Source of the DNA: Struthio camelus
Taxonomy: Eukaryota > Chordata > Aves > Struthioniformes > Struthionidae
Assembly (NCBI RefSeq): GCF_040807025.1
Contig: NC_090942.1
Location: 194,922,247-194,986,246 of the forward strand
Direction of reading: 5' to 3'
Length of the DNA stretch: 64,000 nucleotides
Position 1 is the stretch's first letter, and the number at the start of each line of letters is the position of its first letter. The translations under genes and the position numbers were made by a program. This document shows positions 1 through 64,000 of the stretch, piece after piece. A model generated the notes under the pieces. It did not search any database. It worked only from the letters and a program-made list of their open reading frames with translations, and was not told the DNA's origin.

Positions 1-146
1 AAATAATACATATAGAAATAAAATAAAGTAAATCACTCTTCTGCCCCTAAAATTGTCCTGGAACCAAGATCAAAAAAAATTGTCTTGGAGCTGCAAGAGA
101 CATTTTGACTTGTGACCTTTTGGATGAACAAGGCATAGTAACATAC
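1..146 (-). other. C4-like intron 5 (start)
   Basis: Intron after the GTATGT donor, AT-rich; no further exon could be read before the window edge. Confidence 0.5.
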
Positions 147-232
147 TCAGCAACATCAGGTATTTCAAAATGTTCGTTGAGCACTGTTTTTACTTTTCGG
201 TCTGACTTTTTAACCACCATTCCTTTGGAATT
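147..232 (-). CDS. C4-like exon 5: MG2 domain
   Basis: 86 nt after a TTAACAG acceptor, phase 0 in and phase 2 out at GTATGT. It encodes NSKGMVVKKSDRKVKTVLN, then EHFEIPDVAE. It aligns with the C4 block that starts N-S-H-G and ends I-P-D-I-S-E. The next exon (family pattern P-G-T/I-W-K-I) is not in the remaining 146 bases. Confidence 0.83.
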
Positions 233-3091
233 CTGTTAAGGGAGAGAAGAAGCAAATACAAATTTATGCACCAGATGCTGACCATTCTTGTTAGAAAGCT
301 CAAGTTCACACTCTAGTCCTAAGCAAACGAAAGAGTGCTCTATTTATTTTCTTACCTAATTATTCACATTTTACCCCTCCTCCATACTTGTGATATTGGC
401 CAAAACCACTAGAAATATCTCGCAATAGGTAAATGCCACTCCTTATTTAAAAAGGAACAACCACCATCTGCCAAAACAGTCCAGGACTTCTTCCACGCCC
501 CAGGAAGGGAAAGTGGAGGTGAACCTGAAACTATCTTGTAACATGGATCTGGTTCATAATTTTTACAGCTGTAGGATCAAGGGGCAGTGTGAGAGAGAGC
601 GAAAGAGGGAGAGGAGTCACAGCTATAGTCTTACTCTTGGATCTTTAGTATGATTTTTTCACAGTGCATGCGGTAAAGAAACACTTGGTAAAACTGTGTT
701 TTGTATACTCACTAGAACAGCTACTTGAATCGGATCATTTGTTGGCCTCATAGTATTGTCCAGAATGAAGATCCTGTATTTTACTGTTTAATAGAAGAAA
801 AAAAATGTATTTTTATATTCATTTATAGCCTTTCTATTCTCTTTCTAGAGAGTAACTATTACACGCTCTTAAGTGAGTTACTGAATTTTGGACAAAACAC
901 TTTCTTTACAAGAAAAGAAATTCAAGAAATTTCAAGCAGAGAATCTGCATTCTTCACTAGGCTTTGAGTGTTACATGAGTGACCAAATACATTAGCCTTT
1001 TTGAAGCAACTTCTGAAAAAGGTATGGGGAACTTCACCTCACTGCTGTATTCCCTCTGTGTTCAAGGACTGCAGCCAAATTCAGTAGCTCTTTTGACTTA
1101 TAAAGGTCAATTTTTTTAGGTTTTTCCCTCCTCGTATTTTTACTTAATTAGATTGTTAAAAGTAGTGAAACATTTACAGCCAAAAAGTGCAAAGGATGAT
1201 TATGGCAGGAGTTGCAAACAGAAGGAATAGGTTTTTTTTGCGAGGGAGGGAAGGGGCTCCCACTTCGTTTTATTTTGTTTTTCTGAGGATAGTCATTATT
1301 ATGTTTTCTGAAGATTTAGTTTGGCTCCTGTTAGAAGGAAAGAGAGAAAGACTCCCCAGCTCCTCTGGTGTTTTATGAGAGTGCCACGATGGGCAGTGCA
1401 GAGCCTGCAGAAGCCCTGGCTGCATAACGTGGGTTTAAAATCTAATCTAGCTCATGTATACGCAAATAGCTGAGGTTAAAAGGGAAGAGTCTTGATTAGA
1501 AAGGATCAAGCTATTCTTACTTTCTTTAACTGTGCCCTTGTAACATCTATTTTCAGTATCTGAAATGCAGTATTTGCGTGTTAACCTTTGGAAGTCGGTG
1601 TGTATATAGGTTTATCCGTCTGAATGAAAATGTAGCCTTTCTTGGAAGACAGGAGGATGCGAATATTTTGAACAGTCTCCTTGAAGAGCCCCCTGCTTTC
1701 GGTGACCAGCAGAACATATGGCAGCTTTCTCTTCTTGGACATATCCTTATGAACAGTTTCTGGATTGACCTGAAGACAACAAAAGGAGAAACCCTGTAGA
1801 ATCAGACATACAGCTGGTATCCTTGGAGTTACACCAGCTGGGGAGCAAAGAAATAAGTAAAACACTTAAATCTTTTATTAGCACCCTTCTACAGAAGATA
1901 ATCAATTATATCTTTCTTACTGGGTGAATATTTCTTTGTAAGCAGAAATATTATCTCTTTCTCCATGTTATGACATGGAACGGTGGGAAAGGACACATTT
2001 TCCTTTCTAATGGTAATAATTCAAGCCCAGCGACCTTTTATTCATTCTACAGGTATGTTAAATTTCAGTTGCCATGTCATTTGCTGGCTGTAGCTGCAGC
2101 CCATAATCCTGCATTTGCTAAAATCTTGATCATGAGATTGGAGCCTTACCTCCTGCAGGTATGATGTTTCTAAACATCCTGCTCAAAAGGAACCTGATTC
2201 CAACCTTCATCTCTCATTTTAGGAGTAATCAGAGCTAAATAAGGACTTACTTTGTGCTGTTTTTCAGTCAAATAGCTCAAACCAGTACTAAGCACTCCAC
2301 GGTTTCAAAGAACTGGGTCAAAAAAAAAAAAAAAGTCTATCAATTTGCAAGGTTACAGAAGCATTGCAGGCTGTGGGCTGAGAGACTACAGGTTTTTCAA
2401 CGTTTCCTCTATTTTGTAAAACAGCCAGCATGCCAAAGATGTGAATGTAGTCTTAATTTATGTGAATGTAGTCTTAATTTAAGTGATGCAGACCACCAAT
2501 TAAAAGAGAAAGAGAAATGATGAAGCCAAAAAATCAGTTCCAGGGATTAAACTGCCACTGTCCCACGAAAATGTATACGTATATGCATATAAAAAAAGCA
2601 CAGAGGAAAACAGATAAATTATAGGATCTTCAGGGATGAAAAGATGTTTCATCATCATATGACAAAACCTTGGGCTTGCTTGCTGGGCACAAAAGAGCAG
2701 TCACTGTCACCACTGAAATCATATTGGGCATTGTTTTATTGGCTGATTTGGTGGGCGGATTGCTGCTGCCACTGGAATTGGTGTTTTGTTATCTTTCTCT
2801 AATGATCAGTGCTGTCCCAAGATATTCCTGGCATAGATTATATGATTTATATTACCTGTTTAAAATTAGTACTTACACTACTATGATGGTTGACTCACCA
2901 TTATTTTTTTGATCTCTTGGTAGTTGTTCTCTTGGTTAAGGTTAAAGATGATCCTCTCTGATAAGAGCTCATTTTTTATCTCATCTTTGAAGTATGCAGT
3001 AACTTGGACAGGAGTCTGTGCTCCATGAACTTGAACTGTTACCGTCTCATGTGTGCCCAAATGCACCACATTTGGGGCAGTAATAAGAAAT
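147..3091 (-). CDS. Complement C4-like thioester protein gene, N-terminal exons (partial)
   Basis: Four exons (3091-2899, 1769-1586, 783-713, 232-147) join in frame and encode MG1 and the start of MG2 of the C3/C4/C5/alpha-2-macroglobulin superfamily. Complement members are secreted plasma proteins cleaved into a small anaphylatoxin and a large fragment; C3 and C4 attach to targets through a thioester. Marks seen: FLITAPNVVHLGTHETVTVQ at the MG1 start, GYIFIQTDKPIYTP at MG1/MG2, YRIFILDNTMRPTNDPI, and NSKGMVVKK followed by HFEIPDVAE. The last two align best by eye with C4. C5 or another C3-family paralogue is possible. The signal-peptide exon upstream of 3091 was not found, and the thioester, anaphylatoxin and C-terminal exons are off the left edge, so activity cannot be judged. 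It is transcribed in the same direction as FREM2, whose stop codon lies 23 kb upstream. Confidence 0.85.
233..712 (-). other. C4-like intron 4
   Basis: 480 nt between exons 4 and 5; nothing else recognised. Confidence 0.7.
713..783 (-). CDS. C4-like exon 4: MG2 domain
   Basis: 71 nt between ATTAAACAG and GTGAGT, phase 1 in and phase 0 out. It encodes VKYRIFILDNTMRPTNDPIQ then VAVL. Its length, phase and sequence match the small fourth exon of C3/C4-type genes as I recall them. It is too short for ORF scanning and was found by expected position. Confidence 0.85.
784..1585 (-). other. C4-like intron 3
   Basis: About 0.8 kb; T-rich, no repeat family or RNA gene recognised. Confidence 0.7.
1586..1769 (-). 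CDS. C4-like exon 3: end of MG1, start of MG2
   Basis: 184 nt, phase 0 in after TCTTCAG, phase 1 out at the weak donor GTTAAC. It encodes VNPETVHKDMSKKRKLPYVL, then FKETVQNIRILLSSKKGYIF and IQTDKPIYTPTSK. The GYIFIQTDKPIYTP block is the strongest family signature in the window. Its last base plus the next exon gives valine, as in the C4 pattern Q-R-V-R-Y. Confidence 0.9.
1770..2898 (-). other. C4-like intron 2
   Basis: About 1.1 kb; holds a short A tract near 2320 and a 21-nt tandem duplication at 2439-2480. Confidence 0.7.
2439..2480. repeat. Perfect 21-nt tandem duplication
   Basis: The unit ATGTGAATGTAGTCTTAATT(T) occurs twice back to back without mismatch inside an intron of the C4-like gene. 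It looks like a recent slippage or duplication event. Confidence 0.95.
2899..3091 (-). CDS. C4-like exon 2: MG1 domain, first part
   Basis: 193 nt. After a TTTTAG acceptor one base completes the first codon; it leaves in phase 0 at ATG then GTGAGT. It encodes FLITAPNVVHLGTHETVTVQ, then QTPVQVTAYFKDEI and NLNQENNYQEIKKIM. The pattern of a hydrophobic strand, P-x-V/I, H-L-G and E-x-V/T-V-x-V marks the first macroglobulin domain of C3/C4/C5. Calling it exon 2 assumes a separate signal-peptide exon, as in relatives. Confidence 0.85.
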
Positions 3092-5991
3092 CTAAAACCA
3101 CATAGAAATACATTGGCCAATGTGTTAGTAGATTTTCACATAAATGTCCAGTCAATACAAATTATAAAGAAAAAGAAAAAGCAGACTCCACTATCACAGA
3201 ACAGTTGAGGTTGGAAGGGACCTCTGGATCACGTAGTCCAACCCTCCTGCTAGATACAGGTTAAAAGAAGATAGTGTTTCTCCAGTTGATCCGCAAATTC
3301 TGAACCGTCATATTTAGGTCCCACCAAAGATCAACCGCTATGGAGAGAAAAGAGAAAAAAACTGCAACATGTGCTAGGGACTGCCAATGTATTTTATAGT
3401 CTCATTTAGCTCAAAGAAAATTCTACAAACTTAACTTCCTGGAAATAAAACCAGGCCATGTATTAACAGCAAAACAATATAAACACATATTTGATACTAT
3501 GAAGGCATGTATCTTGATGTGCTAATACCTACATTATGCTATCTTCAAAATGACTTTAATCAGTCAGGAGGTATCAATTTCATATAAGACCCTGTGTGTG
3601 GGATTTCAAGTAGCTGATCTTCATTCAGATGCCACTGCCCGTGAAACCCTAGTAATGCGGGACCATGCAATGAGAGACCACATGAAAGGGTTAATAAATT
3701 AAGTATGATCCTTTCATTCCTGGGAACAGTTTAGTTGGAGACTAGGGCACCGGTTTGGATTCATTTTTTTCTCTTTATTACTTTACTTTTTTCTTAACTC
3801 TGCTATGGTATGTCTTGGCAATTATTTTCCTTTTCTTTAAAATGTAGATTATCATTCTTGCCCTCTTTTCTCAAGTATTTTTTTACCCACCAAAATCAGA
3901 GTACTATGTGGAAAGCTACGTACTAATGGTACTAGTAGCACATACCGAAAGGTACTGTTCTGACCTCATGAAAGTAATTGTTGAAAAATGTCATTTTATA
4001 AAAGATTTCTAAAAGGAAAAGATTATAACATTATTGGAGTGTGTTGGCTGAGTTTTCTCCATTTCTTTTTCTCTCTTTTCTACTTTTCTATGCACATTTC
4101 TTCTTTTTTTAAGTTTATAAAGTGAAAGGTGTGGTATAGCAAGGAGAGAACAAAACTGAAATCATTTTTTCAAATGAAATTCAGAATTTTTTCTTGTTCT
4201 TCTTCTAAAAATCATGGGGTACTGTTTGAACAAAATAAAAATGATTTATTTCCTTCCATACTGTTAGTGAAATGCCTTATACATGGTCAGAATCTTCACA
4301 AAAACTTAAAAATCTTGAGGAAGTGAAGCATAGAGCATTCCTTAATAAACATTGAATAGTTTCATGATGACTACATTTCCATTTGTGAAATTACTTCCTA
4401 ATGTTTCTAGTTTGCAATGAAAGATGATACTTGTATTTCAGTTACAACTATCCTCACACAATTTTTGATCCTGATCTTTATTGTTTTCATTTGTCTAATT
4501 TTCTTTCCTAATTCATTAGTCAGGTAGGTTTGGCATCTATACCCATTCAAGTACTGGAATGTTGAGAGAAAAACTTTTAGTTGTGTTGATTTTTCAGCTT
4601 GATGGAAAGATTTTATTCTAAAAGTGCCACTGTACCACCCACTTAGAGTCTGTTAGTGGTAGTGAAAGGTAAGTCTTCGCAGAAGAAAAAGAGAGCCTAA
4701 TCCATGCTCATTGCAGTAGCCTACAGGAGATTAGGGGACTTCCACAACATCCTAGCTTTGCTGCAGTACAGTTAGTTGTTTAAAAGCTTACCTGTGTGAC
4801 TCTCACAGGCAGGCACAGTCACCAGCCTGCTCTACATAAGCCAGCTCTGGCCTTAAAGCTTTGTGATCATATTTTCCCCACATAACATTCAGTTCTGTAT
4901 AGGTGGTACTTTCAGCATCTTGGGTTTGCCATATCCAATTACTTCAGAACAAAACTAGCTCAGTCCCTCGTTTCACTAAGATTTTCTCACAGAAAATAGA
5001 ACCTGTACGTCAATGAAGATGAAGCATGCATCCAGCTACATCGTTAGGGAGAGGTACCCCAGTGTAAAATCCCTATGGAGACAAAGCACTGTAGCCTTCG
5101 TGCTGATGTGGATGCTGGACGTCAACACCAGAGTGCAGGCAGGGGTCCCCGCCTGGCTAATATCTTACACAATGAGACCTAAGAGGATGCACGTATCGAT
5201 GGTTGCAGGCAGAGATGCAAAGGCAAGGTGAGGGAGGCATCAGTAGACGCCAAAGGCATGGAGCAATCACAAAGTCTATGGAGGAATTGGAGGCAAGGAG
5301 TATTTGTCGGGTGGAGTGGAAGTGGGGAGGATTTGTCCCAGCTGCCAGAATATCACAGCAAAGCTCTCGTACAGCCACCTACTTGAACCCACCCCCTACC
5401 TGCAGGGACATAGCAAGAGTCTCTCCTATCTCTCTGCCGTACAGATAAAAGTCAATTTGAGAAACTTTAGATATGCTCTGCAGGTCAAGGAGTTATAATG
5501 CCTATTTCCCCAAAAGATGAACTGTCCAACTAGAAGAAGAACTAACACATATAAATCTTCCCTAAAACACAGGGAAGGCAGGGAGGCAAACAAAACCCCT
5601 GAAAGTCCTCCAAATATGAAAACTTTGCTTTCTGCAATGTATTCAATCAATTAAAGAAAGGAGAGTGATTCTTTTCCAAGATTTGCCGATATTCCAGTAA
5701 ATGTCAGAAAGCTGAAGTTGAACAAGCAAGAATAATAGCAGGTACATCAGGCTTTAATAGAACATTCTTGATTATATCTTGCTGAGTGGAAATCTTTCCC
5801 CTTGGAAAATAAGAATATTTTTAAGCTTTTTCCTTTTACAGAGGCTTTTTACCTCTTTAAGATTTCACAAATTTTCAGAGTTCCAAGAAACAGACACTGC
5901 TGACTCTCTGTTAAGACCGCAAACTTGTCCTACTGCCTCTTTCAATTGATTTTTTTAGGACTGAAGGATTAATTAAAAAAAATATACTTAC
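3092..5991. other. Region upstream of C4-like exon 2
   Basis: Probable first intron or promoter-proximal region of the C4-like gene. It contains an antisense CR1 3' end (3192-3263) and AT-rich unique sequence. I searched for a signal-peptide exon ending in phase 2 and found none that convinced me. Confidence 0.4.
3192..3263 (-). mobile_element. CR1 LINE 3'-end fragment
   Basis: Read on the minus strand it is the familiar CR1 end, with the blocks GGTTGGACTA, CAGAGGTCCCTTCCAACCT and a TTCTGTGAT tail. Truncated to about 70 bases and diverged. Confidence 0.8.
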
Positions 5992-6079
5992 GATGGTGCT
6001 TGCTGTGTGTTGGATAACAGGGAACAAAAGCTCATCAAAAATACCAGCCTTTCCATTGGAAACGTCTACAACGTTCGTG
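5992..6079 (-). other. Exon-shaped open segment, unassigned
   Basis: 88 nt flanked by a pyrimidine-rich stretch ending TTTGGCAG and a consensus GTAAGT donor. One frame is open: TNVVDVSNGKAGIFDELLFP then VIQHTASTI. Its exit phase (0) does not match C4-like exon 2 (needs phase 2), so it is not the signal-peptide exon in simple form. It could be a non-coding 5' exon, an exon of another gene, or chance. Confidence 0.25.
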
Positions 6080-9000
6080 CTGCCAAACAGAAACACCAAA
6101 AAGCCACTGTCAATCTACCCTTGAGACACACGTTGTAAGAAATGGGCTGATGGCATATGGCAACAAAGAGCATTATCTATCTAGGTTATTTATTAATAAC
6201 TTGCAAAACCATGCAACCAATAATGACTGACATGCTAGTGATATAGAAGCGCAGATTAATGACCTGGGGGAGAGACATTCTAGACTAAGCCAGAATTCTG
6301 CATTTGATTATTCTTTCATTTCTCTTTCCAGCTTCAATATTTTCACATGTTAGCATTTTAAAAACATGTGCAGAGAGACGTTTTCAGAGTACTGCAAAGG
6401 CAATCCTAAAATCACACACAACACCACAGCTAAAGCAGTGGCTTTTGCAGCAATTCTAGATGGGGACAAGTGCAAGAAACGGGTCCCTGCTCTATGACAG
6501 TACTTAGCTCCAGGTATTCCTGTAGTCCAACAAGAGTGACAGTAAACCTTCCGGTTTAGGTAGCACACAAGGAACTGTGATGGAAATCTGCATATACAAG
6601 TCACTCCCGATCTGTAGTGCTAGAAGGGAATTCATCTGCTTTAACTTAAGTCTGTATGAAATGGATGTCTGCGGCTGAGCTAGTCAACCCAGCTTTTCCT
6701 TATGGCCAAGACAAAGGGCTTTCCCAGAGGGTAACTAATCTCATCTTAACATAAGCTTAATATAAACTTAGTATAAGATGACTCAACAGCAAAAGGCATT
6801 CCTGGCTGCACCAAAAGGCACATAACATTGTAAAAGGCAGGATACTCAAAAATAAGAAAAATATATGTATCTGGAGAATAGTTGTTTGCACAAGAGCCAT
6901 GCAAAATGAAGGAACAAACTGAAACTTTAATCAAGTTTCATTTTTGCAAGCCTTTACTGGATTTTTTTTTTTTTGTTGACTCATGAAAATGGAAAAATGC
7001 CCATCTGATCTACAGGCAGCTCAAATCCCAGACGTGATTACACAGCTGTCCACCAGCTCTAGAAATAAACTACCCACTGGTATATCACATTTAAGCCTGT
7101 GTCTTTAATTATTAGTAATGGATGCCTTAAAATGAACAAGATGAACAAGCAGCAAGCTGTTACTTGTGAGATGAACTCACAGGCACAGTGAGGGGCCTGG
7201 CTGCAGTTCAGGCCATGTCCCCTTCGCTACCCACCAACACGCCATGCTGTGAGGGTGAAGGGACCTCCATCCACCTCATCCCATCCACTGCCCAGGGGAG
7301 CTTTGCTTCAGATATAACCTTCTTCTCAGTTTCACATTTTCCAGCAAGATGTGCTATGACACAGGGCAGTGGGGAGGGACAAGAAGCTGTAAGGTGTTGA
7401 CAAGCCAATTCACTATTTTACACTGAGTGTGTCATGAACGTGCTTGTGTCTTCTGAGGCAAACACAGACAGAAAATAATGGCTTTCTGTGCATTGGTGGC
7501 CATAGGAAGTGACCAGCACATTAGCAATAAGAGTATTTCTGGCTTTACACCAAGAACAGCACGGGTTGTTTTTTTTTTGTCCTCTGTAGGCATGGATTTC
7601 TGCCAAGAGCCTGAAATTTGACCAGTGTAAGCATTGACTTTGGAACAACTCTTGCATCTGGACAAATCAGGTTAAAAGCGTCTTATGGCTTCAAATGGTA
7701 AAATTATTCTATTTTAGACTAATGCTTTAAACTCTGATTCTTGATTCCAGTTAAGAGGTCACTGCAAGAAGCATATTGATGAAAGTGCAAGCATATTATG
7801 GAGAGGTAGGAATTAGGCCACAGTTCAGCGAGGCAGGAATTACCATGTCTATCCTAAAGAAAATGTGTAAAATATCTTACAAAAATAAAATTTAGCTTGT
7901 GCTTTTAATTTGTTTTTTAAAAATAGTGTGAATTAAGTCAGTTAACTGCTTGGTCTTAGCAAATTGTGTAAGTACCAAGCCTAAGAGGGAGAAAGATCAT
8001 GGACCCACTTAAATGCCAGCAGTGACAATGTGAAGATGACAATGGAGAAGAGTCACTAAGGCATTCACTCTTATACCTGGCTTCCAATACCAGCCTGAGA
8101 TAGTTCCAGGTGCAAAAAGGCACATGACTTCACCTGTCAGAGGGAGCTGAATTTATGCTGTGGAGAGGGGACTGCAGTGAGCCTGATAATGAAAATCCAG
8201 TCTCAGGCAGCTCCATGTGTTTTCCAGGCCTAAAAGCAAACGCTCTTCCTCCCCTTTGTTCCTGGGAGGCAGGTGCTAGATGCATGAGAGCAGCAGTACT
8301 ATTAGTCTGTGCTATTTGCTACTATCTCCAAGCTCAAGCTTAACATAAATAGTAAATACAGCTTTTGATTCAGGAAGTTCTTCATTTGGCCAAGCCTCTG
8401 TAAGCTCTCCTCATAGTCATCCTTAAGAAAAATTACGTCGAACACTTTTCCTCTAAAACCTCCCATCTCTTTAAAATTGTTTAGTGCAAGTATGATTTAT
8501 GGGACTGTCACATCAGGAAAAGGCAAATAAGGCCCAAGAAGGTTCTGAATTTAGGAATTCCTGAAAGAAAAAAAAATAAAGAGGAAAACGAGAGAAAACT
8601 GTCAAATAAAAAGCAATTCAGGGGAAACAGAAAGCATTTTTAATGTTTGGACTCAAACACGACTCATGCAGAAAACACAGAATTTTCATTGTCACAAATA
8701 AAAAAGAGTTTAAATTAAGTTTTGGTCATATCAGAAGAAGCCTCAAGAGGTAAAAAATGGCAGCCAGAAGCTATGTTTTCCACTTTTCTGAAGTTAAGCT
8801 TCTAAATCTGTGCTTTAGGCATATAGCTAAAAAAATAATATTCACTGGTGTTTCTTTCAGCTCCCAGTGGTTTAAACTGACTGACAAGGGCAGTTTTATA
8901 CGCAAGCAAAAAAGCTTTGGGTCAAATCTCCTGCTGTATTAAATGCCATCCACATCAGGGTGACATGAGGGAGAATGAGAGGGCTTCCTAGACCTTCATG

Positions 9001-10608
9001 CTCTGAAGTCCACCCAAAGGCATCTGCATGTTGAACTACTTTCAATTTGAAATAGAATAAAAACACTTATGAGTAAAGAAAATTCAGCTTTGCTAAGCAC
9101 AGAATAAAAGTGCAAGGGGCTATAAATCTCCTCCTCAGTGTTTGCACAAGGAGACCTCCTCCTTCTCGGGAAAGGATCCACTGTCGGCCCCTTAATGAAT
9201 GTTTCTCCTAGCCCAAAGCAGTACTGCAAAGAGTAGGCAGAAGCTCTCCTTGAGATCTACTCCTGAAGGACCTAATATGTATTAAACTGTGAATAAACCA
9301 GGTTATACACATGTACATCTTTTTCAGTCATCACTAAAAGTTAAGGCTAGGCAGGAGCTTTTATGGGGAGTAAAGATGGTTCTCTAATTCACTCAGGTGA
9401 CTGCTATAAGGGGATTCACTTATACCAAGCTTGTATACACACAGTTATACCAAGATTGCCATCAGCGTTAGTGACCCCCAAATATTGAGAAGAAATCTGA
9501 AATTGTGTTTTCTGCAGCTCAGGAATCCACTATGGTTTCTTCTGTTACCTTCACCCTTCCTTTTCTGACTTCCACTCTCACTTTAGCCATCATCCAGCAG
9601 GGAGAATGTGAGGAAATGGTACCGAAGCCTGCAGATCCCAGGGGCCCACGTCAAGGCTGCTTGGGAGGTGTTTACAGGACATCCTGCTAAGACCAGTCCT
9701 TTTCACAGTGCCCTTCCTTCCTCCCCATCCTCTTATATTCTCGCTGTGATTATGTGCTGATGAAACCAGCTTAGTTCCCTGGCAAAATCACATCATTTTT
9801 CTCCAGGGCTGTAGCCTGCAAACCCAAGCAGACTGGTGAGGAAGAGCAGATTCGTGAGGAAGAGCAGGCATTTCTGCCCCAAAACCACTGGGCGCTCAGG
9901 AGGATGACAAAGGTTTTGTGGAAGATGAACTTCTCTGGAGAACAGGGCTCCTGTTCTCCCAGGGAAGCAGAAGAGACCTGTTAAAATTGCAGCTGATGAT
10001 AAAATGAAGACTTCTCACTGTTGCATGAACAAGGAGATGATAATGGGGGAAGTTAATTAAGAAGAGCAGACTTTTGGTCTTAGCATGAGTGGTCTAGCAC
10101 TGCAGACCCTTTCAGGCTGTTTGTAATTTCTAACATAACACGAAATATTTCATTCTGAATTCACTTTAAAAATGTAAATAAGTAATATAAATGTAAATAT
10201 ATTTTTATATTTACGTTATTTGTAAATAAATGCATCGTAAATGCATTTTACATTGTAAATGTAAATAAAATATAATAAAATTGTCAGTTGAAAGTCTACA
10301 GCACATCCATGTAAGAGCAAAGCCAAAAACTTACCCTAAACTAACTTAAGTGGCCCTGCTTTTTATAAAGTCAAAGTCCTTTTGTATTTACTCATCAACT
10401 ATTTTTTGTCAAATGCACTATTGATCCTTTAGCTGACCCAGAGTTCAGCACACAGGTGGAAAAGCACAGTCTGCGATATCTGTATTTGTAAAAAGGAACT
10501 AGTGAGGCCTTAATGCAGAAAGATTGACTTGATTTATTTTGAATATATGTCATCTTTCCATTCAATGACTTCATTTGAACTTTGCAGGCTTTCACTGTGT
10601 TTCGAACA
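6080..10608. other. Intergenic, no gene seen
   Basis: Unique AT-rich sequence with short random ORFs. It includes a GTAAAT-rich AT tract (10150-10285). No known coding or RNA gene recognised. Confidence 0.5.
10150..10285. repeat. AT-rich tract with repeated GTAAAT units
   Basis: ATGTAAAT or GTAAATA recurs about seven times, partly in inverted orientation (TATTTAC, CATTTTACAT), so the tract can fold on itself. Confidence 0.7.
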
Positions 10609-10727
10609 TCAGCAACGGTTTTGGTTCTCCTGCTTGAAATGCTTCTGAAATGCTTTTCCCTCTTCATCTGCCTGAATATCAACGAGATCGAACTTTTCTT
10701 TCAGTTTCTCCCTGTACTCTTTCACCT
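10609..10727 (-). pseudogene. Coiled-coil-like open segment, possible decayed exon
   Basis: After TTTTTACTTGGCAG the minus strand reads EVKEYREKLKEKFDLVDIQA, then DEEGKAFQKHFKQENQNRC and stop. The overlapping second frame (to about 10500) is also charged and open, with RTKTVADVRNTVKACKVQ and MKSLNGKM, as if a frameshift split one coding stretch. I do not recognise the family. It may be an old pseudogene, a terminal exon or chance. Confidence 0.25.
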
Positions 10728-13700
10728 CTGCCAAGTAAAAAGGTACAAAGGACAATTTCACAAAGCACATTTTACAAATAAGCACCGCAGTGATATCCTC
10801 TTTGCTAAGATATAGGGAATTATAACAAATACAAAATGCTCCTGATATTTCAGAAAATTAGATTTCGAAATTCTTTTTCAATGGCAGACCATGAACTGTC
10901 TAACTTGAAAAGGTTCTTTTAAAGGCAGGACAACTTTGGCTTACCACTGATGTTAATTAAAAGTATTACTTTTTTCTTTACCATAATCTAGGCAATAGAT
11001 TACAAAGTATTTAAGGCGGCCTATATAAGGCATTATGCATTAGCTCAAACCATAATTCCATTGTAATACTGACACAGAATTATACCCTACTGTAATAATG
11101 CATCCTGGTTTGTTCTCAGCTGCTTTTTATAGGATCTCAGAGCTTTCAATGCCTATAGGAAACGCTGATAAATATGACAAATGTACTAAACAGAGTCTTA
11201 CTGAGAAAAAAAGCCAGGAGAGACACATCATGGCCAAAGAGGGGAAGAAACGTCCGTGCACCTAGGCAGCTCCTGGGAAGCAGCTCAAAGGGATGGGGCA
11301 AGCTGACAGAGGGCAGGAACAACTGCGGCTGCTAGCCATAGTTGTTCTGATGTAGCCTCTGCCTTCAAAAATCCCTCCATTCTCATGGCAGAGTCAGTCG
11401 AGAAGAAGACAGACCTAATCATAACAATAATAAGGAAAACAGAGATATATTTTCTGCTGTTTGGAAAACTCTACTGGTGCTTGCACAAGTCCCAAGCACA
11501 AATCATCGGGGCCTTCTCCAGCTGTCCTGACTGTACCTCACACCACATACCCCAGGAGCAAGCAAAACACGACTGCAGCTGAGAAAGAAAACACCTTGGC
11601 CTAGCTCTTATCTAGGTATCTGTGGTATTACCATTCCACTCAAACATCCTGAGATAATCTGCAGTGCTAGTCACAAATTCATCCTTTCTTTTTTCAGTTC
11701 CATTACAAAGGCCAAAGGCAGCCTACCTTTCCTCGTGAACAACGATAATGAAAACACATTAGCTACAGAATTAACATAGTCCAAATATTTTGATCTTTCC
11801 TCCCTTCTCCAGTCTTCCGAACTTTAATTAAATTAGGTGACTCTTATTGGGATTTTTTTCTTCTCCTTTTTTTAGGAAGAAAAAATAAGACAAAGTAAAA
11901 AGAGGAAAACCATCCTGAACATATAATATCTATATATATATCTATAATTTTAGCTAGCCTATAAAACTAAGTGTTATACATGCAACGCTGTGGATTTGGG
12001 ATCACAGCACGAAATCAAGTAAATTCAGCTTTTTCTAAGTGCAGAATTTAGAACAAGTAACTTATAAATATCACTGACCCTCTTTTCTTACATTTCCTGA
12101 CTAACCGTTTGATGGAGCTACTCTAGCGTTTTAGACAATTTCTCAACTGTACTCAAAAATATTTCAAAATAAAAAGTGAAAAAAAATCACATAAAATGTA
12201 AAACAACTGCTAGCCTTGTGCCTATTTGCCACTGGCAGCTTTTTTTTTTTTTTTTTTTTGCTGCGGGTTTTTTTTCTGCATTAAAATCAAAATTTTTGTT
12301 TCATTCAGTAACTCACATACTAGACACAGGAAGACTCTTCACTTCTCCCAAGCCAGCAGGCTCTGCTCTGAACTCCGTTACACTCGAGTAAGGTAAGATC
12401 AACTCTCTTGTCAGATCAGAAGCTGTCCTACTTATTTTAATCCCTTGGTCTTAGCGTTCAAGGGTGAAATTCAAAAAGAACAGGGAAATGAAGACAGGAT
12501 ATGACTGACAGGAGAGTTTTGTTTTTATTGTAAATGAGAAGGTACTCAGTTGTAGCACATTTCAGTGTTGCAGTGTCTCCCCAGGGTGTAGGAAGAGCAT
12601 CTACTGTCTTGTCGTAATACTGTAAATTCTGAACTACTTTTGCAGCAGCTCAGTGGGACAGTTATTCAGGTAATGTATGCTCATCTCTGCTTTTTTTAGA
12701 TATTTAGCCACAGAACTCAAACTTTGCAGCCATCAGCTTTTTAGGTAGCTATTTGGAAGAATAATAATAAGTGCTGTACACAACCCAGGCATGGCAGTCA
12801 GAGCAGAAATCTTCTCTCTTGCTAACCCAATTTTGCGGAAAACTACCTCCAGCAAAATGACACAAAAGATAATTCAGCTTCTCTTTCAGTTGTGCTGGTG
12901 CAGAGAGGGATACTGAGGTCCTCAGAAGGAGATGGGCTGGATTTCCCCAAAGTCCTAGCAATGGGATCATAAAGAATAACAAAGTAATGTAAAGTAACCT
13001 TAAATTTCCAAACATCCCCTCTTTCTTTGATAGTTTAAGTAAGGTTTGTTGATTTGGCAAGTACACTGCAGATGTTTAATATTTAGGCAGTAAGCCCAGC
13101 TTCAGTTACTGTGGATAAGAGCATTAAATGGATTTACTTGTAAATTACTCTGTAAATATCTGCCATGGGATTGCTGCATTTCTTCTCAACTGAGGCAGAG
13201 AAAAGTGTTGGTTCACTGTGGCAGCATCAATGCGTCTGACCTGGGTCACATTTGCAATGTTAATATACTCTAAGACAAAGAATCTTTTAACCAAAACCTG
13301 CTAAAACTCGCAGTATGTATCTATTACTGTCATTAACAGCACCAATGAAGCTTTGGAACAATGCAATTTGAAAATAAATTTTTTCCTTCTATCATATAGT
13401 TAGAAAAGGCTGGACTCAAAATACAGATATATGCTCTATGTGATTACTTAGAAACTGAAGACGGAATGGAAACGGACTCCAAGTAATGTACAGAATAATC
13501 TCATCTCTGTAAAATGCTACAGCATGTGCATGTGCATAAAAGGTTTTGTTCTCCTTCCAAAATATCGTCTACAGCAGCAGTCTTCATCTTCAGTGACAGC
13601 TTCCACATCTGTATTTTCTACCTACCTTTCAGCTTCCAGGGATCTTCTTGCATCTGTTTGTGAAGCACCACCGAAGAGCCTAGTGATGGGACAGAAGGGT

Positions 13701-16700
13701 TGGTGTGCACGCTTCCAGCACTATACGTACAGAGTCCTGGTGCCATCCAGCGGGCAGAGATGTAATTCACCAAGTAAGCAAGCTCTCATGAAGAACTGTA
13801 AAACTGCCTATCCTGCTTTCTGACACCCCCTTCTACCGGCCGTGACAGATACTAGGACAGGCAGTTAGCTTCAGATTCATACACACAGGTAGCTGTCTGC
13901 AGTGCAGGTTCCTCATTCATGACTTAGGTGTCTGAGCTCACATAACAGTCAATATTATCTTAAAAATCAATTAGTGTTACCCTAAAAGAGGCATTTATTT
14001 TGGTCTGCTCAAAGGATTGCTTAAATATTTCCATATACAAAACGCCTAAAAAAAGAAAAAGTAAATAAACTACTGGCAATTCAGAATTATCTTCTGAAAC
14101 ACCTCTGGCAGGATTCACTTTAGGACAGTTCACCTCTTGGCATCACATTTTTCCATGACCTTTACTCATCTGTTTGCAGAATAAACTTGTCTAGCTACAA
14201 GTCCTGGTTTCTGTCTGGCTTTTTAGCCTACTGTCCAGCCTCTCACTTTGTAAAAAATGCAATGGATAAAGGAGTGGTGTTCAAGGCATGTTTTGAGGGT
14301 AAGTTTTTATAAAGCTATCGTGCTGTCAGCTGGCAGAACAGTTCAGAGCTAGTCAACTATCTTAGTTTCGTGGCGTTAGATGCTGGAAAGCAAGATGAAA
14401 TGCTTTGCGCTGAGCACTAGAGTTTATTACCAAGAACTAGGCTTACTTCATTTGTATCCTTTCTAAAGTGATTATTACGGCAAGAAGCCTGACCCCACTT
14501 CATGATTATGGACTTTCTAATTTATTACAAATTGTTCTCTTCTCTTCTTTACTGCTCTCTTCTCTTCCCAGTCCCAGTGATTCAAGAGCTCATCTGTGAA
14601 AACAGATGACTTGGAAATATGGGGCCCCTATTCTCTGTTCCAGCTAAACTCCACTTATGATTAGAAGGGAGGGGGAAAATATTACTTTAAATCACCTTAA
14701 GTAAGTTCCCCGTATTTCTTGGTAGGCAGAGGGTTAGTTTGACTTCTAATAGAAATTAAACCACCTTAAGGTATTGTGACATAAGGTCAGCTGTTTAGGA
14801 ATGCTAACACCTTTCTGGCACATAGGAATAGGCAGAGAAGGTCTTTGGTTCTGCTATCATAACGCCTTTCTCTGAAGTTAAACACACATAGAGAAAAAAA
14901 TACACCTACTAAGGATATTTATCTTACTCTTATTCCTCTTTGTGGTCTGCAGATAGCTCTTCTACCAAAGGGATTTGCAGCAGAAGACTGGTTTAACTTT
15001 ATTTACAGTCCTCTTAAAAAATAAATAACCTTACCCTCAACCCAGAAAGTGCCCTCCCTAGAGTCAGACTGGCAGGATCTCCCTGCACAGAGCAGTCTGA
15101 GACCATATTAAAGCAAGAAAATGTGTGCAAGTAGAGAAGGATGCAGCTGTGAACACTACAGATGCAAATACAATTAAAGAAGCTACCTTTATTGTAACCC
15201 TGGGAGATTTACCCTGACCACCTCCCATCTTCTAGAGAGCAACCTACAAATATTTTTTTGTGGCTACATACGTCTCCCATTCCTCACTCATGGCTTAGCT
15301 TGGCAAGTAACAGGAATCCAAATACTGTAACTACATGCTAGGTTCACCCAGGGAGGCCTTACTGTCTTACTCACTTTCATTAAATCATTAGATAAGCAGG
15401 ATTTCTATATACTACTCTTTCTTATTCCCTATCACCTAACACAGAAATATCTCCTGCTTATTGTGTCCCACTGCAAAGTCCTCAGTGAAAAGAAATTAAC
15501 ACCACTGAACACTAACATTGAGCCTTAGCTTCATAGAAAGAGGCACACTACTCATCATTAACAATTAGAGAAATGAAGATAAATAATTTCTCATATCTAA
15601 GCCAGACTTTGCCAAAGTCCATGTTTACCTGAAGTTATGGTGGCTCCTTGAATGGCAATAGCGGAAAATCTGTGTAGAGGGATCTGCTCATATCTATAGT
15701 GTTTATACAGCTTTATTTGGGACAACAGAAGACTATGATAATGAGATAAACCTGTGGAGGGGACAGCCTCATAAATGCCCCTTCTGCTTTTTTAGGGAAA
15801 AGGAAGCATCAGCAATATAAAATCTCAGGTTAAAAGTCATGAAAAACAAAGGCAAAACTTTGGCGCTGGACCTGTGTTTAGATCTTCCCATCCCATTGTC
15901 TTTTGTGGTAGTGAGAAAGTGGGGATGCCCAGGGTACCCTCTTCAGCATCTCTGCATCAGTGAAGTTTTTCCCAGAGCACCTCTGAAGGGAAGGGTATAT
16001 TTGTGAGTGTACGTGTGGAGGTACAGTTGCTGAGGATAGATAGGAAAGAAGGCAGATACAGCTCTTTCTCTAATACATCTATTAAGAGATACTGGATAAA
16101 GTATCACCTTCATCCTCCCCCTTCTCTTGTTAGAGACAGTGGTCGGAGCTGCCCTACTTTCTGGTTTCCTTGGTACCCGTTTAGTGAGCATGTTTATTGT
16201 AACAGCAGGAGTCCTAATAGTGTGACTAAAGAAAAGCCCGTGAATAAGTAGTTAATAGTTCACAGGGATTTAAGAAACGTGAGTACCGATGTTTGCATGC
16301 ATATGTGTGTGTGTCTGCATATACCTGTGCGCACACATGCACAAATCTCACAGAGATTTCTGGAGGCTAGAAGAGTTTTCTTGGGACTGTGCAATAGCTG
16401 AAAAGAACAGAAGGTGGCATGTTTTCAGCATTTTCACTCAGGAAAAAAGATACAGTAAAGGAAATATAGGAAGGAAACAAATAGAGTAAAAGAATACAGA
16501 AGGAAACAGCTAAGTACAGGCCATATCCAGCTTGATAAATCTCTACACTTAACAATCCTGTTAACACGGAAAGCTGTTTTCCCCATTTTTGTAATGTATT
16601 TCGCTGATGCCCTAAGGGATGATTTTACTAGATTAGGGATAATAGCATGGTCAGCTGTGATACATTGCATTTTCAGACCTTTAATATTTTCTGAAAAATG

Positions 16701-18240
16701 TGAAATGCAGGTGTATATTTTGTTCTAGTTTTTGGAAAGACAAAATTCACACAACATGATCAAGATGTCTATTAGGAGGGCAAAAATGGCCCTGATGGTT
16801 TCTCTTTAAAGTGAATGTGTGTGAGAGAGAGTACCAGGAAAACAAGAAAATGAATTTACTTTTGCCAGAAAATTAAGAAGCAAAAAATCAAAGAAACAAA
16901 TTGGAGATGATGACAGAACTGTTTGTTTGTTTTCAAGTAATTAAATTAAGATCATTCTGGATAGTCAAACTGGCTTTGTGAAACTGTTACCATAAGCAAG
17001 TGCCTTTTAACATGCAGGCATCCTCTTGGCCTCTCTACTTTTTTTAAAAGGACACATTTCTGTCTTTTCCTGTTTATCTATTTTAACCAGTAGTTTCACC
17101 ACAAACTGTGTGACAAAAGCATGAAAAGACCCATTTCCCACAAACATTGGTGACTCACCAGCTAGGTTGCAATTTGTGTCTCTCAAGCTCACTTTTTCAC
17201 CGTGGGTTTACTACAAGCAAACTGGAAGTTAAACTCAAGTGCACTGGAGGGATGGTAAGGGCTGGTCTGAGCCAGATCGAAACGATCTCTCCCTTCCCAA
17301 CCAGGGGTGCCAGGAGCCAACAGAGAGTTAAAACCTACATTCACATGGCAAACGGGAATAAAGCTGCGTCGTTGTTGCCCCTTTGAAAGATCTTGGACTT
17401 GGTCCTACATCAGATGGCTCTTCTTTGTTTAGCAGCCAAATTCACTTGTTCCCTGGGAAGCTGATTAGATTTTAACTTCATACCTTCACCAAATGTAGGA
17501 GACTCTCTTAAAATGTCTGGAGACTTGGGAGAAAGGACCCAGGTGGCTCAGATGCTGGCAGCCCAGCTAGGAAGTACGCGCTCACTGACAGGCTAGGGTG
17601 CAAGTCTGAGCTTGCTGCCTTTCTCTGTTTGGGGGCATTTTCAGGCCACTGCGTTAATTAGCAACACCAAACACAGCTCGCAGCAGTTGCAGAACGGGAG
17701 CTGGGGCAGCAGCAACCCAGGAGAAGCACGCAAGGAGAAGCTGTGCCTCTGCTGATGTTTTCTAGCCCCCAGGCTGCGGGCACAAGGGAGGTGGGAATCC
17801 TGCTGCTGCAGCATAGTGACATAAAATGGACAGGAGAGGCACTGAAACATGGACTTTCAGAGGACTTCTGTCATTTAACTTGTGTTTTCTCAAAGCATTT
17901 ACTTGCAATTTACTGCTGCTCTCTGAGCATGAGGCATTTTGAAGGAATGGTTGTGCTGCACTCACACACTGCATGACCGTGACTGAAAAACTCAAGCTGG
18001 AAGTAGAGATAGCAGCTGCTGTTCCCAGGAGGTGCGACTGCTCAAGTCATCTAAAATACCACTAGTCTGCTCATTTTTGACTCAAGCACAGCATATCAGA
18101 TTAGTTTCCCTGACCCCAAGAACTAGGAGGTGCATTCTCAGGTTTTGGCTAAAGGTCTAGCTGCTATGATTCCTTCCCAGGCAAATGCACCTAGAATTCT
18201 GCTTTCTAGCCTGGACCCCTTCAACCTTGTGGCCTTATCC
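10728..18240. other. Intergenic, no gene seen
   Basis: Unique sequence with only short random ORFs, a T20 run at 12240-12259 and a CA/TG-rich patch near 16290-16345. No exon chain, tRNA or other RNA gene recognised. Confidence 0.5.
12240..12259. repeat. Poly-T run
   Basis: Twenty consecutive T, shortly followed by a second T8 run; a simple homopolymer. Confidence 0.95.
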
Positions 18241-18247
18241 CAAGGAA

Positions 18248-18452
18248 TTACATATAAATATAAATGTGTATTATACAATATAAAAATATAAGCACATACA
18301 CAAAACATATAACGTTTTAAGTATATTCACATCTATTAAAATTAAATCTATAAAACTATAAAATCTATTAAAATTATATAATATACACAAATATATTTTA
18401 AATGCAGCAGTATGTAAACTTTAAAATATATTGTATGTATTACATAATACAA
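18248..18452. repeat. AT-rich low-complexity tract
   Basis: About 200 bases of almost pure A/T with TATAAAATATA-type motifs and a local duplication of ATCTATTAAAATTA. Confidence 0.85.
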
Positions 18453-20754
18453 CCCATATAAAACTTACACAAGAACAAAAATATACTCTGTGTGACTTCA
18501 TTCTGAGAGTCAAATTGGACAGAAAAAACTCCAAGCTGCACTGCACCAAGCCAAAAGAACTCAAACAAAAACTGTTATTAGAGATACTGTTTTCTGAGAG
18601 GAAAAGTAATAAACTTGAAGTAAAACTGCTACTATTAAAAAAAAAAAAAATCCCTTTGCCAGAGTTTTCTCAGTGCCACTGAGGAGACCGTAGTTTTAGA
18701 TGGAGGGTTCCCTTATTGCATTTGCTTCCAGAGATTTCCACTTAGAGTTTTTTTCATATTTTTGTATCCAAACTCCTCTTGAGCCTAGCTGCTAGCTCCT
18801 CAGCCTAACATGTGATAATAGAATCTGAATTTCTCGGGCAAGCTTTCTAGCTGCAAGGCTAGCACAAAAAAATCCTGACCTTAAGAAGAAGAGCTATCGA
18901 ATTGCCCATGCTTTGCCTGGCTACATAAAAGCAGGAAGCAAGTTCCGGCTCTGAAACCTATCACTTTGGAGAAGCCAGTCTGGTCATAAAAATTTAAGGC
19001 AGAAAAAAAATAGCTGCAAGCTGGTTTATGCCCCAGTGCACAGCCTGCCATTCGCACGAACCAGGCTTTTCCCTTGTAGCAAATAAGGCATGTAGACACT
19101 TAATCAGCCTGGACAATTGTCTCCTCCATCTGTGCCTAATTTTAGGTGTTTGTGCCCACCGTCATGCACTGCAGAAACCTTTCTTTTGGCTCTGCTTCCT
19201 AAAGATCACCTAAGTTAGGATCTGAGTGGTGTTTAGCTAATTTGAGCATGGCCTGCTGTAACTTTGGCCTCTGAAATCTTTGAAGATCTGGAATAAACGA
19301 GGACATCCCCACGCAGCAAAGTGAGCGGGGCAGCTGAAGTCAAATCCTGGGATGGAGGAAGTCTTTGAGGGTGCAGAGGAACCCTGGGGGTGCCTGTACT
19401 CTACTGCAGGCTGTTGCTCTAGGGCTGCACAGGGGATGTGGGGCATTATGTGGTAGGTATGTGAAGTCTTGGGCTCATTAAAATTGCTGTATCTGTGATG
19501 CATGGGCAGCCTCTGCTGTCCAGAAATCCTTTACAAATCTTTCCAGCTGATGCTCTTTGAGAGTGGAGGGTGGGATACAAACCTCTCCCTTCCCCTCATG
19601 GGGAAGGTCCATTTCTGTCGATTAGGGCAAATGCTCCCTAAGTCAAGTTTGCAGAGAGGGTTTCAAGACGTGAAGACATCCTGAGGCCAGGAATCCTGTC
19701 TCAAGAAGACTATATAAAGTACATCATTGATGAGGTGGTCTGTGGCACTGTTCTGTGAACCTGCTTTGTGATATGGACATGGGAGGACACATCCCCTTCC
19801 TATGAAGGCAACATATTGACACTTCAGCATTATTTTTTCCTTGAAGGCAGAGGCTTGTGGTGCTCTGAACCACAAGCTCTGAACACTTAGTCACGCTACA
19901 GTTCCTGCCGGGCACAGTGTAGCTTGATGTACTGAAAGCCAAGTCTCTTGTCAAGAAATGGAAAAGCTCAGCCACGTCCCCATGAGCTACTTAGTTTACA
20001 GAATTTGGTATTGAAGTTTCTCTCTTGCCAGGATCATTTTGGTGCCATTAGAAACAAAAGAAAAAATACATCAGTGAAGGAGACACTTGATAGCCCAAGA
20101 AATACTCTTTTAACCTTCTGTTACAAATAACAAAGAATAAAAAGAGCATGTTTATAAGGTAAATAAAATCACCAGCAGTATCTTTTACTTCTGCCCCTGC
20201 TTTCCTCTCTCCAGATTCTTTACCTCATTCTGTTGAGATCATATGCCTTCATAGGATATGCACAAGGAAAAGGCTAGCGACTCATCATAGCGTTTCAAGC
20301 AGTCCTCAGCAGGAGCTCTAGGCAGATGTGAGGTGAGAGTAAATCAGCTGTCAGAAACCTAAGACGCTGACAAACGAAAACTTTCAGTCCCTCTCACCCC
20401 AGGAAAAAAATACATTATTTTTTGTACTTCATACTATCAGTTCCAAGCTTGGGACTGCTAGTTCTTTGTACACATGACTGTTAGATCAAGAGCACGGCTC
20501 TTCTTGCTTGGGTGATCTGCCTGTGATGGTGCCCAGCAGGAGATTGATAGGGAAGGACTGTGAGAGAGAGAAGATTAACAGCCAGATCCTTCTCCTCAGC
20601 CCTCAGCTTTTTCCAGTCTGGGCTTGCTGAATTAGCTGTTGAAACAAATAGCTGATTTGAAGGGACCTTTCTATATGGTTTTTGCTCGCTACTTTTTTAC
20701 CCAATTACAGTTTTGTATCCACATCATACTACTTTGCAGCAATTAGTTGTTGGG
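18453..20754. other. Intergenic, no gene seen
   Basis: Unique sequence, short random ORFs only. Confidence 0.5.
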
Positions 20755-21045
20755 TGACAAGGTATTCCCTACTCTGTTTCACCCTTCCAGCCAGAAAATT
20801 TTTGCCGGGTGGAACCTCTCTCTTATATTAAGAGAGATAGCGAATCATTGTTCCCTGCTCGCTGTTTCTGTAACATTCAGGATTTAATGCACCTCTGCAA
20901 CATTCCCCCATGGGCATTTCTTTTCCAGGCTGAAGAGTAGAAAGGAATCTTGTCTATTTAATCTCTCCCTACGGGGAAGAAATTCACTACCTTTAACCAT
21001 TCTTGTTGTCATTCTGTGTGTCCTGTTTAGTTCCATTATATGTTT
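20755..21045 (-). mobile_element. Possible ancient CR1/L3-like LINE remnant
   Basis: Antisense blocks resemble CR1 in the right order: a TATTCC...TTTCACCCTTCC block, a TTTCTTTTCCAGGCTGAAGA block and a CCATTCTTGTTGTCATTCTG block. Highly diverged, so low confidence. Confidence 0.35.
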
Positions 21046-24000
21046 TTTTTGGATGGGAACGGGAGGGAGAGAAGCAGGAATTAACGCATTATTACAGAGA
21101 CGGGTGCATCAGGCCTTTATGAAGAATGCTTCCTCTTCTTTTCCATGGTAACTGAGTTCTCTCATAACTTTTGCTACACAGATAGTCAAACAGACACTAC
21201 ACATGACAACCATTACACCCGATCTCCCAGTTCCACTAGTTTAACTGGAGCAGTTTAATTTGTGCAGCTGCAATTTCATGCTTTACACTATGGTAAATTA
21301 CAGGAAAACTTAGGTATCTACCATTAAAATGCAAGTAACAATAAATAGGAAGAATCCAGTACATTCTTAAGCATTGCCCACAAAAAAACCCAGATGCACT
21401 ATTTTAGAATCTTCCATCTAGTCTATCCATTTTTATTGGAAATCAATGGCTACTTAGCAAAGCAACAGTAATCTTCTGAAAGATTACATTATCTTGGGAT
21501 AAATGATGAGAAGATCAAAACTCAGAAAGCTAATAACTTGAGAGTAATTTACTGAACAGCTCTCAAAGTTACAGCATTCAGTGGTAAGAGCTAAATTTAA
21601 AGAGTCTTTCTTTCAAAAGACAGTTATAAATCCTACAATGCTTAAATATAATCATGCTTGGGTTGTGAAGAAAAAGTCATCTTGGACCTGATGAAGCATG
21701 CTTGGACACCTAGTAGTACTAGAATTCCACCAAACGCCAAAATGTACGTGGACATGACTTAACCATGTGGACAGTCTCAGATTGGGAAATTAATGCTATT
21801 TGATTTATTGACAGATTCTTGTGATCAGATTCTTTGTTGATTTACAGCTTATGTAGTCATTTCTATTGGAGCAGGATAGAAACATTCTGACTTGAACTAG
21901 CATAAATCATGACAGCTAGCTCACAGATGTTACACTGAATGATTCAGTTCAGTCTGAGGAACTCCTAAAGAGTATAATGTACACGAACAAGTTTAGATAG
22001 TAGAAGGGGACAAACTTAGCAAAGCAGGAATCATTGCCTGGTAGTTTATCCTTATTTTTAGCAGGTGGTAGATATACTCTTAAGTGTTGCCCTTGTACCT
22101 AGCCACGTCGTGTGGCCTTTCTGGCAACGAAGGAAGCGGGTGCTAATATTGAAGAATTCATCTGTCAGCCAGAAGTTAGAGGGTAGTGCTGACCAGATTA
22201 CAAGGGGTAGGGTGAGGGGGGAAAGGTTCAGAGCTGCCATTTCTTTGTGCAGCATAGTATACCTAACAGATTAGCCATAAGTGTTTACATCTCAGACATT
22301 TCCAATCTGATATATTTGCCACTGGGAAAGAAATCTCATGAGCTGGCACAATAAATTATTGATAGCAACACCAGTGCTGCAGGAGCAAGAGAACAGCCTG
22401 CTGCAGACTCACCTTTACTTGTCAAGGAGTATAGTACAGTCAGCCATGCCAGCTCACAGCACCACGATGATCAAACCTAGAAAGAACTTGCAGACCCAGC
22501 AGTGATACCTACAAGATCTAGAGATTTCTGATTTTCCTACATGAAAATTCTCTTTCTGTACTGTAAGTGCAACTACAATGATTAAAAAGCAGCCTCTGCA
22601 CTGAACACTTCATGACTAGAAAACAATAACTTCAGGAATAAAGCAGTGAGATTTATGGCAAACACAGCAGTGTGTGTCCTTCTGTCCATTAGTTTTTCTT
22701 AACATTGTATTTCTGACCATTCCTCACAGTGTGATGTTTATGCATAAATTTGAGATTATTAACCAAAAGGAAAGTAGTTTTATTTTTTTTCTCATACAAA
22801 TGCCAAATATCACAGCCACAGACATAAAGAAGAAATTGTTCCAAATAAATATGTATGGAAAGACTTCTCACAGCTTGATAACAAATTTAAAAACAGTAAT
22901 TACTGTATAAAGGGCTTAACAAATGGTATTACTGCTAGCAGAATAAGCATGTCCAGGGAAAAGAGGATTGAATACATAATCTGGAAATAGATTAAATATA
23001 TATATATAATATATTCAGTTTATTGCATGGATAGATAAATATTAACATATTTGTGCACGTAACTGGAAACAAGGCACTTATTCAGGTTAGTATAAACAAG
23101 GCCACTTGTTAAGTAGAAAGGAAAATGTTAATAAGCCTTCAAAACATCTTGCTGAAACCCAAAACCTTGAAGCCATAACACAAGAGGCATGCAGTTACAG
23201 ATATATTTATAGTTCACTAAATTGTAAGAAATCCATTTTCTTAAGAAGGGGACAAATCTAGCAGGCCTGGCTGAAAACACTGGGATATTTTTTCCCACAC
23301 AGAGGGAAATGAACCCACGAATCTCACTCATTCTTCTCTAGCTTTTCAGTGTTCATTTTGTGCTTTTCTTTATCATCAGTTTGCACTGTTATTTTATATA
23401 ATTTCAGAAAAATATTGGTCTGATAATCGATATCAACCTAAACATTTTACAGAGGTGTAATCAGATACTATTCAAAGCAGTGATCAAGTTGTCTACTGGG
23501 CTCAATATCTGGCTTGTAAAACACACAGTTTTTTATGTGATTTCATTAAAAAAAAAAAAAAAAGATTTTGCCTGCAGGTGACTTGGTGACATTTCAGTTT
23601 GCTAAAATTCAAAAGCAGAAAAATAGCTCTAGTGATAAACACCTAATTTCTGTATTTATTTTTTTATATATATATATATATATTTAAAAGATCTTCTTTG
23701 CTTATACAAAACAGGCATTCTATAAATATTAAAATGTTCTATTATTTACATGTATCCAATTTTACTGTAGAATCATTAACTGCTATTATCCAAACATGCA
23801 GGTTCTAGGAGATGAATTCTGCCTTTTTCATAATCACAACCTTTTGGCATAAAGGCACAAAGGCAAATTTTATCCTAGGTTACAATTGCAACTCACCTAG
23901 TTCTAAACTTAAACTAAATAAAAAAATATCTATGGGTTGAATCTTTGATCAATCTTGCCCACATAATACATGGATCACAATACCAGGAACTTCACTGAAA

Positions 24001-24465
24001 GAACAAATTAATGTCAGCTGACTAGGGAAAAGGTCTAATGCACTGGGCACATCTTGCAGAAAATTGTTTCATCCTAGAACTCAGATTAATTAAAATAAAA
24101 GATGACTGCATGCTTTTAACAATGGAATTTGACCTTAGGTGGTTGAAAACATCTTTCAATTACGCAGTCCCAATCACAGTCTTCAGAAAACCCAGAAAGG
24201 ATAGGACAGATTCTGACCTGATTCATTTCGTGAAAAACGGATGAAATCTTATGAAATGAATGACATCACAACTATATCAATCCAGAGCAAAGGGTATGTC
24301 CCTCTGTGGACATATTTACCGTGTACAATGAATTATAGCACATATCTTCCCAAGCTAGTAAATCTCAACATTTCTGACCTCTATGGCTCAGAGGACAATT
24401 GTGCAGAACTACTAGGCCTGGTTTGCCTGTGTTTGCATGGCATTACAGGTCTTATTAGACGGCAT
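21046..24465. other. Intergenic, no gene seen
   Basis: Unique AT-rich sequence with a TA microsatellite at 23665-23683 and an A15 run near 23550. Confidence 0.5.
23665..23683. repeat. TA dinucleotide microsatellite
   Basis: About nine TA units following a T run. Confidence 0.9.
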
Positions 24466-24585
24466 TACCCGTCTGGATGTGATCCTGGGCAATATGCTCT
24501 AGGTGACCTTGCTTGAGCAGGGAGGTTGGACTAGATATCTCCAGAGGTCCCTTCCAACCTAAACGATTCTGTGATTCTGTGATTC
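24466..24585 (+). mobile_element. CR1 LINE 3' end
   Basis: Sense CR1 end: GTCTGGATGTGATCCTGGGC, GCTTGAGCAGGGAGGTTGGA, AGAGGTCCCTTCCAACCT and a tail with two ATTCTGTG-type octamers. Confidence 0.9.
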
Positions 24586-26214
24586 ATTACAGTCAAGCTA
24601 TGAAAACTTTTGAATGGATGCAGGATTTTGTGCTTGCAGCTAGGCTGCTTTCGAGGTGGCTTGTGTGCAGCAAAACTCACATCTCTGCATCATGGTTCCC
24701 AGTACGCCTAATGCTAGGTGTACTGCAGCTGAAGATAGCTTGGGGGCTGCCTGCACCCACCACCACAGGTGGTGGAAGGGAACAGGTATATTAGTAACAG
24801 ACTCAGATTTTAGACAGTTTATGGTTTAACTCTTTGAACTGAATGGACTTACATATACTTAACGCTAGTGTGACAAACGGGACAATCTCTCTTGAAGATT
24901 ACTTAGCTTTTGTGGGCAAGCATTTGGCAGGCTATTTTTGGGACAGAACAAACAAAGTCCTGCATGGATAAGAACTGACATGGAGCACTGCTGATCCAAA
25001 CCTCTGTGAAACCTCATGCTAACGTACTACCTAAGTCACAAAGGCCGAGAGAAAATTAGAATTACTTCTTCAAAAGTAGCTATTCATTAAAAAAAGCCCG
25101 ACAATGACCCAGCAAGCTTGTCAAGAGGTACTATGATTATACAATAATAAATACTACTTGATGCCATCAAATGTTTTTTTTTTTCCCTACGCTTTGTTGC
25201 CATTTAATATGATAACTGACATCACATCCTGGATTCAGCATCATGACTCCTAGGCTCAGTTCAAGTAGAACCTTGTCCTCTCCATTCTGTATCTAACTCT
25301 ATCCTCCTCTCTAGGAACTAAAATACTAATGCTTGCACTTCCCAGCTATGGGTGCGCACTGACAAATATAATTTACCTTACAAAAATTCTATGATTCATA
25401 TAAACTTAAGAGCGCATAACTGTCCAGTTTCTGTGAAAGACAAGATTCCTCTTGCATTTGTTGCGTTCTTTGGCTTTATATAAACATAAATAAGGAAAAA
25501 AATGAGGAAAAAATTTCTCTGGTTAAATAATTGAATAAGAATCTGCAGAAAATAACATGCACTGCATCCTGTGACATGTATTTCATTATACTGTTGTGCT
25601 GTCTAATCTGACTGTCTTTTTGAAAAGTTCAGTTAAATATAAACAAAAAAAAAAATCACTGGTATATCTTAAGTGAAGTCAAAGGCTTACAGGAGGGAGG
25701 AGTCATGACTGCGGCATTTTATCACCTTTCAGATTAATTGCAAACATTGAGTTCTTTGTGAGAAACAGTACAAAATTTCACTGAGGAGTGTTAGCATTCC
25801 TTCTCTCAAGTATTCTGCATTTCAGAAGAAACAGACTTCTGTTTTTATTACAGACAGGGTCAATAGCACCTTTGGATAGCTTCTTCTCCTTTTTTGAAAC
25901 GTCAGAAGATACAAAAACAAAACAAAACAAAACTCTCCCCCTTAAAATGCAGTTCCTTGAATTGCTTCTTAACGTTAGTGCATGATATAGGGATGTCAGG
26001 ATGACCTCTTGTGCAAAGTGGGAGATTCAGCATGGATTCCTCCTCTATTGTTGATAACGGCAGCAAGAGTTCAGGATAAAAAAATTTCAAGTACATCTAG
26101 ACGCGTATGAACTTTTTATTCTTCATGAGTCATGGTGATCTGCTGATAACAAAGTGCAGTTCAAGTTTGTTTTGAGGCACTCTGGAGATCGGCTTGAATC
26201 CTGCAGTCTTGGAA
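24586..26214 (-). other. Downstream of FREM2 stop: 3' UTR and flank
   Basis: The part next to 26214 must hold the FREM2 3' UTR, whose end is unknown. No coding exon recognised. Confidence 0.5.
26115..26120 (-). terminator. FREM2: Candidate polyadenylation signal AATAAA for FREM2
   Basis: The plus strand reads TTTATT, giving AATAAA on the gene strand about 95 bases after the FREM2 stop. Another copy lies at 25844-25849. Mammalian FREM2 has a long 3' UTR, so the used site may be further left. Confidence 0.3.
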
Positions 26215-26727
26215 TCAAACCTCCGAGCTGTCGCTGGTATAATTATATGGTAGCATCATTGGTTCATTGCTGCCTGACTCCTTTGCAGCTTCTTTCTTCT
26301 CAGAATTTTGTTTCTTTTTCAGCAGCAAAATTATGATTGCAATTAAGCAGATGGCAAGGAAAATCACAGCAGCTCCACCAATGATTGTGACTATGCCAAC
26401 CCCTGGGCTTTGGTTATTCAGTTCCCTGGGGAGAATGCCATTGACTACAACCTCCCTTTGAGGGACCTGTTTCTTGTTGGTGCGGTCTAGTGCTATGTGC
26501 TGAATGTTTGTTCCTCGTTTTTTTTCTACCCCAATATCTTTCGCAAATTCTGGAGCTCCTTCAGCTCCCCTTTTCTGACGCCTCTGTGTGGATGCTCCTG
26601 GTCTCCCACCACTGAAGACAGAGTGGTACCGGTGCTCCACACTCCTTTTGCCGATTCCACGGTTAGCATTCTCTTTTGAACGGACAGTGTATATTGTATG
26701 GACATACCACTCCCTACCCAAAGATAC
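26215..26727 (-). CDS. FREM2: FREM2 last coding exon: stalk, transmembrane helix, cytoplasmic tail
   Basis: 513 nt including TGA (26215-26217), entered in phase 0 after TTTCTAG. It begins [20 protein letters not shown], then has a basic stalk with RRQKR (26569-26583) and VEKKRG, a hydrophobic stretch of about 27 residues (26320-26400), KKK as stop-transfer and a tail of about 35 residues ending DSSEV. In mammals the FREM2 and FRAS1 tails bind GRIP1 PDZ domains, and S-E-V fits a class I ligand. The stalk is the least conserved part against remembered mammalian FREM2, as expected for a linker. Confidence 0.96.
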   Translation of the reverse strand, partial: VSLGREWYVHTIYTVRSKENANRGIGKRSVEHRYHSVFSGGRPGASTQRRQKRGAEGAPEFAKDIGVEKKRGTNIQHIALDRTNKKQVPQREVVVNGILPRELNNQSPGVGIVTIIGGAAVIFLAICLIAIIILLLKKKQNSEKKEAAKESGSNEPMMLPYNYTSDSSEV

Positions 26728-29700
26728 CTAGAAAGATACAACTTTTTGCTTTTAAACACACACATGCATGCAATGTGGACAGCAATATAAATAATATAAA
26801 TCAGTCATTGCTTTATATCGATTGCCTGGACAGTACTTTCAAGATCATGCACGGATAAAATCTATTACATGTTAATTTGCCCCAGAGGAGTCACTTTTTC
26901 TGCCATAATATTAAGAGAGGGTAGTTTGCATTCCCTTCTACGATCAGATTCTACGGCTTCTAGGTGTAGATGAAGAAGCCTTATCTTGGCATTTTTTTTG
27001 GCACTGCTAGTATCAATGGCCATACAGGTCTTTGGGAAAGAACCTTAGGTGCAGACAGGCTACAAAAGAAGGACACTCTGGGCCCAACCCTGCCAATCAT
27101 CTAGACTTTACATACTGTCACTAAAATTACATATTCCACAGTTGGCTCACACCCATCTCATTTTAAGAGAATACTTTAAATATCCACCTATAAACATCCT
27201 CCAAACTCCCAACATTTTCTTTTCATCAGAACATAAGCAATCATTGCCTTAGTATCCCTTTTTTGAGAGAGGTTAGCTCTAACACTTGTAAAACAAATAA
27301 ACAAACAAATCTAGAGAAGAGGCATACATACAATTCTCTTTCCCTTTGAACAGTTTTCCAGCTTCCAGCACTCAGTTGCTTAGGGACTTCCTACACTGAC
27401 GTCTGTGTCTTGATCATTTCCACTTAGCTTAGAATCACTGATGATCCTATTTTCCCTTGATTTGTCCTGTCTCTTCCCAATATGTTATAGATTTGGCCTC
27501 CACAAGATCCAGTAGGATTGTCTGAATACTGTTTTCTGTTTTTCTTAAAGCTACTGGCTTACAATTTCAGTGGTTGCATTCAAATTCTGTTATTGTGAGA
27601 AGCAACGAACACAGTTTCTACTTTACTCTTGGTTTTTCAATTCCTTTTCAGGACATTCTGTTGTTTCTTGACATTCTCATTCTTTTGACAGAATGAGGAG
27701 AAAAAAAAATTGCATTATTGGAGATGGATTCTCTAAATCAAAAACAAGCCTTTAGCTTCCTTTGGGACAAATTATGAAATGCTTTTTATGCTAGTAAGTA
27801 GGCTGTTCTCTTAAATGTTCTATTTTTCACAATGGGACTCTTAATAATACTAAAATGGCCAGAAGTAGGAATAAAGAGTCTTCAGGATTTCTTCCAGTAA
27901 TTTGCAATTCTGAGTTTTGCATGTAGTTTTGCAAATACTGAAGGGACAAAGAAACTACTGACTGGGCCATATAGCTCAAAGGGATGAAAGTAAACAGGTG
28001 AAAGATTATATGAAATTTAGAAATAGGTGTGCCCTTTACTTTTCTATTTCTAGGCTTTCTAGTGCTCAGATGTTTCGGAATGTGCAAGTTTGTGAGGAAA
28101 GGCTTGCACAGAAAATGCTGAATATCAATTAAATTTGGGTGAAGTACACTATAAATACTCACGGTTCTTTTATTTTTGGTCTTTGATAAGTGAGAAGGAA
28201 AGCAACAGAGACATGCTATGTGACACAAAACTTCAAAAGTCCTTAAAAGAAATGCATAAAGAATCATTTGTATCATTTCTTGTTCGACTATGGAGATAAT
28301 GGAAGAAAAGCATGCCATCTGCATAGGAATCTTCCATAAGTGCTTCAAATTTTACATCTAGAAAATTTTAAGCATTTATAATCCTTTTTAACTGCCAATG
28401 AAATCAAAAGGAATCTTCCTATCTCCTTCAATATGACTTACAGTTAACTCTTAACACTTCCTGTGCGGGACTGTTCTTGAGAAAGAGTTTTTGGTGCAGT
28501 ATTTCAGGAACTAACCTACAGAAAACTTACCTGAAATAGGGGAGATGAATCCATTTTAAACCCATCAGAGCCTGGTTGTTTAACTAAAGGAATTGCTTCA
28601 GGGTCATCTATTGCAAGTCTCGCATTAAAAAGCACATTTCCAAAGCTTGTGGCTTGCGTCTCTGGCTGAGCTTTGTCCTGCATGGTCATGGAGATAAAAA
28701 AAAAAAAAATTGTAAAAGGCACATTCGTTTCTTCCAGGAAAAAAAAGTTCTAATATTTATACAAAATATATCTTTTCTAGGAGTGTAATTAACATGTGCT
28801 ATGATATGTAATCCAATGTAATACCATGAGAAAAACGTATGAGAAGCAACTGTGGTCACCTCTGACTTGTACTAGCTAACATTTTTTTTAGAAATAGAAA
28901 GGGGAAAAAAATCTAGAGAACAATCATAGCCACATTTCTAAAATGAAAAAATACATAAATATCACCTGAAATAAAAGTCAGAAGAGACATATTCATACAA
29001 CTAATTAAGGCAACTAGGAGGGATTCACCTTACCCAACTTTAAAAGTTAGGCATCTGGTCTCTAGTCACAGAATCACAGAATGGTTTAGGTTGGAAGGGA
29101 CCTCCGGAGATCATCTAGTCCAAGTGCCCTGCTCAAGCAGGGTCCTCTAGAGCATGTTGCACAGGATCGCATCCAGGCGGGTTTTGAGTATCTCCAGCGA
29201 AGGAGACTCCACTACCTCTCTGGGCAACCTCTTCCAATGCTCTGTCACCCTCACAGTGAAGACGTTTTTTCTCAGGTTTAGGTGGAACTTCCTGTGCTTC
29301 AGTTTCTGCCCATTGCCTCTTGTCCTGTTGCTGGGCACCACGGGAGAAGAGACTGGCCTCATCCTCTCGACACCCCCCCTTCAGACACCTGTACACGTTG
29401 ATGAGATCGCCTCTCATCTTCTCTTCTCCAGACTGAACAGGCCCAGCTCTCGCAGCCTTTCTTCAGAGGAGAGATGTTCCAGTCCCCTAATCATCTTTGT
29501 AGCCCTCCGCTGGACTCTCTCCATACAAACGTAAACTTTTAGTCACATAATTACCATGGTGAAGACAGAGCTTGGACACACTAGCACTTCAAGTCATGAA
29601 GATGCTTTCTACCAAGGCAGCAGTCCCTTTTCCCACAGCAGCATAGTACAACGCAAAAAGCATTCTTAGTGGAAATGTGCTGTTCTTCCATTAACACCAA

Positions 29701-30248
29701 CACAGCTCAAACAGCAGTTTTTTTCCTAAGTGCAGACAAAACTTTACCACCATTTCCAGCTCACAGAACACCCTTTTCCTTCCACCTGTTTCTGCGTCCT
29801 TTTCCATAGTGACCACTAGTCATCTAAGTTTACTCTATAGCTACTTTCAGAAGGCAAATCATCTGCGCTGTCTTACATATGCTAAGCTAGCTTTAGAGGT
29901 ATCTCCCTTTCCCCATTGACTACAGGGGCAACCTGGAAGACTAACTTTACACTATGCATTCATTTTTTGATAGTTACAGGTAGATGAGACAAATGTCATC
30001 TTTAATATAGTCATCTAATGGCTTGTCTTCTTAGGCTTTCTTTATGGTCAGTGAAGACAGGAAATGCAGAGAAGAAGCCTATTTTGGGATTCTAACTTAG
30101 GTCAAACTCTAAATTATGAGAGTCCCCAGAGAGATTAGGAACATAACAAGGAGGCAGAAAGGCAGCCCATGTTAGACTAGAGCTAGCATAAAAAATCTGA
30201 TTGGTGCTGTTAAGGGCATTTTAAAGAACAGTTGGTTTTGGATAACAA

Positions 30249-30291
<43 letters not shown>

Positions 30292-33200
30292 CAAGTGCAC
30301 CTTCTCAGAATTAGAAAACTTACCACAATCTTAAATCTGTACAGAAGGGATGGAGAATCAGCAAGGCAACCATATTCAGTGTTGGATGGATTATACTTGG
30401 GTACATATCCATCAGCTCCTGTGCACAGAAAAACCTTCTCGATGCTACAGTAGAAGGAATCACCCAGATTCTGCACTGGATCCACCATCACTCGACCATA
30501 TATGGTATCACCTGGAAATAGTTCACATCCTATTACACTGTTATATTTAGCACAGTATTGAGGCCAAATTAATAAACCCAGTGAAGAAGCTCAGTGCACT
30601 GTAATGTGGCTGCAGTTTCTGGCCATCTCAAAGGCCCAAGCTGAAAGTCCAGTCTTAAAGGTCCAATCTGCCTACAGCTATATACAAGGGCTACTTGTGA
30701 CACTTAGCTAAACAGATTTTACTGTAAGGGGTTGCCAAAGGTCATGATCAGAGTGTACCCTCTTCCACACTCTCTGGGTCACAGGATAGCAGTAGGAGGC
30801 CATTCACTGCTACTATAACCTAAAGTAAATTCTGGGGCTTCTGGGATCTTCATTCAAAAAGTGACTTAAAGCTACATTCTCTACCCCGTCTACACCAGAC
30901 CAGGATGCAGGTTTTGGTCTTCTGACAATACGTCTTGTTGAAGAGATGTGCTTTTTTATGTCATAGAACCCTATTCAGACAGCGTAACAGTTTGGTTACA
31001 CTTGGCCAGATTGGCAGCATTTAATATAGTAAAATTGACGTGAACATTATGAAAAGTCACAGAGATATTTTCTGAGACTTTGCTCCTTATTGTATGATTG
31101 CATTTTTGCTGCCTGATAAGATTTACGAAAAACATGCTTGCAAGGCCTACACAAATAACCTGGGCCAGTACTATACAGGCAGGAAAAGTATACCATGTGT
31201 AGTGGTCAAACACGGACAACAGAAAGTGCTGAGGAAGGCTGAGAATTTGGAGAAAGAAAGAAAGAAGCGTGGCATTGCTTTTATAACTATTTGTAGCAAC
31301 TGTAGACTTTGAGAGAGGTCAGGTCTCTGCTGTTCAAGAGACCAGGCAAACAAGTCACAAAAGACAATTGTGGATTCAAGGTCCTGATATTCTAAACAGG
31401 CAAATGAGGCACATGAGGAAAACAATAATTGAAGTGATTGCTTAAGGTCATGTAAGAAATCACTGATAGATGTATCAACTGAATCCAGGCTTCAGTTCAC
31501 TGTTTCACACAAGTTTTTTTTAAAAACGACCTCTTCTGGGTCTGAACATAGTATTAAGCAAGCAGGAATTCTGAAAGTTCATCTTAGTTTTGACTTGATT
31601 TCTGTTGGGCATATTTATCTTCTTCACACACAATAAAAAGACTTTAATAGTTTCTTAGCAACTATGGATGTTCTTAGTATCAGCTAAACTAATGTTTATA
31701 AAGTGCTCAGCATATGAGAAGTGGCACTAGTATTGTAACTTTCAGAGACAACAGTTTCAATGAAGATTGGTCAACAACTCTGATACAAATTGCAAAGTAG
31801 GAAAGACAAACACAAAAGAACACAAGCAGCAAGCCAAACCTTTACTCCTAGCTTGCTTTGATGGAAACAGGATCTTGACAGTGTGAACTACATTAAATGT
31901 CTATGGTCTTGCACAATTATACCTTCTGCAAAAGCGACATCACTTTCTTGCCCAAAGCCCATGGAGCCATCAGATAGCCACAGGGTCTTCTTTGAGAGGA
32001 GAAACATCTGGGTATTCAAGCTGAACTCAGCAGCCACGGGGTCACTGACCTAAAACAACAGCGTAAGGCTCTTCAACATGCGTTCTTTAATCACTCTTAA
32101 AATACAACATAATCTTCCAGCGTACTCTGTTAATCAGTTTTGCATATCTAGATGTAATAATACAGTTTAAATTAAAAAAGAGTTCTTTGCATTGGACATA
32201 TATTGCTACAAATTCTTCATGCATACAGTCTTCTACAAGGGGATGACTGGCTGAGTAGATGAGGGGAGAGCAGTGGATGTTGTCTGCCTTGACTTCAGTA
32301 AGGCTTTTGACACTGTCTCCCAGCCTTGTTCAACATATTGATTGATGACCTGGGTGAAGGGACAGAGTGCACTCTCACCAAGTTTGCTGATGATACTAAA
32401 CTGGAAGGAGTGGCTGAAACACCAGAGAGCTGTGCTGCCGTTCAGAGGGACACAGAATCACAGAATGCTTCAGGTTGGAAGAGATCTCCGGAGATCATCT
32501 AGTCCAAGCGCCCTGCTCAAGCAGGGTCCTCTAGAGCATGTTGCACAGGATCGCATCCAGGCGGGTTTTGAGTATCTCCAGGGAAGGAGACTCCACGACC
32601 TCTCTCAGGGCAACCTGGTCCAGCGCTCCGTCACCCTCACAGTCAAGAATTTTTTCTTCGTGCTCAGATGGAACTTCCTGTGTTTCAGTTTGTGCCTGTT
32701 GCATCTCATCCTGTCGCTGGGCACCACTGGAGATATGGACACAGGGGAACCTCATGACGTTCAACAAAGGCACGTGCAGGGTCCTGACCTAGGGAGGAAT
32801 AACCCCATGCCCCCCAGCTGTGGGCTGACCTGCTGGAAAGAGAAGGACCTGGGTGTCCTGGTGGACAACAAGTTAAGCATGAGGCAGCAATGTGCCCTTG
32901 TGGCCAAGAAGGCCAATGGGATCCTGGGCTGCATGAGGAAGAGTGTTGCCAGCAAGTCAAGGGAGACTCTTGAGTAGAGACTCCCCTCTACTCAGCCCTG
33001 GTGAGGCCCTGTCTGGAGTGGTGGATCCAGTTCTGGGCTCCCCAGTACAAGAGAGACATGGCCCTACTGGAGAGAGTCCAGCGGAGGGCTACCAAGATGA
33101 TTAGGGGACTGGAGCATGTCTCCTCTGAAGAAAGGCTGCGAGAGCTGGGCCTGTTGAGCCTGGAGAAGAGAAGACTGAGAGGGGATCTCATCAATGTGTA

Positions 33201-36200
33201 TAAGTATCTGAAGGGGGGGTGTCGAGAGGATGGGGTCAGACTCTTCTCCGTGGTGTCCAGCGACAGGATGAGATGCAACAGGCACAAACTGAAGCACAGG
33301 AAGTTCCATCCGAACATGAGGAAAAAATTCTTGACTGTGAGGGTGACGGAGCACTGGAACAGGTTGCCCTGAGGGAGGTCGTGAAGTCTCCTTCGCTGGA
33401 GATACTCAAAACCCGCCTGGATGCGATCCTGGGCAACCTGCTCTAGAGGACCCTGCTTGAGCAGGGAGATTGGACTAGATGACCTCCAGAGGTCCCTTCC
33501 ACCCTGGGCCATTCTGTGATGCTGTGAACCCTTGGGTCATTTGTTCCTATGATACCTGATGAGATTTAAGGCTAGTTTCTTCCTACACCATGTTTTTCCA
33601 AATTCCAGCTATCTACTTTCTGTTTTCCGCTCAGTATCTTGTCTCCTAACTCACCATAACCTCTTTTTTCTATCCCATTTACTTCCGTACACACAAATTC
33701 CATCTTTGCTTCTGATCCTCTGCCAATTTTTGAAAAGTACATATTATTGAGGACTTATAAATAAGTATCAGTTCTTCTGATGTGGTACAGGTTATCTGAG
33801 ATACAGATCATATTTGTGAAAACACATTAAAACATTGCTAATATTTATCTCTTTTGAATTTGACACAATTTTCTATAGTTCATCCTTGATTATTTTACAA
33901 GAATACAATAAATCAATCCTATCGGTAGCAGGTTCTCAGTGGGCCTTATACTTCATAAACATAAGTTAGAAAGCAACCTATATAGGGACAGAACATAACA
34001 AAGGCAAAGAAAATAGTAGATGGAAGTGCTGGGGAGAGCTCAGAGTTCAAAAAGATGCAGTATACCTGAGGAAACAATCTGAAACAGGCACATATGCAAA
34101 AAAAAAAAAAAAAAAAAAAGGAAAGAAAGAATAAGAGAACAAGAGACTGCTAAAGAATCACTCTCAAATAAAAAATGCTGAATATATATGTACATATATA
34201 CATATGTTTATATATAAAAAAGTATATATGTGTACCGAAAGACAGGAAAATATAAAGGAAACATTCTTGTAGGCTCTTGGACAAGGGGTTGATGGAATGA
34301 GATATAACAATACCAACAGAAACTATTGCTACAAGCTATTCAGCTGACATGCTTATTCTTCTTCAAAACCCTTTTCCACAGCAGAGGCCCCAAAATATAG
34401 AGTAATAAGATTTGGCAACAAGAATATACAGCTGAAAAGTTTTTATAGACTCACTGCTACTCTTTGCAGAGAGGGACCCTATCCCCACAGCCTTTTCACA
34501 GAAATAATAATAAAAAAATACATTCTAATCTGTTTGGACTGCTTCCTTCTAAATGCCCAGATTCAGGCTATCAGATTACAAGTCCCACAGTTTCAAACAC
34601 CTGACAGACACAGCTGTTTTCCAGCTGCAGTTTTGAAAGAAAATCAAGCATGGCCTGACCAAACTCTTCCTTTGCAGAATAAATGTTTACTGAATAGGAA
34701 ACAAAAAGTGCATATTCAGCTAAAGGCACTAGACTTCAGCCATGCAGTTTACAACAATGGTAAGAGCAGTGGCCTGGGTAAATATTTTGCAAAAAGCTGT
34801 GAATACGTCTCTTAGATGTCCTACTTTAAGTTACTATTTTAATTTCAGTTTCATATGTGAGTTTCCATGCTACCAGCGGCTGACTCATACTGGCAATTTA
34901 TTACTGCAATTCAAATATACTTATTTTCATGCGCAGTTGAGGCATTTAAAGAGTTCTTAGAAACATAATAGATAAGGACTTGTTGAGCGAAAAGAGAGCA
35001 CTGTCAACTCATTCTGCTTATTTCTATGCCCATCAACTACTTTGCATATGGATCATTAGGGATGATATAGATCATTCATAGTGGGCATCCTCAGCTCCAT
35101 GGGGACCACAGTGCATGAGATACTTGGTACTTCAAGAAGCAGAGAGTCCTGGAGATCTGCCCATCCCAGTGCAGCAGGGATCCTGATTACGGAGTTATGG
35201 GAAATAGTTATAGGCATTTAGAGATAGGAGACATTGAAAGGAGTGGGATAAAGCAGAGCTGGGAGGTTGAATGCTGGGCATGTACAAGACTTCTCAGAAT
35301 GAGGATAGTGATAGTACAATACTCAACAGTGTTTCAGGCTACCTTCCCTCTTCAGGGCCCACAGAAAGAGGACAAGGGAGACGGGCATATATGTTAAAGG
35401 AAATGACAAAATAAAATCTCCAGAGGGAGACCCCAAAATATATTTTCTTCTTGATATCTGCTTCTTAAAATGGTCACTCACTCATACACAGTGAAAGTTG
35501 TGAAGGAAGTTCGAATGAAAAGTTTCCCAGAGAATGAAAACCCTCATATTAAAAAGCCCAAGGAGATAATACAGTAGAGCAGCTGGAGCACTAGATTGAG
35601 AACCAGAAGAAATAACTCCTATCCTGTCCCATCATTTCATCATTTGACATACAGGCAAAGTCATTTTGATCTAGTTGTGACATCTGCATTCACTGATTTC
35701 AGTGGGAGCGTGCAAGGTTTCAGGTGTTTCCTAGTCTAAGGCTCAGTGTCACGGTCTGACCTTTCATGTTCACATCTCTGCTTTTCTTTTTCATTTCTAA
35801 AACACGGATACCAAAGCTCATTCAGTTTTGTAGAATGCCAAGAAATCTTACAGGTCAAGTGCTGGATATTGCCTCTATAATTTGTGCTACTGTACTGCTG
35901 CTAGAGCTGATTTTTTGGGATCTGCTTTAACTCTATACAATTTTTCAATTTATGATTAAAGGGAACAATATCAATGGCCACAGAATTTCTCAGTTAATTT
36001 TTGTTTGAGTATCTCAAGAAAAATAGCTGGCATTGAATCAAAAATTGCCAGTTATAGCAAGTAGCTGGCCACAGTCCTTGGTGGTTATGACACCGTTATA
36101 ACTTTGCAACTTATTCCTAATTTGAGTTTGTGTATCTGAAACTTCCAGATACTTGGTACTACTAAAGCTTTATCTGAGATAATGACTCCTCCTCTAGTAT

Positions 36201-39200
36201 CCTGGTTTTCTTCCCAAGGCATTTCTTATATCTTGAGCAATCTGCTCCATAAACTTCTTCCAGATAAAATAGGTTAGTGTTAGGTCTCCCCCTAGGCAAC
36301 TTTGCCCATTTTGGAAAAATTTTGATATCTCTTTTGAATTTTCCCCAAACTATCAGCATCTTTCTTGTTTATAGTAGGAGCCAACAGCAGCTATGCTTCA
36401 GCATTACTATTAATTGCTTTATAGTTCCAGTAGCAGATTGGAAATGCCAGATAAAATGCAGAGTGCTGAACCAGTATAAACTTCCCTTGCCCATTTGAAT
36501 TTTTTCAAGATATTTTGTTGGGTTAACTCTGAGAAGACAGGTTTCATGTCAGATCATGTATCATCTCTCTGTTCTGTCAGGACTTTATGCCGTATCAGGA
36601 ACCATCTGTTCTCCCATAGCTGGCACAAAGCCACATGAAAGCATAACGACTGCATACATGCTGTTGGGTACTCCAACTAATTCAACAGAAATGTGACTGT
36701 GTATCCCTGCCTGATCCAGATCAGAATTATACTGTAAGATGATTTCATAGTGTACATCTATGCTATTAGTGAGCATGAAAACATAGTCACACTGTTCCAG
36801 CATCAGTTGTACTGGCTCCAAGTAATAGAAGCGATATAACTCTGTACACATCCCAAGGTTATTCTAGCCTTTTTGATAACACTGTAAACTCACAGTTTAT
36901 GTTCTGCTAAATATAAAACATGACCCCCAGATATTTTTCAGTCATTGCTTTCCACAACAGAGTCCATTCCTCCACATTTTGTTCCTAGCTGCATAGCTTT
37001 AGAGTTGGACTCTGTGAAATGCATGCTGTTTGTCTGTTCCTAGGTTACCTATACAATCCACATTACTATGAGTAGGTTTTGTCTCACTCACTTAAGCCCT
37101 CTTAAAGCTAGGCATCTAAGCTAAGCTGGTTATCTACACTTCCTCTGTTGTCAGTAACGGAAGTCCTACCTTACGAATGGATGAATTTTCCTCTGCAACT
37201 GCTTATCTCTTCTGAGGGATCTAAAGTTAGACAGGCTAACTCCCTCTTTTAATATCAGACACCTATATCTGATCTTGTGTACAATGAGAACTTTCCAATA
37301 AAAGTTTTATATTTTGTTTCATCCTCTGATAAGACTATTTCACAGAAAAAGCCAACAGATGAGTCTGAAATTCCCAGTGGTTAGTTCATATCACAATAAA
37401 TAACACCCAAACTGGTATCAAGGAGCTTGCCTACTGTCTATCATTGAAGAATAGGCAAAGACTGCCCATGCAAGCAGGACAAAACACATTTGTGCTCCTA
37501 CGTTAGCTCTTTCAGGTTGGTCATATTGGTTAAATAGGAGGAGAGAATATGTACAGTCCTCATCCATTTAGGACTTTGTTGATAAGCAAGTAAATTCAGT
37601 TTCTAGCACTATCAATAGAGGACCACCAAAGGCATTCTGAGAATTAATATAAAAAGAAAACATGACAGAGGTAACGCTGGGATGGTACCTGCTGGAATCG
37701 GATATCCAGATCAAATGTGATTGGCTCTCGGGGATTACAGATCACTGGTAGGCTGTACTCCTGATGTGGAGCAGTGGTACAGGCTATCAGCTTCACAGTG
37801 TATGTTCCAGAATAGTCACGAACCTGGAGAGAGAGACATGGTTGTTCCAGAAAGATCCTAAATACCAACCTGGGGTAAAAGAAGACACAGAAAGTGAAGG
37901 CTGAGGTTTTACCGCAAAATCTGAAACAAAGCTCCACTGCTGTCCTGGCTGATTGTATGTTGGCTCACTTCGGATGAGGCTGAGGCTAAATGTCAGGCCC
38001 GGGTGATCAGCTGACATGACCATTGACGTTAGAGGTGAAGCTAGAAACAGGTCAAGGGACAGGTTTGTCAACTTTAATATTTTACTGCAGACTCTCAGAA
38101 TCTGAAAAACATTCCCAATTATTCATAAGCCATAATTCCAAAGTTAATATTAGTACCTTTACATGGCACTGGGTTTTATTAACTGAAACTAGCAAATCCA
38201 ATCACAGTCAACATAGCTGTGCCTCCTTGACTCTTGTTCATGTGTATAGGAAACAGTTGCTTCTGGGCTACGCAACCAGAACTGTATGAAGATTAAATTT
38301 AACAGAAGGGTAAAGCAGCAAGAGTGGAATGGCAAGGATCTATAATCTCTCCTATTTTTAATTTCAAATGTCAACCCAGAGAACATAAAATAAATTCTCT
38401 TAGAAGTGTAACTCTCTCAGCTCTGCATGATATGCAAAAAATAACATGCTAGAGAACAGTTATCAAAAAGTGGAATCATTATGAACGAGTTTTAGGGGTT
38501 AATAAAAGCAAGTTAAACTCAATGAGATTTCTTAAAATGATTTTTACCTTCCCATTATTGTTCAGCAGATTTAATTTAGTTAGATAATCTTTTCCATTGC
38601 CAGCATTCATGCTCAGACGTATGTCTGCAGACAGTCTTATACCAATGATTATTCTGAATAAAGGCAGTGGAGTTTAAATGTATTAAATTGCAGGAGCAGG
38701 TCTTTGGCAATGACTAATTGAATGGCAGTAAGAATGTTTTATCAACAGAATGATACAATGATCCTACCAGAACTTTTTTTTACTCTTGGAAACAAGTATA
38801 AATAACATACAAAGGCTGCAAGTTATAAAGGAAATTTTAATGCTAACCAAGTCCAGAGAGGAACGTAAATAGACAGATAATTATAGCTTTTAGATCAAAA
38901 ATGTATGTTTATAGATTCCCTACAGAACAGAATGGCCTAGATCTTCACCTTTCATAAATCAGCTTCTTCATCAAGTGGAACTACCCACTTTGCATCAGAT
39001 TCAGATATATTTCATTAAGTTTGCCATCTGAATACTGTCATTAGCGACAAGTAAGACATTTTAAGTACCTAATAAATCCTCAGCTGCATTGCACAGTACA
39101 TGAAAAACTCAGATTTCTGTAGCAGAAATAAGAAAAATTAACAGTATAAAATTCTGGGGGTAAGGGTGGGGGGTTACTTTATTTTTATTTCTCTTTGTGA

Positions 39201-42200
39201 TACTACCAAAACGTAGATTAAGCTTACCAGAATGGGACATCACAAACAAACCATGAAACCGGGCTTCAGTCTTGAAGTTGACAACCAAGCGCCCCTCTTC
39301 ACTGATACGCATGCTGGTTGGGTAGAGGGAACCTGGCAGCAGAAGGCAATCCACAGAGATCATTTCACTTGCAAATGACAAATAAGTCGCACTTTTACTA
39401 ACAACAGCACTCTTCTACTTCCCCTTGTCCTATCAGCTATGTAGAAAGGGTCCTGCTGATATCTTTTGGGATGACTCAGTATTATTCTCAAGCAAGAATT
39501 GACATAGAGGGGTGTAGAGTTTTCAGGAGTGCTTCATTCTTCCAAGGCATATACAAAACTTCCCTGCAAAGTCACGGCTTAACATATATTATCAAGGACC
39601 CACACAGATGCTCTGCTAGACTGAGGAAAGTCCGCAGCACAGTATATATTTGGATTTGAAGCTCCATCTAAACCTGAGGAAAAACTTCTTTCCTGTGAGG
39701 GTGACAGAGCATTGGAACAGGTTGCCCAGAGAGGTTGTGGAGTCTCCTTCGCTGGAGATATTCAAAACCCATCTGGATGTGATTCTGTGCAACCTGCTCT
39801 AGAGGACCCTGCTTGAGCAAGGAGGTTGGACTAGATGATCTCCAGAGGTCCCTTCCAACCTAAACCATTTTGTGATTCTGTGATTTGGACAATGCACGGT
39901 CTGCTACCAGGTGCTTCTGTTGAGGGGAAAACGCTTTTGTTTTCAATAGGTATTCAATTTGACTCCTACAAATAAAAGCTACTTCAGAGATGCTCTTGAT
40001 CATTGCCTCCCTATATATTGTCCAAGGGCAGCACTCAGCAGCATTGTGGCAGTAGCTGTCAACTATGACTTCCATGGTAGTCTGACTGTGGGTGCCTGAC
40101 TCTGTGAAACTCATTCTGATAATTTCTGGCATGAAGCTCGCCCAAAATATGGACTCCAAATTTCAAGTTACAAGGTTTGTTTATATGTCAAAAGTGGTAT
40201 ATTGCTGTAGCTTGCATCCAAGTCCTTTTTTCTCTAGAACCGTTCAAAGTTCCAGAGTTCAGGCACTTCCTACAATGCTCTTTTACTGAAAGCCAGTGAT
40301 GTGGCATGCTCCTGTGTGCAAGGGCAAGAAGAAAACAGGAATGCTCCTTCACGGATGTGTTAGAAATCTGACACATTCACCAATGGGAATGTGTACCACC
40401 TGTAAAAACTCATCTGCACCAAATACCTATATTGGTCCATTAGAAATTAAAGACCTTGCCTGCATAGCAATTTTAAATATAATTTTTGTAGGACAACTAT
40501 ATGTAACAAGTGCTATGGAAATAAACTGAAAAGTAGCTTACCCCTCCCTGCTCTTGGGGAACAGCTGTCCCTTGTACAAGGCATGGCAGGGAAAAGTGTT
40601 CACTCTATACTGCCCAAATCAGATTAGGGTATGTTGGAGGTCTATCCTCTACTACTGTGTTTACCATGTGTTCTCTGCTTGCCATTTTCAAAGGGAGCTA
40701 TTAATGTTCAGCATCTCCTGATGCTGGCCATCAGCTCCTTAAACAGAGAAAAAAAATTAAAGTGTTAAAGTCAGTAAAATGGGGACACATATGCACCACA
40801 CCACTGCTGAGACCCAGGATTAGCCCAGCTGTTATGCGATGACTAGTATGTCATATGATTTGTGGCATATGGTTTATTCTTCATGCATGGCACGGCATGT
40901 GCTTATTTTCTTATGCAACGCAGATTCCCCCTGCAACTCCTCATTTCCTACTCTTAACATGAGGACAGGAATAGTATCACAATGACTTCTGTAGTTCACA
41001 TATAGAGTATGGAGAAACAAAATTGTTTTTATGCTCACACTGTCGTCCCAACATTGTTAAGTGTACATACTTAATCATAGCTGCCTCCTATATTCTACCT
41101 GAGGTTGGGACAAATATGGAATACCTGAAGCTTAATGAGAGGCACTCCCAAGTAGATTCACACATACAGAACAAAGAAGCTTATAGCTTTAACTACATAT
41201 TTTATTTTTTCCTAAATAGCAGTATGTCACTGTTTTTCTAAAAATATGTTACCTTTTGGCAAAGATAAATTCTATAAATATATAGCTTTACCTGTACAAT
41301 CCTAAATATTTGTCAACAGTATCTATTACACTTACAGAATGTTTTATAGTTCACTACTCTAACACATGGGACAGCTTATACCCATTATATACTTGCTTCT
41401 TTTGAATGTTTCAAAATTAATATGTTTAAAGTAACAAGTTTCTGAGATTGTATGTTCATGGCCAGGCAAAAGTAATAGATATCTCAGAAAAGTTTCAATT
41501 TTTCTCATTAAAAGGCAAACACCTTATGTGACAACAGAATATGAATATATAATGAATATTGAGGTAATGTCGAAGAAAGAAGTAGAAGAAATGTTTTAAT
41601 TTTTGCATGCATACTTGAAACATAAGGAGGCAGTTATCTTTCCTTGAAATAAAAGAACTATTGTTAGCTTAACATGGTTTTCATAAACACCACAACAGAG
41701 AATCTTGAGCACCAGGCAATGACAGGTTGTTTGCAACTAATAATAAATGATATAAAACCTTTTTGTAGTATTAGAATGATTGAAAAATCATCCTTCTGTG
41801 TGCAAATCATACTCTTAGTAATGGAACAAGGAGTCGACACAAAGAAATCCAACACCTACCTTGGAGCTCTGCTTCAGGTGGGCTACCAATCCCATCCTTC
41901 CACAGGATGGCAGTGTCATACACAAAAGTCAGCCGGAGCTCTGACTGTAGGTCAAAATGCTGCCAGCCTCCCACACCCACCGGGGAGTGGAAAACATAAG
42001 AGACATACAAGGGAACTCTCAGGGTGACATAGGACTGCACTAGGTTGAGAACCTATAAAAAGGAAAATGGTTTGTTTAGGTTAGCGGTAGCGAAAGGCAG
42101 AATTCTGTAGGTAATCCTAACGCTCAAGAAAAACAAGACAGAACTTGAACTAACTATTGTGACTGAATCAAATTCTCTCATTTTCCAAATTACAAATGAA

Positions 42201-45200
42201 GAGTAAAGCATCACATTTCACGCAGTTTCAGCTGAACTTACATCCTTTCAAGTTCCTTCTTTGTATTTCAAATGAAATATGCACTCTGGTACACAAAAAA
42301 TTAAATTTTTACTTATTATTCTTGTTCACATTTTGTAAATACCTAAATAAAATGACTACAAAGGAAAGCTATTAGAAAATTTAAAAATATCCTTCTGTGT
42401 TTGCTCTGTCCTTCCCCCTTAGCCAACTATATTGCTTACACTCTTACATTACTCTTCCGTAACAAGCTCTACTAGAAGACCCTGAATTTGCCCTGAGGTC
42501 ATTGCAAGACAGAGTCCTTGGACTGTACTTTTTCATCTCTGGCACTATTTCTTCCTCTGTGCATGGATAGCAGCTAACATACTGCATGTAAACACATAAA
42601 CCATACTATTTATCACAGTCTGGAGAGATTACCTCAAAAGCTTTGAAAGAGTGCTATGTACTATTTAAAAAAAAAGGAGCATTTAAAGAACTTTACAACC
42701 TATATAAAAGACAAATTGTTTCTAGGTCCACCCAGTGGCATGTCAGAAGCGTTGAATGTCGATTACCTTATAGCTACTTTACCTTTCCACATGCCAGATA
42801 AAACCTATAGTCATAATAGAAAACAACAAATTTAACAGAGTTACTGTCCTGCATTTGCTAAATACCCTGAAACAATTAAGGACTTCATTATGGTAAATAT
42901 TTGTGATTTTATATTGTGACTATATACCAAAATATTACCCCAATATTACCCCAAAATTTTATCTTTCAGTATAAGTCAAGTAGCACAAACAGGGGCAAGT
43001 TTATCTTTGGGATACTTGCATTGATACTTATGCGGTTACTTCAGACATGGACTTGCTAAATTGTCCCAAATAAGAACACAGAATTCTTACTTCTATTAAG
43101 ACAAATGGAACTGTGCTGCAACTCTGCAGTAGATCCTGGTTTGTCTTTGATTCAAGAGTAACCTTGGACATCTGCCATTTTCTGGAATGGTAACAAGAGC
43201 CAAAAAAATTTGCTTGCTAAACAAATTTGTCACTACTGAAAGGTCATCCCAGATAAATTATGTTGCCTTTTCTCAGTCTGTTTTTGGTTTACATCTGCAT
43301 CTTGTACAGTAAGAATTAGACATTAAAGTAAAAGATACAAAATTCCATTTGCTTACGAACAAAAAAATACTGCCAATTAAGGTACATGGAAGAAGCTGCA
43401 ATGCATTTCAATTATCCTTTTGAAAAGAAACAAACATAACGCTTAGTGATAATGTAGAGGAGGGCTGGAATATCAGACATGGAGAATTTAATGACCTTGA
43501 GGACTAGAATAGAAATGAGATGAAATTCTGTAAGCATAAAGTATAAGGTAATAGAAACGCATGACAAGGACTTCTGCTGGAAATGAAAGATGTTATTTAG
43601 AAATCGTAGACGATTAAAAAGATTTTGGTATGTGAGTTGATCACATCATAACTACGACCTTCTCACTCTCTTCATGTGCTATGATTCTAAGATAAACTGA
43701 GGAATGGAGTGGAACTGGAAGCATGCATGCCATCATACAGAGCCCCCGTGAGAGTTTCTCTGGACCAGCTTCGATCCCTCATGCTTGAAAAAGTCTAATT
43801 TGCATTGCAGACTGTAGAAAAAGAAATCAACATAAGCATAAGAATGGAAAAATTGTTTTCGGAGAAGAGAATAAAATAGCTGGGTTGTTCAGCTTAGTAC
43901 AGCGAGGGCTGAGAGGAAGTCAGAATTCTGTTCTTATAACCATGTCAGAAGAAGGACTACAGATGATAAAAGATGCTGCTGTCACGGGAACAAATGGACA
44001 TAAGCTGGCCATGACAAAGTCAGCCTAGAAATTAGAAGAATTTCTAACTCTTAGTATGGTGGTATTCAGCAGGAATAGTGAGGCTATGAAATTCTGTTAG
44101 ATTTTAGATGAACTTTCCTAGCACAGGAACCATGTTATGTACAGTTAAAAGTCCTTGACAGCAGCGGCCTGGATACAGTGATGGAAAAAAACCCTTCTAG
44201 TTCTGTCTTATGCCACTTCAAGTATTTGACTTTTCTTTCCAACTTTTACTTGAATGGCAAGTTCTTGGTATCATCCATGTACACAGTACATAAGGCAATC
44301 CATTAACGGGTTTTGTAAGCAACATTTTAGGCTTGTCTTGCCTCCATTCAACAGGGGCATAGTGTTAGTGAGTTCAGTCCATTTGTACTGATAGAAATCC
44401 AGCAGTAGGGAATTCTTTCTGGGGAAAAGTTTGCCTGAAACACTACTGCTTTGTCAAACATAACCACTGCTCTGTGGGAAAATACGCAACCATAGGGCCA
44501 AAGAACTGTCTCCACTTCTCGGATCCTAAAATTTTAAGGCTCTTCTCTCTTAGCAAAACCCCTAAAATATGTTTGGGCAGTAAGCTTGCTTGCCCCACCC
44601 TAGGAATTTATTCATGTTCTTATGAATGTGCATGCACACTTTCATCAATATAGCTGCTCTTATGTGTGATTCATGGTATGTAGGGAGAGGAAACAGTTCT
44701 TGCTACATGAATTGCTTTAATTTTATGCCCGTGAACCCTTCTTCAGGCACTCATTCACAGGTGCGGAGGAAAAACTACAATTCTGATAGCCAGTGAAATT
44801 AATTGAACAAATAGCCTTTATATCCTAAGAGTAACATAAAAGCCATTTCTTGATGAAAAGCAAAACACCATGAGGGGAAGATGTCTCTTCAGTAGGCAGA
44901 AAAGAAATATCTCAAGACATTGTATAGGAAACACAGAGGATCTTTTCAATATAGTTAAAATAACAAAGAAGAAATTCACTGCAGAGGAAAACCGTGTCAG
45001 AGTAAGTGAGCAGAACCCTTCCCCACAAATGACTCAATGGAATGTGTTACATGATGGAGAAGCTCTACTTCTCTGACCCTATTAATAATGTCATTTAGTT
45101 GAACATGTTAAAACATTCTTTCCATTGAGTTATCTTATTTTCCAGCACTGCCTGAAAAGCCTAATGAAAGTAGCCAGCTGTTCATATTTTATCTCAATGT

Positions 45201-48200
45201 GACACTGATGAAACCGAAATGGTAACTTAGAGCTATGTAAGTGCAGGATCAGCTTAACTGTTACAGAGAGACCAAACAGGTGCATTATGCATGTATGCAT
45301 TCTGTGTATAGGAGATTTTAGCAGTTGTATTGATGAACCTTTATTCATTAGCATCAGTTTTGTATAATAAAAAATAAAATTACTTATTAGAGTGGGTTTG
45401 CCTTTTAGCCTTGTGATGCTAGAAGAGAATATAGACTCTACAGCCACACTTGAGCCTAAGCAAAAGAATAAGAAGACTATGGAATTGGGGAAACTGTGTC
45501 TAATATGCTATGACAATGTCATGTCTGGAGAACACAAGAGGATAAAAGGCAAAAATTGTTCCAAGCAAGGAAGAGACTCTTACAACTAATATCTCAGAAA
45601 TGTAGATGGAAAATCATTCAAATAGCTCATCACAAAAATCATGTGTGTAAGGGAAGAACACAATTTGTATGAGACATCAGTGTAGGAACTAGAGGTTCAC
45701 AGACTTTTTTACAAGATAAATTATCAGAGCATAAAGCCTGTTACTGAACACTGACAATTCCCTTTTACAACTTAGGAAATGTTAATGGGGTTTCTATATG
45801 TCATCTTTGTTTGTTCCCCTTGCTGATGGAACTGGAAAACTTCATTAAGTGAAAAAAATAACTGGTTTGAGAATCTGTCATATAGCAAGTGAGCGTATGT
45901 AAAACAAAAAATATTCTCAGTTAAGGCCTTCCGGAGCACAGTCCCTATTTTGCATTTAGTACTGAATTTTTTTTATCTCACTGATTTCTAGAGGGCAGAA
46001 CTTGGCCCAGGAAAATGGTCTTATAACTTTGGGATGTGATCAGTAACAGGAAGAGAGACAGAGACAGAGAGAGAGAGAGAGAGAGAGTGTGCACACACGT
46101 GCGTGTGCGTGCGCGTGTCTATGTGCGTGTGCATGCTCACACTATTAATATTGATAAAATCAGAATCAGAAAGTAGAAATAACATCATTTCATGTTTGAT
46201 ATTGTATCTCCTAATGAACTCAGCTTTCCATGAGGACTGCAATTTTGTCCTCCAAATTATCCTAAGCCTGAATTCCTAATCAATTTACTTGCTGTGTACG
46301 TGAATTTGAGTCGCAAGCTTAACAATGTTATCAGCTGACTGTTTACACAAAAACAATATGGTAAGGCTAAGACTGTGCCCCAAGAAGGCAGTTGGCCAGG
46401 TAGGTCACAAGTGAAATGCAAAGTAGGTTTGTTTAAAGAAGTCTGAATGGAGGTAAGAATGCAATACAGTCCTGAAATACCACCTCCTTAAATGTTTAAC
46501 CTCTGACCTTGTTACACAGCTGCTGCAATAACTTTATAAAAGAGTTTTTTCTTCTTAGCACCTACTAAATTCATCCGTTTGCAGCTGAAGGAAAAAAAAA
46601 AGCTTGAATGCTACTAAATGTCCATGTCAAAGGAATACAACTTATAAGGCAATATATTGATGGTTTATAAATCTATTTCTATATAGGATTCCAAAACTCC
46701 TCAATGCCATAACATGTGTCGCACAAATGACAACTGAATGTATTGGAAGAAACATGTTTGTAGTCTTGGCCAGAAGTAACTTTTTTTTTTTTTTTTAGGA
46801 TAAAACAAACTGCTTAGTTGTACTCAACTACAGTAGCTTCAAGTTATCAATCTGTATGTTAAAATACTTTAGTATATGTTCTTCATCTTGTTGTTTCTGG
46901 CAAAGACTTGCTTAACTAGTTGATTTTAATAAAATTTGTTTGAATGGTAGTTTCCTTGAGTCCCTATGCCAAGTCTGGCAACAGACTGGAACGAGAGAAA
47001 GTAACTTTCACAGATAAATACTTGGCCAGAACCACACAGAAGCCTCTAGATGCCAATCTTCTTAGCTGGAGCAAATAGTTACAACTATAGGAAATGAGAT
47101 CAAATGACACTTCACACTCTATCAAACAAACCTACCCCAATACTTCAATATATACCTCATTAAATAATAATCACTTATTTGGTTTTCACTTTCTGGGTTT
47201 TTTAACATTTCTTTCAAGAATATCTGCCATTTTTCTAGCACCTCTGCTTGAGAACCCGAGATGTCCACAGTACTTGACTCTTACAATGTCTGCGTAAGGT
47301 AAGGTCCAGACAGAGATCACAGCCCAACCTTTATCAACTACCTGAAGATACAGAGAGAATCTCTCCTGTAGGTGAGTTTCATTTTTTTAAGGCCTCACTT
47401 CATCAAGACAGATCTTGAATGTCAGGCTGTGAGTGGAGGTTGTCCTTAAGCTGTTCCTTAAGCTGTACATCTAAATCTGTATTTAGACACATAAATGCCT
47501 GATTTTTCAGATGTGGTGAATATGGCCCGATCCCAGGAACTAAGCATCAAGCTATGTACTGAAAGAAATGCCACATGCAACTCACACAGGGTTTGCTCAT
47601 GCACAGAGTAATTGGGAAAGAGAATGGGTCACATGTGAGAAAAAAAAGAAAACTAAAACCTTCTCTGAATGTATAATGGCAGTTCATGAGTTCATGAGAA
47701 CAAGCTAAGACAGCTGCAGCCTGCAGCAAACACAAGGAGCACTGCCAGAGGAAATACACCAGCTGCAGGTCTCCCACCTCACTTTTTGTTGGCTGAACCT
47801 TGTCTTCTTCCCCTGCTATAGGAGGAGCTCCCATAAAGTGAAGCTCTACATCACCAGGCTCTTGCCACTTGCTTTTGCGATATCTCTCTGTTTGAAGCAG
47901 TGCTATTTTTTGACCACAGACGTACTGGAGAGCTAGAATGGACAGGCAGAATTTGGCCTTAAAGATCTAGCCAAAATCTCTCTGGTAAATTTGAATACCA
48001 AGCTAGTAAATTTGCAGTGGGAGAGGATGCATCTAAGAAAGTTTTTTTAAATTCCTTATCTGTTCTGTCTTTACAGTAGAACTTAGGCTTCCTTTGTGTG
48101 CTACAAGTGAAAGTCATAGCTGCCAGGTTTCCTCTCAGAGAGGAGGATTATTAATTGTTCACTGAAGGAGAAAAAAAGAACAATGGTAACAACCACAGAG

Positions 48201-51200
48201 ACAGGGCAATGACTGCCTCCCCTCTCAGCTGGAGGGGGTCATGTGAAGACAAAGACCAAACTTGGAGAAGAATTAAATGGAGGAGGGGGAAATAAGGAAG
48301 GCAGTGAAGCGCATGCTGGCTGTGGGGCGATGCTTCACTGCAAGAAGTAATTCAGCTTGATATTTCACTTACCACATTGTAACTTCTTAGCCACATCCTA
48401 CACGGCATTAAAGGATGACTTCAGCTGCAGTTCCTTGGCTCTCATGGCTCATGTTCATCTCTACTTTTAAGACAGGGATCTTACCTAAGGCACACAAACC
48501 TTCTGGAGCGTAAAGCAAACACCGCTCTGTTCCTAGGCCACACTACCATTACGCATTCCCTCCACAATCAAATATATAGGGTTTTTTCATTTCCTAAAAT
48601 ATAGGAATGCTTCTTATTTTCTCCTCTGCTGTATCCATGGACATATATAGGTTTTATTTAGACCCACATTTGTCTAAACCAACTACCCAGCCTTTTCTCT
48701 ATAGGGCATAAAAACTTAAAATGGAAAGGATTAAAACCATGTCTTCCTTTCTCTGCACTGTGGGAGAAGTGACTTGCACTACTGACAGGATCAGCTGACA
48801 GCAGCTTGGCAGATCTGTGTGCTTAAGATTGTGTCGTGTGGGAAATAAGAATATATGGATGCATATTGTATGTCTTCCTGGGCATAAAGAGATAATCAAA
48901 GGAACGATGAGTTGAAGAAATGAAATCATTCTGAGAACTGGGGAGACTGCTGTCATTTTTATCTTGTGGGAATGTGGAAGGTTTACACCCCCCACTCACA
49001 TGCCTCCCCTTCCCTGACAGGGTCATGGTTCCAGTGGAATGTATCTGTAGGAGGATCTGCTTGTAGGAGAGGGGCAGCCCCAAGCAGAGGCACCAACAGT
49101 GAGCTTCAAACATCAGGGCAGATACCCTGAATTGGTCTCTGTAACAGATAAGAAAGCAGTATAGAGAAGAAAGCACTAAGATGAGATAGCCACAAAGGTC
49201 CTTCTATCCAAGAAGGGGGCAGGTTCTATGTTGCTCTGGTCTTATATTTTACAGAGTACACAATCTCTAGTGAAAAAGGGAAGAAATGGAAGAAAAAAGG
49301 GAAGACACCTTTAAGTAAGGTGAAATGTAGGCACATAAATATAAAAAGAAGACAAAAACCAGCCTATGTGATTAGGTATCTAAATGTCCATTGGCACCTA
49401 CGTTCATAGTAATAAAACAGCTTTGTCTGCTATTGTACTTGCCCATACGTTTTTTGGGCAACAACACACTGTTCTCACGCGTAAAGCCTCATGCCATTTG
49501 GGACGGATAGACTAAGAATCTGTCCTTTTTAACCTGCTGAGGAGCTGATAAGCAGATGGGTCACGGACAAGACGAATATCCTTTAAAAAGCAGAGCAGGT
49601 AGGGCCATTTCACACAATGGCCTCATCCTTTCTATAGTGGTTCACTAGGTAAGATGCTTCCAGGAGAACGAGCTAGCCTTGCCACACAGCTCTCATCGCG
49701 TGAATGGATGTTACTGAAATAATAAGGTACTGCATTTCTAGCCCTTCCTTCAGCCTACAGGATTATTCCCCAAAGGGACTTTCCGTGCCATAAAATATTG
49801 ATCTTCACAGCTACAGTTCTTGTACTCTGGAGGCTGTGGAGTCAGACAATCTTATACAGGGAAGACCTGGGGATAAACTTTGCAGAGGAGATGCTACATC
49901 TTTTTGATTCCAGGTCACTAAAGATTTCTAAGTATTTTCCAAGGGACACCTGAAGATTTCTCTGGTTTCCTTGTTTTAATCCTCAAACCACTTTCACAGC
50001 TCTGTTCTTTAGCCATCCCATACTGGCAGCTTCTTTTTGCTTCTTGGCCAAGGAATTTTCTACTGGGTAATAAGAGACCACTATGCTGTCGGCACTGAGA
50101 GGTTTTGTTTCACAGTGAGCAAGAGATTAGCAGGGCCAAGCAGCTGGTACTGGACAGTATAGTCCATTGTTATTAGCAGGAAGGCTCTTCACTTTTTTTT
50201 TTTTTTTTTTCAAACTCTGTTTTAAGATAGTTACACCATGACTAATACTAAATAGTCCAGTACTATCAATGTGGTAAGAGCAAACTTTTAGAAGGATCTC
50301 ATTCTAAAAAAAGATCAAGATGGCTTACAATACAGTAAAAGTGGGATGTTTGTCCCAAAATACTGTAAAGCTATATTGGGTGAAAATTCTAGGGAATTTA
50401 AGTGAAAAGAAGTTATTTCTTTAATTTCAATTGGACTAGGGTTTCACGCATAGTCTACTAGCACATAATGGACATTGATAGCTTTAAGAAATAAGATGAG
50501 CTTAGGGGAAGTCTACATATTGTAAAGGAAAAAGGAAGACTTTTCTTTTTAGACTAAATACTAAAACCACTTATTTCTAGCACAGATACATTAAAAGGGA
50601 AGTCTTTCATTTTAAGAACACATTACAGAATCAAATAATAATTTGGTACCTGTCCATCTGTCCCAATGGTGCCTCCACAATCTGTAAGGAGCTCAGACAT
50701 GTCATAATAGCTAACAAATTCCCATAAACAGGCTTCCAGATTCAGATTGCGGTAGAAGCGTAAAGTATTGGAGCCTCTAATTGTTGGGCTGTATTGATAG
50801 GGAATGGTTTCTCCAATCACATCTGGATTTTTCGTAGCATCAGTCAAGAAACCATGGTGAGTCTTTACTTCTGTGTAGTCCAATAGGTTGGAGCATTTAT
50901 GGTTTCCAACTCTAGTTCCATCAGGGCTAAGTGTCAGCTCAAAGTTGGAGAGCTCTCTTGTGGAAATAACTGGCAGCATGCCTAAAAAAGATTAAATTAT
51001 AGCACTATCACAAAATTTCAATGGTCAGAGTTTTCTGATTTAGCCCATAGTTTGCCACCAAACATGCTATGAAGTATTTCTGTATTTTGAACCTACAGTA
51101 ATTAATGTACTATAGAATTCAAATAAAGATACCCTAAGTGTATATGAGAATGTTATCCATAATAATTATGTCTTTATAGTACGATAAAGCAAGTAAAAAA

Positions 51201-54200
51201 TGTACAGGTCTGCCAAGATATTTTTCAGTCAGGATTGTGTGAAGTTTTCAGATGCGTGTAAGTGATAAAAGGGCTTTATTTATTTATTTTTTAAAGGATA
51301 ACTTTAGTGGTAGTCCATTTTCAGAAACATTTTGGGTTACATTGTTCTATGCTAGACCAAGTATATTGTAGTTATTGATAGCACATAAAAGATTATTCTC
51401 AAATAATTAAAACTGAGCAACAGTTGCTAAAATAAGTACATTTTCTTATGCAAAAGTCTGAATTTTTAACTATGTTACTTTGATTTCCCAACAGGTAGTG
51501 CAACTTACTGAGTTTATACTGTATCTAGCACAACTTGATACAATGATTTATAAATATTCATTAAAATGACCTAAAACCCCTGCACAATAAATAAGTACGA
51601 TTATATTTAACTTATGACTGTACAGCTGTGATAAATAATTAATTCCAAATCAAATAGCTATTGATTTGCACTTTTTAGGTGGGAGAGCTTGAGTTGTTTC
51701 TGTTGAGTGCTTGATTATACTGGCCTTGTACTTGATTTAAATTGGAACACTAGTTCACTGATAGCTGATGCCAGAATAACTACATGCCCAGCTATTAAGG
51801 TAACATTTACACATAGTATAGGCAATACTCCTTGGCTTATATCAAACTCTGTTCTCTGAAGGGCATTCTATAAGCAATGTTGAGATATCAAGGAGATTTA
51901 TTTACTTTTCTTAGACTACTTAGAATACTAGCTGTATAATACTTAATACTCCACAGGATTAATTCTTCCCTTGTATAACTCTATGGGCTTCAAAGGAGTT
52001 TTACAAAGTGTAGGTATAGCCCAATTTATGTAAACTATACAAGTAATCTGAAAACACTTAATCTTCAGAACAAAGAATATGTTTCAATACAGTATCTTAT
52101 GCACTTTGTTGCAAACTACACTTACTTGCTCATGACATTTTTATCTGGCTGTACATGTTAAAAGATTAGATTATGATTCTGTCTATTTAAAATAATATGA
52201 CTAATAAAATAACTCAGATAGCTTAAATAGCTTGTTATATACTCCACATCTGATTTTATCATACCATCAATATGCGGCATAGTGACTGTCAGTTTGATGA
52301 GATTGGCATAATCTGGATCTTCTGGGCCAGTATAACGCAATTTGGCAGAGAATGGTTCTGCTCCAACTACTCCTGACATACGAGGTTGACAAAGACCTAA
52401 TGGAAAACGGAGGAAGCAACTTTATGTTTAGAGAAAATAATCCGTACTTTGCGTTGCATTAATTTTGGAAGCATTTTTTCCACTGCATAGATTTTCAAAA
52501 CAAGGAGAATTTTCTGGAATGACAGGTAAATGCTTTGGGCAACATTTATCAGAGGTTTGAACAGGAACAGAAACCATTACTTGATCAACTGGATCACATT
52601 CTCAAAACCAGGTGATGGCACTGCACTTGTATATATTCAGTTGCATATGTCACTATAATTGCAAAGTAAGTGGCAGGTACCATAGTTCCTTATTGAAGTC
52701 CTCAGGTACATATTATCCCTTAATTCCTCCCACCCCCTTAAACACATACTTAGCCTTATGGAAAATATCTCATCAGTATTCAGTTGCTTTTGGCACTGGA
52801 TTAGAGTGTGAACCTATATATGCCTTCATATATGCCTATGAGCCTCCTATTATTAGAGTCATAGTGTCATAAACTAATTTGAGTTGGAAGGGAATTTTCT
52901 GGAAGTCATCTGATACAACCCTATGCTCAAGGTAGAGCCAGCTTCAAAGTCAAACCAGATTGTACAAGGCTTTGTCCAGCAGAGTTCTGAATTCCTCTAA
53001 GGATGGAGAATCTATAGTTTCCTTCTGTTCCTGTGTTAGTTTTTGCAGCCTCTTCCAGTATTGGTTCTAATTTGTAAAACCAGCAGATGAGGTTTGGATT
53101 ATGCTAACCATATGACCAGAGATCCACGCAATTTCTAGTCACATGGTTCAAAGCAGTGGTGTCTTCATCCTGCTCTCATGAATTGTAGCACACTGTCATG
53201 GGATGGCCAAAGGATCTCAAGGTCCTCTAAAAAAGAAGCTTGCAGAAGTGAAACATAAGAACAGTGCTCTTAGCCCATGTTCTGCTTTTCGCCTGTGTGA
53301 GTACGACAAAAGAGGAACGGAGGGCCTCATCGTCTGGTAGACTCATTTGGCTCAAGGCGCTAAGTTGGAACCTTCTGGTGTGAGGGAAAACAAAACCTCT
53401 GCACAAATGATGGCTCATTTTTTCTCAAATACAAGTCACATGCTAAAGAGGCTAAAATTCAATTTTTTGCACAGTCTGAATTCCTTCTGAGAATCTACTT
53501 TATGCACTGGAGGTCAAACACCCTCAAAGTTGAAAATATTCAGGATTTTGTGCAGTTTGTTTAACCATTAACCTTCTTTCTAAATAGCATCTAGCACTAT
53601 TTAACTTTTTCTCCTTATGTTGTGCATGTTCTTCAGAACTGTTGACTTCTACATAATGAGTTAGCTCAGGTATTACAAGGAATACACTTAATAGCAGTTC
53701 AGTGCTGGGCTCAGGCCAATTAGCCCTGCTAATTTGTCTGTTTCACATAACCAGACTAGCTCACTCAGCAACTGGTTGCCTGTCTTTAAAAAGCATAGCC
53801 CTGCATCTTAGAGACAATACCCTTAGATGGAGTCCTCTTTTGGTTGTAGGATCCTTGATAGCACAGACAAAGTTTAATTGAGCCTACAGCCAAAATGTGG
53901 AATAAAGGAATTGAGTAAATAAAATTCCGTACAATAGATGGAATTCAAGTTCCTTAAAGCCCTGACTTGGTAGACATCAAATGTTTTAACTTAAATAGTT
54001 AGCTGGAAAGGCTGAGGAAATTAAAATGATAATGCAAATGAAGCACCATGTAATTTATATATACTGAAAGACCTTACGAAAAATAGAATAGTTGATGACA
54101 GAAAAATATGTATTATCTGCAGAAGGGTAATAAAATTCATTTTGAAAATTTACTTTGATTGCTGACAATAACTCATTGTCCAGATTATACAATAATCAAA

Positions 54201-57200
54201 AGTATCTGCATTTTCTAGGATGAAATAACCTATGCCACCAGATCATGTGCATACTAGCTCTCCACCCCAATTTGTAATGCTATTCACTATATAAGTGTCA
54301 CGAAAACAGCTGGCTGGGCAAACGAGGTAGACTAGAATATCTCCACTGACTGAAAGCATGTAGCATCAGTTCAACCTTTATTAGTTATCAGAGAATCAGA
54401 AAGAGAGAGAGAGAGGGAAAGAAAGAGAGAAAGAGAGTAAGATAAAAGAGACGTGAATATTAGGGATAACCAAACTATAGAAAAAGTTTCAGTGCATGCC
54501 CTGTTATTGGCTACCACTTGTTTTCAATAACAGAACCAAATCAAACCCAGGTTTATCTCTGGTACAGATTCTCATGTACCTAGCAACGTATGAATGCTAA
54601 ACAAAGCTCTTCTTCTGGCTAGGTATTCATAACAGCACGCCCATGTGGATTCTCCAATGTCTAATAGGAGATAACCTCATACCGCAATATTACTACAGTT
54701 CCAAAGCCAACAGAAGCCAGGTTTCATTAATTCCAATGCACACTGAATACAGGTCTCCAGAACACGCGAGTCTGTTAGTGGCGAACAATTTAAAGATGAC
54801 TAGCAGAGATGAAAACCATTCCCTTTATATACTTTTATGCTGTGTTGGGAAAATAGATTTTGCACTACTTCCAGCTTTCTCTCTGCCCACAAAGATAGTT
54901 TTTCCCTTTAGCAGTCAAAGTTAAGGTTTTTCTGAGTCTGGAAATCTGTATGAACAACTGAAAAAAAGGTAAGATTGTGACATGAAAACTCCTTGTCATG
55001 TCACCAGAATTTTTTAGGATGGAATTTGGGATCAAAAAGTTGTTTGGGGGGGTTGCAGCTTGTGATGACGTCTTACCTTCTGATATGCTTATAGTCACAA
55101 TAGCACTCATAAGCTCAAGACCTTCACTCCCATCTGAATTCACAGCACGAGCTGCACACTGGACACGAGAGCCAGCTTGAAAGTAAATGGAGTCTAGTGT
55201 GATCATCTTGGAGGAAGTGAAGAAGGTATCAAAGTCAATCTCCTTCATGGGGCTAGTTACGCCATCAGGACCAGTGGGTGCACTCACAAGCCACCGATAT
55301 TGTGTCAGAGTATTATTGATGTTCTCACTGGCACATATCGAACCAGTCTTGTCAAAGTCTTCATATTTAGGATTGCAAGCCTGCAGAACAAGGCAGATGC
55401 GTAACAATTTATTTGCTTCATGGCAAAGGAATTTTAATTTATCAAGTCAGGAAACTCAGCAACATGGAACTGATAACTTCAGCAAATCTCTTAAGAAAAC
55501 ACCTTATTTTGACGGTGGTGCCTTTAGCACTGTTCTGTTAAATTAGAAGGTAGGTATAATTATGTTTATTAAAATGAAAAATATCATTAATTTAAATTAT
55601 GATTTACTGGTCAAAACCTAACATAGTTATGCAGGCACAAACTTCACTTCCGTATACTACTTTAACTTGAATGTCACTGTTTGATCCAATTCTGTAAATA
55701 TACTTTGCATTTCAAGTTTTGTTTTCTTGCTGCTTGTTTTGTATTTCAGGGAACCATTCCTGTGCATAATGAATGATGTCAGAAATAAACTGAAGGTGCA
55801 GATGGACCAAATTCTTCCTCAATCCATATGAATAGTCATACAAATTATTTAGTCACAAATCTGCAATGAATGAAGGCTGTGGTACTTCAATGACCAGTAT
55901 TCATTTTCAGTCTATGGCGTTCACTGAAAACAGCAGCCCATTTGTTATCTCTAGTGATTTTAACTGTACAAACTACATCTTAGTCAAGGCAATCCAGGAA
56001 ATAGTATACAGTCATGCAATCACAGACACTGTGTGTATATCAGATTGTTCTTGGTGATGGACAGGTGAAATATATTTTTCTGATTTTTGTATCCCAAAAA
56101 TTGATTTGGTATCCAAACAAACCAGATCAGCTCTTAGGCCAGTTCTAGCTTAAACTCGTGTACCTTACAACAGTACAGACTAATACGGAGTGCCTTTCCT
56201 CTCTGTACTAATAATTAAAATATGTGCAATGATGATTAGACTGCAGTAGCTCTAAGCCTCCCTATTTCAGCAGAACTTTTAGAGACTCGGCTCCATTAAA
56301 GCATTTTTGCAGTGCTTAGCTGTTGGAGTGTGAGTGTACTATCTGACCTGGAATTGTAATGAACACAAAGAAGATTGGAGGCTATATTTGGCATTTACCG
56401 ATTTGCTTGTTTTCTAATTCTTCACTGTGAAAAGATAACTTTTTAAACTTCTTTGACAAGTGTAACAGCAAGCTTTTCCTTTTATGAGGCAATGATGGAA
56501 CTGTTTTTAAATCATATACTACTATTTTATATTTCACATTGCTTATCTGAATATTCTATGTAAAGAAAAAAAATGGTATCACACAGTCCTTGTAGCACAC
56601 ACTTTTAAATGAAAAAAACTTTATCTTAGGCAAATAAAGAGTGTTTGCTTTATGAGAGACACAGAACTGTGTTTTCTGTTCTGTAGGGATAAATACTATA
56701 TGAAAAAGGTGTCCTGCTTTGAAACAGTCCTTTACCCCATCTCACAGGCAATATAAATGCCAATTACTCCTTTGAACAAACCCATATAATGAACAAATCC
56801 ATACACACTGATCCTTCAAATAAATCCATATCCATTTATTGATCTTGTTCCATCTTTTCACATAGATACTCACTGTGATACAGATGACAGGATAGCCAGC
56901 TATGGGACTGATTCTATCTTTAGCTCTAGAAGTATCATCATATATCAAAAGGGATGCAACTTGAGGGACTGAGGGGAAGGTGACATCTGCCATGCTGTTC
57001 ATTTCTTCAATGTACACAATGGCCTTGGCTGACTGAAATGAAAAGACAGAAACAGTTCTCTGTGAATATTTAAATATTCTAGCTGAACCTTGATCAGAAC
57101 ATGTTTAGTCTTTGAAACACTGTCCCAAGACAAGTTATAAAACTGTTTGTGGAGTAACTGAAAAATGATTGAGGCACTGGAATCAGAGAATAACTGAGGC

Positions 57201-60200
57201 TGAAAGGGCCTGTGGAGATCTTCCTCCTTCTCCTGTCCCAAAAGCAAGGTCAAGTATAAGGTGTGTATATATATATATACACACACATATATGAAAGCAT
57301 ATTGCATATTTTTGAAAGCATATTGCAGATGATAAAAGCAAGTGTTAAAAGGAACTTTCTCTGATTCAGATAACTGAAGATACCAGACCATTTAACTTCC
57401 TGTTTCTCAGCATTCTTGAATTGCTTAAGTATTCTGGCAGAACTCCGATTTGCACTACATGCTTTAACTGCCTGGTAGAAATGTGGTATTTATCATTAAC
57501 AAAGGATGTATCTCCTCTCCGGCTACCTGGAGTCAGATCACTTAAAGTGTGATACTGATGAAGGGGCCGTAGAGTCTGAAGACTATTTTGTGGAGAATCA
57601 GAGGAAAATGTTGTTGTGTTAAAAGTATATATGATATAATGCCAGATTACAAGAATGTGTGGTTATTTCGGTTTTCGCAACAAGTACAGTATTAATACTT
57701 TTGACCGCAGAAGTTATATTTCATATGATTGCTGTTTTTGCAGTTTAGAGGTTATACTTTATTGCTGGCCACTGTATCCAAGAGAACAATAGTTTTTGGG
57801 ACTGATCTGATGAAGAGAATTCATCTGGAATAATATACTGAAGACTTCTGCTCTATATATGCTCTCGCTTTCTCTGTCACTTCATGAACTATACTGACAT
57901 GGGAACAAAATTCTTTGAATAGGTGCTACAGTGTCAGCTGGCATGATCCCCTTTAGCTTTTAAGTTACAAGCCAAGATGGCATGTATAAATCTTATATGA
58001 AGAATAAAGCTATGAGCTGAAAAGTAAAAAGAGATCTGTTTACCACATTTTGCTGTTGAACATTTTGCATTAATTATTTACCTGTATTTCTGCAACCATG
58101 TTCTCATCAGGCTTCAGGTGCACAGTGAAGGCTTCTCTCATCTCCCTAACTCCATCAAAGAGAACTTCAATCTCCACAAAGTGCTGTGTTTCACCCTCCT
58201 TAAACTCAATTTCTAAAAATGTAATTAAATATTTAAAAATACATCTTCTGATCGCAATAGTTAGGCTGTAACTCTAGGTTCAGTTAATACTTACTTTTCA
58301 AATTTCAAATGTTCATATGAGTTAATTTAGTTTATTCTATGAGATGCTAAAAATAATAATGAACAGCAGGTCACACATACATAAATCAATGAAAATGGAG
58401 CAACCTCATCATCATAAAAGAGATTTGCAAGGATCAGGATTTAGTCTAAGAGAACTTAATATTTTGAAAGGGATCTGCAATGAATTATTAAATCATTATT
58501 GGTAACATATGTGAATGACCGAAAGTTTATAGACTATTAAATAAATAGTATTTCTGGGGTTTAGTCAAACAATGCGTTTAAATACAACACTACGTAGCAA
58601 AAAATAAGGCATGAAGCCAGAGTTACAAAAAGAGGTACTATATTTTGAAAAGCCTTGTCTCTGAAAAGACTCCTGAGGACTTGGTGGGTGAAAAATTCAA
58701 TCTTAGCTGCCCTTGCACGGTTATTCTTGAATGCATTAGCTACTAACACTGAAGAAAAAATTAGGAAACTATTAACGATTCTGTATGAAATGGTTGAGAC
58801 TGATACAAAAACAGCAGATGCATTTCTAGTGTCTGTATTTTTGAAAGGATGCAAAAATAACTGAAGATGGTACAGAAACGACCCACAAAAATTATGTCAG
58901 GACTAAATGAAAAAAAAACCTTACAAAAAGTGACATGCTGATTAGTATATGTTAACACTAACATAGAGAAGAAATACTAATGAGCTCTGCACCCTAAAGA
59001 GTGAGGCATAATAGGCAGTAGTGGATGGCAGCTGAATTACATGTGTTTACGTGTGAAAGGCAACACAGATTTTATTATAAAGAGTGATAGGAACTCACCA
59101 GTGAAACAAAATACTAAGACACATTTATCATCTTCCAGTGCTTTGAAATATAGACTTGATGCCCTTTCTGAAGCGTTTGTTTTCTCTAATCAGAAGTTAT
59201 GAGGCTAAGTACAGAAGTACCTGGGGGAAACTCAGGGAACCTTGCAATCCACAGGAGTCAGATTAACTGGTCTAAGGATCCTTCTGCTATTAAACTATGA
59301 AATGACTCCTTGTGGTAATAAACATGCTGTTTGAGGGGTGAGAATTTTACTGAATTTCAGTTTGTGGCACTTTCTTTAGATAGGCGAGGCAAAGATGTGA
59401 GGGTTTGCCCCTGCAGCTGAATAGGCAGGCTCACTAAACCCACAAACGTTCCGAAAACTACGGGGAAATCCTGTAGATCACAGACCTTTCTCAAAGGCTT
59501 CTGGGCAGAGACCCCAAGCCTCTGTTGTTCTGCAGTAGCACATTTCCCCTCAGAGCTATGCTCCTGTGCACCATGAGTTGGTGCACAGAGTGGAGGAGGA
59601 ACCAAACTGTAAAGCAATGTTTATAGGGTCAGTATCAGCTGACACTAAAAATTCCTGTGGTTCTGAAGAAAGAGCAAAACACTGAAATGCAGGAGGCCAA
59701 GGGACTGGAATTAGCAAGCCCTAGGCTGATAATTTTCCTACTGCTAACAAGTTTTACCCTCAAATATCACTAGGGAAATGCCTCCCTTCCTGAGGAATTT
59801 AGAGATGATCCAATGTTGTTGCTGGATATTTAGAAATAAGTCATGTCTTTCAGCTGGACTGGATATCCAAATAGTTTTTTCAAAACTGCAAAAATACTCC
59901 AGCAATGAACGATTAGTATTAGGTCATGTGCTGGTATCACGTATTATCATAAATTTTAGAACAAAAAAAATTCATATTGCTAGAAACTCAATAGAGTCAT
60001 TCACCAAACTACCTGGGTGGGCTACCACTACAAAGAAATTTATCAGCCAAGAAATTTCACATTCTACTGCACAGTGTCTTTCCTCATTTATCACTAATGA
60101 GGAGCAGCAGGCATTGAATCACAGAGATACAGAAGGAAACTTTAATTATTTTGAAAGTAGAATAACAAATAAAAAGAGTTATTCATTCTTATATAATGCG

Positions 60201-63200
60201 AGAAGCCATTCGCTTAAGAAATTACAAGTTCACAGTCATACCCTATGGATAGGCGCTTCTGCAGAGTAATGATAAACTTTGCAAACGTTCCTAAGATAGC
60301 ACTCACACATTTTTCCTTCAGTTACTTGAACTGCAGGTTTTTTAGGAGGAGTCACAATTCCTTTGCAAATATCTTCACATATAGCTAATATTCCACAAAT
60401 AATTTGGCTGTTGTACACCACATGGGGCCGTGTCCACACCAGCATCAGACACTGGAAAATAACCTTGTGCTGGAAAATAACCTCAGAGCAGGGAGCAGGT
60501 TATGTCCAGCTCTCCGATGGTCAGAGAGACTGTAATGGAAATATGGGATGTATAACTTTGCTCTATAACATGCGAGATGGAGCTGTAATTCAGGATCTGC
60601 TACAGAGATCACAAAAGAATAACATAAAACAATAACTGGCACATTTTCCAAAAGACTGATGGTCTGGATCCCATCTTATGCCTTTACCAGAGGTGCATGC
60701 AAATTATTTTGCAGCCACCTCTTCTTAAGATAGGATGGGTTGATGGAGCCAGGTTTCTTATATTTGCGCCTGGAGTGCAGTTACACTATCGCTATAGCTA
60801 TACATGTACAAATATGATGGTCCGAGTGGCTGCTGAACCCAACTGAACAGCTAATTTACACAACCCACCTGAAGTTCTTTTCAAGTCTCATAACTAGATG
60901 AGGTAACCTTTCCCTAGTGTTTTGTTCTCCTTGTTGTCTGTCATCATTTTTTTCCTTATTGCAAAATACATTTCTAATCATATACTGACATTTCTGTCCT
61001 ACGTAGGTCGTAGTCTTATAATTCCTTTATCTTGTTTTACCTTTTCTCTCTCAAATGTTACTTTACTATTGATTGTAATTATTGGGTCAATCAACTACTG
61101 TTTACAGGATAATGCTATAAATACAATCTCCTCTTCAAATTTCAGTATCGAAGTTTTATGATCATAGAGTAGCGCATTTCCAATTATTATAAATCTATCA
61201 TTTATTAGTATAGCTGTTGCTCAAACTACAGTACTTATAAGGGCTGTTAAGACTCCATTCTTAATTACAGAGAGAACATTGCACATCCAGTTTTTGGGCA
61301 TTAGCTTTGAAAGCAATGGAATCCTGTTCCTATGGCCTTTTGACTTTGAACAGAAAAATATATTAATGGATGTGGTAAAGTATTCTATTCAAAAAGTTAT
61401 TTCATTCTTCAAATATTCTACTATACTCATGAATAAAAAAAAAAATAGGATGTGATACCTATCGGAGTGAAAGTAGGGGCATTTTCTTACCTTCTGATAT
61501 AGGGTGATAGTCTTCTCCGGAAGTAGCAGACCCATCCTTTGTATGAACTCTCACAACAGAAACCTTGGAACTGTCTCCCAGACGAAGCACTGGGATTTTT
61601 ACCACTGCTACTTGCCTTGAGTCCTTTGGTTCATTCACACTAAATTTAGTCTCACCAAACTTAATAATAGCTTCTGTAATTAGAGGAAAAATGTTTTTAG
61701 AGAAATACACAAACGGACTTCGAGATGCCAATTTGAAAGTAACAAAATAATTTCTTACTGTCTGCATCATCCTGAATCTTTATCAGGGTCTCATTTTGTT
61801 CACCAACAGAAGCACCAAAGAAAGAATCACTTCTTGGAGTGCCAAGGACCAGACGTAGTTCTTCCTCTTCTTCATGGAAAGTATCATCCATAAGCACAAG
61901 TGTGCAAGGCTTCTCAGTCTCACCTGCAATCATTATGAAGGTAACATCATGCAGAACTAGGGTGTTCTTTGCTGTATTACAGCACTTCTCTCCAAGTTCA
62001 TGGACCCACAGGCTGCTTCTGCTCTAGTTGGTCACCCACAAATCTACGTGTCTAAACATATTGAATGTTCTGACACTCTAGGAATAAGGAACTTAGGTCT
62101 TCTACAAGACAAATAAAAGTTGTAAGTGATATGCAGAGTATCTGGCTCCCAACGTGATGCTTAGTGGTTTCATCATCAGGAGAATGATTCCTACATCCCT
62201 GACAAAAAGAAGAGCACAGGGTACAAGAGACATGGGGCCAATTTACAATATTTTTCCATCACTATGCATGTAATAGTGATAAAGGCTCCTCAAGATGAAG
62301 GGAACGCAAAGAAGCAGGCCTAAGCTGAGGCACAGGTGTCTTCCCTTCATATGGACCTTGTGCTTTCTGCAGTGAAGAATTTGGTATTTGCCATCTACAT
62401 CTATGCAACATCTGGAATACTGACTGTGCTCATTATCTGAAGTGTTTTTTCCCCCTACAGAAACTAAATTATCCATTAAGAGAAAAAAAATCCAAAATAT
62501 TTATCCTGCTCATTTTTACAGGGGAAACATGAAGAAGACTGTACTGAAACTGCTGCATCTTAAATAGACTTGAGGAGTTTAGGGAAACAAGATATGATCC
62601 CAATATACCTCTTTGCTGGAGAAACAGTAGGGTGACACTAGAAGAAAAGAGGAAAAAAATCACCTCCTAATGGGCCTGTGTCTATTAATCCTGAAACGTG
62701 GGACTCTGGTTCCTGGTTGTGCAGAAGCAATAGCAAAGGCATGAAGTACATGATAGCATCAAAGCCTGAGGCCAGTTCCAAATGAAAGCAGATAGAACAA
62801 CTCACTCTTCAAAAGAGTTCATGCATACATGGTATATGTACATGCAAATGTGAAGCTTACCATTTCTGTGATAAGGGCATACCAAGGATTACAAACAGAT
62901 GACAATACTTGTTCAGGGCTTTGAAAAATATTGTGTGTGTAAACTGAACAGGTAAAAACACTCAGCTGTCTTCTGCAAAAACAGAGAGCATCAGGCAGTA
63001 TTCTTTCAAGTCAGAGTCACCTCGTTTATATGTTTTTCATCTCTAATGTGACAGCTCTGCAGAGAAGGACCTGGGAGTCCTGGTGGACAGCAAGTTAAGC
63101 ATGAGGCAGCAGTGTGCCCTTGTGGCCAAGAAGGCCAATGGGATCCTGGGCTGCATGAGGAAGAGAGTTGCCAGCAGGTCGAGGGAGGTGATCCTGCCCC

Positions 63201-63951
63201 TCTACTCAGCCCTTGCAGGGGGGAGGCCACACCTGGAGTACTGTGTCCAGTTCTGGGCTCCCCAGTACAAGAGAGACATGGCACTCCTGGAAAGAGTCCA
63301 GCGGAGGGCTACAAAGATGATCAGGGGACTGGAGCATGTCTCCTCTGAAGAAAGGCTGCGAGAGCTGGGCCTGTTGAGCCTGGAGAAGAGAAGACTGAGA
63401 GGGGATCTCATCAATGTGTACAAGTATCTGAAGGGGGGGGTGTCGAGAGGATGAGGCCAGTCTCTTCTCCCGTGGTGCCCAGCAACAGGACAAGAGGCAA
63501 TGGGCAGAAACTGAACACAGGAAGTTCCATCTGAACCTGAGGCAAAACTTCTTCACTGTGAGGGTGACTGAGCACTGGAAGAGGTTGCCCAGAGAGGTTG
63601 TGGAGTCTCCTTCCCTGGAGATACTCAAAACCTGCCCGGATGTGATCCTGGGAAATATGCTCTAGCTGACCCTGCTTGAGCAGGGAGGTTGGACTAGATG
63701 ATCTCCAGAGGTCCCTTAATAGACTAGAGGCTTCTAAAATAACAGGAGCTTACCAGGAAGAAATGTGACGATGGAACTGTCAGTATTAGGACGTTCTTCG
63801 AAGTCCATCATTACCTGGGCTGAACCTTGTCTAGTATAGCATCTCACAGTAGATGTGTATCGGATATCCCCACTCCTGTATATCATGGCAGAAATCTGTC
63901 CATCATTTTCATTGCCTACATATACAGGTTCTTTAAACTGCATCTTAGGCA
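26215..63951 (-). CDS. FREM2: FREM2, 3' part of gene (16 exons, 5' end outside window)
   Basis: FREM2 is a single-pass membrane protein of the Fraser complex (FRAS1, FREM1, FREM2). The complex is laid down under epithelial basement membranes and holds epidermis to dermis during development; loss in mammals gives Fraser syndrome or blebbing phenotypes. Sixteen minus-strand exons join with GT/AG sites and continuous phase into 1045 full codons plus TGA. Order: Calx-beta repeats 4 and 5 (first about 210 residues), a long conserved ectodomain, a basic RRQKR site, a hydrophobic helix, a lysine-rich stop-transfer and a tail ending SSEV. The human protein is about 3170 residues, so this is roughly its last third; numbering these as exons 9-24 is inferred from the human 24-exon gene. 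FRAS1 is the main alternative, but exon-by-exon similarity to remembered FREM2 is much stronger. No frameshift or premature stop was seen. Confidence 0.95.
26320..26400 (-). other. FREM2: FREM2 transmembrane segment
   Basis: About 27 uncharged residues rich in Ile, Val, Ala and Leu, from VGIVTIIGG to IIILLL, preceded by [10 protein letters not shown] and followed by KKKQ. This orients the N-terminal mass outside the cell and the SSEV tail inside. Confidence 0.9.
26569..26583 (-). other. FREM2: Basic RRQKR motif, likely proprotein-convertase cleavage site
   Basis: Arg-Arg-Gln-Lys-Arg followed by Gly lies about 60 residues before the membrane helix and fits the furin consensus R-X-K/R-R. Convertase processing of Fraser complex proteins is supported by genetics in fish. 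That this bird site is cut is inferred. Confidence 0.6.
26728..28530 (-). other. FREM2: FREM2 intron before last exon
   Basis: 1.8 kb. It holds a 173-codon open frame on the gene strand (27827-28348) that resembles no family and is probably chance. Confidence 0.8.
28531..28677 (-). CDS. FREM2: FREM2 exon, membrane-proximal ectodomain
   Basis: 147 nt, phase 0 at both ends; acceptor ATGCAG, donor GTAAG. It encodes [40 protein letters not shown] and MDSSPLFQ. Confidence 0.95.
29066..29526 (-). mobile_element. CR1 LINE 3' fragment
   Basis: About 460 bases running 5' to 3' on the minus strand, so in the sense of FREM2. From 29526 down it reads the terminal CR1 ORF2 region (arginine/glutamate-rich RERAG-type block), then the 3' end with AGAGGTCCCTTCCAACCT-like sequence and TTCTGTGATTCTGTGA tail. 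5'-truncated and frameshifted, so not mobile. Confidence 0.93.
30247..30291. repeat. AAAT tetranucleotide microsatellite
   Basis: Eleven uninterrupted AATA units in a FREM2 intron about 30 bases past the splice donor of the exon at 30324. Confidence 0.97.
30324..30511 (-). CDS. FREM2: FREM2 exon, membrane-proximal ectodomain
   Basis: 188 nt, phase 1 in (TTCCAG) and phase 0 out (GTAAG). It encodes [40 protein letters not shown] and [17 protein letters not shown], with three cysteines. An AAAT microsatellite starts about 30 bases beyond its donor. Confidence 0.96.
30512..31922 (-). other. FREM2: FREM2 intron
   Basis: 1.4 kb of unique sequence; no repeat or hidden exon seen. Confidence 0.8.
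31923..32049 (-). CDS. FREM2: FREM2 exon, membrane-proximal ectodomain
   Basis: 127 nt, phase 0 in (TTTTAG) and phase 1 out (donor GTATAA). It encodes [20 protein letters not shown], then [20 protein letters not shown]. It has no useful in-frame ATG at its start, so it is easily missed. The nested CR1 cluster begins about 180 bases upstream in the same intron. Confidence 0.92.
32233..33527 (+). mobile_element. CR1 LINE, internally deleted, interrupted by a second CR1
   Basis: Sense-strand CR1 starting in the reverse transcriptase region ([11 protein letters not shown]), jumping by internal deletion to the DDL-type block and running to the ATTCTGTG tail at 33527. It is antisense to FREM2. An opposite-strand CR1 sits inside it (32456-32736). 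Core catalytic sequence is missing and the frame is broken, so it is dead. Confidence 0.92.
32456..32736 (-). mobile_element. Nested CR1 3' fragment inside an older CR1
   Basis: Minus-strand CR1 3' end of about 280 bases splitting the host CR1 between its ...CAGAGGGAC and ...GGGGAACCTCATGA blocks. GGACACAG occurs at both edges (32448-32455 and 32737-32744), a possible 8-bp target-site duplication. Confidence 0.88.
34098..34119. repeat. Poly-A run
   Basis: Twenty-two consecutive A followed by GGAAAGAAAGAA; no retrotransposon body recognised directly before it. Confidence 0.95.
34183..34237. repeat. TATA/TGTA-rich low-complexity tract
   Basis: Alternating purine-pyrimidine stretch of TATATGTACATATATACATA type, partly self-complementary. 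Confidence 0.85.
37689..37823 (-). CDS. FREM2: FREM2 exon, membrane-proximal ectodomain
   Basis: 135 nt, phase 0 at both ends; acceptor CTCCAG, donor CAG then GTACCA, the same weak donor hexamer as the exon at 50650. It encodes [39 protein letters not shown] and QQ. Confidence 0.94.
37913..38040 (-). CDS. FREM2: FREM2 exon, membrane-proximal ectodomain
   Basis: 128 nt, phase 1 in (TTTCTAG) and phase 0 out (GTAAAA). It encodes [20 protein letters not shown], then [20 protein letters not shown]. Only 89 nt of intron separate it from the next exon. Confidence 0.94.
38041..39227 (-). other. FREM2: FREM2 intron
   Basis: 1.2 kb of unique sequence; nothing recognised. Confidence 0.8.
39228..39332 (-). 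CDS. FREM2: FREM2 exon, membrane-proximal ectodomain
   Basis: 105 nt, phase 1 in (TGCCAG) and phase 1 out (GTAAGC). It encodes [20 protein letters not shown] and [11 protein letters not shown]. Short, but its place and phase are fixed by the exons on both sides. Confidence 0.94.
39333..41859 (-). other. FREM2: FREM2 intron
   Basis: 2.5 kb with one CR1 end (39656-39885); the rest is unique. Confidence 0.85.
39656..39885 (+). mobile_element. CR1 LINE 3' end
   Basis: About 230 bases: the block GAGGGTGACAGAGCATTGGA, the block GGAGTCTCCTTCGCTGGAGA, then AGAGGTCCCTTCCAACCT and TGTGATTCTGTGAT. Antisense to FREM2. Confidence 0.93.
41860..42052 (-). CDS. FREM2: FREM2 exon, membrane-proximal ectodomain
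   Basis: 193 nt, phase 0 in (TTTATAG) and phase 1 out (GTAGGT). It encodes [39 protein letters not shown] and [12 protein letters not shown]. It follows the longest FREM2 intron in the window (about 8.6 kb). Confidence 0.95.
46051..46134. repeat. Compound GA then GTGC/GCGT microsatellite
   Basis: A purine-only (GA) tract runs directly into alternating GTGCGTGTGCGTGCGCGTGT sequence. The two halves favour triplex/H-DNA and Z-DNA respectively. Confidence 0.93.
46781..46796. repeat. Poly-T run
   Basis: Sixteen consecutive T within the long FREM2 intron. Confidence 0.9.
50193..50210. repeat. Poly-T run
   Basis: Eighteen consecutive T within the long FREM2 intron. Confidence 0.9.
50650..50981 (-). 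CDS. FREM2: FREM2 exon, largest internal exon in the window
   Basis: 332 nt, phase 1 in after TTTTTAG and phase 0 out at CAG followed by the weak donor GTACCA. It encodes [60 protein letters not shown] and [11 protein letters not shown]. This is among the most conserved FREM2 segments and resembles the last CSPG/NG2-like fold of the family. Confidence 0.96.
50982..52264 (-). other. FREM2: FREM2 intron
   Basis: 1.3 kb of AT-rich unique sequence; nothing recognised. Confidence 0.8.
52265..52396 (-). CDS. FREM2: FREM2 exon, membrane-proximal ectodomain
   Basis: 132 nt, phase 1 in and phase 1 out; acceptor ATTAG, donor GTATGA. It encodes [16 protein letters not shown] and [19 protein letters not shown], ending MPHIDG. 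It joins in frame to the next exon, which begins with methionine-leucine-proline. Confidence 0.93.
52856..53065 (-). mobile_element. Degraded CR1 LINE fragment
   Basis: Antisense CR1 order is kept: TCATAGTGTCATAAACTAAT, GAGTTGGAAGGGA, AGTCATCTGATACAACCCTA, TTCCTCTAAGGATGGAGAAT. It is more diverged than the other copies, hence older. Confidence 0.75.
54395..54440. repeat. GA-rich low-complexity tract
   Basis: Imperfect GAGA/GAAA repeat of about 45 bases. Confidence 0.85.
55077..55380 (-). CDS. FREM2: FREM2 exon, membrane-proximal ectodomain
   Basis: 304 nt, phase 0 in (CTGCAG) and phase 1 out (GTAAG). It encodes [36 protein letters not shown] and [14 protein letters not shown]. The WLVSAP and AARAVN pattern resembles a fibronectin-III-like sandwich, an inference from spacing only. 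It holds three cysteines within the conserved stretch. Confidence 0.95.
55381..56873 (-). other. FREM2: FREM2 intron
   Basis: 1.5 kb of unique AT-rich sequence; nothing recognised. Confidence 0.8.
56874..57032 (-). CDS. FREM2: FREM2 exon after Calx-beta 5
   Basis: 159 nt, phase 0 to phase 0, acceptor TTTCAG and donor GTGAGT. It encodes [19 protein letters not shown], the final strand of the fifth Calx-beta repeat, then a linker ending GYPVICIT that opens the FREM2-type juxtamembrane ectodomain. Confidence 0.94.
57178..57240 (-). mobile_element. Probable degraded CR1 3' end
   Basis: ATCAGAGAATAACTGAGGCT followed by GAAAGGGCCTGTGGAGATCT resembles the antisense CR1 end. Short and diverged. Confidence 0.4.
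57261..57284. repeat. 24-nt perfect palindrome of GT-TA-CA repeats
   Basis: GTGTGT, then twelve alternating TA bases, then ACACAC. The strand equals its own reverse complement, so it can form a cruciform or hairpin. Confidence 0.93.
58082..58212 (-). CDS. FREM2: FREM2 exon: Calx-beta domain 5, second half
   Basis: 131 nt. A TTTTTAG acceptor with two bases completes the glutamate codon left by the previous exon; it leaves in phase 0 at GTAAAT. It encodes [20 protein letters not shown] then [15 protein letters not shown]. It has no in-frame ATG near its start, so simple ORF scans miss it; phase and order show it is required. Confidence 0.93.
58213..61490 (-). other. FREM2: FREM2 intron
   Basis: 3.3 kb. 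Phase across the intron is already continuous, so no exon is missing. A 163-codon plus-strand open frame (59778-60269) resembles no known family. Confidence 0.8.
61491..61673 (-). CDS. FREM2: FREM2 exon: Calx-beta domain 5, first half
   Basis: 183 nt, phase 1 to phase 1, between TTACAG and GTAAG. It encodes [16 protein letters not shown], then [19 protein letters not shown]. The G-S/T-A-x-x-G-x-D-Y motif is the hallmark of Calx-beta domains, and the aspartates are likely calcium ligands. Confidence 0.96.
61759..61923 (-). CDS. FREM2: FREM2 exon: Calx-beta domain 4, second half
   Basis: 165 nt, phase 1 to phase 1, between TTGCAG and GTAAG. It begins [14 protein letters not shown] and has the acidic run [15 protein letters not shown] typical of the C-terminal strands of Calx-beta repeats, then [16 protein letters not shown]. 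Only 85 nt of intron separate it from the next exon. Confidence 0.95.
61924..63753 (-). other. FREM2: FREM2 intron
   Basis: 1.8 kb, more than a third of it CR1 (63052-63717). Confidence 0.85.
63052..63717 (+). mobile_element. CR1 LINE 3' part, tail missing
   Basis: Longest uninterrupted CR1 here, about 665 bases, antisense to FREM2. It reads the C-terminal ORF2 region ([34 protein letters not shown]) up to a G8 run that shifts the frame, and stops at AGAGGTCCCTTA without the octamer tail. It closely matches the CR1 at 32.8-33.5 kb, so the two belong to the same subfamily. Confidence 0.95.
63754..63951 (-). CDS. FREM2: FREM2 exon: Calx-beta domain 4, first half
   Basis: 198 nt; enters after a CCCAG acceptor with two bases completing a codon and leaves at a GTAAG donor after one base of a glycine codon. 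It encodes [17 protein letters not shown] and then [20 protein letters not shown], the first strands of a Calx-beta fold with its acidic DFEERPNTD turn. A CR1 copy ends about 36 bases beyond the donor. Confidence 0.93.
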
Positions 63952-64000
63952 CTGGGCAGAAAAACATAAAAAGCATGTAGAAAATATGACTGCAAAAGTT

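Follow-up and report, generated by a model that had tools for sequence, protein, structure and literature searches.

The closest described system is the second C4 gene of chicken. In the available sections of Najafpour et al. 2020 (PMC7768046), this type, named C4.2, is found in chicken, spotted gar, zebrafish, cavefish, and salmon, and has Asp replacing the catalytic His. Chicken C4.2 is located on chromosome 1, with FREM2 among its neighbours, and chicken C4.1 on chromosome 16. The legend of Figure 5 in the same paper lists FREM2, TRPC4, POSTN, STOML3, LHFPL6, COG6, FOXO1, and others in the compared regions. The neighbourhood is similar in chicken, gar, and zebrafish, and the matching region of human chromosome 13 is described in those sections as being without C4.2. 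The published tree clusters the avian chromosome-1 type, represented by chicken, with ray-finned fish C4.2. Coelacanth and shark C4 lean to the C4.2 cluster, yet they are C4.1 by synteny (PMC7768046). Another study, in the portion available, describes a shark C4 of the Asp type as MHC-linked (PMC10751288). Owing to this MHC-linked shark Asp C4 and to the tree position of coelacanth and shark, Asp alone does not define the C4.2 lineage.

A review by Kaufman 2021 (PMC8813856, available in part) attributes plasma expression and C4A-like specificity to the non-MHC C4 of chicken, as unpublished work, and cites Nonaka et al. 2017 for similar conclusions. The available text of both papers has C4.2 retained by birds but absent from mammals (PMC7768046, PMC8813856). 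In chicken, amine preference (C4A-like) and hydroxyl preference (C4B-like) are assigned to two old genes on different chromosomes, whereas in mammals one old C4 gene is argued to have been lost and the pair re-made by duplication (PMC8813856). Human C4A is argued there to be a later copy of the MHC gene in which the Asp specificity was acquired anew.

The ostrich locus was studied in a window of 64,000 nucleotides (C1:194922247-194986246) of a Struthio camelus assembly (G000) with 1.45 Gb in 262 contigs. The exons at its left end almost certainly form the 5′ part of an intact C4 of the non-MHC kind (C4.2, 'D-type'), next to a FREM2-like gene on chromosome 1 of the ostrich. The window carries the first five of the 41 exons of this intact second C4 gene (Table 1). 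The gene is already annotated in NCBI, and its type is already published as C4.2.

Table 1. Positions in the window of the first ostrich C4 exons and of the neighbouring coding exon.
Feature	Position	Strand	Description and evidence
Exon 1	5992..6056	(-)	Start codon and signal peptide MERLVFLMSFCSLLSNTQQAPS, donor GTAAGT; exact match to P0007
Exon 2, 193 bp	2899..3091	(-)	MG1; splice sites, Pfam MG1, exact P0007 match
Exon 3, 184 bp	1586..1769	(-)	End of MG1 and start of MG2; splice sites, Pfam, exact P0007 match
Exon 4, 71 bp	713..783	(-)	MG2; splice sites, Pfam, exact P0007 match
Exon 5, 86 bp	147..232	(-)	MG2; splice sites, Pfam, exact P0007 match
FREM2-like last coding exon	open frame 26218..26727	(-)	Transmembrane tail; upstream of C4, same strand

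A preliminary description of the window had reported four phase-consistent exons encoding MG1 and MG2. All four are exact, as confirmed by splice sites, Pfam, and the database protein P0007, and only the signal-peptide exon 1 at 6056-5992 had been missed. This exon was one of seven candidates, and the choice was settled by its exact match to P0007. Exons 2-5 have GT/AG splice sites and compatible phases, all on the minus strand. The translation of the five window exons equals residues 1-199 of P0007 with zero differences.

The remainder of the gene was rebuilt by spliced alignment from 60 kb left of the window, guided first by a human C4A sequence and then by P0007 itself. A further 36 exons were found in this direction, down to G000:C1:194880518. 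The complete ostrich C4 gene spans 47.8 kb of the minus strand, from C1:194928302 to 194880518. It starts with ATG, ends with TGA, has GT-AG borders in 40/40 introns, and contains no internal stops. The leftward assembly of the coding sequence envisaged in the preliminary description gave 41 exons without disruption, and the disrupting mutations considered there as evidence against its reading are absent from the remaining exons. The 1687-aa product matches 'complement C4-A isoform X1 [Struthio camelus]' (P0007) of NCBI at every residue. A comparison of P0007 with its own genome gave 29 matches, comprising 27 in the ostrich C4 gene, one on contig C26, and one on contig C31.

The homologue search scored 7992 proteins, with 513 over the threshold, and the 120 among the matches listed are all bird-named. 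They show 72-98% identity to the ostrich protein, and several are encoded on contigs of ~200 Mb. Motifs were counted in these 120 listed proteins of >1500 aa, which include the ostrich itself and a few species twice; six short proteins (P0001-P0006) were excluded from the counts. The thioester, anaphylatoxin cysteines, and processing sites proposed earlier as marks of a C4 are all present. The thioester GCAEQT at residue 992 occurs in 120/120 listed bird proteins, as does each of the six anaphylatoxin cysteines (residues 686, 687, 700, 713, 720, and 721). The processing site RRQKRS at 659 has the same six letters in 96/120 and SRRKRD at 1396 in 95/120, and the listed variants of both are still basic. 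Gene structure, motifs, and wide presence in birds were thus observed directly for ostrich C4.

The catalytic position (HHPVLD, residue 1108) is Asp in 116 of the 120 listed proteins, Asn in two, Glu in one, and His in one. The corresponding motif of human C4A is PCPVLD, and that of human C4B is LSPVIH. The Asp of the ostrich protein is C4A-like, or 'D-type'. The departures from Asp are P0016, P0035, P0098, and P0118, with Glu in Crypturellus undulatus, Asn in Phaenicophaeus curvirostris and Catharus ustulatus, and His in Notiomystis cincta. Among the listed C4-like homologues, P0109 of Anhinga anhinga (74% identity) is named 'CO3 protein' in NCBI, which is probably a naming slip.

The four joined exons (2-5) match Pfam MG1 at 4.7e-17 and MG2 at 1e-10. 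Their best match in the PDB is human C4 (1.9e-21), followed by C3 (3.5e-17), C5 (2.4e-11), A2M (1.8e-5), and CD109 (6.8e-5). The best match to human C4, together with the MG1 and MG2 domains, indicates that the four exons are not due to chance; chance open reading frames are ruled out by the splice sites, the homology, and the exact database record. The full-length P0007 scores 1173 bits against C4-A, 931 against C3, 676 against C5, 327 against CD109, and 281 against A2M. The earlier reading of C4 as the closest family member by eye agrees with both comparisons. Membership of the A2M/CD109 group, the kinship that would have spoken against this reading, is ruled out by the PDB scores of the exons and of the full protein, which lie nearer C4.

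Pfam finds MG1-4, A2M_BRD, ANATO, A2M, TED, A2M_recep, CUB_C, and NTR in P0007, that is, the C3/C4/C5 domain order from MG1 to NTR including ANATO and TED. The C4A/B CUB_C model reaches 34.8 bits with a cut-off of 27. The C4_MG1 model gives 20.1 bits on the four joined exons, against a cut-off of 21.4, whereas the generic MG1 model is above its cut-off. C4_MG1 is absent from the Pfam listing of the full P0007, and the quail protein P0001 is listed with it.

Two trees were built, with human C4A and with ostrich C3 and C5 predicted from contigs C31 and C20. In the first, which has 12 rows including a CD109-like piece, human C4A is joined to C3 and C5 with 91/96 support. Taken at face value, this tree speaks against the C4 reading. 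It was set aside because the CD109-like fragment (316 residues) filled 19% of the columns and sat on an extreme branch of 8 to 10. The second tree, with 11 rows and neither A2M nor CD109, sets human C4A and the bird genes apart from C3/C5 at 91/96, and this fork is unstarred by the tree program. Both trees carry a long-branch warning for human C4A, C3, and C5. The sequence-based assignment to C4 draws less on the trees than on the scores and motifs.

The gene had been described as lying immediately downstream of FREM2. A FREM2-like gene does lie upstream of C4 on the same strand, but ~20 kb, viewed as open reading frame lists, separate its last coding exon (frame end 26218) from C4 exon 1. Calx-beta exons are found by Pfam further right of the 26218-26727 frame; together with the transmembrane tail, they fit FREM2 and the published neighbourhood. 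The frame of the last exon has 259 homologues, none of them named FREM2 among the 120 listed; its tentative naming as FREM2-like follows the Calx-beta exons and the published synteny.

Chicken C4.2 shares the catalytic Asp and C4 layout with the ostrich gene, and FREM2 is named in print for its neighbourhood. The chicken protein P0089 is 76.6% identical to the ostrich protein over its full length, and the differences found are those of species divergence. Ray-finned fish C4.2 belongs in print to the same clade and has a similar neighbourhood, with deep divergence. Human MHC C4 (C4.1; C4A/C4B) shares the domain order, processing sites, anaphylatoxin, and thioester with ostrich C4, and human C4A is 40.5% identical to it. 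MHC C4 differs in its chromosomal setting and by an older split. The suggestion of a C4 paralogue outside the MHC, kept in birds and lost from mammals, agrees with the available text of PMC7768046 and PMC8813856. Retention in birds or sauropsids had also been proposed; the bird part stands, whereas a sauropsid novelty does not, as the gene is shared with ray-finned fish (PMC7768046, in the sections available).

An ordinary MHC C4 (C4.1) could instead have moved to chromosome 1, in which case the ostrich gene would not be an ancient paralogue. The lack of a visible second C4 in the ostrich assembly is in line with such a move, as is the Asp of human C4A and of the MHC-linked shark C4 (PMC10751288, in the portion available). 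However, residues 1-199 of ostrich C4 are 45.7% identical to the N-terminus of a paddlefish C4-B-like protein (P0002) and 32.7% identical to human C4A, so that the paddlefish is nearer than human despite the earlier split of ray-finned fish. These values are as would be expected if the split of the gene from MHC C4 predates the divergence of ray-finned fish and tetrapods. Furthermore, chicken P0089 is on a contig of 196,242,913 bases, and chicken C4.1 is on chromosome 16 (PMC7768046, as above). A moved C4.1 is therefore very improbable. The probability that the gene is a pseudogene, or that two chromosomes were wrongly joined in assembly, as the preliminary description had considered, is negligible, as no support for either was found, the 41-exon gene is intact, the 120 listed proteins have 72-98% identity with several on chromosome-sized contigs of ~200 Mb, and chicken C4.2 lies on chromosome 1 in a neighbourhood similar to that of gar and zebrafish (PMC7768046, as above).

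The ostrich gene, read as C4.2, represents an intact palaeognath copy of this type, already present in NCBI, and is of relevance to the evolution of classical-pathway complement. Its product most likely works as plasma C4. The pro-protein, which has a predicted signal peptide, would be cut at RRQKR/S and SRRKR/D to give the beta, alpha, and gamma chains. C1s or MASP-2 would cleave after the anaphylatoxin (VGLAR/) and expose the GCAEQT thioester, by which C4b would be covalently bound to the target. C4b and C2a would then form a C3 convertase. With Asp at the catalytic position, amino groups are predicted to be the preferred targets, as they are for human C4A. By analogy with the reports on chicken, the same function, including the cleavages, may be expected in ostrich.

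Searches of the ostrich assembly with the A2M domain (PF00207, 16 matches) and the thioester domain (PF07678, 52 matches) revealed no second C4 of the MHC type (C4.1). The loci found are a cluster at 88.87-89.29 Mb of C1, loci on contigs C25, C26, C3, C20, and C31, and the ostrich C4 gene. Spliced predictions and their motifs identify the C20 locus as C5 and the C31 locus as complement C3. The loci on contigs C25 and C26 appear by eye to be A2M-like, and that on contig C3 CD109-like. The C1 cluster is presumably A2M-like, as read from its position. The missing C4.1 is possibly an assembly gap; bird assemblies often lack parts of the MHC region. It is also conceivable, though rather unlikely, that the ancient non-MHC C4 is the only one left in ostrich, and perhaps in other palaeognaths, after loss of the MHC gene. 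If this were true, all C4 activity of the ostrich classical and lectin pathways would rest on a paralogue lost by mammals.

Within the C1 cluster, eight A2M-domain matches are located at C1:88867940-89286090 on both strands, one of them with an internal TAG, and they are assumed to fit a tandem A2M/ovostatin family. In the window, frames at 29136-29490, 32342-33536, 39671-39859, and 63009-63749 resemble by eye, in their motif, the reverse transcriptase of a CR1-type LINE or its antisense.
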